64,000 nucleotides of DNA, taken from assembly GCF_036699995.1 (NCBI RefSeq), contig NZ_CP144906.1, positions 2,991,001 through 3,055,000 of the forward strand, given 5' to 3'. The notes under the pieces are model-generated. The model had not been told where the DNA came from and made no database searches. It was given only the letters and a program-made list of their open reading frames with translations. This stretch comes from Clostridium beijerinckii. GTDB lineage: Bacteria > Bacillota > Clostridia > Clostridiales > Clostridiaceae. Below are positions 1 to 64,000 of the stretch, in pieces. The position numbers and the translations under genes are program-made. How positions within the stretch are numbered: position 1 is the first letter of the stretch; each line of letters opens with the position of its first letter.

Positions 1-128
1 ATATAAGCAACTATATGTATAGCTTTCCATACAGATCTTCTTTCATCTCGAAACTTAATGCTTACTAATCTATCTATGTAGATTGTGCTTAGAATGGTAA
101 ATATAAAAATTATTATAAAAGGAATCAT
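1..128 (-). CDS. Membrane-anchored protein of unknown function, 5' part only
   Basis: Reading leftward, an ATG at 128 follows a strong ribosome site (GGAGG, 139-135) and opens a frame still open at the window edge after 42 codons. The N-terminus MIPFIIIFIFTILSTIYID is a membrane segment or uncleaved signal, followed by a charged stretch rich in Arg and Lys. I do not recognise the family. It lies directly downstream of a terminator-like hairpin, so it is probably its own transcription unit or read through from the hydrolase gene. Confidence 0.5.
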   Translation of the reverse strand, partial: MIPFIIIFIFTILSTIYIDRLVSIKFRDERRSVWKAIHIVAY

Positions 129-144
129 GTTATACCTCCGTAAC

Positions 145-188
145 AAAAAATATCACACTATTCATATATTGTTTTGAATAATGTGATA
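145..188 (-). terminator. Rho-independent terminator after the metallo-hydrolase gene
   Basis: Arms 151-164 and 175-188 form a 14-bp stem with one mismatch. On the minus strand the stem is followed by six T (150-145). It ends the leftward gene that stops at 261. Confidence 0.7.
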
Positions 189-260
189 TTAAAAACATAT
201 ATCAACTTTTTAAGGTTTTGCACTAATAAAAATTTAACTTCATTGATCTCATGTTGCAAC

Positions 261-1076
261 TCATAATCTTTCTAGCGCATCATAACTTAATGTCCTAAAT
301 ACTTGACAGTAATTTTTAAATCCATCTTGTCCGATGATATAAATATTCGGCATGTAGTCCATTCTTACTTTTGAATATGTGATACGCTCCAAGCCATTAT
401 CTACAGATGTATGATTGCTTAAAGCCACATCTACTTTTTTACGCATTGCTTCACTAATAAAATAATCCAATGATTTGATATATTCTTTAACTTCATTCTT
501 TGTCCATGGTGGTGTAGTACCACCCCATAATGCTGCCATATGAAGTTTGCCATCTTCTTCTACAGGAAATATATAGCTTAACCCTCCTGGAGTATGACCT
601 GGAGTACAGTAAACATGCATTGTTTTATTACCTAATGTTATTGTATCTCCATCCTTAACATAAACATCAATTTTATAATCTTTCCACGTTTCTGGTCTAT
701 TAGGTTTCGTTGGATGTTCCTCCCAAAAAATATCATCTATTTTGGAAAGGTATGTTTGGACATGGTATTTATCAATAAACCATTTTCCACACCCTGTATG
801 ATCAACATGACCATGAGTCAAAACAAGTTTTTTTATTGTATCAGGATCCCATCCTACAGATTTAATCGAATTAACTATCGCTTCAAAGGCTTTTTTTGAT
901 GGCCAAATAGCATCTATCACTATAAGCCCATCACTTGTCTTTAATACAAAACAATTTGTTTCTTTTTGTGCAACAATAAGCAAATCGTCAAAAATCTTAG
1001 CATGAATGAAAAACGACATATCCTCCATTGCTTTGATTGTTTCTTTCGTAATAACTGGCTTATTTAATCTATTCAT
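261..1076 (-). CDS. MBL-fold metallo-hydrolase, subclass B3-like
   Basis: A 271-residue metallo-beta-lactamase-fold protein. The metal motif THGHVDH is at residues 87-93 (His88, His90, Asp92, His93), a third His is at 161 in PGHTPGG, and SNHTS (His222) is near the end. This arrangement resembles the B3 subclass, where the Asp and last His hold the second zinc. There is no signal peptide, so a cytoplasmic hydrolase (lactonase, thioesterase or similar) is likelier than a secreted antibiotic-degrading enzyme; the substrate cannot be told. A leader ORF and an RBS-covering hairpin lie immediately upstream, and a MerR regulator gene lies further upstream on the same strand. Confidence 0.85.
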   Translation of the reverse strand: MNRLNKPVITKETIKAMEDMSFFIHAKIFDDLLIVAQKETNCFVLKTSDGLIVIDAIWPSKKAFEAIVNSIKSVGWDPDTIKKLVLTHGHVDHTGCGKWFIDKYHVQTYLSKIDDIFWEEHPTKPNRPETWKDYKIDVYVKDGDTITLGNKTMHVYCTPGHTPGGLSYIFPVEEDGKLHMAALWGGTTPPWTKNEVKEYIKSLDYFISEAMRKKVDVALSNHTSVDNGLERITYSKVRMDYMPNIYIIGQDGFKNYCQVFRTLSYDALERL

Positions 1077-1088
1077 CTAATATGCACC

Positions 1089-1124
1089 CCTCTGTACAAT
1101 ATTAATTTTATATTTGCACAGAGG
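1089..1124 (-). promoter_or_regulatory. Hairpin covering the ribosome site of the metallo-hydrolase gene
   Basis: On the minus strand CCTCTGTGCA (1124-1115) pairs with TGTACAGAGG (1098-1089) over 10 bp with one G-T wobble and a 16-nt loop. The 3' arm overlaps the start of the ribosome site (GAGGGGTG) of the gene starting at 1076. The 5' arm lies in the last codons of an 18-codon ORF. Translation of that ORF could open the stem. Confidence 0.45.
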
Positions 1125-1164
1125 ATACTCTATTCTTAGGATGCATACGTAAAAATATCTTCAT
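1108..1164 (-). CDS. Possible 18-residue leader peptide
   Basis: ATG at 1164 follows GAAGGTG with a 5-nt gap. The peptide is MKIFLRMHPKNRVSSVQI, basic, ending in TAA at 1110-1108. It stops about 30 nt before the start of the metallo-hydrolase gene, and its final codons form the 5' arm of the RBS hairpin. The ribosome site and position suggest a translated leader of the translational-attenuation type. Codon periodicity cannot be judged in so short an ORF, so chance is possible. Confidence 0.35.
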   Translation of the reverse strand: MKIFLRMHPKNRVSSVQI

Positions 1165-1308
1165 AATTTCACCTTCTCGTAATGTTTCTAAAAATTAAAA
1201 ATCCAATTTTAATATTGAAAGTTACTCTGTTTTCACTTATATTATATTTTACTATAATTAGTTTATTAATTAAAAATAAATCTTAAATTTTTATTGCCCA
1301 TCTACATA

Positions 1309-2127
1309 TTATTTACTAATTGGAAAGCAAACCTCAGTAACAAATTCTTCTGGATTTTTAACGCTTTGAGGTCCATTCAAATAAATATCAAAAGGAGCTC
1401 CATTATATTTATAGCCATTATCCTCAATCCATTTGACAACTTTAGCATAAGCTTCTCCAAGCCTTGAATAAGGTCCAACAAAAGTTGTGGATGCAACCAG
1501 ACCTCCTGCAAGTTCTTTTATATTTTCATTTTTCTCTGCATTCACCATTCTATTTACGGGAACACAAGCTTCACAATCTGCATTTTCCACATCAAATTCC
1601 TGCTTATCATGATAAATTGTCATTACTGGCCCCGATGGCTTAAGATTCATCCTGAAGATGTCCTCAAATACCTTTCCTATAACACTACTTATATTGCTCA
1701 TACTTGTAATTGTTCTCCTGCTTATAACAATTAACGACTTTCTTTCCTTCAATTCAACTTTTAAATCCTTCTTAGCTTCCATAATATTGCCTCCTAACTC
1801 AATCTTCTTAATTTTTTGTTCAATAGAATTCTTGAGTTTCAAGCTATTTTGGACTTCCTTATTAATCTCAGCAATTTTGTTCTGCAAAAACTTTTTAAGC
1901 AAATCAGCATCTTCCTTATCCATAATGGCTTTAATTTCTTCTAACTTTAATCCATATTCTTTTAATTCAGATATAGAAAGAAGTTTTAAAACCTGTTCAT
2001 ATGCGTAATATCTGTACTGAGTATCGCTGTCCACATGTATAGGTTTTAACAGATTGATCTCATCATAATAACGAAGTGTCTTAGTTGAAACTCTCCCAAT
2101 TTTAGAAAACTGCCCAATGGTGTACAC
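1309..2127 (-). CDS. MerR-family regulator with GyrI-like effector domain
   Basis: A 272-residue protein of BmrR-like architecture. Residues 1-70 form the MerR winged helix (YTIGQFSKIGRVSTKTLRYY), about 75-112 a coiled coil for dimerisation, and about 120-272 a GyrI-like ligand domain. Family members bind a hydrophobic or cationic compound and activate a promoter with an over-long spacer. Just such a promoter with a perfect operator dyad lies 30-60 nt upstream, so it probably controls itself, and perhaps the downstream hydrolase. The ligand is unknown. Confidence 0.88.
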   Translation of the reverse strand: MYTIGQFSKIGRVSTKTLRYYDEINLLKPIHVDSDTQYRYYAYEQVLKLLSISELKEYGLKLEEIKAIMDKEDADLLKKFLQNKIAEINKEVQNSLKLKNSIEQKIKKIELGGNIMEAKKDLKVELKERKSLIVISRRTITSMSNISSVIGKVFEDIFRMNLKPSGPVMTIYHDKQEFDVENADCEACVPVNRMVNAEKNENIKELAGGLVASTTFVGPYSRLGEAYAKVVKWIEDNGYKYNGAPFDIYLNGPQSVKNPEEFVTEVCFPISK

Positions 2128-2156
2128 AATTAATTCTCCTTCCTGTCGACAATCAT

Positions 2157-2188
2157 AGTATAAACCTTCCAGTTAAGGTTAAAGTCAA
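2157..2188 (-). promoter_or_regulatory. MerR-type promoter and operator
   Basis: On the minus strand TTGACT (2188-2183) and TATACT (2162-2157) are separated by 20 bp, longer than the usual 17. The spacer holds the perfect dyad AACCTTAACTGGAAGGTT (2180-2163). A stretched spacer filled by a dyad is the signature of MerR-activated promoters. Confidence 0.75.
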
Positions 2189-2248
2189 GAGGTAATTTTA
2201 TTATTTACATTTTAATTTTATCTTACGAAAAAATATTGTCTTAATTCT

Positions 2249-2770
2249 TTATTTAATTCTGCTAAGTTCATCTAAAAATGCTGGTTTCTTTCTATATAAA
2301 GCTATTAATTCATTAACTATTGGGATTTGACTTTGCTTTCCTGCAATCTTTTTATATTTTTTAATTATTCTGCACACATTTTTATAATGACTTCTATTTG
2401 CAGCCCGACTTGCTTCAAACATTATGTATTTTTTATAAATTTCTATAACCTCATCTTTAAATTTAGACATTAAAATTTCTGCATAGCTATCGATACTTGT
2501 TGGATTGTCTCTTACATATTCCATTATTTCATCCAAATCATTTTCTTCTAATATTATCTGAAGAAAAATCCTCTTCGCCTGATAACCATTATGATTTTTA
2601 AGTTCTTGTTTTAAATCACTATAGAAACTTGCTTCATTTTCTGTGATTTCTTTTAATTCTTTATAATATTCAAAACTACCCTGAAGTAAAAGTTCTTTAG
2701 CTAAGTCTCTTTGTTCATACCTCATAGAAAGTTCTTTGTATGCTGTATATCTTATTTTTTTCCATTTTAA
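2249..2770 (-). pseudogene. C-terminal remnant of a SWIM zinc-finger protein
   Basis: The frame resembles the C-terminal helical region of clostridial SWIM zinc-finger proteins, which run to roughly 550 residues; only about 170 codons remain. The ATG at 2725 has no ribosome site, and the same frame stays open upstream (WKKIRYTAYKELS before it), so the ATG is internal to a former longer gene. The remnant ends in LDELSRIK. It abuts a remnant of a different gene at 2773-2865, which marks an old deletion or recombination junction. Family assignment is from memory of the C-terminal pattern. Confidence 0.55.
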
Positions 2771-2772
2771 AA

Positions 2773-2865
2773 TTAATCCGGAAAATCTAATCTTTTTGCT
2801 ATTTCTTCTATATGAACATTGTGAGTTTCACAACAATCTACTAAAGTTTTAGAAATAAAATACAT
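2773..2865 (-). pseudogene. C-terminal remnant of a homocysteine S-methyltransferase
   Basis: The 30-codon frame reads MYFISKTLVDCCETHNVHIE then EIAKRLDFPD. It matches the end of the intact gene at 4147-5079 (YFVPKILGGCCGTDNTHIEE). The paired cysteines that bind zinc survive, but the flanking glycines are lost and the rest of the gene is missing. It is a decayed second copy, not a functional peptide. Confidence 0.7.
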
Positions 2866-2875
2866 ATGAATATAC

Positions 2876-2936
2876 TATGTTACTAATAAGAGCTATAATA
2901 ATTCTAATCCTTTTAAGAAAATCCATTAGTAACATA
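2876..2936. repeat. 61-bp inverted-repeat element
   Basis: Perfect 12-bp arms TATGTTACTAAT (2876-2887) and ATTAGTAACATA (2925-2936) flank 37 bp. There is no T-run on either side, so it is a poor terminator. It lies directly beside the two gene remnants and may be an excised element scar. Confidence 0.5.
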
Positions 2937-2976
2937 ATAATCTGGCTTTGCCTGCTTAGAGAAATTAAAATTTGTG

Positions 2977-3492
2977 CTATCTTAATACGTTTATTTCAAA
3001 TCCATATTCATGCAATGTAAGGTTTGCATCGATTATTTCTTCATAGATTCCATCTACTAGCCTAAATCCGTTTTTTAGGTATAAATTTATGGCTGGTTTA
3101 TTTATATTAACAACAAAAAGCCTTAAATATTTAACGTTCATCTGCTTAGTTAGTGTAATGGCATGCTCAAGCATTATACTGCCAATTCCTTGTCTTGAAT
3201 AATCAACATTAACTCCAAAGCGTTCAATATATAATGCCTTGCCATTGGAATTCTCCCATTCTACAAAACTCTCTCCGGCATTTGATTCACACAATGCAAA
3301 TGAGCCAACTATATTATCATCCTTTTCAGCCAATAAATAAAGGCGATTATTTTCAATATCCTTGCTGAAAAACTCACACGGATATATTTCGTCCCAAATT
3401 GGTATGTTTTTTCTGTCCATATCATCAATTATGTTTCCATACATAGCTTTGAGTTTGGGTAAATCATTTAAATTAGCCAATCTTAAATTCAT
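2977..3492 (-). CDS. GNAT-family N-acetyltransferase
   Basis: A 171-residue single-domain GNAT protein. The acetyl-CoA site is YSRQGIGSIMLEHAI (about 118-132, the Q/R-x-x-G-x-G/A pattern), followed by strand LRLFVVNINKPAINLYLKNGF typical of motif B. It would move an acetyl group from acetyl-CoA to an amine; the substrate is unknown. It stands alone, with non-coding DNA on both sides. Confidence 0.85.
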   Translation of the reverse strand: MNLRLANLNDLPKLKAMYGNIIDDMDRKNIPIWDEIYPCEFFSKDIENNRLYLLAEKDDNIVGSFALCESNAGESFVEWENSNGKALYIERFGVNVDYSRQGIGSIMLEHAITLTKQMNVKYLRLFVVNINKPAINLYLKNGFRLVDGIYEEIIDANLTLHEYGFEINVLR

Positions 3493-3685
3493 ATCAATTC
3501 ACCTCCAGTTGACTATTTATAATGTTCAATATTAAATGTTTACAAAATCAGTATTCAATGGTACATTTTCCATTCTGTCACCCTATAATAGAACAAAATT
3601 CAAATTTCAACTCCTCTTTTCCAGATTACCAAACTGAATTTATATATTTGGACTATCTGTAAACTTAACATAATATAAATTTAAG

Positions 3686-4033
3686 CTAATCGAAAAACTT
3701 CCCTTTATAAAAATTCTCATTTTCAAGTTTCTTCGCCGTCATTTTAAATATAACGCAGCCATCTGGACATATAACATCTTTAGTATACTTACTATCTCCA
3801 CCAATATTCTCTAAATCCCCACCACTTCTGACAGCCTCCATGATTGGAAACATAATCATCATTACTTTTGAACATATACCTTGTCCATCATTATTTACAG
3901 GACAACCATAGGTGCAAGTATACTTATCACCAACTTCCTCGCCGTTTCGGCAATACCTTTCTGTGTGGTCACTTCGAAGAAATCCTGTCACCTCAATTTC
4001 CCATTCGTACTCTTCATCATACCATTTTTTCAT
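3686..4033 (-). CDS. TIGR04076-like cysteine-containing small protein
   Basis: A 115-residue protein with conserved-looking cysteines (YTCTYGCP, GICSKVMM, VICPDGCVIF). The pattern matches the TIGR04076 family of uncharacterised small proteins common in anaerobes. No membrane segment or signal is seen. A metal or redox role for the cysteines is possible but not shown. Its stop lies in a 190-nt gap before the acetyltransferase gene. Confidence 0.6.
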   Translation of the reverse strand: MKKWYDEEYEWEIEVTGFLRSDHTERYCRNGEEVGDKYTCTYGCPVNNDGQGICSKVMMIMFPIMEAVRSGGDLENIGGDSKYTKDVICPDGCVIFKMTAKKLENENFYKGKFFD

Positions 4034-4146
4034 AATTACCCTCCAAATTATAACTTATATGTTTACTATTATTTAACACTCATTTGCCATTTTTGAATCA
4101 GAAGATATTAGACGACCTCTTCTTTTTATTTTAATTGCATCAGATT

Positions 4147-5079
4147 TCATACTTTTTTACACTTTAACCTTTTCGCTATTTCTTCTATATGAGTATTATC
4201 AGTTCCACAACAACCTCCTAAAATTTTAGGAACAAAATATTTATATAAATCCATCATATCATCAGCAAGACTAGCACTATCAGAAAATTTCAAATCAGTA
4301 GAATTATCTAATTCTTCTGAGGATAATGGCGAAGTGTTTGCTTGTATTCCATGAAATCTTTCTTTAACTAATTTTGTTTTATTGAAAGAATAAGATAAAG
4401 ATTTTTTTAATATTGCTGGATGAACACAGTTTACCATATAGCAAATCGGCTTTTTAATTGTAGCATTATCTATATGTAAAATTGCATCATTAATGGTAGT
4501 TCCATCTATTAGTCGCCCATCATCCCTAATCATAAAACTAATTATATATGGCAATTCCGTACTTTCCATAGCCTTTGCCATTCCAGTAGCTTCAGACAAC
4601 GCAGGCATAATACCTGCAAATAGAAAATCTACTCCCGATTCTTTAAATAAATTTGCCTGCCACGAATGGAATTCCTTTGCGTCATCTATTGATAAGACAT
4701 CACTAGCTTTATATGCATCTCCCTTGCATCCCATTAAACCTCCTACAAACATATCTATCTTTGCATTACTTTTTATTTTTTGTAGTAATCTCACGTTATC
4801 TTCTATTATTTTTTCAGTAAATTCAGATTCTAAGACACGATTTTTATTGGCTCTTCTTGTTGGTGTTGTTACAATAAAGGGAAATTCATATTTTTCAGCA
4901 GTTTTCAGATATTCCTTATAAATACTGCACATGGCTTGTCTTGAATCATAATCATAAATTAAACCAGCCATCGCAACCTTATCATCAAATCTAATATTAA
5001 ATTCTCTTTTTAATCTCTCTCCTAAAGCTCCCTCCATTAAAATAGACGAAGATTTATCAAAGCAAGTTTGAAAGTCCAT
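4147..5079 (-). CDS. Homocysteine S-methyltransferase family protein
   Basis: A 310-residue TIM-barrel enzyme with the three zinc cysteines of the family: Cys218 (MVNCVHP) and Cys290-Cys291 (GGCCG). Family members methylate homocysteine to methionine using S-methylmethionine, betaine or a corrinoid protein. This is the short stand-alone form, so S-methylmethionine or a related donor is likeliest. There is no neighbouring methionine gene. A decayed copy of its C-terminus lies 1.3 kb downstream at 2773-2865. Confidence 0.85.
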   Translation of the reverse strand: MDFQTCFDKSSSILMEGALGERLKREFNIRFDDKVAMAGLIYDYDSRQAMCSIYKEYLKTAEKYEFPFIVTTPTRRANKNRVLESEFTEKIIEDNVRLLQKIKSNAKIDMFVGGLMGCKGDAYKASDVLSIDDAKEFHSWQANLFKESGVDFLFAGIMPALSEATGMAKAMESTELPYIISFMIRDDGRLIDGTTINDAILHIDNATIKKPICYMVNCVHPAILKKSLSYSFNKTKLVKERFHGIQANTSPLSSEELDNSTDLKFSDSASLADDMMDLYKYFVPKILGGCCGTDNTHIEEIAKRLKCKKV

Positions 5080-5235
5080 ATATACTCCTCTTTATATTTC
5101 AGCTTTTAAAATTTTTCACGCCATTGGCTAGATATTTAACTTACAGTCACTCATTAAATTTTATATATAACAATAGAATATTTTATATTAAGTCTACTAC
5201 TGATTATGTTTATTATATAAACACTGCTTATACTC

Positions 5236-5499
5236 TTATTTTGATGCTAATGAAAAAATAATACCATATAAAACACATCCTAAAGGAAATAATATAAATA
5301 TGCTTCCTAAAATTATTGAACCTATATTAAATGAAAAATTTAATGCGCTGTCTTTTGTTTTCTTCTGTTTCAAGTATATTCTATTCATCGCTATGCCTGT
5401 ACCACCGATAATTATCAAGCCTGTTCCTATAAAACAAATAAGAGCAATGATAATTCCAATTATAGCTGCAAAGAATGGAAAGAAAATTATAAATCCCAT
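5236..5499 (-). CDS. Small membrane protein, unknown function
   Basis: An 87-residue protein with two or three hydrophobic segments: residues 2-32 (glycine- and isoleucine-rich) and 52-83. A charged loop, YLKQKKTKDS, separates them. It follows the other small membrane gene by 13 nt, so the pair is one transcription unit. I do not recognise a family. Confidence 0.55.
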   Translation of the reverse strand: MGFIIFFPFFAAIIGIIIALICFIGTGLIIIGGTGIAMNRIYLKQKKTKDSALNFSFNIGSIILGSIFILFPLGCVLYGIIFSLASK

Positions 5500-5512
5500 T
5501 ATATCACCTCTC

Positions 5513-5746
5513 CTATAATTTATTTAAAATGAATACGCCTGCAATCAAATAACATAATGTTATCAAAATGCCGAGCCACATATGTATAGCAGAAAGTAAC
5601 CAATAACTAACTTTTACTTTTTTATCTGATGTATCAAAGCGTTTACTCATCTTCATCCCTTTATATCCTCTAATTGTTGCAATAACAGCAAAAAATAAAG
5701 CGGCTATAAATGCTAAAATGATAAGTGCATTTCCTAATTTTATCAT
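5513..5746 (-). CDS. Small two-helix membrane protein, unknown function
   Basis: A 77-residue protein with membrane segments at about 6-26 and 49-73, joined by a basic loop (RGYKGMKMSKRFDTSDKK). The ribosome site GGGGGAAAGG precedes the start. It pairs with the 87-residue membrane gene 13 nt downstream and follows the HAD gene by 33 nt. Function unknown; two small co-transcribed membrane proteins suggest a heteromeric complex. Confidence 0.55.
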   Translation of the reverse strand: MIKLGNALIILAFIAALFFAVIATIRGYKGMKMSKRFDTSDKKVKVSYWLLSAIHMWLGILITLCYLIAGVFILNKL

Positions 5747-5779
5747 TCCTTTCCCCCTTTTATCTAAATACTATATTTA

Positions 5780-6469
5780 TTAAATCTTTTTATTAAAAAT
5801 GCTTTTTAAATCATTTAAATTAGAAATAGTCTTTATATTATTAACAATAATTGTTTCTCCCCTCCGATTTAACCAAATACCATTCATACCAATTCTTTCG
5901 CAAGGAATAATATCTGTATACAAATTATCACCAATATAGCAGCATTCTTGTGGTTGCCTATTAGCTCTATTACAAGCAATATTAAATAGTTGTATATTTG
6001 GTTTTGAAATTCCAACTTCTCCTGCCGTCAAAATATTGGTAAAATATTGTTTAATATTCATTTTTTCTAACTTTAATAATTGTTGATTAAGATCTCCATT
6101 ACTAATAATTCCAAGCTCATATTTTCTTGATAAATACTTTAGACAAGGAACTACATCGTTATATGACTTCCAATTTTTTTCGTAGTTAATTAAGTATTTC
6201 TTAAATTTGATATTAGCATCCTCATCTCCAAGTTTAATATTTGAATATCTAAATAGAGACTTCATCCTTTCAATACGTTGTTGTTCAAATGTCATCTCTC
6301 TTTTAAGGTAACTATTGAAATATTTATCTGATATCTGACACCAAAGTTTGTAAAACATTTCTTTTCCAAGCTTAAAGTAATGCTTATACTCCTCATAAAA
6401 TGATTCTACACCAAGTAATTCAGAACTTTTATGATCTAATAATGTATCATCTATATCAAAGAAAATCAT
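5780..6469 (-). CDS. HAD-family hydrolase (YjjG-like phosphatase)
   Basis: A 229-residue HAD protein. Motif I is DIDDT (Asp5, Asp7), motif II is the Ser of IISNGD, the motif III Lys is in GISKP, and motif IV is YIGDNLYTD. The helical cap between residues 15 and 90 fits the YjjG / pyrimidine 5'-nucleotidase group. It probably dephosphorylates a small phosphate ester such as a nucleotide. It sits two genes downstream of a cytidine deaminase, which would suit nucleotide salvage. Confidence 0.85.
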   Translation of the reverse strand: MIFFDIDDTLLDHKSSELLGVESFYEEYKHYFKLGKEMFYKLWCQISDKYFNSYLKREMTFEQQRIERMKSLFRYSNIKLGDEDANIKFKKYLINYEKNWKSYNDVVPCLKYLSRKYELGIISNGDLNQQLLKLEKMNIKQYFTNILTAGEVGISKPNIQLFNIACNRANRQPQECCYIGDNLYTDIIPCERIGMNGIWLNRRGETIIVNNIKTISNLNDLKSIFNKKI

Positions 6470-6500
6470 CTCTTACCTCCATTTGCCAAAAACTATTATA

Positions 6501-6977
6501 TTACATCGTCTCATGTTCCATCCAATTCTCACTATGATTATTACATTCTTCGCAACTTAGCGAAATGCATATCCATTCAAAACCATCAACCCAATCTTCT
6601 TCTGAAAAAGAATCATCGTTACTGACACATTCGTCGATAAAATCCTGTTTTCCTTGCGAATAAATTTCCATTGATATTACGAAAGCATCTTTTTTACATT
6701 TTTCACAAATTACTTTCTCAAACAATTGAGTTCTATCTAAAGAATCATACTTACATACAAAACCGTTCCATCCATGCTTTCCATCGTCAAAAATACTAAT
6801 TTCTTTGTTACATTTTTTGCATGTTGCCTTTACAATCATTTTGTTGTTGCTTTGATAAACATTAAAGTTCTCAGTACCACAAGAACATTTTAATTTCCCT
6901 TTTACTTTATATTCGCTGTTATTGGAATCAGCTAATTGAAAAAACTCTTTAATATGACTAGGAATAGGATAGTTCAT
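6501..6977 (-). CDS. Zinc-ribbon-containing protein, unknown function
   Basis: A 158-residue protein with four cysteine pairs: CSCG, CKKC, CEKC and CEEC. They would build two zinc ribbons. The rest is polar and acidic, with no membrane segment. No family is recognised. It lies between the cytidine deaminase gene (78 nt) and the HAD gene (31 nt), and the close packing suggests co-transcription. Confidence 0.6.
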   Translation of the reverse strand: MNYPIPSHIKEFFQLADSNNSEYKVKGKLKCSCGTENFNVYQSNNKMIVKATCKKCNKEISIFDDGKHGWNGFVCKYDSLDRTQLFEKVICEKCKKDAFVISMEIYSQGKQDFIDECVSNDDSFSEEDWVDGFEWICISLSCEECNNHSENWMEHETM

Positions 6978-7055
6978 TTTATTCTTTCTCCTCTACAAAT
7001 TACTATTTATAATACCCAGTATTTAATTAGAAATTATAATTCAAATATCACAAAA

Positions 7056-7448
7056 CTATTTATATCTTGGATATTCTGGCAGTAAGTCAATTAGCTTGAT
7101 TGACCTTCCTTGATTATCAAGTAATATTTCAATGTTATCTGAATCTTTTCCAAGATGCATCATAAATTCTCTGCATGCACCACAAGAAGGTATAACTTTA
7201 CCATCCTTATAAACAGAAACGACTTTATCTACTTCATTTTCTCCATTTGTGAGCATTGTTGATAAAGCATTTCTCTCGGCGCACATCCCTAATGAACTAT
7301 TTGTATCGATACAAATCCCTGTATAAATACTTCCTTTTTTTGTTAGCACAGCTGAAGCAACGCTTCCAACCCGCATAGTACTTGAAATTTCATGTGGATT
7401 TATTACATTCATGGCTTCTTTATAAAGCTTTTCCCATATTTGTTCCAT
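7056..7448 (-). CDS. cdd: Cytidine deaminase
   Basis: A 130-residue small zinc deaminase. The signature CAE (Cys56, Glu58) and PSCGACRE (Cys89, Cys92) supply the zinc ligands and proton shuttle. It would convert cytidine and deoxycytidine to uridine forms in pyrimidine salvage. The N-terminal TxGxxxxN substrate loop is less canonical than in housekeeping CDDs, so a modified nucleoside, or a blasticidin-S-deaminase-like substrate, is possible. It follows the cupin gene by 42 nt. Confidence 0.8.
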   Translation of the reverse strand: MEQIWEKLYKEAMNVINPHEISSTMRVGSVASAVLTKKGSIYTGICIDTNSSLGMCAERNALSTMLTNGENEVDKVVSVYKDGKVIPSCGACREFMMHLGKDSDNIEILLDNQGRSIKLIDLLPEYPRYK

Positions 7449-7490
7449 ATTGCTCTCCTTAATCTTTAATTTAGTATTTAGATTTATCTA

Positions 7491-7835
7491 TCAATCTTTT
7501 TGAATTCTCTTTCCACCGAATGCATGAATTGTCCTAGTTCCTGCAATACATTTGCCGTAATGTGGTGTTCCCTTAGGCATTAAAATCTCATCGCCAGGAT
7601 TTAAAACATGTTCTATACCATTAACTATTTCTATATATTGTCCTGAAACGCAAACCGTATATTCATCAAATTCATGTGTTTGTTCCTTCGATTCTCTGTC
7701 AGAATAGTATGTCCAGAATGCCATTTGGCTACCGTCTTTTTCCTCAAAATAATACCCTTCAATATCTCTCGTATTCTGCTGTTCCGATGGGATTTTATTC
7801 CTTTCTATTTTCATAAACTCAGGAAAATCTTCCAT
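7491..7835 (-). CDS. Cupin-domain protein
   Basis: A 114-residue single beta-barrel cupin. Motif 1 lies around EQTHEFDEYTVCVSG and motif 2 around PGDEILMPKGTPHYG. The His and Glu residues would bind a metal. Such proteins are dioxygenases, isomerases or sugar-binding sensors; nothing here decides which. It starts 33 nt after the P-loop kinase gene, so both are probably on one mRNA. Confidence 0.75.
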   Translation of the reverse strand: MEDFPEFMKIERNKIPSEQQNTRDIEGYYFEEKDGSQMAFWTYYSDRESKEQTHEFDEYTVCVSGQYIEIVNGIEHVLNPGDEILMPKGTPHYGKCIAGTRTIHAFGGKRIQKD

Positions 7836-7868
7836 GCTGCAACTACTCCTATAATTTGAATTTATCCT

Positions 7869-8363
7869 TTACTTTATAACATCTTGGTAGATTATATCCA
7901 CTATTTCATTTAGGCTTAATTCTTCATGTAAGCATACTTCTGAAATAACATCTGATAAATCTTTTTCGTTCCACCATTCTCTCATTTCTTTATCTCCAAA
8001 TTCATGTGAATTGGACTTTTGCTTATGACGATTTAAAGTTTCCTCAAATGGTATGTCAAAATAATATGCAAAGATTTGATTATTAAATCCATCTGATAAA
8101 TCTTGAAATAATTTTTTATACCACTTTGAATTTAAAATTCCTTCTAAAATTACTATATTACAATGATTCTTGCCGTATAATGAAAGTTCAAATATTAATT
8201 CACCTGCTTTGGGATTGGGTCCATCTTTTGCAAATAGGATGTCCCTTCTAACAACATCTTGCGAAATTAGCATTGTGTCGTGTCCAAATTTTCTCTGCAA
8301 AGCTTTTCCTGTAGTAGTCTTACCACTTCCAGAATTGCCTCTTAGAATTATTAACTTCGCCAC
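7869..8363 (-). CDS. P-loop small-molecule kinase
   Basis: A 164-residue kinase-like protein with a Walker A loop GNSGSGKTT at residues 9-17, ILEG as a strand-2/3 acidic site, and a mobile lid region (LNRHKQKS). It resembles the zeta-toxin / chloramphenicol-phosphotransferase type of AAA kinases found singly in Firmicutes. The start is GTG after GGAGTGG. No antitoxin gene is adjacent, so a toxin role is not supported; an antibiotic or nucleoside kinase is possible. Confidence 0.7.
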   Translation of the reverse strand: MAKLIILRGNSGSGKTTTGKALQRKFGHDTMLISQDVVRRDILFAKDGPNPKAGELIFELSLYGKNHCNIVILEGILNSKWYKKLFQDLSDGFNNQIFAYYFDIPFEETLNRHKQKSNSHEFGDKEMREWWNEKDLSDVISEVCLHEELSLNEIVDIIYQDVIK

Positions 8364-8431
8364 TATTTACCACTCCATCCCCCAATGTCTTTCTGTTTTG
8401 AGTTAATTAAATCACTGTCCATATCTAACTA

Positions 8432-8440
8432 ATTATAGCA
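8432..8440 (-). promoter_or_regulatory. Extended -10 promoter element
   Basis: TGCTATAAT on the minus strand (8440-8432), about 70 nt before the GTG of the kinase gene. The same ATATGCTATAATT word occurs at 9174, 24945 and 30446, each upstream of a leftward gene. No good -35 is seen. Confidence 0.45.
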
Positions 8441-8493
8441 TATTATGTAAATAAAATGCTAATTAAATATTAACGAGAATCAGTTCTGATTTA

Positions 8494-8542
8494 TTTTTTA
8501 TAAAAATGACAACACTAAATATCTGAAAAAATTAGTGTTGTC
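8494..8542 (-). terminator. Terminator after the VOC-protein gene
   Basis: Perfect 11-bp arms GACAACACTAA (8508-8518) and TTAGTGTTGTC (8532-8542). On the minus strand the stem is followed by an AT-rich run with T tracts. It stands 128 nt beyond the stop of the gene at 8670. Confidence 0.6.
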
Positions 8543-8669
8543 CATTATATTTGATAATAATCGATCGTTAACTATAAAAAGTTAATTCTACTCGCCTTTA
8601 TATCACTTCACTTACAATTTTTGTAATAGCTTTTCCATCGCACTGAAATATTTTGAGGATTATTGCATA

Positions 8670-9062
8670 TTAATCTGTAAATCTCAACAAATAACCATCT
8701 GGATCTTGTATAAGAAACTCTTTCTGAATGTGCTCTTCTCCATCACAAAGATATGTTGTTTCTTTTAATTCCCTATAAATTTTGATTTGGTTACTTTTAA
8801 CGACCTCGTATAATTTTTCAACATCACTACAAGCTATGGAGAAATTTATTCCTCTGCCTAGTGGGTATTCTAAAATATCAACAATCCATCCGTCTAAATG
8901 AATTTCTTCAAACATAAATTGACTTTCACCATAAGATAAGAATATGAATTTTTCAGTTACTCTTTCATATTCTAATTTGAACCCTAAAATTGATATATAA
9001 AACTGTTTTGTATACTCAATATTAGATACTGATAATTCCGGTATTAATGCATTAAATTTCAT
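8670..9062 (-). CDS. VOC-family protein (glyoxalase / bleomycin-resistance fold)
   Basis: A 130-residue protein with two beta-alpha-beta-beta-beta modules (about 4-60 and 75-130). The second ends with FLIQDPDGYLLRF, where the family's metal-binding Glu is replaced by Leu/Arg, as in bleomycin-binding members. It may bind and sequester a drug rather than catalyse. It is monocistronic, with its own extended -10 upstream and a terminator downstream. Confidence 0.8.
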   Translation of the reverse strand: MKFNALIPELSVSNIEYTKQFYISILGFKLEYERVTEKFIFLSYGESQFMFEEIHLDGWIVDILEYPLGRGINFSIACSDVEKLYEVVKSNQIKIYRELKETTYLCDGEEHIQKEFLIQDPDGYLLRFTD

Positions 9063-9173
9063 AATTATTCTCCTAAAGATATTATATTGATAGCGCTTTT
9101 GTTGACTTTTGACATTGTTTTTATTTGTTTTAAAGTAGTGATTATTCCTAAAGTCAACCCTTGCTATCCATAA

Positions 9174-9182
9174 ATTATAGCA
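9174..9182 (-). promoter_or_regulatory. Extended -10 promoter element of the VOC gene
   Basis: TGCTATAAT (9182-9174, minus strand) about 110 nt before the start at 9062; the wider word TTTACAAAATATGCTATAAT closely matches the copy at 8432. The rest of the 9063-9374 gap holds only this and the terminator at 9314. Confidence 0.4.
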
Positions 9183-9313
9183 TATTTTGTAAATAAGTAT
9201 TGTTTAAGTGCCAACATATTACTTCTCTTACTGGCGATATTATAAACTTAGACCAAGTATTTATATATATTACCTAAGTTATATAAACACCTATATATGT
9301 TCTCAGATAAATT

Positions 9314-9352
9314 AAAACCATGAAATATCATTATAAGATACCTCATGGTTTT
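9314..9352 (-). terminator. Terminator of the sigma/anti-sigma operon
   Basis: Arms AAAACCATGA (9314-9323) and TCATGGTTTT (9343-9352) pair perfectly. On the minus strand the stem ends in TTTT followed by AATTT. It lies 23 nt after the anti-sigma stop. Confidence 0.65.
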
Positions 9353-9374
9353 ATAAGCTTTAAAAATAGTATAG

Positions 9375-10538
9375 TTAACTTATCATATCTAACATTGTCT
9401 TTTCATTAATACCATCTTCAGTTGAAATTGAATATGATATATCATCCTTTTTCCATGTTGCTAAGTTATACTCTTCATTTTTATTTCCTTCAAGAGTTAC
9501 GTCTATACCATTTACTTTTACTGTATTCTTAACTTGATAGGTATTATAATCTCCACTTATATTATCAGTGCTTTTACCTGCTCTGAAAATCATATTGTTA
9601 TTACCATTGTTATAATCTACTTGTATCATTTCATTTGATATAACACTTACATTTTCTACTTTAAATCCATTAGGCAATGTTTTTAATGGATTTACTTTCA
9701 AATTCAATGCTTTTTCCGCTTCATCTAATGTCTTATATTCTTGACTATAACCTACATTTTTGTCCATTACAACCGATGTACTAGAGACACTATCATCTGT
9801 ATCATCTTCTGATATTTTATTTTCCTTTACATCTTCTGGAGCTGTTTTTTGATCTGTGCTTGTTGGATTTTTTTCTTCTTTATTATTATTATCATCTTTA
9901 TGATTCGTTTTTGAAGAAGTATTTGAATTTTCTATAGCCTTATTATCAGTAACTTTATTATCATTATTATTATTTTCGGATGTCTGCCTCTTCTTTTCCT
10001 CTAATCCTGAGTTAGATTGTAAATTGTTTTTTACTTCCTGCCCAGCTTTTGAGGCATTATTGGTATTTTTGTTCACATGATTACTGCCATTATTATAGTT
10101 ATTATCATTTTTATTATTATTTCTATTATTTTGATTTACAGCTATCTCTTCTTTATGATCACTGTCAGATGCTTCTTTACTATCATTATTATAGATCAAT
10201 TCACTATCATCACTAGATTTTAAGTCATTATTCTTATCCTCATGATTTTCTTCCACTTCAGTCTGTTCTAAATCATTAGACGCATGTTTGAAAAGCATAG
10301 GATAACTTTTAGCTACACTTAAACATATAAGTATTGCACCACAGGCTGCCGCCATTTGCATATTTCTTTTAACATTATATTTCTTTACTTTTGGCATAGT
10401 AGTTTCAACTTTTATTTCTTTTTCTTCATTGTTATCATTTTTATTTTCAGCCAAAACATTTTGGAGTATTCTTTTTTTCATATCATCATTCATCACTATT
10501 TTATTTAGTTCTTCTTTATATTTCTTACTCAAAATCAT
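9375..10538 (-). CDS. Membrane anti-sigma factor with shared C-terminal sensor domain
   Basis: A 387-residue single-pass protein. Residues 1-57 are cytoplasmic and would hold the sigma factor, 60-83 are the membrane helix, and about 85-255 are a low-complexity Asn/Asp/Lys/Ser linker. Residues about 263-387 form a folded extracellular domain related to DUF4367-type anti-sigma ends. That domain is paralogous to the C-terminus of the secreted protein at 11709-12881. The gene overlaps the sigma stop by 14 nt. The ATG is only 3 nt from AAGGAGG; a TTG at 10532 would be better spaced and may be the real start. Confidence 0.75.
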   Translation of the reverse strand: MILSKKYKEELNKIVMNDDMKKRILQNVLAENKNDNNEEKEIKVETTMPKVKKYNVKRNMQMAAACGAILICLSVAKSYPMLFKHASNDLEQTEVEENHEDKNNDLKSSDDSELIYNNDSKEASDSDHKEEIAVNQNNRNNNKNDNNYNNGSNHVNKNTNNASKAGQEVKNNLQSNSGLEEKKRQTSENNNNDNKVTDNKAIENSNTSSKTNHKDDNNNKEEKNPTSTDQKTAPEDVKENKISEDDTDDSVSSTSVVMDKNVGYSQEYKTLDEAEKALNLKVNPLKTLPNGFKVENVSVISNEMIQVDYNNGNNNMIFRAGKSTDNISGDYNTYQVKNTVKVNGIDVTLEGNKNEEYNLATWKKDDISYSISTEDGINEKTMLDMIS

Positions 10539-11016
10539 ACTCCTCCTTCAGCTCTATTTTTAACATATTTCTTCCTCTGCTAAGTAATGATCTTACTGTA
10601 GCTTCTTTCTTATTTACTATATTTGATATTTCAACCGTAGTATAGCCTTCATAATAATATAAATGAATAATTTCTCTATATTTCAGTGGAAGTTTCATAA
10701 CCTGATTTAAAACATTGTTATCTTTATATTCATCATAATAGGGCATATCAGTTAACTCTACATGCTTTTTAAACCATACTGATTTCAACTTATTTTTGCA
10801 TATATTTCTGGTAACACAAATAAGCCAATGCTTTTTGTGATCGTCGCTTTCAAATATCTCTATATTTTTAAGCAATTGTACAAAAACATCTTGAACAGCA
10901 TCTTCTGCATCGTATATATTTTTCATATATGAATATGCAAGCCTCAGCAGCATATCTCCATAATGATCTAAATCTTGTGAAATAATTTCATCCGTACGCA
11001 ATGAAACATCTTTCAT
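10525..11016 (-). CDS. ECF-type RNA polymerase sigma factor
   Basis: A 163-residue sigma factor. Region 2 covers DLDHYGDMLLRLAYSYMKN and DAEDAVQDVF; region 4 covers KLPLKYREIIHLYYYEGYT plus the helix-turn-helix VEISNIVNKKEATVRSLLSR. The frame is open upstream to 11172, but those codons belong to a dispersed non-coding repeat (copy at 53850). Starting at ATG 11016 (MKDVSLRTDEI, after GGATGAG) gives normal family length. It is translationally coupled to the anti-sigma gene. Confidence 0.82.
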   Translation of the reverse strand: MKDVSLRTDEIISQDLDHYGDMLLRLAYSYMKNIYDAEDAVQDVFVQLLKNIEIFESDDHKKHWLICVTRNICKNKLKSVWFKKHVELTDMPYYDEYKDNNVLNQVMKLPLKYREIIHLYYYEGYTTVEISNIVNKKEATVRSLLSRGRNMLKIELKEEYDFE

Positions 11017-11058
11017 TAAAAAACTCATCCTTCCATCCAGTAGCACAACAATGTATTG

Positions 11059-11114
11059 TAGATATTCAACTTTAAAACTAAATTTATGTGGTAACTTACC
11101 GAAATCATAAATAT
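11059..11114. repeat. Dispersed 56-bp repeat, copy 1
   Basis: 51 of 56 bases match 53850-53905, same orientation. It lies just upstream of the sigma factor start. The minus-strand frame through both copies reads nearly alike (IYDFGKLPHKFSFKV here, IYYFGKLSQKFSFKV there), but copy 2 then hits a stop. Confidence 0.65.
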
Positions 11115-11708
11115 TTTGTTCCGAAAAGCTATGAAAATATCGCCGAAGATTCCAAGGTGTAGATTTCACCATTTTAGCAACTAAATATGTTTATCTAATA
11201 AATACCATATCAAAAGTTATAGTATTGCTTAAATCTATATTTCAAACTGTTTATCCATAGTCCCAAAATTAACTCTTCCTTATTATTCATGTCTCTACTT
11301 ATGTTACTTGTTATTTAAATTTCTTTCTAATACAAGTTCTGATTAACTTACTTTATTTAATTGTAATTATAATAATATGTAATGAGAATTATTTGCTAGA
11401 ATATATAATCATAAACTTGGTTAATATGTATCTATATTTTTTTACAAAACCTGTTTTGAACCTCTAGATAGAAACCAGATACATATTTGCTATGGTGTTA
11501 CTTGAAATTTATCTTAGTAAATATCCTTAGATAGAGGTTGTCCTAGATATTGCATATCTAAAACTTGTTTATGAAATATGCATAAATAGATAAAACCTTC
11601 TTCTTAGAACATTCCAGTAAAAATTTCATCAATCCATATGAAGAAATATGTATTGAATTTCTATCATTTGAGGCACAAATTAGGTCTTTGTGTTGATTTT
11701 CCGTATAA
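11115..11708. other. Intergenic region between sigma factor and secreted protein genes
   Basis: About 590 bp of AT-rich DNA without a supportable ORF. It must hold the promoter of the sigma operon. I could not find a confident ECF-type or housekeeping promoter, nor a clear terminator for the secreted protein gene. Confidence 0.4.
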
Positions 11709-12881
11709 CTAAAAAGTACTTTTTACAATATTAATAATATCATCTTGTTTCATACCATCATTTAGTGAGATAGAATATGACATATTATTTACGCTCCAAA
11801 CGGCAACTTTAATAAGATTGTCATCTCCTTTTAATTTTACATTGATTCCGTTTAAATTTACAGTATTATTGATTTTATAGTTGTTATAATCACCACTTAT
11901 ATCATAAGTTCCTTGTCCCATTCTAAATATGATGTCATTTTGTTTGTTTACATAGCATATTTGAAATAAATCTCTTGATATAGTATTTATATATTTTATA
12001 TTGTATTTACCTAATAATTCTTTTGGCACTGTAATCTTAAATTTTAATGCTTTTTGTGCTTCGTCTATAGTATCAAATCTCTCAATAGGACTTATTATAT
12101 CATCTGCATCTTCAGGTTTATTTACTACTGTAGCAGCTGGTTTACCATCCCATTTTCCATTTTCATCTACTTTATATCCATCTGGGGTTACTGTGCCTGC
12201 AGCCATTTCTCCATTATTTAATAAATAGTACCAATGGCCATTAGTTTGAACCCATCCTCTTTGCATTATGCCATTATTATTCATGAAATACCACTTATTA
12301 TTTATTAATTTCCATCCTACTGCTAACTCCCCATTAGCTGAATAAATCCATTGTCCATCTTTATCTCTTACAAAAAAGCTTCCTACTGTTTTTTGATCAT
12401 TGAATATGGAATTATATAAATTTATTGGCACGTATATAGTATTATCATCTATTATAGTTTCTGCACCTAATACATGCATCACAGCTAATACCATAGTATC
12501 AGGATCAGTACTTGTATACCCAAAACCATCTGTTCCTACATAAACATTTATTTTAATTTTACCATTGTCTAATCTTACAGTTTTATTATCCTTATCTGCT
12601 TCAACTTTAAAACCAAGACTTTCTGCTGTAAATTTAAGTGGAACCATAATTTTGCCTTTATATATTAAAACTCCATTTCTTCCAATTTCAATATTTTTTC
12701 CGCATATTGCTACCTTGTTAATATCAACATCCTTAGGTGCATAGCTTGATATTGGAACAGTATCATCAATAATATTCGCTGGATTAGATTTGTGTCTTGA
12801 TATATCATCTGCTGCAAATGCTTGAGCTGACATCCCCACAATTGTTACTGCTGTTAATAAACCTATCATTAATTTTTTCAT
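11709..12881 (-). CDS. Secreted cell-wall-binding protein with anti-sigma-like C-terminal domain
   Basis: A 390-residue exported protein. Residues 1-24 are a signal peptide ending SAQAFA-AD. About 53-165 resemble the copper-amine-oxidase N-terminal (stalk-like) domain (GKIMVPLKFTAESLGFKV). About 176-245 are three choline-binding-type wall repeats (GWVQTNGHWYYL). About 262-390 match the anti-sigma C-terminus encoded next door: TIDEAQKAL against TLDEAEKAL, ISGDYNNYKINNTVNLNGI against ISGDYNTYQVKNTVKVNGI. GAAGGAGA precedes the ATG. It is probably in the sigma factor's regulon and may share or compete for its ligand. Confidence 0.8.
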   Translation of the reverse strand: MKKLMIGLLTAVTIVGMSAQAFAADDISRHKSNPANIIDDTVPISSYAPKDVDINKVAICGKNIEIGRNGVLIYKGKIMVPLKFTAESLGFKVEADKDNKTVRLDNGKIKINVYVGTDGFGYTSTDPDTMVLAVMHVLGAETIIDDNTIYVPINLYNSIFNDQKTVGSFFVRDKDGQWIYSANGELAVGWKLINNKWYFMNNNGIMQRGWVQTNGHWYYLLNNGEMAAGTVTPDGYKVDENGKWDGKPAATVVNKPEDADDIISPIERFDTIDEAQKALKFKITVPKELLGKYNIKYINTISRDLFQICYVNKQNDIIFRMGQGTYDISGDYNNYKINNTVNLNGINVKLKGDDNLIKVAVWSVNNMSYSISLNDGMKQDDIINIVKSTF

Positions 12882-12957
12882 AATCTTATCTTCTCCTTCT
12901 AAGCTCGCACAATCTAATATTATATTTATTTTTATGTGCTCACGTATTAATTTTTCA

Positions 12958-13068
12958 TTTTAGGCACTTGAAAGAAAATAACAAGTCCAAAATTGCCATG
13001 AGCATATCAGGCAAGAAGACAAATAGCACTCATAGTGGACCGGACATATTAGTGTTATCTGCCTAAAA
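12958..13068. repeat. MITE-like element with TTTTAGGCA inverted ends, copy 1
   Basis: 111 bp bounded by TTTTAGGCA (12958) and TGCCTAAAA (13060-13068). Its left part (TGAAAGAAAATAACAAGTCC) closely matches the element at 56567-56642. An internal imperfect hairpin pairs ATAGCACT with AGTGTTAT. No ORF. The rest of the 12882-13524 gap shows nothing else. Confidence 0.55.
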
Positions 13069-13524
13069 AGCATGATTGAATATAAGCTGACAGATGGACT
13101 AGTTATTTTTTGATTGCCTTTATATTAGTAATACAATCCAACTTAGAGAAGTGTTGCAAAAAAATTAAAATTTTTATAAATATTTTTAGGTTGGTGTAGA
13201 ATCAAAGATTTTTTATGTGTATTTTTTAAGAATCATATGATAGTTCTCTTTTATATTACTATTATTAAGTAAATAAAAAGGCCATATATGAATATCATTA
13301 CTTATTACTTATCGTTTTAATGAACTTCTTATATATAAATAATGGTATATTTTAAGCATATCTACATTGCCTGCTATCTATAGTGTACTTTTCTTGATAA
13401 CATACTAACATTCTTCTATACTTACTTTCAAGTAACATTGTTACTTTATTGTGTGTATTTACATATATAACCAGGCATCGTAAAATATTATTATAAAAAT
13501 ACTAATGTGAAAAGGAGAAAACAT

Positions 13525-13722
13525 ATGAAAACACTTGTTATTTCAGCTCATCCAGATATAGAGAGTTCAAAAGTAAATAAAGTATGGAAGAGAGAATTAC
13601 TTAAATATCCTGATGAAATTACCATTCATGAACTGTACAAAGAATATCCTGATTGGAATATAGATGCCATTAATGAAAGTAATATAGTCTGTGTCCACTT
13701 TATCTCATCGTTTAAATACTGA
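13525..13722 (+). pseudogene. Truncated flavodoxin-like NAD(P)H quinone oxidoreductase
   Basis: ATG at 13525 follows AAAGGAG. The product MKTLVISAHPDIESSKVNKV then ELYKEYPDWNID is the N-terminal 50 residues of the Flavodoxin_2 / KefF family, normally about 175 residues long. The coding match stops where a palindromic element (13684-13743) begins, and the frame ends at 13722. It is a 5' fragment with an intact ribosome site but no active site. A GTG at 13507 is also open but lacks a ribosome site. Confidence 0.7.
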
Positions 13723-13743
13723 AATGAAGTAGACACAGACTAT
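13684..13743. repeat. 60-bp palindromic element at the truncation point
   Basis: ATAGTCTGTGTC (13684-13695) and GACACAGACTAT (13732-13743) are perfect 12-bp inverted ends; after one mismatch the pairing continues inward (ACTT / AAGT). There is no T-run on either strand. It could be the scar of a mobile element, or it may act as a terminator for the aldolase operon ending at 13786. Confidence 0.5.
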
Positions 13744-13785
13744 TTACACGGGAAAATTATTTAATGAAATTCGCTTTTTTATCTT

Positions 13786-14652
13786 TTATTTGTAATATTT
13801 TACTTTGTCTTGATCATTAAATAAATTTATTTTATGATAAATAACTTCCTTCATAGCTTCTATACATGGTGGATAAATTGCATTTGGTTCACGAGCACCT
13901 AAATCCTCTGTTAATATTTCACGGCATTTCTTATAAAATGCATCTTTTATATCACTAGAAATATTTATTTTAGATATTCCTAATTTTACAGACTCAGCAA
14001 TTTCATCATCTGAATTAGCTGATCCTCCGTGTAATACTAATGGAATTTGTACAATTTCTCTTATAGTTTTTAATAAATCCAATCTTAATTTTGGTTTCAT
14101 ATTTTTAGGATAAATTCCATGAGATGTACCAATAGCAATTGCTAGAGTGTCTACACCAGTTCTTTCAACAAACTCTTTTGCTTTTTCTGGATCTGTATAT
14201 ATTATTTCATCAGCTCCATATTCTCCGCCATTACCAGTTGTCCCTATAGTTCCAAGTTCAGCTTCAACCGAAACATTAATTGGATGTGCTGCTTCTACTA
14301 CCTTTTTTGTAATTGCAATATTTTCTTCAAAGGACATATGTGAAGCATCAATCATTACTGATGTAAACCCACATTTTATTGCTCTTAAAATCTGCTCAAA
14401 AGTTCCACCATGATCCAAATGAATAACTACTGGTACATTTGATTTAAAAGCTTCTTCCTTTACACTTGCTATAAAGCTGTCTTCTACAAATGACAATTCA
14501 TCTGGATGTATTGCAATAATTACTGGAGCTTGTTTTTCTTTACAAGCTTCCATTACACCTCTTAAAATCATATTGCTGCTTGTATTAAAAGCTGGCACAG
14601 CAAATTTATTTTCTTGAGCTACAGATAACAACTCTTTCATATTTATTAACAT
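13786..14652 (-). CDS. Class II ketose-bisphosphate aldolase family protein (second of two)
   Basis: A 288-residue zinc-dependent aldolase barrel. VIHLDHGG carries the catalytic Asp and first zinc His, SVEAELGTIG the Glu, AIGTSHG the second His and VLHGGSA the third. The family cleaves fructose-1,6-, tagatose-1,6- or related ketose phosphates to DHAP and an aldehyde. It is the last gene of the PTS operon and a divergent paralog of the gene just upstream. Its substrate should be the phosphate made by the linked PTS. Confidence 0.85.
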   Translation of the reverse strand: MLINMKELLSVAQENKFAVPAFNTSSNMILRGVMEACKEKQAPVIIAIHPDELSFVEDSFIASVKEEAFKSNVPVVIHLDHGGTFEQILRAIKCGFTSVMIDASHMSFEENIAITKKVVEAAHPINVSVEAELGTIGTTGNGGEYGADEIIYTDPEKAKEFVERTGVDTLAIAIGTSHGIYPKNMKPKLRLDLLKTIREIVQIPLVLHGGSANSDDEIAESVKLGISKINISSDIKDAFYKKCREILTEDLGAREPNAIYPPCIEAMKEVIYHKINLFNDQDKVKYYK

Positions 14653-14712
14653 AATATCATTCTCCTTTTTATTTCAATTTGTATTTCAAAATTATTACAT
14701 TGAATATCTTTA

Positions 14713-15567
14713 CTACTGATTTTTATTATTTGACCCTGATAACCTAATGTAACTTCTCACCAATTCGATACTTTCTCGTTCAACTTTATGCATTAGGACA
14801 TAGTAGTTAATGTTTGGATCTTTTTGTAGTATCGTTTTTATAGCTTCAACATTTGCATTCATAAAATCACAACCAACATTAATTTTATTAATACCATATT
14901 TAACAGCCTTTAAAATATTATCTCTTCCTGAGCCAGAACCTCCGTGAAGTACTAGTGGCATTTTTGTTAATTCCTTAATAGTTTTCAATCTTTCAAAATC
15001 AAATTCTGGTATCATTCCATCAGGATAATTTCCATGCGACGTGCCAATTGATATTGCCAATGCATCAATTCCAGTTTCTTTAGCAAACTTTAATGCCTCT
15101 TCTGGATTCGTATACATATGATCATTTGTAAATGCACGCCCTTCTGTAGCACCCAAGCACCCGATTTCACCTTCAACACTAACACCCTTTGGATGAGCAT
15201 AATTTACAACTTCTCTTGTCATGTCGATATTTCCCTGCAATCCAAAGCGTGATGCGTCTACCATTACTGATGAAAAACCATCATCTATTGCTTTTTTTAA
15301 AAATATAACTTCTTGTCCATGATCAAAGTTTAAGGCTACATTTATAGATGTTCTACTCGCTAGTGTTTTCACAATAGGAGTTATTAGTTCACTATCACAG
15401 TGATCAATTAAATGTTCTTGATATAAATTGATTATAATAGGTGCATTTTCTAGCTCTGCAGCCTTAATTACACTTCTTGCTGTCTCCAAATTAAAGCAAT
15501 TAATAGCCATAACTGCATAATTTTCTTCATTTGCTTTTTTCAGCATTTCTCTCATAGAAACATACAT
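14713..15567 (-). CDS. Class II ketose-bisphosphate aldolase family protein (first of two)
   Basis: A 284-residue class II aldolase: ALNFDHGQ (where the usual L-D-H is F-D-H), SVEGEIGCLG, SIGTSHG and VLHGGSGSG carry the active-site and zinc residues. It starts 27 nt after the EIIC gene and is followed 60 nt later by a second aldolase. Both keep their zinc ligands, so both look active; they may form a heteromer or act on two stereoisomers. Confidence 0.85.
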   Translation of the reverse strand: MYVSMREMLKKANEENYAVMAINCFNLETARSVIKAAELENAPIIINLYQEHLIDHCDSELITPIVKTLASRTSINVALNFDHGQEVIFLKKAIDDGFSSVMVDASRFGLQGNIDMTREVVNYAHPKGVSVEGEIGCLGATEGRAFTNDHMYTNPEEALKFAKETGIDALAISIGTSHGNYPDGMIPEFDFERLKTIKELTKMPLVLHGGSGSGRDNILKAVKYGINKINVGCDFMNANVEAIKTILQKDPNINYYVLMHKVERESIELVRSYIRLSGSNNKNQ

Positions 15568-15594
15568 AGCACTTCTCCTTATCTATACGAATAT

Positions 15595-16674
15595 TTATTT
15601 TATTTCTATACCTGATAAATCCACTTGTTCCTCTTCTTCCTCTTCTTCATATATTTTTTCTTTAGCGTCTTTTTTAAGAGCTACAAGTAAAATTGCTGTA
15701 ATAACTGATCCAACACCTAATGCTACTAAGAAACCAATTGGATTTTGCATTGCGGGTACAATAAACATTCCTCCTGATGGAACTGGAGATCCAACATTTA
15801 ATAGCATGATTAACGCACCGCCAACAGCTGCACCAAAAGAACAAGAGAAAATTACACGAAGTGGATCAACTGCTGCAATAGGGATAACACCTTCAGTAAT
15901 CATACATATACCCATTGGAAATGCTATTTTTATATTATCTGACTCACCCTTAGTATATCTAGATCTTCTTATTAACCATGATAATGTAACTCCAAAAGGT
16001 GGAATCATAGAAGCACAAATCTTAATAGCTTCTGGACCATAAACTCCTTGTAATAGAAGTCCATCTGCAAAAAGAGATGCAACTTTATTAACAGGCCCAC
16101 CAAAATCAAACGCTGCCATAGCACCCATAATAGCACCAAACACGGCTTTTGATCCCCCTTGCATGTTGTTAAGCATATTTGTAAGTGCAGCTGAAGCTGC
16201 TGCTATAGGCCTGCCAATTACAAAAAACATAACTAATCCTATGACTACAGAAGATATTAATGGAATGATCATCATTGGCAATAACCCTTGGGCCCACTTA
16301 GGTACAACTATGACTTTCTTTAGATAATTTACAAAATAACCTGCAAGATAACCTCCAAGCATTCCACCTAAGAAACCAGCACCCATAGCATTGGCTACCA
16401 TACCCATCAATAAACCTGGTGCAATACCAGGGCGGTCTGCAATAGAGTATGCAATGGCAGCACCCATAACTGAAGGTAACAATCCCATACCAAATACACC
16501 TAGTGAAACTGCAGCCTGCCAAACATTATAAGAACTTTTATAATCAGAAATTAATGATGGATTTCCTCCTGCTAAATTACCGATGGCGATTAATAGACCC
16601 GATGCTACAACTAGTGGAAGCATGTATGATATACCTGTCATAGCATGTTTTTTTAATTGTAATCTTTTTAACAT
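15595..16674 (-). CDS. PTS fructose-family permease, EIIC
   Basis: A 359-residue membrane permease of the fructose/mannitol EII superfamily. It starts MLKRLQLKKHAMTGISYMLP, the usual EIIC-Fru N-terminus, and has about nine hydrophobic segments. Typical loops are present (GFLGGMLGGYLAGY, FDFGGPVNK, MGICMITEGVIPIA). The C-terminus is acidic (EEEEEEEQ) and cytoplasmic. EIIB is a separate gene 30 nt upstream, and no free EIIA gene exists in the cluster; the EIIA is fused to the regulator. The sugar is unknown. Confidence 0.88.
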   Translation of the reverse strand: MLKRLQLKKHAMTGISYMLPLVVASGLLIAIGNLAGGNPSLISDYKSSYNVWQAAVSLGVFGMGLLPSVMGAAIAYSIADRPGIAPGLLMGMVANAMGAGFLGGMLGGYLAGYFVNYLKKVIVVPKWAQGLLPMMIIPLISSVVIGLVMFFVIGRPIAAASAALTNMLNNMQGGSKAVFGAIMGAMAAFDFGGPVNKVASLFADGLLLQGVYGPEAIKICASMIPPFGVTLSWLIRRSRYTKGESDNIKIAFPMGICMITEGVIPIAAVDPLRVIFSCSFGAAVGGALIMLLNVGSPVPSGGMFIVPAMQNPIGFLVALGVGSVITAILLVALKKDAKEKIYEEEEEEEQVDLSGIEIK

Positions 16675-16704
16675 AATAAGTTCTCTCCCCTTTTCACAAA
16701 ATTT

Positions 16705-17019
16705 TTACTTTGACCCTAAATCTTGCTGAATCTTATTAATAAGTGCTTTTGGAGCTTTAATTACAATATCTGTTGAGACATCAATAACTTTCTTTCCTTT
16801 AAATCTCTCCCTCCCTCCTACTTTAATATCTGCTGCGATAATCACTACATCTGCTTCTTCGATCTCTTTAAGACTAAGTTCATCTTCTGTCCCAATTGTT
16901 CCTTGTGTTTCAATATGGATTTCATGGTTCAATGCTTTTGCAGCACGTACTAATTTTTCTTTTGCTATATAAGTGTGTGCAATCCCAGATGTACAAGCTG
17001 CTATTCCTACAATTTTCAT
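16705..17019 (-). CDS. PTS fructose-family EIIB
   Basis: A 104-residue EIIB. The phosphocysteine is Cys9 in AACTSGIAHTYIAKEKL, matching the C-P-T-G-I-A-H-T signature with Pro and Thr changed to Thr and Ser. It takes phosphate from EIIA and passes it to the sugar in EIIC. AAAGGGGGA precedes the ATG. A 344-nt structured leader separates it from the regulator gene. Confidence 0.9.
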   Translation of the reverse strand: MKIVGIAACTSGIAHTYIAKEKLVRAAKALNHEIHIETQGTIGTEDELSLKEIEEADVVIIAADIKVGGRERFKGKKVIDVSTDIVIKAPKALINKIQQDLGSK

Positions 17020-17060
17020 ATAAAGTTGTCCCCCTTTTATTTTTTATTTATATAAAGTGA

Positions 17061-17177
17061 AACTTTTCAGGTGGAGTTTTATACTCCAACTGAATTTAGT
17101 TGAACTTTTCCAGGAGCGTGCAGCCGTTATCTCCCGCTCGTAGAAGAGGGAGTGTTACGGATGCTAGCTATCGGATA
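17061..17177 (-). promoter_or_regulatory. Structured intergenic unit A upstream of the PTS EIIB gene
   Basis: On the minus strand: TTATCC, GATAGCTAGC, then CCGT..ACGG around a CTCCC..GGGAG hairpin, then TCCTGG, AGTTCAACTAAATTCAG and a GGAGT..ACTCC hairpin. Several nested stems suggest a folded RNA leader. Unit B (17221-17339) repeats its landmarks in the same order. Confidence 0.45.
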
Positions 17178-17220
17178 AATTTTATTGTTAAGCATTATAA
17201 AGTTAAACTTGATTAAGGCG

Positions 17221-17339
17221 AGTTTACAATCCCAATCTGAATTCTAGTTGAACTTATCCTCTCAATTGGCACTAATTAACCTCAAAGATTGTAATGTCCA
17301 GGAGCCTATAGCTGTTATCTTCAACTTGATCGGATAAGC
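17221..17339 (-). promoter_or_regulatory. Structured intergenic unit B, diverged copy of unit A
   Basis: It shares CTTATCCGAT, AGATAACAGCT, CTCCTGG and AGTTCAACTAGAATTCAG with unit A but has lost the CTCCC stem and gained an insert whose ends pair (ATTACAATC with GATTGTAA). It lies right after the regulator stop. Confidence 0.4.
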
Positions 17340-17363
17340 GAAAATCTATATCTATGATTCCTA

Positions 17364-19760
17364 TTAAATTTCCTCTGCTCTTGTAAATATTTCATATACT
17401 TCTTCCGGTGTTTTTGCTTTTAATAAATCCTCACAAGCTTCATCATCTCCAAGTTTTGCTGCTACTTTGGAAAGTAACCTAACATGAACACTATTTTTAT
17501 CAGATTCAGTTACAGCAAATAGTATAACGAAGTTCACAGGTTTGCCGTCTAAAGTCTCCCATTTAATATCTGAATTTGTTTTACCAAAAGCTATGGATGT
17601 TTTATTTACAAATTTAGATTTTCCATGTGGAATTGCAATTCCATTGCCTATACCTGTTGAACCCAGAGTTTCTCTATAATATACGTCTTCCAAAAATTCT
17701 TTCTTACTTGAAAGTGCACCTGCATCATATAATAATTCCGTAAGTTCTTTTAATGCTTCATCCTTTGTAGTCGCTTTCATATTGAGTTTTATTGTTTCCT
17801 TTTGTATTACTTTTGCTAAATCTGCTTCCATTTTTGTACCACCTTCGCTATTTAATTTAAAGTATTGCTTTATATCTTTCTCCTTCTTACATTTCATTAA
17901 ATAATTAGCATAACTTTCTTTAACACTAAAATTTACTGCTTCTCTTAAAATATGAGTCATTATCTCAATATCATCCATAGCAACGTAAAATACTAATTGC
18001 TTCTCATTATTCTCTATGTCATTTATTGAAAGTCCAAGTATACATTCTTCCTTGCAAAAACCTAATTGTATTTTTAAATTTCTATTAATATCTATTTCAT
18101 TAAAATTAATGTTCACCTTGATATTTTTTTTAATTTCTTTCTCTATGTCACTCTGGTTTTTATTGAAATATATTAAATTCTCCCATAAATACTCTCCGAT
18201 AAATTTAGTTGCAACTGGCATATTAGAAAATCTCTCTTTATTATTAAGTAAGAAATCTGATATATTTTTGATATCATTCTCATTTAAAAATGTTGATACT
18301 AGTAAGAAAGGATTACTCTCTAAATCTAATGGAACTGTCGAGATTACAAAATCAATATCATCAAGATTCCTATTCATGAGCCTATTTGCTGAAATGCTTT
18401 CTATAATTTCAAATTCTGGAAAATATCTTTTAAGTCTTGTACTTAAGAGTTTTGATGTTCCATATCCACTATGACAAACAACTAGAACTCGTTTCCTTTC
18501 AGAGTGACATTCCTCCAAGCCTAACTGATAATATAAAGTTAAATATCCAATTTCATCTATAGGAATAACCTCTAGTTTCATATCATGAGATACCATAAGT
18601 GCAGCCGCTTTACACACATTTAAAAGAATAGGATAATGGTCTTTTATATCACTCATAAGTGAATTTGATATTTGAATATCATGCTCCATACGATTTAGCA
18701 TAGGACGTATATGGAGTAATAATTTTTCCATTATACTTTGATTTTTTGCAATGTTTACTTGTAATATCTCTTCCATGCATTGAGTCATCTTATTTCTATA
18801 GGTTATTGCTAGACAATCTAATTTGTTTAACACTTTATCTTCATTTTCAATTACATCTTTAATTAATCCAAAAGATACAAAATATTGATATAAGTAATAA
18901 ACCTCGCTCTCATCTAATTTCATCCCAAAATCGCTATTAATTTTGTTAATGCATAAGACAGCTTCTTTATAATCCTTTTCTGATTTAAATTCTCCGATGA
19001 CTTCCTTTTTGTGTACTGTTCTCCCTTTTGAACCTCTTACCATTGAAATTAAAATATGAGTAAGTAAGTTAATATAATATGGATCATCTATTCTACAGTT
19101 ATATTTCTTTTCTAAGTCGAGTAAAAGTTTATTAACATATATCACCTTGTCTTTTTCAAATAACTCTGACAATCCATTTAATGTAATTACATCTAAACGT
19201 GTTGCTAATTCTTCAATAGTCTTTTTATTTCTTCCATCTTTCGAATATTCAAAAAGTAAAGATGCAATAGCTCTACGGATATCAACTTCAAAGCCTTTTA
19301 TTTGTGTCCCTTCTACTGTTTTTTCTAATTTTAAGTTAAAGGAATGAAGCCATTCCTCTATATATTTAAAATCATTAATTATGCTTGTTTTACTCACATA
19401 ATACTTATCAGAAAGCTTCTGAATCGAAGTACTATTATGAGAATCAATTAGCATGTCTCTAATAATCTCAATTCTTCTATCATTAATGGAAATCTTCTTA
19501 TTTTTATTTCTTTGTGATTCAAGAGTATTGCGTAAAATTAGTTTTGCGTTCATAATATCTTTTATCGCTATTCCAACGCTATGCTTTTTATCTAATTCAA
19601 CATTAAATTTGTTTAAATATTCTTCAATTACAACTAAATCTTTCTTTAAAGTTTTATCAGACACATTCAAGAATTCTGTATAATATTTAATTGGTCTATA
19701 TTGATTCTCATCTAATAACAAATTTATAAATTCAACCTGTCTGCTATTTAGGTTATGCAT
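17364..19760 (-). CDS. PRD-containing PTS-operon regulator fused to EIIA-Fru
   Basis: A 798-residue regulator of the MtlR/LicR type. It has helix-turn-helix domains in about 1-170, two PTS regulation domains in about 190-400, a IIB-like domain with Cys in VVCHSGYGTS near 427, and a C-terminal EIIA-Fru from about 644 with the phospho-His in IAIPHGK. The PTS would phosphorylate it to tune activator function. It leads the operon regulator-EIIB-EIIC-aldolase-aldolase. Since no free EIIA gene exists here, this C-terminal domain may also serve transport; an in-frame ATG with a strong ribosome site lies exactly at its border. Confidence 0.85.
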   Translation of the reverse strand: MHNLNSRQVEFINLLLDENQYRPIKYYTEFLNVSDKTLKKDLVVIEEYLNKFNVELDKKHSVGIAIKDIMNAKLILRNTLESQRNKNKKISINDRRIEIIRDMLIDSHNSTSIQKLSDKYYVSKTSIINDFKYIEEWLHSFNLKLEKTVEGTQIKGFEVDIRRAIASLLFEYSKDGRNKKTIEELATRLDVITLNGLSELFEKDKVIYVNKLLLDLEKKYNCRIDDPYYINLLTHILISMVRGSKGRTVHKKEVIGEFKSEKDYKEAVLCINKINSDFGMKLDESEVYYLYQYFVSFGLIKDVIENEDKVLNKLDCLAITYRNKMTQCMEEILQVNIAKNQSIMEKLLLHIRPMLNRMEHDIQISNSLMSDIKDHYPILLNVCKAAALMVSHDMKLEVIPIDEIGYLTLYYQLGLEECHSERKRVLVVCHSGYGTSKLLSTRLKRYFPEFEIIESISANRLMNRNLDDIDFVISTVPLDLESNPFLLVSTFLNENDIKNISDFLLNNKERFSNMPVATKFIGEYLWENLIYFNKNQSDIEKEIKKNIKVNINFNEIDINRNLKIQLGFCKEECILGLSINDIENNEKQLVFYVAMDDIEIMTHILREAVNFSVKESYANYLMKCKKEKDIKQYFKLNSEGGTKMEADLAKVIQKETIKLNMKATTKDEALKELTELLYDAGALSSKKEFLEDVYYRETLGSTGIGNGIAIPHGKSKFVNKTSIAFGKTNSDIKWETLDGKPVNFVILFAVTESDKNSVHVRLLSKVAAKLGDDEACEDLLKAKTPEEVYEIFTRAEEI
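17829..17846 (-). promoter_or_regulatory. Internal ribosome site and start codon before the EIIA domain
   Basis: GAAGGTGG (17846-17839), a 7-nt gap, then in-frame ATG (17831-17829). Initiation here gives MEADLAKVIQKETIKLNMKA and so on, a 155-residue complete EIIA-Fru starting where free family members start. Confidence 0.6.
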
Positions 19761-20132
19761 TCTTTTCCCCCTTTACTTTTCTTTTTGTGTCTTCCTTGTG
19801 TATACGATAACATATATTCTCATGCAGTAAAACTACAAATATGTTCCCTTTAAAATGGAATTTATGTATCATTCATCCTTAAAATGAGATACAAGAAGTA
19901 TTATACTAGAGCTCTGTATAATAACATTGGAGCAAAACAGAATTTTATTGTAAGTTTGGCATCAAATCAAAACCTTGCGAAGTTACAAGATTGAAATGCA
20001 CATGTCTTTTAATTTATTCAAATCATCTATAATATATTTCCAAACGTTAACTTGTTAAAATACTTTTCTAAATGTTAAATTAAGTGGTATATTATAATGG
20101 AATTTAATTAATAAACATAAGAGGTAATTTAC
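19761..20132. other. Divergent intergenic region
   Basis: It separates the leftward PTS operon from the rightward lysine methylase gene. AAAGGGGGAAAAG is the regulator's ribosome site. A TATAAT near 20092 may be the -10 of the rightward gene. No hairpin, repeat or clear catabolite-repression site was found. Confidence 0.35.
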
Positions 20133-21293
20133 ATGAAAACAATAGTACCCCATTATTATAAAAATTTTAAATGCATCGCTTCAAAATGTACTGATACTTG
20201 TTGTGCTGGGTGGGAAATTATAATTGATGACGAAACATATAGGAATTATAACAAGGTAAGTGGTGAATTTGGTGAAAGATTAAGATCAAATTTAACATTA
20301 TATGAAGATGGAGAGCCTGGTTTTGTATTACAAAATAATAACTGCCCATTTTTAAGTAAAAATAACCTCTGTGATATCTATACTGAACTTGGAGAAAAAA
20401 GCTTATGTTATACATGCAAAACATACCCAAGGTTAATAGAGGAATATAGTAATTTACGTGAAATGGGGGTATCTTTGTCCTGTCCTGAAGCTGCAAGATT
20501 AATTCTTCAAGATCCTAATCCAATTAGTTTTGAAGTTTCAGATGATTATGAAATGGAAAATCCATATGATGATATAAATTTTGATATTTCCGTGCAGCTA
20601 ATATCAGCTAGGAAAATGGCCTTAGATATTTTACAAGATCGATCTGTAGATTTAAATCATAGGATTGCATTAGTAATTAATTTTGCTCATGATATTCAAG
20701 AAGAAATAAATAAAAATGATCTATCCAAAACTAAAAATATAGTAAATAGATATTCTAGAGAATCTTATAAGAAAGAGCTTCTTAATAAGTTTGATAAGTA
20801 TAAAGCAAAACAATCTGATAAGTATGAAAATATGCTTAAATGTATGAATATGTATAAAAACCTCAATCCTATTAATGATAACTGGCCACAAATACTAGAA
20901 CATGCTATTGACTATTTTTATAAAATAGACGATGTTGCTTTTTATAAAAAACAATATGATGCTTTTAATGAATATTATAAAACAAGAACCTATGAATATG
21001 AACATTTAATGGTATATTTTATATTCCAATATTTTATGAAAGCTATTTTTGATGAAGAATTATGCTCTAAGGTTACACTAGCTGTCATGAGCTATCTCAT
21101 TATTAAAGAGTTAAATGTGGTACGCTGGATTGATAATAATTATAACTTTGATATAAATGATCAAATAGACATAATGCATATGTATTCTAAGGAAGTTGAA
21201 AATTCAGAAAAAACCCTTTATGATCTTGAGGAAATGTTTAACACGAGCAGAATATTTGATTTAGAACAATTACTTATTTTAATAATGAATTAG
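20133..21293 (+). CDS. fliB: Flagellin lysine-N-methylase (FliB family)
   Basis: A 386-residue protein with the cysteine-rich FliB N-terminus: Cys14, Cys19, Cys23, Cys24 in CIASKCTDTCCAGWE and a second set in CPFLSKNNLC and CYTCKTYPR. These probably bind an iron-sulfur cluster or zinc. Family members methylate lysines on flagellin. There is no flagellar gene in the window, so it acts at a distance, or on another protein. AAGAGGT precedes the ATG. Confidence 0.85.
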   Translation: MKTIVPHYYKNFKCIASKCTDTCCAGWEIIIDDETYRNYNKVSGEFGERLRSNLTLYEDGEPGFVLQNNNCPFLSKNNLCDIYTELGEKSLCYTCKTYPRLIEEYSNLREMGVSLSCPEAARLILQDPNPISFEVSDDYEMENPYDDINFDISVQLISARKMALDILQDRSVDLNHRIALVINFAHDIQEEINKNDLSKTKNIVNRYSRESYKKELLNKFDKYKAKQSDKYENMLKCMNMYKNLNPINDNWPQILEHAIDYFYKIDDVAFYKKQYDAFNEYYKTRTYEYEHLMVYFIFQYFMKAIFDEELCSKVTLAVMSYLIIKELNVVRWIDNNYNFDINDQIDIMHMYSKEVENSEKTLYDLEEMFNTSRIFDLEQLLILIMN

Positions 21294-21620
21294 AAATAAT
21301 GTAGAGTATACGGAATGCTTATCTTTCACAGTAACGTCTAGTATTTGTGCTATACTGTCATTTTTCACTATTATTAATTATTTATCAAAATTTCAAAACC
21401 TTGTACAATATTCTCAGTTTAAGAATGATCTATACAGAGTCATTTGGTTAAATACACTATTCATTTAGTATATTTTTAGCTTTGCATCCTGTTTTCAAAA
21501 TCAATATTCAAAATTTATATGTAGATACATTAGACATTTGAATATTTACAATTAAAGGTATATAATTAAACAAATATAAAATTAACTATTTGTATATAAA
21601 TATAAGGAGATGTATTTCTA
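21294..21620. other. Intergenic region without recognised features
   Basis: 327 bp of AT-rich DNA. No terminator after the lysine methylase gene, no repeat and no convincing small ORF was seen. Confidence 0.35.
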
Positions 21621-21827
21621 GTGAATAAAGATGACGACCCTAGACATTGGAAACTTGGAATTCTCTACTATAATCCAGATAATCCATCTGAATCTGTTGA
21701 TAAGAGGAATGGTATAGGAAGCACTATTAATTTTGGAAGTAAAATTGGTAGGCGTATAATGGCATCTATCTTGTCTATTCCAGTTATAATAATATTATTA
21801 GTATTTGCTGCTTTTAGATTTTTTTAA
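21621..21827 (+). CDS. DUF5808-type small membrane protein
   Basis: A 68-residue protein. The N-terminal half DDPRHWKLGILYYNPDNPS and GIGSTINFGSKIGR match the DUF5808 pattern seen in Firmicutes membrane proteins. A C-terminal membrane helix covers about 48-66. It starts with GTG after AAGGAGATG. Function unknown; such small forms are probably membrane-bound accessory subunits. Confidence 0.65.
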   Translation: MNKDDDPRHWKLGILYYNPDNPSESVDKRNGIGSTINFGSKIGRRIMASILSIPVIIILLVFAAFRFF

Positions 21828-21932
21828 TAATACAAAATTTAAAAGTTTGAATCAGAATATGATTGTAAAATAACACGTTTAAGAAGTAATAAATATTGGT
21901 TTTAAGCGATAAAATAAAAATGTTTAAAATAT

Positions 21933-21991
21933 AAAGGATTAAAAATATTAAGCCAAGTTAATTAAACCTGCCTTAGTATTTTTAATCCTTT
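21933..21991. terminator. Bidirectional terminator
   Basis: Arms of 19 bp (21933-21951 and 21973-21991) pair with one wobble. AT-rich flanks lie on both sides, between the convergent genes ending at 21827 and 22034. Confidence 0.7.
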
Positions 21992-22033
21992 ATTCATAAG
22001 CTATAATGCTTTATATAAATTTTATAATACTAC

Positions 22034-23479
22034 CTAAAAACCTTTATTTTTAAGATCTGATACAATTTCCACATATTTTTCTATTACATCAAAGTCTTTA
22101 TAATCATCTCTTCTTAGATCTATAATATCTCCATGAGAGATTCCACGCCTTCGTTTATTTCTCAATACCCCTTTAAATTCTCCCCATTTAGCAGATTCAA
22201 TAGATACCAGACCATCATTTTCACCTTCTGTTAACTTTACTAAAATATATGGTATTGCAACAACATAATCACTAAATATATTTCTTACTACAGATGTGTA
22301 ACTTTGATAATACACACCATCTACGTCTTTTACCTCTTCATTGAATTTTTTACTATGGTAAGTTGAAAACTGTCTGCTTGCAGTATAAAAGTCAGGATTC
22401 TTATCACCTAGAAATCTATAACGGTTATCAAAAAATCTTGCAATGGCTTTATAGATTCTATCAGGAATTTTACAAGCAAGATCAACAAACTTACATCCTC
22501 TGTGTGGAGATGATACCATGGTTAATGATGCAACGTAATCTCCCATTTCTAATTTAGTAATCATATAACGTGAATCTAGTCCACCTTTTGAGTGCGCAAT
22601 AATATTTACCTTTTCACATCCTGTTTCTTTCAATATACCTAATATTTTATTTTTTATATCTTCTGCATTATACTCAACTGTTCCCCAAGCTTCCTGATTT
22701 CCATAATAAACTGTGGCTCCATTACGAATTAACTCTTTAGGTATCCTGCCCCAGTAATTAATATATTTTAAATCTCTAAACCCTACACCATGAACTAATA
22801 CAAGAGGATATTTTGTTTTACATACTTCTGAATCAACACGAGCTTCATGATTAATTACTTTATAACACTCATGATCATACTCTATTGCTGCAATATGGCA
22901 AGCATATAACATCACAAAAATATTTACGATTGGAATAAGACTCAAAAAGCCTACTATAAGTCTTTTTACAATATTTAATCTTCTTGAAGTACATAAAATT
23001 CTTAGCATTCCATTGATAATTAAAATAATAATGTTTAACACAACAATAATGCTATCAATTACTAATATGTGTTCTGGAATTGCCAATCTTTGCATTATTG
23101 TATTTCCTATTAAATATATAATAATTTGAACAAATGCTGTATATAATCCATATAAAACAAGACATCTTCCGCCTAACATTATTCTTAATCTAAGGTTTAC
23201 TATTTGCTTTTTATTATTTGGAATTATGTTTACTTTTATAAAAATATATAGAATAAAAATAATTATCTCCGTTAAAATAGCCCATCTGTATATAGCATTA
23301 TCTTGTCCAAATTTGCTATGTTGGATTGAAAAATATCCTAACGCAACAATATGTGGCGCAAAGATAAAATATATATACATTAAAATCTTATGTAGCAAAT
23401 TTAATCTTTTAGTGATATCCAAGAATATGGCGCTAAGCGTTATTAGTGTTAATGCAAAAATCACTATAATTTCGGTCAT
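22034..23479 (-). CDS. Membrane-anchored lipase/esterase-like alpha/beta hydrolase
   Basis: A 481-residue protein. About residues 1-205 hold six or so hydrophobic segments, and the rest is a hydrolase domain. LVLVHGVGF gives the oxyanion-hole HG, and the nucleophile elbow is AHSKGG, a G-x-S-x-G variant with Ala in the first position. A late Asp (EGENDGLVS) and His (ISHGDI) complete a lipase-type triad. The lid region resembles triacylglycerol lipases, so lipid ester cleavage at the membrane is likely. The fused membrane domain is unusual. Confidence 0.75.
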   Translation of the reverse strand: MTEIIVIFALTLITLSAIFLDITKRLNLLHKILMYIYFIFAPHIVALGYFSIQHSKFGQDNAIYRWAILTEIIIFILYIFIKVNIIPNNKKQIVNLRLRIMLGGRCLVLYGLYTAFVQIIIYLIGNTIMQRLAIPEHILVIDSIIVVLNIIILIINGMLRILCTSRRLNIVKRLIVGFLSLIPIVNIFVMLYACHIAAIEYDHECYKVINHEARVDSEVCKTKYPLVLVHGVGFRDLKYINYWGRIPKELIRNGATVYYGNQEAWGTVEYNAEDIKNKILGILKETGCEKVNIIAHSKGGLDSRYMITKLEMGDYVASLTMVSSPHRGCKFVDLACKIPDRIYKAIARFFDNRYRFLGDKNPDFYTASRQFSTYHSKKFNEEVKDVDGVYYQSYTSVVRNIFSDYVVAIPYILVKLTEGENDGLVSIESAKWGEFKGVLRNKRRRGISHGDIIDLRRDDYKDFDVIEKYVEIVSDLKNKGF

Positions 23480-23883
23480 ATCTTCTCCTTTCTTTCATTA
23501 TAATTCTTATTGAACATCTTAATTTTACCATATTATATGATAAAACCCTATAATTTTAAGAATGATATGTATTTAACTAAATTCCTTATCTTACATCTTA
23601 TCTACTAATTAAGTTAAATTTAAAAAGAAGCAAATTGCAGACGAATTTGGTGTAGTGAAAATTTCTTCATGTATCTGTACTTTCAAATGCTGTGATAAAA
23701 TCTCTCTGTTTCATTCAAGTCATGTATAATTCTCTATAATCTATTGCTTATACGTCTTAATCATCTAACATTTTATATATCAAATGATTACAAAAATACT
23801 TTTTAATGATATTATTTTAGTTAGAAGAATCAGTTTAGCTAAGTAAATTCTTAGTCAATAATATAAGTAAAGGAGGCTTTATA
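23480..23883. other. Intergenic region with a possible helix-turn-helix remnant
   Basis: About 400 bp. A frame near 23623-23720 reads KKKQIADEFGVVKIS, like a helix-turn-helix fragment of a regulator or transposase, but it is short, lacks a start and stops quickly. Nothing else is seen. Confidence 0.25.
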
Positions 23884-24456
23884 ATGCTAATAGATCCAAT
23901 AAAAACTTATACCTATAAAGATTATTTGTCTTATGATGAAAATGAGAGAATAGAAATTATAGATGGAGAAATAATTAATATGAGTCCAGCGCCAAGTAGA
24001 ATACATCAGGAAATAATAACTGAAATGCTTTTTAAAATAAGGCAATATATTCAATCTAATAATGGCCCATGCAAAGTATATACCGCCCCATTTGATGTAA
24101 TATTAAAAAATGATGATGATGAATTGATCAGCAGTAAAAATATAGTTCAACCTGATATATCAGTTATATGTGATAAAAACAAATTAACTGATAAAGGCTG
24201 TACTGGTTCACCGGATATGATTGTCGAGGTTGTATCGAATTTTAATCCAAGAAATGATTATATACGAAAATTAAATCTATATGAACAATTTAAAGTTAAG
24301 GAATATTGGATTGTAAACCCTATGAGAAGAAATATTTTAGTTTATATCCTAACTGAAGGTGGATATGATGCTCCAATAGCTTATACCTTTGCAGATAAAG
24401 TTAAAGTAAATATTTATGATAATCTTGAAATAGATTTTAATTCTATTGATATTTAA
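23884..24456 (+). CDS. Uma2-family (DUF820) PD-(D/E)XK nuclease-like protein
   Basis: A 190-residue protein with the Uma2 pattern: YDENERIEIIDGEI at the start, QPDISVIC carrying the catalytic Asp, and PDMIVEVVSNFNPRND with the Glu-x-Val core, then KLNLYEQFKVKEYWIVNP. The fold is that of restriction endonucleases; its role in most bacteria is unknown. AAAGGAGG precedes the ATG. It is monocistronic, with a strong terminator 14 nt after the stop. Confidence 0.85.
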   Translation: MLIDPIKTYTYKDYLSYDENERIEIIDGEIINMSPAPSRIHQEIITEMLFKIRQYIQSNNGPCKVYTAPFDVILKNDDDELISSKNIVQPDISVICDKNKLTDKGCTGSPDMIVEVVSNFNPRNDYIRKLNLYEQFKVKEYWIVNPMRRNILVYILTEGGYDAPIAYTFADKVKVNIYDNLEIDFNSIDI

Positions 24457-24469
24457 GATAATATATTTA

Positions 24470-24506
24470 AAGCTAAGATTTTCTAAATTCAAGAAAATCT
24501 TAGCTT
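24470..24506 (+). terminator. Terminator of the Uma2 gene
   Basis: Perfect 15-bp arms AAGCTAAGATTTTCT (24470-24484) and AGAAAATCTTAGCTT (24492-24506), 7-nt loop, followed by AATTTATTCTT. Confidence 0.7.
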
Positions 24507-24613
24507 AATTTATTCTTACTACATGGCAACGCCTAAAATTATACTTAATAAGAATTATTTTCTCTATTAAATGTAAAATAAAGTAATAATCTTATCCTTA
24601 ATATTCATTCTAT

Positions 24614-24901
24614 TTATGGAATAGGTATGTATGTAGCCTTATCTCTCGGAGCTGAAAACCACTGTTCAACTGTATTAATCCATTTTTTAAAGTGTTCGGT
24701 TTCCATATGTTTGTTCACATCGTCTTCTGATTTATAGCCTTCGTAAAGTAAAAACCTAGTTGAATCATCTTTGCATTGAAAAAAATCAAAACATATAATT
24801 CCTTTTTCTTTCAATGAATTATTTTGATTTTCTTTAGTTGCTTTAATAAATTCATCTACATGCTCTTGTTTTACATAAATTGTTACACTTTTTACTATCA
24901 T
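24614..24901 (-). CDS. Antibiotic biosynthesis monooxygenase (ABM)-fold protein
   Basis: A 95-residue ferredoxin-like barrel of the ABM/YgiN type: VTIYVKQEHVDEFIKATK at the start, FDFFQCKDDSTRFLLYEGY in the middle, and HMETEHFKKWINTVEQWF at the end. Members are cofactor-free oxygenases, quinol oxidases or stress proteins acting as dimers. The Phe/His-rich C-terminus fits. It is monocistronic with an extended -10 upstream. Confidence 0.8.
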   Translation of the reverse strand: MIVKSVTIYVKQEHVDEFIKATKENQNNSLKEKGIICFDFFQCKDDSTRFLLYEGYKSEDDVNKHMETEHFKKWINTVEQWFSAPRDKATYIPIP

Positions 24902-24944
24902 AATTAATCCCCCTTTATATGAAATATAAATTTTTAATAAACTA

Positions 24945-24953
24945 ATTATAGCA
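24945..24953 (-). promoter_or_regulatory. Extended -10 promoter of the ABM gene
   Basis: TGCTATAAT on the minus strand (24953-24945), about 45 nt before the start at 24901. Same word as at 8432, 9174 and 30446. Confidence 0.45.
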
Positions 24954-25149
24954 TATTAGATAAGTATTTCATTATTGGCTACAGATAGATGTATATTATA
25001 TATAGCATTTTCTAGCTTTATAAACTGCTTATTCACTGACTATTTCTTGATCTTTTTTACTATAATATTTAAATCTTCTAACACGAATATTTTCTTTGAG
25101 CCTTCACATAATAAATTTAGTTACTAAAATTATGAAGGGGTGCAAATCG

Positions 25150-25488
25150 ATGAAAAAAATTATTTTTATCTGCTCCATTTTTTTATTCTTATCGCTTAAC
25201 CTAAATACAATTCCTTCTTTTGCGTCTCCAGCTCAAAAAACATTCTCACAAGGTATTTACAGAATGAAGGATTTAAATCTGCTCCCCAATGTTGCGTATA
25301 CTGCTCAGAATGTTTCCCCCACTGAAGTTTTCTTGATTATATTCGATGGTAGCAAAGTAATACAGCAATCCATACGTTTAGAAGGTAATTCAATACGTTA
25401 TGTCTTAAGACCAATGAAAGAGGATTTTAATTTTGTTGTATTAGGTAATGGTCAATTAGTTTTTACTCCAACAAGCATAACTCAATAA
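25150..25488 (+). CDS. Small exported protein, unknown function
   Basis: A 112-residue protein whose first 26 residues are a signal peptide (MKKIIFICSIFLFLSLNLNT, then IPSFA-SPAQ). The mature part is a short beta-rich domain with YRMKDLNLLPNVAYTAQNVS and FDGSKVIQQSIRLEGNSIRY. The start at 25150 follows GAAGGGG with 9 nt; an upstream in-frame ATG at 25096 would bury the signal. No family is recognised. Confidence 0.65.
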   Translation: MKKIIFICSIFLFLSLNLNTIPSFASPAQKTFSQGIYRMKDLNLLPNVAYTAQNVSPTEVFLIIFDGSKVIQQSIRLEGNSIRYVLRPMKEDFNFVVLGNGQLVFTPTSITQ

Positions 25489-25671
25489 TAATATTTTTGG
25501 TTTTTTACGATAATTTATTGTAAAAATATCTTCAAATTTATTAAATACTATTATAATTCTATTTCCTGTTAAGTTAAAGTGCTTATTTACCCCAAGTAGA
25601 GGGGCTTTTTTAATTAGATAGAGATTCACCTTAAGTTAAATTGTTAACTTTTTTGTTTTTACCTTCGTAAC

Positions 25672-25705
25672 TTTTTTACTTTTTAAATTTTGAAAAAGGT
25701 TTATT
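25672..25705. repeat. AT-rich dispersed motif, copy 1
   Basis: CTTTTTAAATTTTGAAAAAG then GTTTATTT. Related copies lie near 30673 and 46750. It sits just beyond the stop of the HAAS-SEDS gene. Confidence 0.3.
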
Positions 25706-25732
25706 TAAAATAATATTTATTTAAATGAATGA

Positions 25733-27022
25733 TTAACTAACAGCTCTATCACTAAGCCCTCTCCTTCGATATATACTACATATTAAGCCAACCATTGATA
25801 TACTTATAATATAATCAATACTTCCAAAACAAATAAATGGTAAACTAATATAAATCCCCATAATTCCAAGATTACTAAGAAGATTTATTATTGTTTGTAC
25901 AAAAAATACATATCCTATGGACAATACTAGCATTCTTCCATAAGAATCCTTAACTTTTCTCATGATATTAAATATTCTTGCTACAAATACAATCATTGCA
26001 GATATGCATATTCCTCCAAATATAATTCCAAAATTATATATAGTATATATTAAAGCAAAATTACTTTTTACATCTCCAATTTTTAATTCTTTTACACTTA
26101 ATTTGTTTCCAAGCAAGGTTACATTAGACAATAAATTTCTTATCCTATTAATAGTATAACCATCTCCAAGTGGATCTTGGGTTGGATTAATAAGACTATA
26201 GATACGTTTAATTCTATAAGGCTCACGTAACAATAAAAATAAGGATATTACTATAAAAATTGTTTCTATGTAAATTAAACTCTTTTTTAATGATTTACTA
26301 ACTTTTGATGATAAAAAAATTACATTTATACCACACAAATAAACTAATCCTATAGTTATGTCAGATGTGGAATAAAATACAATTAATGGGATAATTCCCA
26401 CAGCTCCAATTAGAGCCAAATCAATCTTGTTATTTATGCTCCTAATGTTTATTATTCCACTTAATCCTATTAAAACCAATGTTACTACTGACAAGTGAAC
26501 TGAAACCTCGCTAATAGAAAATTCACCGATTTTTATAACATGAAAAATATTTGCTTTCATTGACGAAATTATTAACATGATAATCGATAGCCAATAAATA
26601 TAGTAACTATATTTTTTTAGCTTTCTATAATCAAAGAAGTAAATTCCTATACCAATTATCCCTCCTATAATTAATCCAATTATATTATTGAAAGCTAAAT
26701 CATAGACTGCCGAACTATTTTCGCTCATCGAATACATGGTAAATATGCCTATACTTGCTAACGCCATAGCCAATATTATAGTAGTTATATCAGGCTTTGC
26801 CCTATGTACCTTATTTAACCTAGTGCCACACTCATAGGCACTTCCAAACCTTTTAATTGCTTTGTCTATTGATTCTACTTCTTCAAGTCCATCATTAATA
26901 TATTCATCAGCAATTTCGCTAATATGATTTTCTATTTCCTCTGAAATTTCTTGATGTACATCCTTATTCCTAATGTAACTACATACCTCTTTTAAGTAGT
27001 TTTCAATTGTATCGTTTCTCAT
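25733..27022 (-). CDS. HAAS domain fused to a divergent FtsW/RodA/SpoVE (SEDS) membrane protein
   Basis: A 429-residue protein. Residues about 1-70 are a HAAS/permease-prefix domain (ENHISEIADEYINDG), and the rest has about ten membrane segments of SEDS type. The SEDS landmark LINPTQDPLGDGYTINR is recognisable. Where active SEDS polymerases have H-T-D-F-I-F in the following loop, this protein has KSNFALIYTIYNFG, with Asn in place of the catalytic Asp, so polymerase activity is doubtful. The ATG at 27022 fits AGGGGTG better than an earlier GTG. The PadR gene lies 16 nt upstream in the same operon. Confidence 0.75.
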   Translation of the reverse strand: MRNDTIENYLKEVCSYIRNKDVHQEISEEIENHISEIADEYINDGLEEVESIDKAIKRFGSAYECGTRLNKVHRAKPDITTIILAMALASIGIFTMYSMSENSSAVYDLAFNNIIGLIIGGIIGIGIYFFDYRKLKKYSYYIYWLSIIMLIISSMKANIFHVIKIGEFSISEVSVHLSVVTLVLIGLSGIINIRSINNKIDLALIGAVGIIPLIVFYSTSDITIGLVYLCGINVIFLSSKVSKSLKKSLIYIETIFIVISLFLLLREPYRIKRIYSLINPTQDPLGDGYTINRIRNLLSNVTLLGNKLSVKELKIGDVKSNFALIYTIYNFGIIFGGICISAMIVFVARIFNIMRKVKDSYGRMLVLSIGYVFFVQTIINLLSNLGIMGIYISLPFICFGSIDYIISISMVGLICSIYRRRGLSDRAVS

Positions 27023-27037
27023 AACCACTATTCACCC

Positions 27038-27364
27038 CTATTCAGTAATTATCTTGTTCACAGTTGCTGTAAACAATCCCCATTCATCTTTCTTTTCCTT
27101 TAAAGCTTCTCTTCCCTTTTTGGTTACTTTATAGTATTTTCTTTTTCTTGAATTTTCACCTTCCTTCCAAAAGGACTCAACTAAGTTTTCTTCTTCAAGA
27201 CTATGAAGTATTGGATATAAAGTACCTTCTTTAAATTCAAAAACTCCACTAGACTTTAATTGCATTTCTTTTATTATTTCATAACCATACATTTCATTTC
27301 TCTGTAAAAGACTTAATATTAGGATATTTGTGCTTCCTTTTAGAAGTTCTTTGTTTATTTTCAT
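27038..27364 (-). CDS. PadR-family transcriptional regulator
   Basis: A 108-residue PadR winged helix: SLLQRNEMYGYEIIKEMQ forms the first helices, EGTLYPILHSLEEENLVES the recognition helix, and KYYKVTKKGREALKEKK the wing. Family members repress until a ligand or stress signal releases them. It is the first gene of a two-gene operon with the HAAS-SEDS protein, an arrangement typical of Firmicutes. Two dyads overlapping its promoter suggest autorepression. Confidence 0.88.
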   Translation of the reverse strand: MKINKELLKGSTNILILSLLQRNEMYGYEIIKEMQLKSSGVFEFKEGTLYPILHSLEEENLVESFWKEGENSRKRKYYKVTKKGREALKEKKDEWGLFTATVNKIITE

Positions 27365-27380
27365 TACGCCACCTCCATTA

Positions 27381-27410
27381 ATTATACCTAGTATATCTAT
27401 GTATATAGAT
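27381..27410 (-). promoter_or_regulatory. padR promoter with two operator dyads
   Basis: The -10 TATAAT is at 27386-27381 (minus). TATACCTAGTATA (27383-27395) and ATCTATGTATATAGAT (27395-27410) are adjacent palindromes covering it. TATAC-n3-GTATA-like dyads fit PadR sites. Confidence 0.6.
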
Positions 27411-27561
27411 TAACATAATAACCTTATATTGTAAATAAACTTAATGTTAGAAATTTCGCTTAAAAAAATTATAGTAAACTCGCCGCTAACTTGTAATATA
27501 ACCCAATATATTTGCTTATAAAGTATTTTAGATCATATGTATAACATCACTTTATTATTTA

Positions 27562-27600
27562 CAAAAAGAAGAAGTATCTTTATCTTTTTAGATACTTCTT
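27562..27600 (-). terminator. Terminator after a GyrI-like gene
   Basis: Arms AAGAAGTATCT (27569-27579) and AGATACTTCTT (27590-27600) pair perfectly; TTTTTG follows on the minus strand. The rest of the 27365-27725 gap shows nothing else. Confidence 0.75.
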
Positions 27601-27725
27601 CCTAATATGCAGATATTTAATTCTAAATCTTAAACGCTTATTATTATATTAAAATCCAAAATTAATCATAGCATACCTCTTTCATATTGTTTGCTCAGGT
27701 AAACTAGAATTTGTTTTAATATTTT

Positions 27726-28181
27726 TTACACTATAGGCACACAAATTTCGCAATAATGGTTGCTTATCATTTCCATGGTATAACGTTCAATAATCTTTCT
27801 TTTATCATCAATTTTATAATTTCTTTTTGATAACTCCGAAAATATTTCAATCCATGCTTTTTGTATAGCATCTACTGTATGATTTATTTTAAACACACAA
27901 TATTTTCCACCAATAGTTTTTCCAATGTTAATATTCTTACTTTCAAAATCAAATTCATCAGAAACAACTAGACATGCATCATAGCGACAATCTGCAGGTT
28001 CTGTAATCTCAGGATTATCTTGAGTTATTCCTAGGATTATTGACCTTTCATTAAATAAGCTATTTTCTTTAGCCCAGCCTTTCAATTGTTCCATTACTTG
28101 CACATTTTCTAAACCATAAGGACCTATTTTCCTTATATAAGCAATTTTATATTCTGGTATCATCTCAATATTAATATCCAT
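27726..28181 (-). CDS. GyrI-like small-molecule-binding protein (1 of 3)
   Basis: A 151-residue stand-alone effector domain of the GyrI / AraC-E type: MIPEYKIAYIRKIGPYGLEN at the start, ILGITQDNPEITEPADCRYD in the middle, and GGKYCVFKINHT. It has no DNA-binding domain. Stand-alone members bind hydrophobic compounds and some hydrolyse them. Two further relatives are encoded at 29191 and 29712. Confidence 0.75.
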   Translation of the reverse strand: MDINIEMIPEYKIAYIRKIGPYGLENVQVMEQLKGWAKENSLFNERSIILGITQDNPEITEPADCRYDACLVVSDEFDFESKNINIGKTIGGKYCVFKINHTVDAIQKAWIEIFSELSKRNYKIDDKRKIIERYTMEMISNHYCEICVPIV

Positions 28182-28322
28182 ACCTTACCTTCTTTATTAA
28201 TAAAGTACACCGGTGCCTGAATTCATAATATAACGCTTTAAAATGTATTTCAACTTATTTTTTAAAATTACTAAATTAATAGTCATTATAAGAATATATA
28301 CTGTATATTCTCATTTTGTCCA

Positions 28323-29084
28323 TTAGAGATATTTTTCTATTTTACATTGTTCATATATCTTTTTTCCTAACAAAGTAATTGCCTGCTTAGGGCAATTACT
28401 AATACACCTGTAACACATGGTGCATCTTCCTTTTTGTGCTACCTTCTGGTTTACAATAGTTAAGTTTTTCATCGGACATAGTTGCGTGCAAACTCCGCAA
28501 GAAACACATTTTTTATTGTCTATCTTCAGCTTATTTGAATATTCTTTTGTTTTTCCATAGAACCAAAGTCTTTGCCCAAAAAGACCTGCAATATGATAGA
28601 AAAATCCAGTTCCGTCTTGTGTTGCATTATTCTCTTTTATGAGATTTGCAGATTTTTTTATCTTTATGTGTGCTTGCTCTACAATAGCTTTATTTTGCTC
28701 TAATGTTTTCTTTAATGCCCTTTCGTCACCTATACAGTCAGGCATTTTTAGATGTAGTCCGCCAACAATCTCAGTACCATATTTTGAGAGTAACCTTGCA
28801 CTACACCCAGCCCCATCACCACTGAATAATCCCATAGTAGCAATAATAAAAACTTTTTTATCCATAAACTTTTGTTTATTCTGCAAAATAAAATCTCTCA
28901 TTATTTTAGGCAAGTTGCTGAAATAAATTGGATACGCTAGAACGATAAAGTCACTTTTTTGCATTTCATCTTGCACACTCTCATCTTCAATTGAAATACT
29001 TTTCGCTGTTGCATCAAGTTCTTTTACGAACAGTTCAATACAATGTTTTGTGTTGCCTGTTCCACTAAAATATACTCCTAACAT
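28323..29084 (-). CDS. EFR1-type ferredoxin with flavodoxin domain
   Basis: A 253-residue fusion. Residues 1-160 are a flavodoxin domain with the FMN phosphate loop FSGTGNTKHC at 7-16. Residues about 185-235 carry two 4Fe-4S motifs, CVSCGVCTQLCP and CTMCYRCISNCP. Such proteins move electrons in anaerobes; partners are unknown. It stands between the GyrI-like genes but may be monocistronic. Confidence 0.85.
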   Translation of the reverse strand: MLGVYFSGTGNTKHCIELFVKELDATAKSISIEDESVQDEMQKSDFIVLAYPIYFSNLPKIMRDFILQNKQKFMDKKVFIIATMGLFSGDGAGCSARLLSKYGTEIVGGLHLKMPDCIGDERALKKTLEQNKAIVEQAHIKIKKSANLIKENNATQDGTGFFYHIAGLFGQRLWFYGKTKEYSNKLKIDNKKCVSCGVCTQLCPMKNLTIVNQKVAQKGRCTMCYRCISNCPKQAITLLGKKIYEQCKIEKYL

Positions 29085-29190
29085 ACTTTTAATCTATCAC
29101 TTCTTTCCACTACCATAAGACTAATTTATAAATATTTCTAAAACCTAAGTTTATGAATTTAAAATTATCTCTACAATTGTGTATTCTATT

Positions 29191-29649
29191 TTACTGAACA
29201 GAAATATATAAATAACAATGTGCATTTCCATCTTTTGCGTATTCACTAGGAACAGTAATTTCATAATCCTCCGAAAATGCTCTCTTTATAGCTCCTAATT
29301 TTTGCTCACTCCATACCTTTTCCCATGCTTTTTTTGCACACACATCTATTTTTCCATCTTCATCTATTTCATCGTATTTTTTATATAAGCCTGTACTCAC
29401 TTTCATTTCCATTTTCTCAAAAAAATCAGGTGTTACATTCATTATTGTAAGGTCATAATCCCCTCTTTCATCACTAGAATAGTTACTATATTTTGAAATT
29501 GGAGAAGCATCTTTTTGAAGTATATGTTCACTATCAAAAAGAAGAGGTAATTTACCACTTACAATATCCCCCCATAGTTCATCAATCATTTTTATTCCCT
29601 CATCAGAATTATTTGTTCTTATTGTTATTTCTTTTAATTTATATGCCAT
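29191..29649 (-). CDS. Effector-binding-domain protein (GyrI/AraC-E like, 2 of 3)
   Basis: A 152-residue protein resembling stand-alone effector-binding domains: an N-terminal strand YKLKEITIRTNN, then DELWGDIVSG, DYDLTIMNVTPDFFEKMEM and a C-terminal GNAHCYLYISVQ. There is no DNA-binding part. The match is weaker than for its neighbours. It follows the larger GyrI-like gene by 62 nt, so the two may be co-transcribed. Confidence 0.6.
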   Translation of the reverse strand: MAYKLKEITIRTNNSDEGIKMIDELWGDIVSGKLPLLFDSEHILQKDASPISKYSNYSSDERGDYDLTIMNVTPDFFEKMEMKVSTGLYKKYDEIDEDGKIDVCAKKAWEKVWSEQKLGAIKRAFSEDYEITVPSEYAKDGNAHCYLYISVQ

Positions 29650-29711
29650 AGTATTTCTCCTTTATTGTATAAATGATTATTAATTTAAACTCTTGTATAA
29701 ATATAAGTTTA

Positions 29712-30332
29712 TTATTTAGTTACCGTATATCTTAATACTGTTTTTAATTTATCTCTTTCAACTTTTCTAGCGTCTGATAAATATATTTCTCTATGAACTA
29801 AGCTTTTAATTTTTAAATTATTTTCGTTAATATATTCTTTCATCTTACTAAATGTTTCTGGCTCATTGTCATAAGAACCTATGTGTAGCATTTGAACCGA
29901 TAATCCATCTTCTATTTCATCAAAATAGGCTTCTTTTAATAATTTATCAGGCTTCTTCTTATTAGCAATTTCAAAGGCTTTCTTTGTTACTTCTTCGTTT
30001 ATAAAATCTGGTTGTTTTATCATTATCGTATATATAAGTTCATCTTTATTAAATACCTCACTACTCTTACCAACTTCAGTCATATCCCACAATCCTTCTA
30101 AAGGATAAACAGTATATTCAAAATATCCATCAGGAATAAAACCACTTTTAGGCATCATTCTTACTGCATAGGCAAGAGAATATAATACAGCAATTCTATT
30201 AGAAAAATCTCCATCATTCGGATTCCCTTCTCCCTTAATACAGAAATATTTTGCTTTAGGAATTTTAACTAAAGTCGGTTTTTCTTTTGGCTGATAGATC
30301 TCTTTTTCCTCTTTTCTCCATTCATATTTCAA
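29712..30332 (-). CDS. GyrI-like domain protein (3 of 3)
   Basis: A 206-residue GyrI-like protein that begins LKYEWRKEEKEIYQPKEKP, the usual start of this group, then PKAKYFCIKGEGNPNDGDF and YTVYPLEGLWDM. I chose TTG at 30332, since GGAGGTG with a 6-nt gap lies before it; an ATG at 30353 would place that ribosome site inside the gene. The role is probably ligand binding or small-molecule hydrolysis. Confidence 0.78.
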   Translation of the reverse strand: MKYEWRKEEKEIYQPKEKPTLVKIPKAKYFCIKGEGNPNDGDFSNRIAVLYSLAYAVRMMPKSGFIPDGYFEYTVYPLEGLWDMTEVGKSSEVFNKDELIYTIMIKQPDFINEEVTKKAFEIANKKKPDKLLKEAYFDEIEDGLSVQMLHIGSYDNEPETFSKMKEYINENNLKIKSLVHREIYLSDARKVERDKLKTVLRYTVTK

Positions 30333-30445
30333 AATCAACACCTCCATAATCATTATAAATTTCTAATTATGACAACATACTGTCATATTATCTTAAAAAA
30401 TAAATATATTTCTAATAACACAAACTTTATTGACACTATACACCA

Positions 30446-30454
30446 ATTATAGCA
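30446..30454 (-). promoter_or_regulatory. Extended -10 promoter of the GyrI-like gene
   Basis: TGCTATAAT on the minus strand (30454-30446), about 115 nt before the start; fourth copy of this promoter word. Confidence 0.45.
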
Positions 30455-30482
30455 TATATTACAAAAGCATTATTCGAATTAC

Positions 30483-30521
30483 AAAAAAATGCCACAAAAC
30501 TCATTATGAATAATGTGGCAT
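30483..30521 (-). terminator. Terminator of the YkvA-like gene
   Basis: ATGCCACA (30489-30496) pairs with TGTGGCAT (30514-30521); an inner CATTAT/ATAATG stem can form. Seven T follow on the minus strand (30489-30483). Confidence 0.7.
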
Positions 30522-30672
30522 CTTGATTTATGAATATTAGGGTTTAATTAATCTAATATTGTAATAAGGAATATCGGTCTTAATCACCAAATATTCTTGT
30601 AATTTATATCAAAAAGTTAAGTACTAAATTTCTAAACTCTTTTCTATTACAAGCATGACTGGATAATTTACA

Positions 30673-30700
30673 TTTTAAATTGTAAAAAAGTTTTATTTAA
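30673..30700. repeat. AT-rich dispersed motif, copy 2
   Basis: TTTTAAATTGTAAAAAAGTT then TTATTT. A 25-base core is identical near 46751-46776. It overlaps the stop of the YkvA-like gene. Confidence 0.3.
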
Positions 30701-31059
30701 AGAAGTTTTAATGCTAGAAATATTAACACTATCCATACTAATAAAATTGGTATGGCAAAATACCACCTTTTAGGTTTCCCGCCAATCCATAAGTTTTCTG
30801 CTTCAATTCTGCATTGGCTAAGTATTTCTTCTGGTATAAATTTTATAGTTATTGCAATAAGTATTGGAAGTAAAATTATATCATCTAGCAAGCCTATAAC
30901 TGGTATAAAATCAGGAATAAGATCAATAGGTGATAACGCATATATAATTGTAATCATTGTAAAAACTTTTGCAATTACTGATGTTTCCTTCTTTTTTAAT
31001 GCTATGTATACTGCCGGTATATCTAATTTCAATTTTCTTGCTCTGTCTTTTATCCCCAC
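30697..31059 (-). CDS. YkvA-family (DUF1232) membrane protein
   Basis: A 120-residue protein with the DUF1232 core: IAKVFTMITIIYALSPIDLI then PDFIPVIGLLDDIILLPILI. A second membrane helix covers about 98-118. The S-P-I-D-L-I-P-D motif is the family hallmark. The function of YkvA proteins is not established. It is monocistronic with its own terminator. Confidence 0.85.
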   Translation of the reverse strand: MGIKDRARKLKLDIPAVYIALKKKETSVIAKVFTMITIIYALSPIDLIPDFIPVIGLLDDIILLPILIAITIKFIPEEILSQCRIEAENLWIGGKPKRWYFAIPILLVWIVLIFLALKLL

Positions 31060-31181
31060 ATTTAAATCTCCTTTAATAAGAGTATTTTACCGCAAATCAC
31101 TGTAATACAATTCTTTTTAAATTTATATTATGTATGCTGTAATATCCTTAAATTTATTCAAAACTAAAAATCACTTAGATA

Positions 31182-31232
31182 AATATTAAGTCTATTTTAT
31201 TTCTAATTTCAAAATAAAATAGACTTAATATT
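31182..31232 (-). terminator. Terminator of the XRE-TPR regulator gene
   Basis: Perfect 20-bp arms (31182-31201 and 31213-31232) with an 11-nt loop begin 3 nt beyond the stop codon. Confidence 0.7.
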
Positions 31233-31234
31233 GT

Positions 31235-32266
31235 TTATTCCAACAGAGACTTTACTCTTGGATCATCTTTAACAAAATCAATATTCTTTCTCTTTTTTAA
31301 TCCCCTTTTTACTAAATCTTTATATTTATCTTTAGTCCAATTATTAGTCACATCAAATTTCACATGACTATATAATTTTGATTTAATAGAGTCATCCATT
31401 GTACTTGCTTCATTTACCATGTTTATAACCATCTCTATAGTTTTTTCTTTATCTTTTCTTTCTATTGCCAAAGATAAATCTAATTCGTATTTATGGTACG
31501 CCCCTAAATCAAATACTTCAGCAATTTTTTTTGCACGATCTATGTATTCTTCTGCATCTGTAAATTTCTTTTCTTTATATAGCAGCATTATTATAAGAGA
31601 TAAAACAGTAAATGTTTCATGACCATTTTTCCTTAATTTATCTTCGCAAACACCATAAGCATCATCTATTTTACCCATACTGTCAAATAATATTGCTTGT
31701 TGAATTTTTTTATCTACGTCTACTTCTGGAATTTTATCTAATATTTCTTGAGCTTTTTCATACTCTTTTTTCTCCCTATAAATCGCTGCTAAATCCAATT
31801 TTGCCATAGAAGCTGTCTTTTCCTTATTGCCAGCTGCTACAATTTCAAGCCAAGCAATAATTTTTCTTTCATATTTTTCTTTTTCTTCAATTTGAGGTCC
31901 TAACAAATATATTCTTAGCACCTCTGATATCATTAATATTAACTCATCACAACCTGGATATTGTTTAATTAAATCATTACCTTTCTCAAAAGCTTTTTTA
32001 ATTCCCTCTTTTGATGCAGTTTCACCTACCTCTTTTGTAAGTTTTTTTACTTCCGCATCTGTTAATTCCTCATTAAATGCCAATAAAGTGTTAACATCTA
32101 TTTTTAAGACACGTGCAAGAGGTGGCAGCAATGTTATATCTGGATATGAAACTCCATTTTCCCACTTATTTACTGCCGGAGTACTTACATTTAAATAATC
32201 AGCAACCTGCTCTTGAGTAAGATTTTCCCTTTTTCTATAATGCCTAATAACTTCACTTATAATCAT
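31235..32266 (-). CDS. XRE-type HTH regulator with TPR repeats
   Basis: A 343-residue protein. Residues 1-60 are a Cro/C1 helix-turn-helix (LTQEQVADYLNVSTPAVNKW), and about 90-320 are helical TPR-like repeats. The start at 32266 (MIISEVIRHYRKRENL) follows GAGGAG with 8 nt; the frame also extends 13 codons upstream without a ribosome site. TPR regulators of this shape often sense a peptide or partner protein. No target gene is adjacent. Confidence 0.82.
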   Translation of the reverse strand: MIISEVIRHYRKRENLTQEQVADYLNVSTPAVNKWENGVSYPDITLLPPLARVLKIDVNTLLAFNEELTDAEVKKLTKEVGETASKEGIKKAFEKGNDLIKQYPGCDELILMISEVLRIYLLGPQIEEKEKYERKIIAWLEIVAAGNKEKTASMAKLDLAAIYREKKEYEKAQEILDKIPEVDVDKKIQQAILFDSMGKIDDAYGVCEDKLRKNGHETFTVLSLIIMLLYKEKKFTDAEEYIDRAKKIAEVFDLGAYHKYELDLSLAIERKDKEKTIEMVINMVNEASTMDDSIKSKLYSHVKFDVTNNWTKDKYKDLVKRGLKKRKNIDFVKDDPRVKSLLE

Positions 32267-32296
32267 AAAATTAACTCCTCTATTTATTATGTCCTT

Positions 32297-32350
32297 GTTG
32301 ATCAACTAAAACATTATTGAGTTCCTCATTGAATATTTGAAATATTTCAA
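32297..32350. promoter_or_regulatory. Two palindromes upstream of the XRE regulator
   Basis: GTTGATCAAC (32297-32306) and TTGAAATATTTCAA (32337-32350) are perfect palindromes 30 and 70 nt before the start. They are candidate operators for this or another regulator. Confidence 0.35.
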
Positions 32351-32456
32351 TTTCGGCTATATCCACATAAATTTGATTCTCACGCGGAACTTTATAATTA
32401 AATGATATCAAAGCTACATAGCTTGAGCAATTGAAGACTTTTCATCTTTTATTCAT

Positions 32457-32481
32457 AAAAATTAACCAATAGTTAATTTTT
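32457..32481 (-). terminator. Possible helD terminator
   Basis: AAAAATTAAC (32457-32466) and GTTAATTTTT (32472-32481) form a 10-bp stem with a 5-nt loop; the T-run is within the arm. It lies 260 nt after the helD stop. The remainder of the 32267-32740 gap is featureless. Confidence 0.35.
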
Positions 32482-32740
32482 TATAATATCACCATTTTAA
32501 CTTTCAATATGAGATGTCATTCTTATTTTTTTAATTTATCTGAACTTCATACTTATTTTATAGAGTTCCACAATGATATTCAAACTTATGAAATTCCAAC
32601 ATTGCCATTATTCAGGAAATTCAAACAGTGGATATGTATTGTTATCAATATGGAACCCTATAATAAAATTTGAGTCATAGTCTTCTATTTCCTTTTATTA
32701 AACCTCTCCTAAAAAAATTGTTAAACACGCAATAATAATC

Positions 32741-34978
32741 TTACTTAAGTAATGGTGTTATATTTACTGAGTAGTATACGCGCAAAACATGAAGTGCTCT
32801 AGTGCAAGCAGTATAAAGTAAAAGTCTTTCCTCTTCACAACTATAATTTTCATCTCCTGCATTATATATAATCACCACATCAAATTCTAATCCTTTAGCA
32901 AGATAAGCAGGTATTACCAATATTCCACTCACATACTCATCGTCATCCTTCATTATCACTCTAACATTAGTCTTATCTTTTAAGAAATTATATACCTCAT
33001 TTGCTTCCTTGGCAGTTTTTGTTATGATTCCAATGGATTTATAATTTTTCTCATTATATATTTTTATATCTTCAAGAAGTCTTTCTTTTATAGCTTTTTC
33101 ATTTGAAAAACCAAGAAGCAAAGGTTCTTCTCCACTTCTTTCCACACATTGACCCTCAATCCCCTTATCAAGGAGCCTTCTTGAAAATTTAGTAATTTCC
33201 ATTGTTGATCTGTAACTTTTTGTTAAATTTATTATGCAGGTATTATCTTCAGCAAATATATGAGATATATTCTTATACTCTCCTACATTCATAAATGGGT
33301 TTATTGATTGATTCAAATCCCCAAGTATAGTCATGTTTGCATGGTTAAAAAGCTGATAAAATATTTCATATTGAAGTGGTGAATAGTCCTGGGCCTCGTC
33401 AATAATAACGTATTTGATTTCTGATGTTTTAGGAAGATCTCCCATAGCACCTTTTAGATACAGAAGAGCTATCTGATCCTCATAATTAAGCCTGTGGACT
33501 TTTATTTTTTCTAAGGTATAGCTTCTTATTTCACTAATTTTCTTCTCGTTGAACTCAATATTTGAATTTTTCAAGAAAAACTCAAGATTCTCAAATAACT
33601 TTTTATAAATGCCCATTAAATCAAATTTTGTCATTCTATTTATTTCATGATAAATCTCTTTCAGTTCATTCTTTACCATAGCTGTACTATGTTCTATGAT
33701 TTCAGCTTTATCTAAATAAGAACCTGAATCTTTAAGTTCACCAGCAACTTCTTCTATACGCTGTTCTTCATAAGGCTTTAAAAGAAATAAAATCCTCTCT
33801 CTTATCTTTTGAAGTCTTCTTTTTCGTGGAAGATTTGCATAGTCTTTGAAAAATAATTCATCTAAGTCCTGAGATGAAATTATTAAATCCCCTCTAAATT
33901 TAATATTCTTAAAGTTTGTATCTTCCTTTTCCATAAAGGTTACATACCTCTTTAGTATATCTATGAACTCCTTTGAAGATTTAAACTTAATATTATTGAT
34001 TCTTATTTGATAGTCGGATTCCTTCTTTGATGCTAAAATATATTCCATCATTTCGCTATAGTTTTCTTTGCTAAGTCCTCCACCTAAAGCCTTGTGCATA
34101 TATTCTTTAAATGTAGTCTGACACATATTATCTTCTCCGAGTTCAGGTAATACATCAGAAATATACTCATTAAAAATATCATTTGGCGAAAATATCACTA
34201 TATTTTTAGGCGTTATTTTATCCCTATGCTTATATAAAAGATAAGCAATTCTATGAAGAGCAACAGAAGTTTTTCCGCTTCCAGCTGGCCCTTGAACAAT
34301 CAGATTTTTATATTCTTCATTACGAATTACTTTATTCTGCTCTCTTTGTATAGTTGTTACAATGCCTTTCATCTTGGTGTCGGTACTTTTACTCAAGATA
34401 TCCTGTAATACTTCATCATCTATCTTAAGATTACTGTCAAACATATATTCAATTTCACCATTATTAATTTTATACTGTCTTTTAAGTGTAAGTTCACCCT
34501 CTACTATACCCTCAGGACATTTAAACTCTGCCTGTCCAATTTCATAATCATAAAACATACTTGAAATTGGCGCTCTCCAGTCATATATTAGAAAATCAAA
34601 GTTATCATTAATAAGATTAGATATTCCTATATAACACTTTTCTGCCCTTTCCTCCCCTTTTTCAATAAAATCCATTCTTGCAAAATATGGGGATAAAAGT
34701 ACTCTTTCGTATTTTTGCTCAAGCTTTCTTGTGAATTCATGAGTTCTTTTCTGTATTTTCATAGTATTAATAGACTGCATAAAGTCTACGATCTGTTCTA
34801 ATCCATTATTTACAGAAACTGATCCTACATTTTCCCATAACTCCCTTTGTACTTCAATTGCATCACTTTTAAATTTTTCCCTAAAGTTACGTTTTTCATC
34901 AAGTTGTTTTTGAGCTTCTTTAAGTACCTCTAGCAGCCATTCACGTTCAAGTTTCCATTCAAAGTCGTTATTTTTCAT
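32741..34978 (-). CDS. helD: RNA polymerase recycling motor HelD
   Basis: A 745-residue UvrD/Rep-like ATPase with HelD architecture: an N-terminal coiled-coil arm (about 1-100), the HelD landmark IYDWRAPISSMFYD at 131-144, Walker A GPAGSGKTS at 230-238, a large insert, Walker B VIIDEAQDYSPLQYE near 525-540 and a C-terminal helicase domain ending LLLYTACTRALHVL. HelD uses ATP to pull stalled RNA polymerase off DNA. AAGGAGCG precedes the ATG. Its promoter (35109-35137) faces an opposing promoter that would make a short antisense RNA. Confidence 0.87.
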   Translation of the reverse strand: MKNNDFEWKLEREWLLEVLKEAQKQLDEKRNFREKFKSDAIEVQRELWENVGSVSVNNGLEQIVDFMQSINTMKIQKRTHEFTRKLEQKYERVLLSPYFARMDFIEKGEERAEKCYIGISNLINDNFDFLIYDWRAPISSMFYDYEIGQAEFKCPEGIVEGELTLKRQYKINNGEIEYMFDSNLKIDDEVLQDILSKSTDTKMKGIVTTIQREQNKVIRNEEYKNLIVQGPAGSGKTSVALHRIAYLLYKHRDKITPKNIVIFSPNDIFNEYISDVLPELGEDNMCQTTFKEYMHKALGGGLSKENYSEMMEYILASKKESDYQIRINNIKFKSSKEFIDILKRYVTFMEKEDTNFKNIKFRGDLIISSQDLDELFFKDYANLPRKRRLQKIRERILFLLKPYEEQRIEEVAGELKDSGSYLDKAEIIEHSTAMVKNELKEIYHEINRMTKFDLMGIYKKLFENLEFFLKNSNIEFNEKKISEIRSYTLEKIKVHRLNYEDQIALLYLKGAMGDLPKTSEIKYVIIDEAQDYSPLQYEIFYQLFNHANMTILGDLNQSINPFMNVGEYKNISHIFAEDNTCIINLTKSYRSTMEITKFSRRLLDKGIEGQCVERSGEEPLLLGFSNEKAIKERLLEDIKIYNEKNYKSIGIITKTAKEANEVYNFLKDKTNVRVIMKDDDEYVSGILVIPAYLAKGLEFDVVIIYNAGDENYSCEEERLLLYTACTRALHVLRVYYSVNITPLLK

Positions 34979-35031
34979 AATATTTCGCTCCTTATGATAA
35001 AATAATTTTATAGAATTAATTCAAAACTCTA

Positions 35032-35060
35032 TTGACATTGCTTTTTCGAAAGTGTATAAT
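35032..35060 (+). promoter_or_regulatory. Consensus sigma-A promoter for an antisense RNA
   Basis: TTGACA (35032-35037), 17-bp spacer, TATAAT (35055-35060): a perfect consensus on the plus strand, with no rightward gene within reach. Transcription should start near 35067. Confidence 0.8.
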
Positions 35061-35066
35061 ATAATT

Positions 35067-35178
35067 AGAGATTTATAAATAACATTATTCAAAAGCGATA
35101 TCTAACTTATTGTATCGTTTTTATTTTGTTGTGTCAATAGTAAAGACATTTGTCATTAGACAAATGTCTTTTGTTTTT
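35067..35178 (+). ncRNA. Predicted short RNA, antisense to the helD 5' leader
   Basis: Bounded by the consensus promoter at 35032-35060 and the terminator at 35142-35179, the RNA would be about 110 nt. It would contain one internal hairpin (35091-35100 with 35113-35122) and the terminator hairpin. It holds no ORF with a ribosome site. Its first 35 nt are complementary to the start of the helD mRNA, and it runs through the helD promoter, so it may repress helD by interference or antisense pairing. Not recognised as any known RNA family. Confidence 0.6.
35109..35137 (-). promoter_or_regulatory. Near-consensus promoter of helD
   Basis: On the minus strand TTGACA (35137-35132), 17-bp spacer, TACAAT (35114-35109). 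The start would be near 35102, giving helD a leader of about 120 nt. Confidence 0.75.
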
Positions 35179-35179
35179 T
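35142..35179 (+). terminator. Terminator of the antisense RNA
   Basis: Perfect 13-bp arms AAAGACATTTGTC (35142-35154) and GACAAATGTCTTT (35159-35171), 4-nt loop, then TGTTTTTTC on the plus strand. The minus strand has no T-run, so it acts rightward. Confidence 0.8.
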
Positions 35180-35288
35180 CTTTATGAATTTATATTTGAG
35201 TGAATTCTGCGGACTGTTTACTTCTTGAACGCATAACCTTTGAAAGTATCAGAAATACATAGTCTGCACGGCACTCTAATTTTCTCCA

Positions 35289-36560
35289 TTAAAGTGGCAA
35301 TTTCATAATAATGGCTGAACCTTCTCCATATACACTTTGTGCTAACAAATGTCCCTTATGTTTAACTACAACAATATCATAACAAATGCTCAAACCTAAG
35401 CCAGTTCCTTCGCCAGGTTCTTTTGTCGTGAAGAAAGGATCAAATATTTTATTTATATTTTCTTCTTCAATGCCAGTACCATCATCTCTTATTTCTAAAC
35501 AAAAATATTCTGATTCCTTATAAGTCTTTATTTTTATGCTGCCTTTTCTATCTTTTATGCCAATGTAATAAATTGAATTTTTTATAATATTGAAGATAAC
35601 CTGTTCAATTTGGAACCTATTACACTTAATATAATCATCATCAATTAAGTTTAGCTCTAAGTCAAATAAATCATCAATTTTGTATTCTTTAAGTTCCATT
35701 TTCAAAATTTTCATAGATTCTTCTATTAATTCACTGAACTTATTCATTTCAAAATTATCGTAAGCATCTTCATTAGAAAATCTAATGATATTTTTAATTA
35801 TGCTGCTTATTTTTTCAAGACCTTCATTTGTCTCCGTTATAACTGGTTCAAAGTCTGATAGGATAAATTCTAATTTACCTCTAGAACCTAATAGCTCTTC
35901 AAGTTCTTTTTTATCAGAAAAATATTCTTCATTTTCCTTAATAAAAGTTAAATATTTATCTAAATATTCTTTTATAGTTTTAGCATAACTTTGAATTGTA
36001 TATATATTTGAAGTAACATATCCTAAAGGCGTATTGATTTCATGAGCAATTCCTGCTGAAAACCTTCCTATAGTAGATAGTTTTTCTTTATTTACCAATT
36101 CAATTTGTGTTGTTTTAAGCTTTGCATTTGACTCCTTAAGTTGAGCATTAGTATTTTTCAAATTATTATAGGATTCCATCAAAGCATTTTGATATTCCCT
36201 CATCTTTATTGCTGATTTTAATCTGGATGCGAATTCTATAGGCTCAATTGGTTTATTAATGTAGTCATTAGCTCCAAATTCAAAACTCTTTTCCAAGTAT
36301 TTTTTATCTGTTAGCGATGTAAACATCAAAATGATAACATTCTTATTATTTCTTCTTATAATCTCTAAGGTTTCTATTCCAGATAACTTAGGCATAACTA
36401 TGTCTAATAGTATAATATCTATATTCTTAGTATTTACAATTTCAATGGCTTCCTCTCCTGATGCTGCTGTTATAATATCACATTTGATTTCACTTATTTT
36501 AATTACCTCTTTTGCCGTCATTATGTTAAACTTTGTATCATCAACAATTAAAATATTCAT
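35289..36560 (-). CDS. Receiver domain fused to histidine kinase
   Basis: A 423-residue hybrid. Residues 1-120 are a receiver with phospho-Asp53 (ILLDIVMP); a coiled coil follows, then HisKA with His173 ([13 protein letters not shown]) and an HATPase domain with GTGLGLSIC near the end. No membrane segment or sensor domain is seen, so the receiver is probably the input. ATG 36560 sits after AGGGG; a TTG nine bases earlier is a weaker choice. It is the last gene of a four-gene signalling operon, 12 nt after the previous stop. Confidence 0.87.
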   Translation of the reverse strand: MNILIVDDTKFNIMTAKEVIKISEIKCDIITAASGEEAIEIVNTKNIDIILLDIVMPKLSGIETLEIIRRNNKNVIILMFTSLTDKKYLEKSFEFGANDYINKPIEPIEFASRLKSAIKMREYQNALMESYNNLKNTNAQLKESNAKLKTTQIELVNKEKLSTIGRFSAGIAHEINTPLGYVTSNIYTIQSYAKTIKEYLDKYLTFIKENEEYFSDKKELEELLGSRGKLEFILSDFEPVITETNEGLEKISSIIKNIIRFSNEDAYDNFEMNKFSELIEESMKILKMELKEYKIDDLFDLELNLIDDDYIKCNRFQIEQVIFNIIKNSIYYIGIKDRKGSIKIKTYKESEYFCLEIRDDGTGIEEENINKIFDPFFTTKEPGEGTGLGLSICYDIVVVKHKGHLLAQSVYGEGSAIIMKLPL

Positions 36561-36572
36561 AATTCCCAACCC

Positions 36573-37598
36573 CTAATCTGCAATTTTTAGACCTGTATTG
36601 ATGTTTATTAAGAACTTGTCAGGAACTATAGTAATCTTGCCTCCAAATATTTTGCTTAAGCCATCTAGGAAATTTAATATAAGCTTAGCTTCTGGCTTAC
36701 TAATAGTCTTTATAAAATTATTTTTGTTTCTAATGAAAAAATTAATATTTAAAGTTGAGTTATGCATGAAATTTAATAATAGTTCTTCTTCTTTTGAATC
36801 CCAAGTAATAACCTCTAAAACATTATTAAATATTAACTCAAACACTCGCTTGTTACCTAAATAATTAATTTGAGCTGTATTATTATTATCATAAATTATA
36901 GGTAATTTTCTACTTTTTAACTCGTCAAATTTAGGCTGCAATGAAGTTAAATTAAAAGTTTCAGAAATGCTTGGAACAGTCTCTAAATATTGAAAATATA
37001 CTTTATCTATTAATTCACTAATGTGTTTTTGCTTAGAGCATTCATTATTTAAGCTATCATACATACTATTTTTTAAGTCAAATATTATTTTTGAAACCAC
37101 TTTAATATAATTAATATCCTTTTGACTATTTTTTACTAAATTATTGTTGCTATCAAGTATCTTCTTATATAACTTATTTTTTTCTTCTATTTGAACTTTA
37201 AATATCTCATTTTCTTTTACTAAGTTATAATATTTTAAAGCTTCACGAATAGCTGGAAGAAATTCCTCTTCATTATTCCATGGCTTTGTAATATATTTAA
37301 AAACACCTACTTTATTTACTGTGGCTATTACTTGCGATATTTGAGCATATCCTGAAAGTACCATTCTAACTGTGTTAGGAGATATTTCTTTAACTTTCTC
37401 TAAAAGTTCTAAGCCATTCATTTTAGGCATTCTCATATCTGTAACTATTACAGCAATCTCATTTTCCTGAAATTGTTCTAAGGCTTTTTCTCCACTCCCT
37501 GCAAAAAGCGACTTAAAATCTTCTTGAATAGTTATTCTATTTATTGAATTTAATATATTAGTTTCATCATCCACAAAAAGTACATTAAATCTATCCAT
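36573..37598 (-). CDS. Response regulator with an uncharacterised output region
   Basis: A 341-residue protein. Residues 1-120 are a receiver of the RpfG-like class (Asp54 in VTDMRMPKMNG; FKYITKPWNNEE at the end). A coiled coil at about 125-165 leads to a C-terminal half that resembles no domain I recognise; parts (VITWDSKEEELLLN, KLILNFLDGLSKIFGGK) recall a degenerate HATPase domain. It starts one nucleotide after the HDOD gene stop. Confidence 0.75.
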   Translation of the reverse strand: MDRFNVLFVDDETNILNSINRITIQEDFKSLFAGSGEKALEQFQENEIAVIVTDMRMPKMNGLELLEKVKEISPNTVRMVLSGYAQISQVIATVNKVGVFKYITKPWNNEEEFLPAIREALKYYNLVKENEIFKVQIEEKNKLYKKILDSNNNLVKNSQKDINYIKVVSKIIFDLKNSMYDSLNNECSKQKHISELIDKVYFQYLETVPSISETFNLTSLQPKFDELKSRKLPIIYDNNNTAQINYLGNKRVFELIFNNVLEVITWDSKEEELLLNFMHNSTLNINFFIRNKNNFIKTISKPEAKLILNFLDGLSKIFGGKITIVPDKFLININTGLKIAD

Positions 37599-37599
37599 G

Positions 37600-38775
37600 C
37601 TAATTCTTCCTTTCTACTAAGTTTTTTACTATCTGTTCACATCTTTCTTCAGATATTCCGTAATTGTCAAAAACCTCTAAATAAAGCTTTGGTTTATAAT
37701 TTGGATTTATTATATGCCAAGAATAATAATCTGCAATGTAAATCATTGATACGAGCTCTCTATTTGCATCGCTGCTTAACATAGGATTATGATGATATAA
37801 CGCACTTTCGACTATTGCATACGGTATATCCCACCATTGTAATAGATATCCGCCTAATTCTTCATGATCTATTTTGAATTTTTCTTTCTCTAAAGTACTT
37901 ATCTCACCTAAGGATTTGTCAGCCGCTAATTTATAAATATCATCATATTCCTTATCATATATCTTAAAGAAAGCTACTTTTCCTATATCATGAAGAAGAC
38001 CTGCAGTACCGTAATAATCAGGAATCTTTTTACCTAATGCTTTATTATATAATTCTATTAGTATTTTATTAGTTAAGTTTGAATGTTCCCATATTTCATT
38101 TTTATTATAAAAATCATTTCCTGATTTAAAAACTTCTGCAGTTGCCATAATTGCCTTTAAATTTACTAGTCCAAGGCTTAATACTGCCGTCTTTATTGAA
38201 GCTGTCTTAATTCCATAAAAAGCTGAATTTATAATTCTTAGAACTTCAGAACTTAAAGTTATATCTGCCTCAATTAATCTTACTATCCTATCTATATTGT
38301 GATCATCATGTTCAACAACATCGCTTATTTCTTGTAGTACAGAAGGAATTGTCGGAAGCTTGCCCATTTCTTTTATATGGTTTAAGGATATATTATTATG
38401 TAATAATTCTTCAGTTTTAAAAACCTCATCAATAGCTCTTCTAAAATCATCCTTTTTCCAAGGCTTAGTTATAAATAGCTTTGCTAAATTATTATAAATA
38501 GATTTAAATACAGTTTTTTCATCTGTAAAGCCACTTAATATTAATCTCGTTACCTCCGGGTATAATAATTTAACTCTTTTTAATAATTCATATCCATCCA
38601 TTTCGGGCATTCTCATATCACTTACTATTAGATCAATATGGTTTTTTTCAAGAATATCTAAAGCTTCTCTTCCACCGTTTGCAATATACACGTCATAAGG
38701 GCTGTCAAAAAATTCTCTTCTGATTGAATTTAAAATAGCTTTTTCATCATCTACAAATAAAATAGACTTACTCAT
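37600..38775 (-). CDS. Response regulator with HDOD output domain
   Basis: A 391-residue protein. The receiver has Asp53 (VSDMRMPEMDG). HDOD spans about 135-340 with LPTIPSVLQEIS, INSAFYG and GLLHDIGKVAFF. HDOD proteins are mostly non-catalytic scaffolds in signalling networks, though this one keeps an HD pair. It overlaps the upstream kinase gene by 8 nt, so they are translationally coupled and the kinase is the likely phosphodonor. Confidence 0.87.
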   Translation of the reverse strand: MSKSILFVDDEKAILNSIRREFFDSPYDVYIANGGREALDILEKNHIDLIVSDMRMPEMDGYELLKRVKLLYPEVTRLILSGFTDEKTVFKSIYNNLAKLFITKPWKKDDFRRAIDEVFKTEELLHNNISLNHIKEMGKLPTIPSVLQEISDVVEHDDHNIDRIVRLIEADITLSSEVLRIINSAFYGIKTASIKTAVLSLGLVNLKAIMATAEVFKSGNDFYNKNEIWEHSNLTNKILIELYNKALGKKIPDYYGTAGLLHDIGKVAFFKIYDKEYDDIYKLAADKSLGEISTLEKEKFKIDHEELGGYLLQWWDIPYAIVESALYHHNPMLSSDANRELVSMIYIADYYSWHIINPNYKPKLYLEVFDNYGISEERCEQIVKNLVERKN

Positions 38776-40069
38776 TTTGGCTCACCTCTTCCTTTTCTTC
38801 ATGTCTAATAGGAAGCTTTATAGTAACCTTTGTACCTTCTCCTAAAACACTGTCAACAATCAAATCTCCCTTATGAGTATTTTTTATAATATCATAGGCA
38901 ATACTTAATCCAAGTCCAGTACCTTTACCTATAGGTTTTGTTGTAAAAAATGGTTCAAATATTTTATCTAAATTTTCCTTAGGTATACCTGTACCATTAT
39001 CTTCTATAACACAACTTACAAATAAATCATCACTAAAAGTATAAATTTTTAGTAATCCAAAGTAGTCTAGATCCGCATTCTCTTGTTTCTCCTTTATAGC
39101 GTGGGAAGAGTTAATAATAAGATTTAATATAACTTGGTTTATTTCACTAGGGATTGCTTCCACTTGTGGTATTTCATCTAGCTCAATTTCAATATTAGAG
39201 TTATATTTAATTTCATTTTTAGCAATAACTAGAGTATTTGTTATTCCATAGTTTAAATCATATTGTTCAAAATTCTTTTCTAAAGATGAATGAGCAAAAT
39301 TCCTCATTGCAGCTATTATCTTCTGAACTCTTTCAATTCCACCTTCAGTATCCTTTAATAACTCATCAATATCATCCATTATAAAATCTAAATTATATTT
39401 TCTTTCTAAACTCTCTACATTTGCCACTTCATCTTTAACCAAGCACATTCCTTCTTCTGAATTAGCTAGCAAACTTTTATATAGCAATATTATCTCATTA
39501 AGCTTTTCAACATATTTTTTTAATGTTCCAAAATTACTTATGATAAAGCCTAAAGGATTATTAATTTCGTGAGCTATTCCAGCAGATAAATGACCTAAGT
39601 TTGCCAATTTATCTTCTTCAATCATCATAAATTGAGCATTTTCTAAATTCTTAATACTCTTTTGCAATTCTTCATCTTTAAGCTTCAATTGACTTAGGAG
39701 GCTTTTCTTTTCTTCAATATTTTCAGAAATAATAAGATATTTCTTAACATTTGAATTTTCCTCAAAAATTTGACATATAGATACCTTTAGACAAAATACA
39801 GAATTTTCTTTATTTTTAGCATAAATTTCACCATTCCAATTTTCAAATAGAAATAAATTGCTTATTTGACTTATCTTATTATCTTCTGTATAACTACTTT
39901 CAAAATAAAATAAATCGTTAATATTCATATTTTTAAGCTCTTCCTCAGAATAATTCCACATTTTTTCTGTTGATGCATTAAAGAATTCTAACTTTCCATT
40001 AGAATCGGTAATTAGTAAGGACTGCTTGATATTTTTGATTATAGTCTCAAATAAATATTTCATTTCCAT
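38768..40069 (-). CDS. PAS-domain histidine kinase
   Basis: A 433-residue soluble kinase. A PAS domain spans about 10-115 ([20 protein letters not shown]), then a coiled coil, His167 in [13 protein letters not shown], and an HATPase with [12 protein letters not shown]. No membrane helices. It begins the operon kinase, RR-HDOD, RR, receiver-kinase; the two kinases are close paralogs in the HisKA and ATPase region. The PAS ligand is unknown. Confidence 0.88.
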
Positions 40070-40266
40070 AAAAACTCAACCCCATTTTTAAATATTCTTT
40101 TATATTACTATAATTTCTACATTAAATACCAAAATCCTTCAACTTTACATTTATTTATAACTTATTACATAACAAATTATATTCTATCTTTAAAAATCTC
40201 TTTATTTTTTCTACTTATTGTCAAATTAAAGCAAACTAAACTTAAGAACTTATATAAAATCAATAA

Positions 40267-40301
40267 AGCTGAGACTTTCTAAATACAAGAAAGCCTCAGC
40301 T
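40267..40301 (-). terminator. Terminator, probably of the ThDP-enzyme operon
   Basis: AGCTGAGACTTTCT (40267-40280) and AGAAAGCCTCAGCT (40288-40301), one wobble, 7-nt loop, T-rich on the minus strand. The other 500 bp of the 40070-40626 gap hold no recognised feature. Confidence 0.6.
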
Positions 40302-40626
40302 CAACTAATTTTCTATTACACTTTTTGTGCACACATAATCAGGTATCATATGCATTTTTTTAATTTCAAGAAATAATCATTTAAAATTTGACCACTCAAA
40401 TTTATTAGTAAGTAGTTGTTTAACTTTGTACTTATATTAATATCTTAGAAGTACACAAAAATATGTTGTATTTAAATGCTCCCAAGTATATAACTCCAAT
40501 TTTTGATTGTGTGATAATAACTTAATCAGCGAACAAACGCGAGTAAATTTTCTGCTAGAGCTTATTTCATTTAGTACTTGTCACACTAAAAGTGGAAACA
40601 TGAAGTTATGGAAGGCAATCTCCAAT

Positions 40627-40995
40627 TTAGAGCTTTCCAGTGAAGATTTTCCCTGCAATGCCTAATGCGCTGCATGCTTTAGGGAAACCTACATATGCTG
40701 CACATTGCAAAATAATTTCTAAGATTTCTTCTTGTTTTAATCCAGCTTTAAGAGCACCTTTTATATGAAAATCTAATTGTTCAAATGCGCCTTGTGTTAT
40801 AAGAGCAGTTATAGTTACAATTTCTCTTGTTTTTAAATCCAAATTTGGTCTTGCATATATTTGACCAAATCCAAAAGAAATCATTTTATCCAAAAAATCT
40901 GGAAATATCTCTCCCACAGAATTTATCATTTGTTCACCATTTTCATCTGTCATTTGTTTTAACATATTGATTCCGTTATCATAATCTTTATTCAT
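40627..40995 (-). CDS. Carboxymuconolactone decarboxylase (CMD/AhpD-like) family protein
   Basis: A 122-residue all-helical protein: DLKTREIVTITALITQGAFE and LDFHIKGALKAGLKQEEILE are the CMD core. There is no AhpD C-x-x-C pair, so it is not a peroxidase partner. The family includes decarboxylases and many uncharacterised enzymes. It follows the ThDP enzyme gene by 4 nt, so the two surely share an mRNA. Confidence 0.85.
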   Translation of the reverse strand: MNKDYDNGINMLKQMTDENGEQMINSVGEIFPDFLDKMISFGFGQIYARPNLDLKTREIVTITALITQGAFEQLDFHIKGALKAGLKQEEILEIILQCAAYVGFPKACSALGIAGKIFTGKL

Positions 40996-40999
40996 TTTA

Positions 41000-42631
41000 C
41001 TATCCCCTTTTCATAGTTGGCGGTATTTCATTTGGATCAACCATAACTTCTATTAGAATTGCTTCCCTATGTAAATTTGAAATTTCTAACGCTTCTTTTA
41101 ATTCAAGTTCATTGCAGCATCTAAATGACTTTACACCAAGAGATTCACCAAATTTTTTACCATCTAATGGTACATTATAATTTGTTCCTACTGTCTTTCC
41201 AAAAAACTTTATCATAGCCTTTTCTGGCATATCTAATCTTCCATTATTTATTACTATAAAGGTAACTGGAATATTATAATTTGCTGCTGTTGAAATTTCA
41301 GCTCCCTGCATAAAAGTACATCCATCACCTGTCATGCAAATAATTCTTGAATTATAGTTTGCTAGTTGCGCTCCGATTGAGTATCCTATAGCATGCCCCA
41401 TAGCTCCAAATACGTCATCGAAAAAGAATGTGCCTGGTTTTCTGATATTAAAATATCTTATTGCATAAAAAGAATGACTTCCATCATCGCCAAAAACGAC
41501 AGCATCATCCGGTAATACTTTTCTTATTATTTCCATAGCATGAGCAGATGAAAGATACTTATTGATTTCTTTAATATTATTTTTAAATTCATAAATCTCT
41601 TCTAATAAAGTATATTCTTTTCTTCTCTTATCTTTAGCTTTATCTAATACTAGCTGTAGATTTTCTTTGATATGACCAATAATAGGTAGTGTTTTAACTG
41701 GTAATGCTTTTTCTATGAATGTATTATCATAATCTAAATGAACAACTTCTTTAGGATAATTGTCCGGTGATATTCCTACTAAAGACATATCAGATAGTTT
41801 ACTTCCTATGACTATCATTAAGTCTATATCTTCCTTAATATATTCACTTGATTTATCTGTACCACCTAAACCTAATGCGCCAAGTGATAAAGGATGGTTC
41901 TCAGAAAATGTTCCTTTTCCTCCTGGAGTCGTCATAACTGGTATGTCCCAAATTTCAGCTATGTTTTTAACTTCTTCGTAAGCTAGACTTGAATGTACTC
42001 CTTTACCTGCTAATATAACAGGTTTTCTAGCATTATTTAGTTTACTAACAAATTCATCTAATCTCGATGATATTAGTTTATCCATATTGTTAGGTAAATC
42101 AAGTTCAAATTCATCTATTTCTTCATCAAGTATATCAAGAGGTATTGATAAATGAACTGGCCCTTTAACTCCTGAATAAGCTTTTTCTAATGCATGTTTT
42201 AATAATATTTGAAACTGATCAGCTCTTTCGACTCTAGCACTAAATTTAGTAACTGATTCAAACATCCTAACTAAATCTGTACCAAAAATTGTTGAATCTT
42301 GTCCTATAGCTTTTCCAACATTATGCATAGATTGCTGCCCAGTAATAAATAGTACTGGTACATGGTAAGCTTTAGCCTGTCCTGCAGCAGTTAATGCGTT
42401 TGTGCCTCCAGGTCCAGAAGTTACAAGAGCAACACCCAATTTCTTGTTAATTAACGAGTAACCTGCTGCTGCATAACCAGCACCACTTTCATGTTTACTT
42501 AAAATAAAATTAATATCTTGTCTATCCAATTCCATAATCAAAGAAGCAAGAGGTCTTCCTGGTACTCCAAAAACATTATTAATCCCCCATTTTCTAAAAT
42601 TGGATACTAAAATAGATGCTATGTTTCTCAT
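41000..42631 (-). CDS. ThDP-dependent enzyme, acetolactate synthase-like
   Basis: A 543-residue enzyme in three domains. The N-terminal part has the catalytic Glu in SKHESGAGYAAAGY and TSGPGGTNAL; the last has the ThDP-magnesium site GDGCTFMQGAEI to INN. ATG 42631 follows AGGAGAG; the frame extends 21 codons further without support. No small subunit is encoded beside it, so it is probably a catabolic acetolactate, oxalyl- or sulfopyruvate-type enzyme rather than IlvB. It is paired with a CMD-like gene. Confidence 0.8.
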   Translation of the reverse strand: MRNIASILVSNFRKWGINNVFGVPGRPLASLIMELDRQDINFILSKHESGAGYAAAGYSLINKKLGVALVTSGPGGTNALTAAGQAKAYHVPVLFITGQQSMHNVGKAIGQDSTIFGTDLVRMFESVTKFSARVERADQFQILLKHALEKAYSGVKGPVHLSIPLDILDEEIDEFELDLPNNMDKLISSRLDEFVSKLNNARKPVILAGKGVHSSLAYEEVKNIAEIWDIPVMTTPGGKGTFSENHPLSLGALGLGGTDKSSEYIKEDIDLMIVIGSKLSDMSLVGISPDNYPKEVVHLDYDNTFIEKALPVKTLPIIGHIKENLQLVLDKAKDKRRKEYTLLEEIYEFKNNIKEINKYLSSAHAMEIIRKVLPDDAVVFGDDGSHSFYAIRYFNIRKPGTFFFDDVFGAMGHAIGYSIGAQLANYNSRIICMTGDGCTFMQGAEISTAANYNIPVTFIVINNGRLDMPEKAMIKFFGKTVGTNYNVPLDGKKFGESLGVKSFRCCNELELKEALEISNLHREAILIEVMVDPNEIPPTMKRG

Positions 42632-42866
42632 ATGTATCTCTCCTTTTATAATTAATATTAATATTCTAGAAAGTAATTTTAGAATATTAATCATCTTATC
42701 TGATGTCTATCCACAATAGCACAAATGTGTTACATAAAACCTCTCTCACTAAATTCAAATGAATCACATTTAAGTGATTATAACTCCTTAAGTGGTTAAC
42801 TAATAATAAACCGTTAACTCATAGATTTCCACTTTCACTTATGTGCTTTCTGAATCAAGTTTTTCC

Positions 42867-44810
42867 TTATTCCAAACTAATTGCTGCATAAAATCCCATA
42901 TGTACAGCTGTGCCAACATTCCCAACTTTTTCACAATCGCCTATAATCCTAGTTTTTGTATAATATTTTGCTTTTATTGCCTCTGCCAGTTTATTGTTCA
43001 TTACCATGCCCAAGGCATTAATCGCACTATCAGCTTTTATAAATTCAGATGAACCATCATGTTTTTCTATATAAACGCCCTTACTATCAATTGATGTAAC
43101 TTTACTATTTGTATAAATTTTCACTCCCGCCTTATAAAGCATAGGTATTAATGATGCTGCATTAACAAACAAAGCATCCTTTGCAACTGCATCTGACATT
43201 TCAATAATCGTAACTTTCTTACCATCTTCAGTAGCGAATTCCAAAGCACTATCACAGCCTGATAAGCCGCCCCCACATATAACAATATCCTCACCTTTTA
43301 ATAATCCTTTATCTTTATGTGCCTCAATTAAATTAATAACATTTGAACCGTCGATACTAGGAATTTGAGGATTAGCTGGAACTGCACCTGTTCCTACGAT
43401 GATTTTATCGCACTTTGCTAATATCTCATCAGCTTCAGAAACTTCTGTGCCTAGTTGAATTTTAACATTTAAATTTTTAAACTGAACACCATACCAATCT
43501 ATTAATCTGCGCAACTGACTCTTAAAAGCAGGTGTCGAGACTGCTGCAATCTGTCCGCCAATTACTTTTTCTTTCTCAAATAGAGTAACCTTATGTCCCT
43601 CAATTGCAGCAACACGTGCTGCCTCTAACCCTGCTGGCCCAGCTCCTATAACTACGACATTTTGCGGAATTTTAGTATGCTTAATTTTAAAACGCTTTTC
43701 ATTACAAGCTTGCGGATTTACAGAACATCCTAACTTAGCAAATCTACCTGCAATACGTCCTATACATCCCTCATTACAGCGAATGCATGGTCTTACATCT
43801 TCACGATTACCATTCATAAGCTTATTTGGCATTTCTGGATCTGCTATTAGAGGACGTCCAAACATGACAAAATCAGCATTCCCAGATTCTATTAACCTAA
43901 CTGCTGTTTCGGGCGTATGGTTTCCCGAATTAAGTATTGGAAGATTAACAGCTTTGCGTGTAGGCTCACATAAATATTCCATACATGCATCGCCTAAATA
44001 TGAAGGCGGAAAAACATATTCAATTGCCTCAGACGATCCTGCATCTATATCTATTGCATCAACTCCGGCCTCTTCCAGTAGTTTAATAAGATGTACGCTG
44101 TCTTCTATAGTACGTCCACCTTCAAATCGATGATCAAGTGATATACGAAATAATATTGGCATATCTGGTCCAACCGCATTTCTTACTGAACGAATAATTT
44201 CCATAGGAAAGCGAGCGCGTTTTTCATCTGTTCCACCATACTCATCCTCACGTTTGTTCCATATTGGAGACATAAATTGATCTATTAAATCTCCAGCATG
44301 TCCATGTATCTCAATCGCGTCAAAGCCTGCATTTTTAACGATTTTGGCAGAACATGCAAAATTTTTAATAATTTCTTTTATATCGTAATGACTCATAGGC
44401 CTACAATTAACTTTTCTATTATATGCTGCTGGTATAGGTGATGCTGACATCGGTGGCTCTCCATATTCGTTTGGAAGTGCATCACGTCCTGTACCACAAC
44501 ATAATTGGGCAGCTATTTTTGTCCCATATTTTTGCACAGTTTCACAAAGAGTAGTAAGTTTTGGTATTACATACGTATGCTCTAATATACCTGAAAGAGG
44601 ACCTTGTGCTATATCATGCGAGATAAACTGAGCGCCCATAATTATAAGTCCCACTCCGCCTCTTGCACGTTCTTCATAATAATCAATTTCATCATTTGAA
44701 ATAGTACCATCACTATTGGATGCATTAATTCCTATAGGCGAAAAAACTATTCTATTTTTAACCTCCATGCTTCCAATTTTGAATGGCGTAAATAACTTCT
44801 TATAGTCCAT
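42867..44810 (-). CDS. Old-yellow-enzyme/FAD iron-sulfur reductase (FadH/Bai-type)
   Basis: A 647-residue enzyme. Residues 1-340 are an OYE barrel with FMN (EIHGHAGDLIDQFMSP). A 4Fe-4S site follows: CIRCNEGCIG and a later Cys in GCSVNPQAC. A pyridine nucleotide/FAD domain begins VVIGAGPAGLEAARV. It is built like 2,4-dienoyl-CoA reductase and the clostridial enoate or bile-acid reductases, and would reduce an activated C=C bond with NAD(P)H. A 12-bp palindrome lies upstream. Confidence 0.88.
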   Translation of the reverse strand: MDYKKLFTPFKIGSMEVKNRIVFSPIGINASNSDGTISNDEIDYYEERARGGVGLIIMGAQFISHDIAQGPLSGILEHTYVIPKLTTLCETVQKYGTKIAAQLCCGTGRDALPNEYGEPPMSASPIPAAYNRKVNCRPMSHYDIKEIIKNFACSAKIVKNAGFDAIEIHGHAGDLIDQFMSPIWNKREDEYGGTDEKRARFPMEIIRSVRNAVGPDMPILFRISLDHRFEGGRTIEDSVHLIKLLEEAGVDAIDIDAGSSEAIEYVFPPSYLGDACMEYLCEPTRKAVNLPILNSGNHTPETAVRLIESGNADFVMFGRPLIADPEMPNKLMNGNREDVRPCIRCNEGCIGRIAGRFAKLGCSVNPQACNEKRFKIKHTKIPQNVVVIGAGPAGLEAARVAAIEGHKVTLFEKEKVIGGQIAAVSTPAFKSQLRRLIDWYGVQFKNLNVKIQLGTEVSEADEILAKCDKIIVGTGAVPANPQIPSIDGSNVINLIEAHKDKGLLKGEDIVICGGGLSGCDSALEFATEDGKKVTIIEMSDAVAKDALFVNAASLIPMLYKAGVKIYTNSKVTSIDSKGVYIEKHDGSSEFIKADSAINALGMVMNNKLAEAIKAKYYTKTRIIGDCEKVGNVGTAVHMGFYAAISLE

Positions 44811-44846
44811 AATAACTCTGTCATTCCCTTCTCGATACCTATCAAA

Positions 44847-44858
44847 ATCTATATAGAT
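44847..44858. promoter_or_regulatory. Palindrome upstream of the OYE reductase gene
   Basis: ATCTATATAGAT, perfect, 37 nt before the start at 44810. It resembles half of the padR operator. Possible regulator site. Confidence 0.35.
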
Positions 44859-44935
44859 ACATTAAATAAATAACTCACTAATTAAATAGCTTAGTTTATA
44901 AAATTTTTTCATATATTACTTTTATAAATATTCCT

Positions 44936-46375
44936 TTAAAAATAAATATCAGAAAATTCAACATTAATGGCATTTACTAATCCATTATCTGAAGATATGA
45001 ATGCATTGCTTTTCTCTTCAAATATAACTTCTTTAATAGGTAGTGTTATTGTAAATTTACTACCTATTCCTAATTCACTTTCTACCTTTATGCTACCTTC
45101 TAATATTTCTACAAGCATCTTTACTAATGCTAAACCAATTCCACTACCTTCTGCCTGTCTCGAAAGATTATTATCAACTTGTCCAAATCGTTCAAAAATC
45201 ACTTCACGCTTATCTTCTGGAATCCCTACCCCAGTATCAATCACAGCAATTGATACTGTTTTATTATTCATATTTTCTGTAATCTCAACAGTTATATTTC
45301 CACCTTCTGGTGTGAATTTTATTGCATTTGATAAAAGATTCAAAATTACGCGCTCATATTTTTCATCATCTATTGAAGTATTTATGCTATATGTATTAGT
45401 TTTAAATCCAAATGCGATTTTCTTTTGCTCCGCATATATTTTTATAGACTCTGCAATTAATTGTGTTATAAATACAATATCTATATTTTTGGGGTTTAAT
45501 TTAAATTGATCTGCTTTTAACTTAGTAATATCCAATAAATTATTTACAAGCCTCAACTGCCTGAAAGCATTTCGCTTTATGCTTCCTATTAAGTTTTTGA
45601 CTGATTGAGGAATCTCATTAATATATACCTGTTCAATCAATTGAATAGCTGAATAAATTACATTTATTGGTGTTTTGAATTCATGAGTAATAAGGGTTAT
45701 AAATTCATCCTTCATCACAAGATCTTTTTCTAAAAGCTCCCTTTGCTTTTTTTCTGATTCATATAATAGTTCTTTTTGCTTATTTATCTTACGATTTTGT
45801 TTTCTAAGCAATAGTTCTCGTTCTATGGCATCAACTACAGTAGTTAGTGTCATTAAGAAAAATGGATTATGAAGTATAACAGCCGTCATTATGCATATAG
45901 TTCCAAGTAAATTATCATCGTCTGAATAGTGGAATGGTACTCCATAACACGCGCTTTTCTGTAGACAATTATAATAATGACTATCTCCTATTATCTGTAT
46001 TGGATGATTTTGTTTAAGAGTTAAACTTACTACATTTGTTCCCATAACCTCTTCACGAAATTGAATACCTGGCTTAACTCCAAATTCAAACATTGTTTCT
46101 CCTATAGCTTCGTCCCCAAGAATCTCTAATAAATACCCATTCTCATCAGTAATAGTAACTAATATAGGAGTACCTTCTAAAGATTTAATCATTTTATTGC
46201 CAAAAAATTTAACAACATCTAAAACTTCTTTATATACCTCTTTCTTTTTAGCTAATTCTAATTCTGATATAGCATTAGGAGACACTCTAGGTTTGTTGGG
46301 ATCTAATCCTAATTTTCTACACTTCTTTTTTGATTCTATAATATAATCTGCTTCTTGCTCATCTATATCTTGCAA
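44936..46375 (-). CDS. Sensor histidine kinase with GAF-like input domain
   Basis: A 479-residue soluble kinase. About 60-200 form a GAF-like domain of the AcoR type (GTNVVSLTLKQNHPIQIIG, ACYGVPFHYSDDDNLLGTIC). Then come a coiled coil, HisKA with His in LITHEFKTPINVIYS, and HATPase (NLLSNAIKFTPEGGNI, GSGIGLALVKML). The start is TTG 46375, 9 nt after GAGGAGG; an earlier TTG in the frame overlaps that ribosome site. No response regulator gene is adjacent. It may control the OYE, ThDP and CMD genes downstream. Confidence 0.85.
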   Translation of the reverse strand: MQDIDEQEADYIIESKKKCRKLGLDPNKPRVSPNAISELELAKKKEVYKEVLDVVKFFGNKMIKSLEGTPILVTITDENGYLLEILGDEAIGETMFEFGVKPGIQFREEVMGTNVVSLTLKQNHPIQIIGDSHYYNCLQKSACYGVPFHYSDDDNLLGTICIMTAVILHNPFFLMTLTTVVDAIERELLLRKQNRKINKQKELLYESEKKQRELLEKDLVMKDEFITLITHEFKTPINVIYSAIQLIEQVYINEIPQSVKNLIGSIKRNAFRQLRLVNNLLDITKLKADQFKLNPKNIDIVFITQLIAESIKIYAEQKKIAFGFKTNTYSINTSIDDEKYERVILNLLSNAIKFTPEGGNITVEITENMNNKTVSIAVIDTGVGIPEDKREVIFERFGQVDNNLSRQAEGSGIGLALVKMLVEILEGSIKVESELGIGSKFTITLPIKEVIFEEKSNAFISSDNGLVNAINVEFSDIYF

Positions 46376-47076
46376 CGTATATTGCCTCCTCAAAAGAAAA
46401 CTTTAGTAATTTATGTATATTGATTCACTTTTTTACATAATTTACCCAACTATTATATCACTAACTTCCCATTATCGGAATATTTATTCTAATTAATTTC
46501 ATAATTTACAATTAATTCATATATATTTTATATTTCATGTTTTTAAAACCACAAAAAAATGTAAAAATGTAACTAATATTACATGAAAATTGTCCGAATT
46601 AGAAAAATAATTTTCCACCCATTTTTACTATTCCCATATTTCATAATACTTGTCTTTTAGAAAATCTTTTAATGCACCTTAACCCTATATCTAATATAAA
46701 TTGTTACATTTTTAACTTCTTTTGTTTTTAAATTCTTAACTTTTTTCCTTTTTAAATTGTAAAAAAGTTTTATTTTAAAAAATGTTCGTTCAAAAGAATA
46801 TTTATTTGTGACTTGCTTTTAAGCGATTTGATTTATCATATAAAAAATATTACTATTATTTAACTTAATCCATCAATCACAAATAAAATAAGTGTAAATG
46901 CTAATCAATTTCTTAATTAATGCTTGAATATATTGATTTTGTATAACAGTAAAATGAATATTATGTAAATTAATTGATTGTTTTCCATTATAGGGATATA
47001 ATTAATTGTACGGTAAAAAGACAAACTTAGTCGAATTAAATATCATGACATAAGTTTTATATACTAAAAGAACTAC
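46376..47076. other. Long AT-rich intergenic region
   Basis: 700 bp without a convincing ORF. A dyad ATGTAA-n6-TTACAT lies at 46567-46584. AT-rich motif copy 3 is near 46750-46778 (TTTTTAAATTGTAAAAAAGT then TTTATTT). No clear promoter for the rightward gene was found. Confidence 0.35.
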
Positions 47077-47234
47077 AAAGGAAGCTAATAACATACGGTT
47101 GTTGGCTAAGTTCAAAGAAGCAAATACAATAAAGGAAGTTAAGTCACTTGCGCGACTTAACTAAGTTCGAGTAACCAAAAATCAACTTCAAAGGACGCTG
47201 ACGCCCTACGGTTGTCAGCTAAGTTCGAGAACCC
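47077..47234 (+). repeat. Three tandem hairpin units upstream of the DUF4179 gene
   Basis: Each unit is AAAGGA, a stem-loop, then TAAGTTCRA. Units begin at 47077, 47131 and 47190. The stems are AGCTAATAAC/GTTGTTGGCT, AGTTAAGTC/GACTTAACT and GCTGAC/GTCAGC. Stem sequences differ while the flanks are constant, so the fold is what is kept. Confidence 0.55.
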
Positions 47235-47311
47235 AAATGTAAAATTTGGACTCTCACTTATCACTTATAACTTATCACTTATTAAGTATTTAGTTAGGGG
47301 GAAAATTATTA

Positions 47312-48565
47312 ATGATAAACAAAATAATTAGTAAATTATTAGGACCAGTTATTGGAATTATGGGATTTATGCTAACCATGGGCGTATTAGAAATGCCAGC
47401 TTTAGCAGATGATAATGTACAAGCAATTTCTTCTTACACAAGTAGTACAACTTCAGCTGCTGCTACTTATAAAGATTATTCAGTTAATATAAATAAGAGC
47501 GTTACTCAAAATGGATTAAAAGTAACATTAGAAAAGGCAACGGTAACAAAGCATAAGTTAAATGCAGTAATTAAAGTAGAAAGCACACAACCTTTTGATA
47601 AAACTAAATACAATGATAACTCAATATTTCAATTACTTTATGGTGAAACTCATCGAGGCGGAGAAGGTATGTCGACTGATTTTATAGATGATAAAACTCT
47701 ATTAATTACTATAGATCAAGATAATGACGACGAAGAATTTCCTGAAAGTGGTGATTTAAGGCTAGATGTAGTATTTCCTAATTATAAAGTTAACATAGGA
47801 ATGGATTCAAACGCAGATTTTTCGGAATCATTTAAAAACATAATTGAAAAAGATCTATCAACAAAAATCTCTGGATCTGATCGGACCTTAAATAAATTGG
47901 AGTCTGATGTTTTAGGAACAACAGTTACTTATAGAGAGCCTCGAAAAGACCATGATGATATGTATATGGATTCTTCAATGATCTTAAAGGTTGGCGATAA
48001 AATGTATAGGTTAAGCGCTTCTGGAAGTTCTTCAGATGATAAAGAAACAAAAGGAACTTATGAATCAAAGTCGGCTACTTATGATATTCTTAAAGAGCAA
48101 AAAGATATAAGTGTAATACCTTTAACTTGTAATATAACTTGGGACGAATTTAGAAAAGCACATGAAAATGGTAATAAAAAAGAAGATACAAATAAACAAA
48201 CAACTAATAATGTAACCTATTCAAAATCTTTCGATTTCTCTGATGGAAGTAAAGGAGAAATATATAATATTGAAAGAAATGATAATACTGTAAAAGTATA
48301 TTGTAAGGGAAGTTCAGAAAAGGCAAGTTTATTAATGGCAAGTAGTATGAGTATGTATTATAATTTTACAGAAGGTCAAGTTTATTACTCTAATTATGAT
48401 AGCGATAAAAATATGAGTTTCTATAAAGATCCAAATGTTGCTCTTGGATATATCGTAGAGTTTAATAATGTAGAAAAAGATAAGGCCTTAGATATAATTT
48501 CTAGAGATAATATAGAACAAATAGATAGATATAATCTAGGAAGTGAAATACAAATTTCTAAATAA
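47312..48565 (+). CDS. Secreted DUF4179-type protein
   Basis: A 417-residue exported protein with a signal peptide at about 1-33 (VIGIMGFMLTMGVLEMPALA-D). The mature region begins TYKDYSVNINKSVTQNGLKV, typical of the DUF4179 domain of anti-sigma-like proteins; a second beta-rich domain (DUF5643-like) follows to about 280, and a third after a short Lys/Thr linker. There is no cytoplasmic sigma-binding part and no sigma gene nearby, so it is a free extracellular protein of unknown role. Confidence 0.7.
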   Translation: MINKIISKLLGPVIGIMGFMLTMGVLEMPALADDNVQAISSYTSSTTSAAATYKDYSVNINKSVTQNGLKVTLEKATVTKHKLNAVIKVESTQPFDKTKYNDNSIFQLLYGETHRGGEGMSTDFIDDKTLLITIDQDNDDEEFPESGDLRLDVVFPNYKVNIGMDSNADFSESFKNIIEKDLSTKISGSDRTLNKLESDVLGTTVTYREPRKDHDDMYMDSSMILKVGDKMYRLSASGSSSDDKETKGTYESKSATYDILKEQKDISVIPLTCNITWDEFRKAHENGNKKEDTNKQTTNNVTYSKSFDFSDGSKGEIYNIERNDNTVKVYCKGSSEKASLLMASSMSMYYNFTEGQVYYSNYDSDKNMSFYKDPNVALGYIVEFNNVEKDKALDIISRDNIEQIDRYNLGSEIQISK

Positions 48566-48659
48566 AATACAGTTTAAATATTTCTGTTAGCTTTTTGTTA
48601 TACACTTATCAATTCTAAAATTAGTTTTACGATAGTAAAAATTTGATTTTATTCAAATA

Positions 48660-48687
48660 AATAGAGCGGCTTTTATGCTGCTCTATT
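48660..48687. terminator. Terminator between convergent genes
   Basis: AATAGAGCGGC (48660-48670) pairs with GCTGCTCTATT (48677-48687), one wobble, 6-nt loop. It serves the DUF4179 gene and perhaps the HxlR gene. Confidence 0.7.
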
Positions 48688-48759
48688 ATTCTATTGTTAC
48701 AAAATTCTTATAGCTTAGTTTGCACTTTTATAGCTTTTCTTCAATATTAATTTTAGCGT

Positions 48760-49101
48760 TTAGTCTTCATCATCAATTTCAATTTGTTCCTTCGCCCAAT
48801 CACTGAGACCTTTTAATGAAGGAATCAATTTCTTACTATTCTCCGTTAATGAATATTCCACACGAGGAGGCATTTCTAGGTATTGTATACGCTTTACTAT
48901 TTTATACTGTTCTAATTCCTGCAAGCAGTTACTTAGCGACATATTAGTAATTCCATTTAGTTCTCTTTTTAATTCATTAAAACGTACTACTTCTTTTTTG
49001 GTTAATATACATAGTATAGGCAATTTCCATTTACCACCAATTACTTTAAGTAAATATTGTAGATGAGTATTTATGGACTTATCCTTTCTTTCATCGTTCA
49101 T
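48760..49101 (-). CDS. HxlR-family transcriptional regulator
   Basis: A 113-residue HxlR winged helix: YLLKVIGGKWKLPILCIL at the start, RFNELKRELNGITNMSLSNC as recognition helix, and YSLTENSKKLIPSLKGLSDW at the end. It has no cysteine near the start, so redox sensing of the HypR type is not supported. It is divergent from a flavin-dependent reductase gene, the usual target arrangement. Confidence 0.88.
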   Translation of the reverse strand: MNDERKDKSINTHLQYLLKVIGGKWKLPILCILTKKEVVRFNELKRELNGITNMSLSNCLQELEQYKIVKRIQYLEMPPRVEYSLTENSKKLIPSLKGLSDWAKEQIEIDDED

Positions 49102-49131
49102 AATAAATAATCTCCTTAGTAAAATTAAATA

Positions 49132-49195
49132 TACCTAGTCAAAAAAAGTTGCGTACTAGTATATTTTTGATTTAGTAATATAATTATATCATAAT
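49132..49195 (+). promoter_or_regulatory. Divergent promoter region with HxlR operator candidates
   Basis: TACCTAGT (49132-49139) and TACTAGTA (49154-49161) are repeated half-sites. The rightward promoter is TTGATT (49167-49172), 17 bp, CATAAT (49190-49195), just beyond the second site. Confidence 0.5.
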
Positions 49196-49232
49196 ATAAA
49201 TTTTATTTTAAATGAAAAGGAGCAAAACATTT

Positions 49233-49880
49233 ATGAAAATTATCGCTATTAACGGGAGCCCACGTAAGAACTGGAATACAGCAACTTTATTAAAGAAATC
49301 TCTTGAAGGAGCAGCCTCAAAAGGAGCAGAAACTGAACTTATAAACCTCTATGACTTAAAATATAGTGGCTGTATAAGCTGTTTTGCCTGTAAAAGAAAA
49401 AACGGTGAACATGGAAAATGTGTAATAAGAGATGATTTAACCCCTATTCTCGAAAAATTAAAAACAGCAGATGCAGTTATCTTTGGTTCTCCCATTTATT
49501 ACATGAATATTACTGCTGGAATGACTGCACTACTTGAGCGTTTCTTATTTTCTAATAACATCTATAGCGAAGAAATACCAACGGTTTATCCTAAGAAAAT
49601 CCCTGCAGGATTTATTTATACTATGAATGCTACAGAAGAACAAATTAATCAATTTGGAGTTAAGCAAAGTTTTACTTTACGTGAAAATATGATTGCAAGA
49701 ACCACAGGAAAACCCCTAGAATCATTATATAGTTATAATACTTATCAATTCTCTGATTATGATAAATACGAATCTTCTAGGTTTTCTGAAAAAGAAAAAG
49801 CAAAACATAAAGCTGAACAATTTCCTGTTGATTGTCAAAAAGCCTTTGACATGGGAGTAACGCTTGTCACAAATGTATAA
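49233..49880 (+). CDS. NADPH-dependent FMN reductase / flavodoxin-family protein
   Basis: A 215-residue flavodoxin-fold protein. INGSPRKNWNTATLL (4-18) is the FMN-phosphate loop; CISCFACKRKNGEHGKCVIR is the cysteine cluster of the iron-sulfur flavoprotein-like group; FGSPIYYMNITAGM binds flavin. The start at 49233 follows AGGAG with a 10-nt gap. It is probably a quinone or azo-type reductase induced through the divergent HxlR regulator. Confidence 0.85.
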   Translation: MKIIAINGSPRKNWNTATLLKKSLEGAASKGAETELINLYDLKYSGCISCFACKRKNGEHGKCVIRDDLTPILEKLKTADAVIFGSPIYYMNITAGMTALLERFLFSNNIYSEEIPTVYPKKIPAGFIYTMNATEEQINQFGVKQSFTLRENMIARTTGKPLESLYSYNTYQFSDYDKYESSRFSEKEKAKHKAEQFPVDCQKAFDMGVTLVTNV

Positions 49881-49883
49881 TGA

Positions 49884-49908
49884 AGCAGTAGCTAATCAAG
49901 CTACTGCT
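49884..49908 (+). terminator. Terminator of the flavin reductase gene
   Basis: AGCAGTAGCT (49884-49893) and AGCTACTGCT (49899-49908), perfect, 5-nt loop, 4 nt after the stop, then CTATTCTC. Confidence 0.65.
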
Positions 49909-49991
49909 CTATTCTCCGTTTCACTGTTCTCTTTAACATTGAAACGTATAATCCAATTGAATATCATAAAAAACTGCTTTATCTATATGAA

Positions 49992-52025
49992 TTATTCTGC
50001 ATGCTTATACAAAATCACACTTTCAATATAATTTATATACCTTCTTAATTCATTTGATTCTTCTCTAGTAATTTCTCCTGATTCATACATATTACGAACT
50101 GCTGAACGCTCTATATCCATGGCTTTAATTCTTAGTTCTTCCTTTTGTTTTATGTTTTCCTCATTATATTTAACTACGTTTCCTTTGAATCTATTAATCA
50201 TGGTTCTATAATATAGAATTACATCTTGTGCAGCGTTTGATCCTTCATGACTTCTTAGATATTCCTCTAATGCTTCAATTGCAGCTTGAAAGGATTTCAA
50301 TTGAATATCTTTTACTAATTTCAAATTATTTAGCTTGATTTCTTTTCTCTTCCTGAACTTTTTATAAAAAATCTTCGTTGCTCTCATTAATTTCCTTACA
50401 AGAAACATAGTATCTTGACTAGGATTTCTTAGAAAGACTTCTTCTCTATAATCTAAAGATTTATCAAGTGCTTTAAATACTTGTTCATCAATCTCACTTT
50501 TACCCATTAATTCATTAATATATTTTCGCTCTGCCTTTAACGCTATTAATTGTATTTCAACCATTTCTTGCTGATTAAATTTTTTCTCAACTGCGTTTGA
50601 AGTTTGCTCAAATCTAAGATTTTGAGATATATGTTTATATTCATGAATTAATTCATAAGCTACTGCTTCATTTTTATCATTTAATTCTGACTCAATAGCT
50701 TTAATACCGGCTGATAAAAGTCTGTTTTTGGCATCAATTAAGTTTTTATCAATAATCTTTTCATCCTCATTCAATTCATCTTTACATAAAAATGGCAAGA
50801 ACACTGTTGCACATATTAGTGTAAATAATATTACGCCAGCAGTTAAAAAAAGTATCAGTGAGCGTTCTGGAAATGCATCTCCGTTATTCAAGAAAAAAGG
50901 TATTGATAGAACTCCCGCCATTGTAACCGTACCTCTAACACCTGTTAAACTAGTTAATAAGGCTATCTTTACATTAGGTACTTCTATATCTTTATTTTTG
51001 CTTAAACGATATTCATAAAAAGCTGAAATATAAGACCAGACAAAACGAATTGCCAAAATAACAAAACCAATTGCAATAACATATCCAATGGCCTTTAAAT
51101 TTCCTATATTTGGATCAGCTATTGTTTCACTCATTGATAGAGGAATATTTAATCCTAATAATAAGAATACAATTCCATTTAACACAAATAAAATAATGGA
51201 CCATATATTTTCTGTAAGTACCTGCTCTTCCGCTATGCTAGTTTCAAATCTTCTGCTGATAAGTGAATGAATAATACCTGCAACCACCACAGCAATTACT
51301 CCTGATGCGTGTAGAAGTTCTTCAGTAATTATAAATATTACAAATGGAGCTAATATCTGCAGAAGAGAGTGAAAGACAACATCATTTATACCCTCTTTAC
51401 GCAAATTAAATCTTATTAATGTCAAAATCAAGGCAAAAATCAAACCTAAGACCGCCCCAGCCAAAAATAAATACGAAAAATTTAAAATTGCATCTTTTAA
51501 TGAGAAATAGCCTGTTACTACAGCAGCTATAGCGTAATTAAAAGCTACTATACCTGATGCATCATTTATCAAAGACTCTCCTTTAACAAGATTTAATACT
51601 TTTTCAGGTATGTGAATTCTCTTTGCTATACCATTTACAGCCACTGGATCAGTTGGTGATAAAATAGCTGCTAATGCAAAGGCAGCTGCAAGAGGAATTC
51701 CTGGTATCATCCAATGAATAAAATATCCTCCACCTATAGTTGTTAATAAAACTAGTATTAAAGAATTTCCAAATATTGAGCGCCTCATTTTCCATAACTC
51801 TTCTCGTGGAAAGTATTTTCCATCATTATATAAAATCGGTGCTACGAATAAGAGAAAAAACCATTCTTCTTCTAATTCAAAAGAAGTATGTTTAAATGCA
51901 AATGCAATAATTACACCCAAAACAATTTGTGTCAAAGCTGTAGGTATAGATGGAACATAGTGACTAATAATATTTGAAATCAATAAACATCCCATCAACA
52001 ATAATATCGTCATTAGTAAATCCAC
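49992..52025 (-). CDS. CPA1-type Na+/H+ antiporter
   Basis: A 677-residue protein. About 1-420 hold twelve membrane segments with the CPA1 core ALAAILSPTDPVAV and GESLINDASGIVAFNYA (the ion-binding Asp pair) and LTSLTGVRGTVTMAGVLSIP. About 430-677 are a long charged helical cytoplasmic tail, as in NhaP/NHE-like antiporters. It exchanges Na+ or K+ for protons. GTG 52025 follows AGGAGG with 9 nt. Confidence 0.88.
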   Translation of the reverse strand: MDLLMTILLLMGCLLISNIISHYVPSIPTALTQIVLGVIIAFAFKHTSFELEEEWFFLLFVAPILYNDGKYFPREELWKMRRSIFGNSLILVLLTTIGGGYFIHWMIPGIPLAAAFALAAILSPTDPVAVNGIAKRIHIPEKVLNLVKGESLINDASGIVAFNYAIAAVVTGYFSLKDAILNFSYLFLAGAVLGLIFALILTLIRFNLRKEGINDVVFHSLLQILAPFVIFIITEELLHASGVIAVVVAGIIHSLISRRFETSIAEEQVLTENIWSIILFVLNGIVFLLLGLNIPLSMSETIADPNIGNLKAIGYVIAIGFVILAIRFVWSYISAFYEYRLSKNKDIEVPNVKIALLTSLTGVRGTVTMAGVLSIPFFLNNGDAFPERSLILFLTAGVILFTLICATVFLPFLCKDELNEDEKIIDKNLIDAKNRLLSAGIKAIESELNDKNEAVAYELIHEYKHISQNLRFEQTSNAVEKKFNQQEMVEIQLIALKAERKYINELMGKSEIDEQVFKALDKSLDYREEVFLRNPSQDTMFLVRKLMRATKIFYKKFRKRKEIKLNNLKLVKDIQLKSFQAAIEALEEYLRSHEGSNAAQDVILYYRTMINRFKGNVVKYNEENIKQKEELRIKAMDIERSAVRNMYESGEITREESNELRRYINYIESVILYKHAE

Positions 52026-52160
52026 TTCATATCCCCTCCTTTGGTCTATTTTAACTTATATGTTATTACTATTATACATGATAAAATCACTCAACAATAA
52101 TCTTTTTTATAAATTAGTATTTTGGGAATGTAATCTTACTTCTAGTCTACCCTATAAATA

Positions 52161-52197
52161 TAAAAAAACTTATTAGCTTCTTAAAAGCTAATAAGTT
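52161..52197 (-). terminator. Terminator of pepA
   Basis: AACTTATTAGCTT (52167-52179) and AAGCTAATAAGTT (52185-52197), perfect, 5-nt loop, then TTTTTTA on the minus strand. Confidence 0.82.
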
Positions 52198-52248
52198 CTA
52201 TTTTCTCAAAGAAATTTAATAAAAATTATTAAAATACCTTTATTGATC

Positions 52249-53718
52249 TTAACACCTATTCTTTGCTAAATAGTAAAGAGTTCTCACACCAACTCCTGTA
52301 CCACCTTTAGTGCAATAACTAGTTTCCTTTTCAGTCCAAGCTGTACCTGCAATATCTAAATGTAACCAAGGCTTATTTTGTACAAATTCGCCTATAAATA
52401 ATCCAGCAGTAATAGTACCTGCATGCCTGCCTCCAGTATTTTTTAGATCTGCTATATCGGACTTAATAAGTTTTTTATAATCATCAAAGTTAGGTAATCT
52501 CCAAACTTTTTCATCAGCTTTAAGTGATGCATTTTCTAAATCTTTATAAAACTCATCGTTATTAGATACCACAGCTGTTGTAGTAACTCCAAGTGCAACT
52601 AAGGCAGCTCCTGTTAATGTAGCTAAATCTATAACCTTATTAACTTTTTCCTTCTCAATTATATAATGTACCGCATCTATGAGAGTAAGCCTTCCTTCTG
52701 CATCTGTATTTAAAACTTCAATATATTTACCAGCCATAGAACCAATTATATCTCCTGGTTTATATGCAGCTCCAGATATTAAATTCTCGCATGCAGCAAT
52801 TACTCCTACAACATTTATCTTTAACTTTTTCTTTGCTATAGCACTTATTGCTCCAATAACTGATGCAGCTCCACCCATGTCTGATTTCATTGAATCCATG
52901 CTGCTAGTTGGCTTTATAGAATATCCACCTGAATCATAAGTGACTCCCTTTCCAACAAGACCTAATATGTCGTCCTTTTTGCTTTCATCTCCAAAATATC
53001 TCATTACAATAAGTCTAGGAGGAAGTTCTGAACCTTTTGCCACTGATAGGAAAGATTCCATTCCAAGTTCATTAATTTTCTTTTCATCGAATACTTCAAC
53101 TTCAAATCCATATTTGTTTCCAGAGCCAATAACCTTTTCTGAAAGAGTTTCTGGATATAGTACATTAGCTGGTTCATTAACTAAATCCCTTGCAAATTTA
53201 GTTGTTTCAACAAGTATCAAAGCTTCATCTATATATTCATATATTGAGTTTGTTTTTCCATTTTCATCAGTGCAGATACTTACCTCAATTTCCGAATTTT
53301 CATTAGCTTCAGTCTTGTATTTATCAAATCTATATTCTCCAAAACCAATTCCTTCAACCATAGACTTTGTAATATCTTCAACTGATAACTTTTCATTAGA
53401 TATCATATTTAATGCTATTTTTTTAGCTTTTAATTCAATTGCCTTTTTTATTGCCTTTCCAAAAGAACCTCTTATAATTTCTGTTGTCAACTCATCCTTG
53501 CTTCCAAGTCCAATAAATATTATGTCTTGAACTCCACTTTCAACTACATTGGTAGCCGCACATATTTCCCCAGCATTACCTTTAAATTTATTGCTTTCTC
53601 TAAAATGCTTATATATAACAGTAAGCTTTTCATCTTGCAAATCTTTATTATCACTATAAACAGGAAGCATAACCAAGTCAGCTTCATGAGCTTTAATTGT
53701 ATTAATTTTAAATTCCAT
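52249..53718 (-). CDS. pepA: Leucyl aminopeptidase (M17)
   Basis: A 489-residue M17 enzyme. The C-terminal catalytic domain has [18 protein letters not shown] (Lys, Asp), [10 protein letters not shown] and the signature NTDAEGRL, which hold two metal ions and the bicarbonate site. It removes N-terminal residues from peptides in the cytoplasm, as a hexamer in known cases. ATGGAGGGAATAGT precedes the ATG. It is monocistronic with a strong terminator. Confidence 0.92.
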
Positions 53719-53849
53719 ACTATTCCCTCCATCTATAAAAGTTAGTTAATATTCTTAATTTTTATTTACTGTTTACTACGTGTACAAACACTAGAAATAT
53801 TTCATTCCTTTATAGTTTATTATTTCAATCATAAACTCATTATATGTTA

Positions 53850-53905
53850 TAGATATCCAACTTTAAAACTAAATTTTTGTGATAATTTACCGAAATAATA
53901 AATAT
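53850..53905. repeat. Dispersed 56-bp repeat, copy 2
   Basis: 51 of 56 bases match 11059-11114, same orientation. It lies upstream of pepA. The rest of the 53719-54389 gap holds only the two hairpins listed next. Confidence 0.65.
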
Positions 53906-54080
53906 GCATTAAGTGCTCGCTTAAGACTGAAATTTAGAAACTTGATTTTAACATACATATTAAAATTGTAAACAGTATACACATAATTTATTAAAGCCTA
54001 AGCATCTATCATTAATGTTACGCTTTTATTGTAGTTATTATACCATATAATACGAATATGAATACCTTTTTCCATCTTTA

Positions 54081-54109
54081 TTCAATTGGTTCTTTTCAAA
54101 CCAATTGAA
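54081..54109. repeat. Perfect 11-bp stem-loop
   Basis: TTCAATTGGTT (54081-54091) and AACCAATTGAA (54099-54109) with a 7-nt loop. No T-run on either strand, so a terminator is doubtful. Confidence 0.4.
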
Positions 54110-54249
54110 AATCATATTATATAACTTATAACTTCAAATAAAGTACAACAGCAGCCGACTTAACTAAATTATAATTTACTATAAGATAAAGCTATTTTTA
54201 TTATACTTTTCGAAAGCTTTTCCTTAATAGGTAGTTCCTAAATAATGAA

Positions 54250-54287
54250 AAGCACTGCACTAAATATATCGATTTAGCACAATGCTT
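54250..54287 (-). terminator. Terminator of the PRD regulator gene
   Basis: Arms of 15 bp (54250-54264 and 54273-54287) pair fully on the minus-strand RNA, with three G-U wobbles; TTCATTATTT follows. Confidence 0.6.
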
Positions 54288-54389
54288 ACATATTAAAAAT
54301 AGTTTTATTTAATTATAATTCCGAGTTTTAGGAAACTACGCTTACTTGCTTTTGTCATCATTATAGAACTTATTATTGTCATTTGCTTT

Positions 54390-56543
54390 TTATCTAGATA
54401 AATTAAATATTCTCAAAACTTCTTCTACAGAATTAGTTCGATTCATTTCATCTATAAAATCATCTTGTTCTATTATTTTCATTAATTCCTTCAAAGCCTT
54501 CATATGGCTTTTATTATCTATTACTGACATAGTTATTATTACCTTTACCGGATCATTTTCAAGGTTTCCAAATTTAATTGGGTATTTTAATGTCATAATA
54601 CTAAAGCCAATTTTATACGCTCCATCTTCTGGCCTTGCATGAGGCATTGCTATTCCTGGTAAGATAACTATATACGAACCCAATTTTTCAACATTATTTA
54701 TCATAGCATCAATATAAGAGTCGTTTATGCAGCTGTTTCTTTTAAGAATTTGTCCACCTTTTACTATTGCTTCTTTCCAGTTTTCTGCTTCTTCATTTAG
54801 TTTAATGCATTTATCATTTATTATTTCACTTAATGAAGGCTGAATTGTTTCTTTGTATGAACTTAAGCATGTCACTATTTCTTTTTCTAAATTTGAGTAG
54901 TTGCTTATTATGCAGTTCTTATCAACTATATTCAGTATATTTTTTATGACACTTCTTTTTGATTCCAAATTCATATTATAATATTCATCATCTTCATTGA
55001 AACATTTAGAAAAACTTTTTTCACTTTCAAACTCTTTCTTATTTTCAATATCATCAAGTTCTTGTGAATATTTTGAAAAGAATAAACTTAACTCACTTAT
55101 ATTTTTTTCTGTCAAAAATGGACTTACTAAAATACATCTTATACCTATTATATTAATTGGGATTGTTGTTATAATTAAATCTATAGGTTCTCTTTTTGCT
55201 ATCTTTTCAATATCGTGGCTTGAAACTGTATCTATTATGTTTATGTCAAATATTGATTTAAGCTTTATTGATACAAATTTTGATGTCCCAGCTCCAGTAG
55301 CACATACCACTAAAACTCTAGGGTTTATCTTATTTAAATTCTTTATCCGCTCTAAAGATGCCATAAAGTGCAAAGTTATATAGCCAATTTCTTCTTTGCT
55401 TATTTCTGCATTTAAATCCTTTTCCAAAAATATCAGGCTTTCTTCTACTAAAGTAAAAACTTCCTTATATTTATATATAATTTCATCAAGAAGAGGATTA
55501 TTTATACTGACTCCATGTTTTAATCTATAAATCATTGGTCTTATATGCTGAATTAATCCTTCTAAAAGATGCTCATCCGCTTCAAAATTATACTTTGTCC
55601 TTTTCTCAACTTCACTTATCAATGTAGCTGAAATAAGCTGTATGTATATTAGATCATCATTTTTTTCTTCTTTTAACATTACATTACTTCCAAGAAGATG
55701 TATTGTCATATACCCAATTTCACTTTTGGGTATCTTTATATCATATCTATCCTCCAGCATTCTTGCCATTGCAGAAGCTATAGAAAATTCACAAGTTTTA
55801 CTTAAATTTTTAAGCTCATTCTCATCCATCACGATATCTTTAGCTAGTTCAATTCTCTTTATGGCAATTGCAATATGAATCAATAAATTGTTAAATGAAT
55901 AATCAGATAATGTACTTTCTAATTGATCTTCTGCAGTCTTTATTACATTACCTATGAATTCTATATCCATATCCTTAAATAACTTTTTAAAATTAACACC
56001 AATCAAATCTGAGTCAGCTACATTTTCAAACATAAGATTCGAAACAACTTTTCTAAGATCTTTCTCATCTCCAATAGCTTTTATTCCTTTGGATTTTTCA
56101 CTTTTAAGCTTTATATTATTACCTTCAAGTAATTTTCTAACTTCTTTAAGGTCATTATTAATAGTTCCTCTGCTGACGAACATATTTTCAGCTAGGCTGT
56201 TTATTGTTAGATAGCTATTTTTTTCTAATAACTTATAGATTATATAAATTGTTCTTTCCTTTTGAGACATAACATAATCATAGCTGTTTATGGATTCTAT
56301 TAAGTTTAAAAGTCTCTTATTTTCATCTTGTCTTAAATCTATTGATATTCCCTCATTAGGTTTTCTAACTAATGGTTTTAAATTTATTTCTTTTAAATAC
56401 TCATCTATTCTATCTAAATCATATCTTATACTTCTAGAACTTATTTTAAACTTAAGAGCAATATCCTTTATAGTTAGAGGCATACTGCTGCTTGCTATGA
56501 GTTTTAGTATATCTGAACACCTGCTATTTAGCATATTATACAC
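54390..56543 (-). CDS. PRD-containing PTS-operon regulator with EIIA domain
   Basis: A 717-residue regulator. Helix-turn-helix domains lie in about 1-150 (MPLTIKDIALKFKISSRSIR), two PRDs in about 175-400, a IIB-like domain with Cys in VVCATGAGTSK near 410, and an EIIA of the mannitol/ascorbate type in about 570-717 with His in GIAMPHARPEDG. That EIIA is a close paralog of the free EIIA at 58472. It is the last gene of the PTS cluster, 228 nt beyond EIIC, with a MITE-like element between, and should activate the PTS genes according to phosphorylation state. Confidence 0.87.
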   Translation of the reverse strand: MYNMLNSRCSDILKLIASSSMPLTIKDIALKFKISSRSIRYDLDRIDEYLKEINLKPLVRKPNEGISIDLRQDENKRLLNLIESINSYDYVMSQKERTIYIIYKLLEKNSYLTINSLAENMFVSRGTINNDLKEVRKLLEGNNIKLKSEKSKGIKAIGDEKDLRKVVSNLMFENVADSDLIGVNFKKLFKDMDIEFIGNVIKTAEDQLESTLSDYSFNNLLIHIAIAIKRIELAKDIVMDENELKNLSKTCEFSIASAMARMLEDRYDIKIPKSEIGYMTIHLLGSNVMLKEEKNDDLIYIQLISATLISEVEKRTKYNFEADEHLLEGLIQHIRPMIYRLKHGVSINNPLLDEIIYKYKEVFTLVEESLIFLEKDLNAEISKEEIGYITLHFMASLERIKNLNKINPRVLVVCATGAGTSKFVSIKLKSIFDINIIDTVSSHDIEKIAKREPIDLIITTIPINIIGIRCILVSPFLTEKNISELSLFFSKYSQELDDIENKKEFESEKSFSKCFNEDDEYYNMNLESKRSVIKNILNIVDKNCIISNYSNLEKEIVTCLSSYKETIQPSLSEIINDKCIKLNEEAENWKEAIVKGGQILKRNSCINDSYIDAMINNVEKLGSYIVILPGIAMPHARPEDGAYKIGFSIMTLKYPIKFGNLENDPVKVIITMSVIDNKSHMKALKELMKIIEQDDFIDEMNRTNSVEEVLRIFNLSR

Positions 56544-56566
56544 CTGCTTTTAATAAGATCACTCAC

Positions 56567-56642
56567 TTTTTTAGGCATATGAAAGAAAACAACAAACCTA
56601 AATATACCATTGACTTGCTATTCCTTTGATTATGCCTTAAAT
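56567..56642. repeat. MITE-like element with TTTTAGGCA-type inverted ends, copy 2
   Basis: About 76 bp running from TTTTTTAGGCATATGAAAG to GATTATGCCTTAAAT, an imperfect palindrome over its whole length. Its left half matches 12958-13000. It lies between EIIC and the regulator gene. A weak stem at 56671-56700 beside it may attenuate read-through. Confidence 0.55.
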
Positions 56643-56771
56643 ATTTAAATATTCATTAACTTAAGCAAATGAGTTGAAAGCTTAATTTACTTTCAACCCA
56701 CTAATATTATTTATATTGAAGAGAAAGGATATTATGTCATTAAGATAAATTCCTCTAATTTATTAGAAATA

Positions 56772-58130
56772 TCAATCTAAATTATTAATTGCTTTTGATT
56801 TAGTTTTTATGAAATTAGGAACAATTAAAACTACTAGTAATATAACAACAATAGCTATAACACCAAATTTTCCTACTAATTCTGATGCTTTACCAAGTAT
56901 AATACCCAAAACTCCAAAATCAAAATCACCAAAAGTTGTGTTTTGGAATCCTAATGAACCAAGAACAGGTAAAAGTAATGCTGGTGCAAAAGTAATCAAA
57001 AGCCCGTTTACAAATGAACCTACTATAGCACCTTTACGACCACCAGTTGCATTACCAAATATTCCAGCAGTTGCTCCACAGAAAAAGTGAGGTACTAGTC
57101 CTGGAATTATCAATACTCCTCCGGCAAATCCTAAAAGAATCATACCAATAACACCACCAATGAAAGAAGATACAAATCCTATAACAACAGCTGTAGGTGC
57201 ATAAGTAAAGAATACTGCGCAGTCAACAGCTGGTACGGCATCAGGGATAATTCTAGTTGCAATACCTTGGAATGCTGGAATAAGATCACCAAGAATCATT
57301 CTAACACCACTGTAAACAATTGTTACTCCAACTGCAAATTTTAGTCCTGCCATAAGGGCAAATAATATAGGCGATGTACCATCTGAAATAGTTGCTACAA
57401 AAGTTGGACCTGCAGCTATTGCTGCAATTAAATAAAATATCATCATTGTTAATGCAGTAGAAATAGTTGTATCTCTTAAAAATCCCCATTTCTCTGGTAT
57501 TTCAATTTTTTCAGTACTTTCTTCAGGTTTTCCTACCTTAGATCCTACCCATGCTGAAATATAGTACGCTAAACTACCAAAGTGACCTAGTGCAATATCG
57601 TCACCATCAGTTACTTTTCTAGTAAATCTTTGTCCTATCGCAGGAGATATTGAACTCCATGCTCCAAGTAAGAATCCACCGAATAATATTAATTCAGTTC
57701 CGCTCATACCTGTTGTCCCAAGAACAGCTGATAAAAGGCAAGCCATGAAAAAACTATGATGACCTGTTAAAAAGACGTATTTAAATTTTGTAAATCTTGC
57801 TATCAATAAATTAATTAAAAGTCCTACAATTAAAATTGTCATTGTCTCTACGCCTAATACTTTTTGTGCAACAGAAACAATAGCTTCATTATTTGGAACA
57901 ACTCCATTTATATGAAATCCCTCTTGTATCATTTTTCCAAGAGGATCTAGGTTAGAGGTAATAAAATCTGCTCCAGCGCCAAGCATCAAGTAACCAAGTA
58001 TAGGCTTTAAAGTTCCCGTCATAATTTTATGACCAGGTTTCTTAAGTGCAATAAGTCCAACGAATGACATAATTCCCATTAATAAAGCCGGCTGTTTCAA
58101 TACGTCTCTAAAAAACTCAAGAACTGACAT
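56772..58130 (-). CDS. PTS ascorbate/galactitol-family permease, EIIC (UlaA-like)
   Basis: A 452-residue permease of the UlaA type, starting MSVLEFFRDVLKQPALLMG. About eleven membrane segments with LTGHHSFFMACLLSA and PHFFCGATAGIFGNATGGRK typical of the family. EIIB is 11 nt upstream and EIIA further up, a complete PTS. L-ascorbate or a related sugar acid or polyol is the family substrate; the neighbouring aldolase is not the Ula pathway, so the substrate is probably different. Confidence 0.88.
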   Translation of the reverse strand: MSVLEFFRDVLKQPALLMGIMSFVGLIALKKPGHKIMTGTLKPILGYLMLGAGADFITSNLDPLGKMIQEGFHINGVVPNNEAIVSVAQKVLGVETMTILIVGLLINLLIARFTKFKYVFLTGHHSFFMACLLSAVLGTTGMSGTELILFGGFLLGAWSSISPAIGQRFTRKVTDGDDIALGHFGSLAYYISAWVGSKVGKPEESTEKIEIPEKWGFLRDTTISTALTMMIFYLIAAIAAGPTFVATISDGTSPILFALMAGLKFAVGVTIVYSGVRMILGDLIPAFQGIATRIIPDAVPAVDCAVFFTYAPTAVVIGFVSSFIGGVIGMILLGFAGGVLIIPGLVPHFFCGATAGIFGNATGGRKGAIVGSFVNGLLITFAPALLLPVLGSLGFQNTTFGDFDFGVLGIILGKASELVGKFGVIAIVVILLVVLIVPNFIKTKSKAINNLD

Positions 58131-58141
58131 ATACTTACCCC

Positions 58142-58426
58142 CTATTTATTTAATTCCATATACTTCTTTTTAATAATTTCCAAAACATCCTCTGTTATCT
58201 TCTTTTTATTTATATAACTTCTCACTACTGCAACATCTCTATTATCAAACTGCTGAGCAAGTTCCTTGACAGTAATTATCAAATCTGCCTTCTTCCCTTG
58301 TGCTGAATTAAAATCAGTTGATTCAACATTAGCTTTTATATTGTTTTCCCTGCAGATTTCCTCAATCTTCATAGCTAACATTAAACTGCTTCCAATTCCA
58401 TTGCCACAAACCGTTAATATTTCCAT
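58142..58426 (-). CDS. PTS EIIB (UlaB-like)
   Basis: A 94-residue EIIB with the phosphocysteine Cys7 in VCGNGIGSSLML, the usual loop of ascorbate/galactitol EIIB. It passes phosphate from EIIA to the incoming sugar. It lies between EIIA (45 nt) and EIIC (11 nt) in the operon. Confidence 0.88.
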   Translation of the reverse strand: MEILTVCGNGIGSSLMLAMKIEEICRENNIKANVESTDFNSAQGKKADLIITVKELAQQFDNRDVAVVRSYINKKKITEDVLEIIKKKYMELNK

Positions 58427-58471
58427 TTTACTATCTCCTTTATAATATTACTAAAAGTCCTTTAAGCTAAT

Positions 58472-58921
58472 TTAAAAGCTTTTTGACTTAATATAGCTAA
58501 GAACATCTTCTTTTGAAGATGAATTTCTTACAATGCTTAAAAATTCATTATCCTCAATAAGTATCATAAGTTCGGCCAAGGCTTTTAAATGCGAAGTCTT
58601 ATCTATTGCACATATAAAAATCAATATATCAACAGGATCATATTCTTCATTACCGAATTCTATAGGCTTCTTAAGTTTTATAAGCCCCATACCAATTTTC
58701 TTAACTCCATCTTCTGGTCTTGCATGCGGCATAGCTATTCCCTTTTCAATAACAATGTATTGTCCCATATTTTTTACTGTATTTATCATTGCATCAGTAT
58801 ATTTTGCTTCAGTATTTCCATTCTTAACAAATAGACTTCCACAAAATCTTATAGCCTCTATCCAATCATTTACTTCAACATTTAGTTCAATTGTTTCTTT
58901 ATTAAATAACTTTTCAATCAT
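58472..58921 (-). CDS. PTS EIIA (UlaC/mannitol type)
   Basis: A 149-residue EIIA. The phospho-His is His66 in GIAMPHARPEDG; the fold matches EIIA of the mannitol/Ula group. It takes phosphate from HPr. AAGGAAGGTGG precedes the ATG. It resembles the C-terminal domain of the regulator at 54390 closely, so the two could compete for HPr. Confidence 0.88.
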   Translation of the reverse strand: MIEKLFNKETIELNVEVNDWIEAIRFCGSLFVKNGNTEAKYTDAMINTVKNMGQYIVIEKGIAMPHARPEDGVKKIGMGLIKLKKPIEFGNEEYDPVDILIFICAIDKTSHLKALAELMILIEDNEFLSIVRNSSSKEDVLSYIKSKSF

Positions 58922-58943
58922 AGCCTTGCCACCTTCCTTAATG

Positions 58944-59660
58944 CTACAAAATAGAAAATCCTAAACTTGATGCATCCTTATAAAAACTTCGTACAGTTTC
59001 CAAAGAATATTCGTATAAATCTTTTCCCATAGTAGGGAGTTTCTTTAATATATCATTAGTTACAGTAATTATTTCACAACCACATTCATCTGCTTCAACA
59101 ATATTGTATAATTCCCTACAGCTTGCCCATAAAAGCTCTACACCTTTATTGGCTTTACATAGCTTGCTGCTAGTCATCATAAGCTTCATTGGATTAGTTC
59201 CAGCATCTGCTATTCTTCCTGCAAATACAGACACAATACTCTTAACTTCTGGATTTAATGAAGTTACCACCTCTTTTACCTGATCCAAAGTGAAAATTGC
59301 AGTAACATTAAGATGGTATCCTTTTTCCGATAACTTTTTAATTAGCGGAATTGAAGATTCTCCCTTAGTGTTCATGATAGGTATCTTTACATAAACGTTT
59401 TCGCCTAGTTCAGATAAAACGTCTGCTTCCCTTTCCATAGTCTCGAAATCATCTGAGAAAACTTCGAAAGATACTGGTAAATCTTTAATTTCTTCTAACA
59501 CATTTTTTGCAAATTTCTTATAATCATCAATTCCTGCCTTTTTCATAAGTGAGGGATTTGTAGTAAAGCCTTTAACAATACCGACCTTATAAACCTCTAG
59601 CATTTCATTTAAATTTGCTCCATCTGCAAATATTTTAATATTTAAATCCCTAAAATTCAT
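58944..59660 (-). CDS. Transaldolase-like fructose-6-phosphate aldolase family protein
   Basis: A 238-residue barrel of the TalC/FSA group: FTTNPSLMKK (32-41), the Schiff-base Lys92 in VYVKIPI, AIFTLDQV and VFAGRIADAG. FSA enzymes split fructose-6-phosphate to dihydroxyacetone and glyceraldehyde-3-phosphate. It is somewhat longer than the usual 215-220 residues. It leads the PTS operon and is divergent from glycerol dehydrogenase, as in the E. coli talC-gldA region. TGGAGGAG precedes the ATG. Confidence 0.85.
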   Translation of the reverse strand: MNFRDLNIKIFADGANLNEMLEVYKVGIVKGFTTNPSLMKKAGIDDYKKFAKNVLEEIKDLPVSFEVFSDDFETMEREADVLSELGENVYVKIPIMNTKGESSIPLIKKLSEKGYHLNVTAIFTLDQVKEVVTSLNPEVKSIVSVFAGRIADAGTNPMKLMMTSSKLCKANKGVELLWASCRELYNIVEADECGCEIITVTNDILKKLPTMGKDLYEYSLETVRSFYKDASSLGFSIL

Positions 59661-59806
59661 TTATCTCCTCCATCAAATTACTTGTTTTACTTTATAACCC
59701 AATTATATATTCCAAGTAACCACCAGTAAAGCTCAATATATTTCATTTCAATTGTGGCAATTTTGTGGTTTATAATAATCTATTTTTATAAGCCTATTTA
59801 GCACAT

Positions 59807-59841
59807 GTAAACTTTACCATAATTGATAAAAATGGTATAAT
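59807..59841 (+). promoter_or_regulatory. gldA promoter with overlapping dyad
   Basis: TTTACC (59813-59818), 17 bp, TATAAT (59836-59841). The dyad GTAAACTTTAC (59807-59817) overlaps the -35 and could bind a repressor; as a catabolite-repression site it would be imperfect. Confidence 0.6.
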
Positions 59842-59893
59842 TTAATACATAATAATTAATATACATTGTTAAATAGTTAAGGGGGAGTTTTTT

Positions 59894-60985
59894 ATGGCAA
59901 AAATTATGATTGCACCAAGTAAATACATTCAAGGTAATGGAGAATTGAAAAATATTGCAGAATACGTATCTGTACTTGGTGAAAAAGCATTATGCTTGAT
60001 TAGTGAAAGTGGCTTAAAAAGGGTAAAAGATACTATAGATAAAAGTTTTGAGGCTAAAAATGTAGGTGTAAAATACGACATATTTAATGGAGAATGCTCT
60101 ATAACTGAAGTGAATCGTATTATCAAAATTTGTGATGAAAATCAATTAACTGTCCTTATTGGTATTGGTGGTGGAAAAATTATTGATACTATTAAGGCTG
60201 TTGGATACTATGCAAATCTTCCTGTTGTGATTGTACCTACCATAGCTGCTACAGATGCTCCATGTAGTGCTTTGTCAGTTTTATACACTGATGATGGTGT
60301 CTTTGATAAATACTTATTCTTAAAGCAAAATCCTAATATAGTTTTGGTTGATACTGGTATTATTGCAAAGGCTCCAGTTCGTCTTTTAGTATCTGGTATG
60401 GGTGATGCCTTAGCAACATATTTTGAAGCAAGAGCTTGTGAAAAATCTAATGCTGGAACATGTGCTTTTGGTACTACTACTATTACAGCTCAAGCATTAG
60501 CTAGACTATGCTATGATACATTAATTACTGAAGGATATAAGGCAAAACTTGCTGTAGAAGAAGGAGTTTGTACAAAATCAGTAGAAAAAATAGTTGAAGC
60601 TAATACTCTGCTTAGTGGTCTTGGCTTTGAAAGCGGTGGTATTGCAGCTGCTCATGCTATCCATAATGGTTTAACTGTATTGCCAGCTTGTCATCACATG
60701 TACCATGGAGAAAAAGTTGCATTTGGTACATTAGCTCAATTAGTACTTGAAAATGCTCCAATGGATGAAATTGAAGAAGTATTAGATTTCTGTACTAGGG
60801 TTGGTCTTCCTGTTACTTTAAAACAATTAGGTATCGATGAAATAAAACCAGAAGAAATTATGGAAGTTGCAAAGGCTGCTACTTCAAAAGAAGATACTGC
60901 ACATAATATGCCATTTGAAGTTACCCCTGAAGATGTTTACGCTGCTATTTTAACAGCTAACAAGTTAGGACAAGAATATATGTAA
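59894..60985 (+). CDS. gldA: Glycerol dehydrogenase
   Basis: A 363-residue NAD-dependent, zinc-type enzyme of the iron-containing alcohol dehydrogenase superfamily. NAD binds at GIGGGKIIDT (90-99); zinc ligands are Asp171 (GMGDALATYFEAR), His254 (AAHAIHNG) and His271 (MYHGEKVAFG). It interconverts glycerol and dihydroxyacetone. Beside an FSA-like aldolase it could reduce the dihydroxyacetone that FSA releases. AAGGGGGAG precedes the ATG. Confidence 0.92.
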   Translation: MAKIMIAPSKYIQGNGELKNIAEYVSVLGEKALCLISESGLKRVKDTIDKSFEAKNVGVKYDIFNGECSITEVNRIIKICDENQLTVLIGIGGGKIIDTIKAVGYYANLPVVIVPTIAATDAPCSALSVLYTDDGVFDKYLFLKQNPNIVLVDTGIIAKAPVRLLVSGMGDALATYFEARACEKSNAGTCAFGTTTITAQALARLCYDTLITEGYKAKLAVEEGVCTKSVEKIVEANTLLSGLGFESGGIAAAHAIHNGLTVLPACHHMYHGEKVAFGTLAQLVLENAPMDEIEEVLDFCTRVGLPVTLKQLGIDEIKPEEIMEVAKAATSKEDTAHNMPFEVTPEDVYAAILTANKLGQEYM

Positions 60986-61105
60986 CAAGTAAAAAAAATT
61001 GAAGGCGGATAAGATTTCTTTTTTGTTTTTTTTAGAATACAAAAACTATTCAACCAACTTTTTTAAGTTGCCTACAGATTTTACTGGAATAAAAATTCAT
61101 ACAGA

Positions 61106-61157
61106 ATAAAGAAGGCTTAAAGTAAGTACACATTTACTCACTTTAAGTCTTCTTTAT
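61106..61157. terminator. Bidirectional terminator between gldA and the mannosidase remnant
   Basis: 18-bp arms (61106-61123 and 61140-61157) with one wobble, AT-rich on both sides. Confidence 0.7.
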
Positions 61158-61210
61158 GTTAATCAAAACACATCTTCCAGAAATTTTATATATTTAATGA
61201 TAACAATATA

Positions 61211-61705
61211 TTAAACTATTCTAAAGGTCTTAATTTCATATGGCTTTATAGTAAAGGAAAATTCATTTGTTTTTTCAGCAATACATGAAATATCCTCCTC
61301 CAGCAAGTTGCATTCTATTACTTTGGTAAAATCTATGCTTAAACGTGCCTTTACTTCTGTAAGCTTATTTTCGAATTCGTAAATTCTAATAATAGTCCCA
61401 TTAACATCCTCAGCTTTCTTAATAGTTTCAAGAATGATATTTTCAGCATTTAAATCAATAAGACTTGTAACTTTATTTGCTACTGTAATTCTTATATTTG
61501 GACGGCTAATTAAAAGCGGAATGTTTAGCATGTATGCTTCGTTTACAGTATATCCATCTTTCCAGTTTCTCTTCTTTTGAAATATGAATTTTTCGAGTTC
61601 TGTAACCCTCTATATTGAAAATATTAATGTGTAATCTTTAACATTAATACTTTCATCAAGAGTATCTAAAACCTCCATTCCCAATATGCAGTCTAATTAA
61701 ATCAT
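61211..61705 (-). pseudogene. Decayed C-terminus of a GH38 alpha-mannosidase
   Basis: The intact 106-codon end (from ATG 61531) reads NIRITVANKVTSLIDLNAEN and closes ..IKPYEIKTFRIV, the usual C-terminus of clostridial GH38 enzymes. The same frame continues upstream as NWKDGYTVNEAYM but meets TAG at 61612-61610, and further back the match jumps frame (YDLIRLHIG). The catalytic part, some 800 residues, is missing. The product of the open part alone would have no active site. Confidence 0.65.
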
Positions 61706-61714
61706 AAGAATTTA

Positions 61715-63058
61715 TTAGCAGATTTTATGTATTTCCAAAAATTTTGTATTAAAGTTTCCTTTTCTAAAAGTTTCATTATCCATTAGTTTTTTATGAAAAG
61801 GAATTGTTGTTTTAACTCCTTCAATAACAAATTCATTTAATGCTCTTTTCATTCTTAGAATTGCTTCATCTCTATCTCTTCCCCAAGCAATCACTTTTGA
61901 TACCATTGAATCATAAAATGGTGATATAACGTATCCTGGATAAACTGCACTATCTATTCTTAAACCAATTCCACCAGGTGATAAATAATTTTCAACTTTT
62001 CCTGAACAAGGAATAAAGTTTCTATATGGATCTTCCGCATTTATTCTACATTCTAAAGCGCATCCATTTATCTTAACATCTTCTTGAGTAAAAGATAATT
62101 TTTCACCACTTGCTACTAATATTTGTTCTTTCATAAGATCAATGCCAGTTATCATTTCAGTAACACCATGCTCAACTTGTATTCTTGTATTCATTTCCAT
62201 AAAATAAAAATTATTATCCTCATTTAAAAGAAATTCAACAGTTCCTACACTATTATACTTTACAGCTTTAGCTACTCTTACAGCCGCTTCACCCATAGCA
62301 TTTCTTAAATCTTCATTTAATGCTGGTGATGGTGATTCTTCTACAAGCTTTTGATGACGTCTTTGTATTGAACAATCTCTTTCACCTAAATGAACTACAT
62401 TTCCATAATTATCTCCAATTATTTGAATTTCTACATGTCTAGTATACTCTAAATATTTCTCCAAATAAACCATAGGATTTCCGAAATAATTTTGTGCTTC
62501 CTTTTGGGCAGTTTCAATGGAGCTTATTAATTCATCTTCAGAATTAACCACTCTCATTCCTTTACCTCCGCCTCCTGCTGATGCTTTAACTATAACTGGA
62601 TATCCTATTTCTTTTGCAATTGCTATTGCTTCATCAATATTTTGTATTTCTCCATCTGTCCCAGGAACAGTAGGCACTCCAGCTCGCTTCATTGTATCTC
62701 TTGCATTAGATTTATCACCCATTAAACTTATAATTTCAGGACAGGGACCTATAAATTTAATTCCAAATTCCTCACACATTTGAGCAAAATTTGTATTTTC
62801 TGAAAGGAAACCATAACCTGGATGAATAGCATCTACTTTAGCATGTATAGCGACACTCAATATATTTTGCACATTAAGATAACTATCCTTTACAAATGTT
62901 TTACCAATACAATAAGCTTCATCAGAAATTTTTACATGCAATGCATCTTTATCCGTTTCTGAATAAATAGCAACTGTTGAAATTCCAAGCTCTCTGCAAG
63001 CACGTATAATTCTAACAGCAATTTCTCCTCTATTAGCTATGAGAATTTTCTTAAACAT
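61715..63058 (-). CDS. accC: Biotin carboxylase subunit
   Basis: A 447-residue ATP-grasp enzyme: [19 protein letters not shown] at the N-terminus, the glycine loop [30 protein letters not shown], and [13 protein letters not shown] at the active site. It carboxylates biotin on the carrier protein with bicarbonate and ATP. It directly follows the BCCP gene (22 nt) and the pxpC-like gene. In this setting it may serve a 5-oxoprolinase or related carboxyltransferase rather than fatty acid synthesis. Confidence 0.92.
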
Positions 63059-63080
63059 ATCTTTCTCCTTTTCAAATCAC

Positions 63081-63542
63081 TTACTTACTTTTTATCTCAA
63101 ATAGTGGTTGGCCGTATTCTACAAACTCTCCATCCTTAACTAATATATCAACTATAGTTCCTTGAACTCCAGCTTCAACTTCATTAAATAATTTCATTAC
63201 TTCAATCAACCCAACAACAGTGTCACACTCTACCTCATCATTAACTTTAACAAAGGCTTGTTCATTTTTTTCTTTGGAAGAATAGAAGCTCCCTGCAAAA
63301 GCGGCTTTAATATATTCCTTCTCTGTAATTTCTATCTCAACGTCCTCATTGATACTTTTCTCAATTTTAGACTGAGCAGCTTTAATTTCACCTTTAGTAA
63401 ACGTATTAGTACCAACTAAACCTTCACATATCTTATTCTTATCTATTATTATCTTGCTATCTTCATGTTGAAATTCAAAGTGAGAAACCTCAAATTTATC
63501 AACAACTTGCATGATTTTTTCTATATCCTCTATATTAATCAT
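63081..63542 (-). CDS. accB: Biotin carboxyl carrier protein
   Basis: A 153-residue carrier. The C-terminal biotinyl domain (about 78-153) has the target Lys117 in EVMKLFNEV, a variant of the usual E-A-M-K-M. The N-terminal region (1-70) is a flexible leader with a charged linker. It is the biotin donor or acceptor between AccC and a carboxyltransferase. It overlaps no neighbour; pxpC is 14 nt upstream. Confidence 0.9.
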   Translation of the reverse strand: MINIEDIEKIMQVVDKFEVSHFEFQHEDSKIIIDKNKICEGLVGTNTFTKGEIKAAQSKIEKSINEDVEIEITEKEYIKAAFAGSFYSSKEKNEQAFVKVNDEVECDTVVGLIEVMKLFNEVEAGVQGTIVDILVKDGEFVEYGQPLFEIKSK

Positions 63543-63556
63543 AATTTCACTTCCTA

Positions 63557-64000
63557 TTATAATATTGTAAGTCTTATTGCTTTTTTTAGTTCATCAATAT
63601 ATTTTTCTCTTTCAAAGTATAGCCTTTCAGCTTCCTTTAATGTAATCTGTTTAAATTTAATTTTACTATTAGGTTTAAGTTGAACTATTTTTTGAATATC
63701 TACAGAAACTACGTGAGCTATTTTAGGATATCCTCCTGTAGTTTGCCTATCTGCTAATAAAATAATAGGGTTACCGTCAGGTGGAATTTGAATAGTCCCA
63801 ACAGAAACTTCTTCAGATATCATTTCCAATCTTTCTTTAAGTTCTATTTTTTCTCCACATAAACGATATCCCATTCTATCTGATTTATTATCTACATTAA
63901 ACTCTGAATTAAAAAATTTATTTATACTTTCATCAGAAATATTATCAAATTGCCTGTCTTTAAAAACTCTAATAATTGTGCTATTGATATTTTCTACTGT
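63557..64000 (-). CDS. pxpC: Biotin-dependent carboxyltransferase family / PxpC-like protein, C-terminal part
   Basis: 148 codons, open at the right edge of the window. The frame reads IIRVFKDRQFD, then FFNSEFNVDNKSDRMGYRL, SVGTIQIPPDGNPIILLADR and TTGGYPKIAHVV, the signature end of the KipA/PxpC (AHS2) family. With PxpA and PxpB these hydrolyse 5-oxoproline; fused relatives are urea amidolyase subunits. An ATG at 63874 is internal. The adjacent accB and accC match the clostridial pxp gene order. Confidence 0.85.
   Translation of the reverse strand, partial: TVENINSTIIRVFKDRQFDNISDESINKFFNSEFNVDNKSDRMGYRLCGEKIELKERLEMISEEVSVGTIQIPPDGNPIILLADRQTTGGYPKIAHVVSVDIQKIVQLKPNSKIKFKQITLKEAERLYFEREKYIDELKKAIRLTIL

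Follow-up and report, generated by a model that had tools for sequence, protein, structure and literature searches.

Two promoters that face each other, followed by an intrinsic terminator, lie in front of helD in a stretch of the Clostridium beijerinckii genome (64,000 nucleotides of contig NZ_CP144906.1, positions 2,991,001 to 3,055,000; here called the window), raising the question of whether this layout controls helD and, if so, how. The initial annotation of the locus had proposed a built-in interference switch or antisense control of a gene encoding an RNA polymerase recycling factor. We compared the locus with its relatives in other genomes and with the published control of helD in Bacillus subtilis.

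Facing promoters and a terminator in front of helD

The locus comprises the following features, in window coordinates:

35032-35060, plus strand: antisense promoter Panti, TTGACA-17-TATAAT, 12 of 12 matches, predicted start near A35067; conserved
35137-35109, minus strand: helD promoter PhelD, TTGACA-17-TACAAT, 11 of 12 matches, predicted start near G35102; conserved
35067-35179, plus strand: predicted antisense RNA of about 113 nt, deduced from promoter and terminator
35142-35171, plus strand: intrinsic terminator stem of 13 pairs (4 G-C) with a loop of 4 and a T-rich tail to 35179
35091-35122, plus strand: inner hairpin of the predicted antisense RNA, overlapping the PhelD -10 box; not generally conserved
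34988-34993, minus strand: helD ribosome-binding site AAGGAG, read from the sequence
32741-34978, minus strand: helD, class I HelD, 745 aa
35289-40069, minus strand: a run of four response-regulator/histidine-kinase genes, one with an HDOD domain, upstream of helD and on the same strand

Both promoters and the terminator, as initially annotated, agree with the sequence in letters and coordinates. The terminator stem, followed by TGTTTTTT on the plus strand, sits just past PhelD and would end the 113-nt antisense RNA. Counting both ends, the predicted starts lie 36 bp apart and the predicted antisense RNA overlaps the 5' end of the helD mRNA by about 36 nt, close to the earlier estimate of about 35 nt from starts near 35067 and 35102. 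As also annotated, there is no rightward gene, no open reading frame of at least 50 aa starting between 34978 and 35289. Across the 10 kb scanned, promoter-like sites (63 versus 64.5 expected) and terminator-like sites (2 versus 2.2 expected) occurred at chance level, and Panti and PhelD were the sole promoter-like matches at 11-12 of 12 positions. These analyses confirm that the facing promoters and the terminator in front of helD are real. An Rfam scan of the window gave no family at its gathering score, and a known RNA family was dropped on that account.

Conservation of the convergent pair and its terminator

Six peptide patterns yielded 54 helD loci from GTDB genomes, to which further loci from other relatives were added. 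Scoring covered 29 upstream regions: that of the window, plus those of 28 orthologues with identities from about 60% upwards. Not all of them are independent (L053-L055 are near copies). Kept outside this count were L050 and L061 (132 and 167 nt upstream; neither the convergent pair nor the second element described below was seen), L064 and L090 (incomplete helD), duplicates of the same contigs, more distant paralogues, L063 and L065 (carrying the first and the second element, respectively, both below 60% identity) and L014 (66% identity; neither element upstream).

A convergent pair with 44-56 bp between the -10 boxes was present within 300 nt upstream of helD in 14 of the 29 regions, and L039 is a fifteenth bearer, with an intact pair displaced to 318 nt by an insertion and accompanied by a terminator-like hairpin. 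In a control confined to the 300-nt scan, such a pair arose in 52 of 8700 dinucleotide shuffles (0.6%) and in none of 104 control tiles. For the window upstream region alone, any convergent pair at looser hexamer scores was found in 30 of 5000 dinucleotide shuffles, and the whole 64-kb window holds two other convergent pairs, both weaker (10+9 and 9+9 matches). Because 15 of the 29 helD regions carry the pair, as opposed to 52 of 8700 shuffles, the convergent layout before helD is selected and not due to chance. The comparison of helD upstream regions in relatives, which the initial annotation had proposed as a check, thus found both promoters conserved, not neither.

Pair-bearing hosts include C. 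beijerinckii, C. chromiireducens, C. tetanomorphum, C. pascui and C. luticellarii, as well as Anaerosolibacter, Lutispora and Fusibacter. The start-to-start distance is 35-40 bp in all 17 pair-bearing regions (the pattern allowed 28-48). The aligned pair-bearing regions show no variation in either TTGACA hexamer or at most -10 positions; these regions were chosen for the pair, so that this invariance partly reflects selection of the sample. Conservation extends a few bases past the hexamers. Seven of 17 plasmid helD records were also examined, six of them from Bacillus, Priestia, Niallia and Paenibacillus. Among these six Bacilli regions, a weak pair was found in one (P. cellulositrophicus, score 20) and the pair scan found none in the other five; the Paraclostridium plasmid region scored 23.0 and carries the second element in addition.

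A terminator-like hairpin on the antisense strand just behind PhelD was found in 11 of the 17 pair-bearing regions (equalled by no more than 4% of 200 shuffles); the scan found no convincing antisense terminator in the other six, and in some regions, such as that of Fusibacter, the reading on the helD strand scores higher. Compensatory changes occur in 6 of the 13 terminator stem pairs, with one cell broken, in an alignment of 8 of the 17 regions that were chosen for a similar hairpin. The predicted 113-nt antisense RNA folds at -28.7 kcal/mol (z -5.35). The inner hairpin (35091-35122) was rejected as a generally conserved early terminator: 18 sequences gave no consensus fold, and single folding of 20 regions gave z of -2 or below in nine, the window included. 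Adjoining the terminator, at window positions 35170-35240, is a member of a repeat family (TTTTTTATTCTTTAGGAATTTATATT...) with five further copies in the same genome (L002-L006). These five relatives come after T-rich runs, several of which read as terminators (behind a tRNA array, a T-box leader and coding genes), a context that weakly supports a real rightward terminator at helD.

We also built a sequence-only model of the convergent pair (R1) from 14 sequences. In the C. beijerinckii genome, R1 found the helD site with E 8.6e-23; the next best match reached only E 0.02, and a second strong convergent pair in this genome was rejected on this basis. Within the genus, R1 matched 9 of 68 genomes, once each and always directly before helD; G069, G071, G018 and G078 were absent from training, and G060, G033, G014 and G007 repeat training sequences. 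Across the class, 7 of 393 genomes were matched: C. beijerinckii itself, four before helD (L165 and L167 repeating training sequences, L168 and L169 new), L166, with only about 130 nt of contig left beyond the match, and L170, a half-length match in front of a different gene. Two helD paralogues of the same genome (L091 and L092) carry no strong pair (18.5 and 18 versus 24 for the window), gave no match to R1 or to R2, the model of the second element, and were rejected as members.

The bare pattern TTGACA-N80-108-TGTCAA occurs 40 times on one strand genome-wide, versus 17 for a reversed control pattern. A 120-bp repeat that has TTGACAC in inverted orientation at its ends and is present at 26 places (for example C1:237783-237902) accounts for 26 of the 40. 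By eye, only two of the other 14 sites have -10 boxes on both sides, namely helD and a regulator region at C1:1282695-1282794 (L102), where facing promoters lie between divergent XRE-type regulators in what looks like a phage lysogeny switch.

Relation to the rifampicin alarm of Bacillus subtilis

A convergent dual-promoter alarm has been described for B. subtilis helD and pps (Sudzinova et al., published January 2026; PMC12802891). According to that text, PhelD is faced by a stronger Panti-helD, 39 bp separate the starts and the antisense RNA measures about 94 nt. Induction, attributed there to polymerase that rifampicin has arrested on the antisense promoter, is lost on a 17-bp shortening or when the two promoters trade places. 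Our comparison was with the text of the paper rather than with the B. subtilis helD sequence. As described there, and as in the window, a class I helD has two convergent promoters within 300 bp upstream; the window resembles the published case in start spacing (36 bp predicted versus 39 bp) and in an antisense RNA ended by an intrinsic terminator (113 nt predicted versus about 94 nt). The genome-wide rule given in the paper (16-20 bp from -35 to -10, promoters 45-100 bp apart) also accommodates the window, with spacers of 17 and 17 bp and 48 bp between the -10 boxes, which we take as the distance meant. The window differs from the published case in its antisense spacer (17 versus 19 bp) and in that both of its -35 boxes are perfect TTGACA. 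The B. subtilis search pattern reported in that text (antisense spacer of 18-19, all-AT -10 boxes) has no match in the window; this pattern is a search filter for one genome and not a mechanistic requirement.

We therefore suggest, with a probability of roughly 0.8, that the window holds a clostridial member of the convergent dual-promoter alarm controlling helD. The parts, their geometry and their conservation are direct observations; interference, the order of promoter strengths (Panti above PhelD) and the rifampicin signal would be as in B. subtilis. Polymerases starting from the consensus Panti would traverse PhelD and end at the terminator that immediately follows, and this traffic would keep PhelD low through interference. 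A rifampicin-like drug would arrest polymerase at Panti and stop the traffic, whereupon a polymerase could escape from PhelD, displace the arrested one and allow helD to be made. Speaking against this reading, 14 of the 29 orthologues lack the pair and L014, outside the 29, has neither element; moreover, PhelD may not be slow to escape, because it is near consensus. The 17-bp antisense spacer with the unmatched search pattern, the six pair-bearing regions without a convincing antisense terminator, the five Bacilli plasmid regions without a pair and the Asn residues at D56 and D57 of HelD (see below) weigh in the same direction.

The interference switch of the initial annotation was thus right in kind, backed by the conservation and by the B. 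subtilis work (PMC12802891), and its mechanism was already known. The other half of that proposal, control by the antisense RNA itself, is less supported, and so is the further idea that HelD senses its own need through polymerase collisions, given that in the published text it is polymerase stalled at the antisense promoter with rifampicin bound that acts as the signal. Were the antisense RNA to repress helD, whether in trans or by base-pairing to the initial 36 nt of the mRNA, promoter geometry would be secondary. Such repression would fit the structured fold of the predicted RNA and the covariation of its terminator, but the overlap between the two -10 boxes is poorly conserved and has no consensus fold, the features kept are the promoter boxes and their spacing, and the order and spacing of the promoters determine how B. 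subtilis responds, pointing to interference in cis (PMC12802891); we consider it quite unlikely. That PhelD is an ordinary promoter, or that readthrough from the kinase operon upstream expresses helD, with Panti serving only an unrelated small RNA, appears very unlikely: PhelD is indeed near consensus, the upstream genes share the direction of helD and the hairpin behind PhelD has a weak tail on the helD strand (TTACTATT; score 17.5 versus 20.5 on the antisense strand), yet Clostridium, Anaerosolibacter, Lutispora and Fusibacter all retain Panti and its distance from PhelD, and chance yields 0.6%. The terminator scan of the 10 kb called only the plus-strand reading of this hairpin. The inverted repeat CTATTGACA...TGTCAATAG might finally represent a pair of operators for a regulator instead of two -35 boxes, as the conservation running a few bases past the hexamers could suggest; this we find most unlikely of all, as -10 boxes at the proper spacing are also kept and R1 has no second strong site in the genome.

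Two other systems bear a partial likeness to the alarm. The actinobacterial rifamycin-associated element (RAE) at helR likewise places rifampicin-linked control before a HelD-family gene, but it is a 19-bp palindrome and putative protein-binding site, and the consulted text on it describes no convergent antisense promoter (PMC10719064, PMC8655204). Face-to-face lysogeny promoters of the phage 186 type, as presented in PMC12802891, are also convergent with interference but, unlike the helD alarm, form a lysis-lysogeny switch and not a drug sensor.

The encoded protein is assigned by sequence to class I HelD: its 745 aa score 720.7 bits against NF041464 (HelD_BACSU equivalog; cut-off 419) and align over nearly the full length to B. 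subtilis chain 6wvk_H (E 3.2e-155). A helD of equal length, 745 aa (cbe_2724), is given for the C. beijerinckii laboratory strain NCIMB 8052 in PMC8655204. The acidic tip residues D56, D57 and E60 are reported to be needed for protection by B. subtilis HelD. Rifampicin protection by the window HelD is less certain than its regulation, because both alignments place Asn opposite D56 and D57, and for E60 one (6wvk_H) shows Glu and the other a gap; the D56 column varies widely among clostridial HelDs.

A second element with an AGWCT centre

In the other 14 of the 29 helD regions the conserved element is of another kind: two extended -10 promoters placed back to back around AGWCT. Read in the helD sense it is CACTnTAATTATAnCATA, then about 16 nt, then AGACT, with an antisense extended -10 and a sense -10 set on either side of AGWCT; the antisense side reads TATGnTATAAT, the sense side often TGCTATAAT, and the AGWCT centre is fixed. 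On a HelD tree of 33 rows, made by a quick method and with some long branches, the two elements need six changes, at least three of them forced by starred branches, and the element labels, though mixed, cluster more than in most shuffles (as low in 6 and 3 of 500). Before helD, one element has thus taken the place of the other more than once, which fits an equivalent function. In the helD leader of Clostridium mobile (L041, 1300-1503), the AGWCT element is followed by a hairpin nearly identical to the window terminator, right before the ribosome-binding site; this leader may preserve a trace of a past exchange between the two types of control region.

A model of the AGWCT element (R2) was trained solely on 14 such helD regions. 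Its best match in the C. beijerinckii genome lies upstream of a gene for a rifamycin-inactivating phosphotransferase, rph (C1:3897950-3898016, E 2.1e-4; next 0.057), whose product scores 1303 bits against NF041857 over the 820 aa examined (cut-off 999), with PEP synthase models also above their cut-offs. The same genome thus has helD with the convergent pair and one rph gene with the AGWCT element. Within the genus, R2 gave 13 matches in 11 of 68 genomes, eight before rph (one broken), one before helD, one before the rifampin ADP-ribosyltransferase gene arr (NF033144, 216.6 bits, cut-off 130) and three elsewhere. Across the class, 16 of 393 genomes had one match each, preceding rph in eight cases (one common to the genus set), helD in two, arr in one, alpha/beta hydrolases in two and other genes in three. 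Combined, 20 of 28 distinct matches precede helD, rph or arr, or 18 of 26 without L153 and L171, helD matches that repeat training sequences.

The element was seen before rph/pps-like genes in C. beijerinckii (L115, L141) and at L154, L156-L159, L161, L163, L173-L177, L180 and L181, and before arr in two genomes (L155, arr at 1603-2049, and L178). In two further genomes it precedes related alpha/beta hydrolases (L179, 1614-2522; L183, 892-1452, minus strand), which resemble macrolide esterases, scoring below the cut-offs of those models, and which are candidate enzymes against an RNA polymerase inhibitor.

The head-on interference available to the convergent pair cannot operate in a back-to-back layout; promoter competition or a protein at AGWCT are candidate mechanisms. 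A search of the open PMC literature gave the Sudzinova paper for the convergent mechanism and no description of the AGWCT element. We give an even chance to the proposal that Clostridia possess two interchangeable polymerase-inhibitor alarms, the convergent pair and the AGWCT element, the latter perhaps marking a clostridial regulon directed against RNA polymerase inhibitors.

The convergent pair would carry the rifampicin alarm known from B. subtilis over to Clostridia. The evolutionary evidence indicates selection on promoter spacing and on the antisense terminator, and the case illustrates that a strict pattern search can miss members of the alarm. The convergent mechanism itself is already published. 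The larger lead, outside the window, is the AGWCT element, a single upstream sequence that links helD, rph and arr, three unrelated routes to rifamycin resistance, and so makes a clostridial rifamycin regulon directly testable; if such a regulon exists, the element may also point to new inactivating enzymes.
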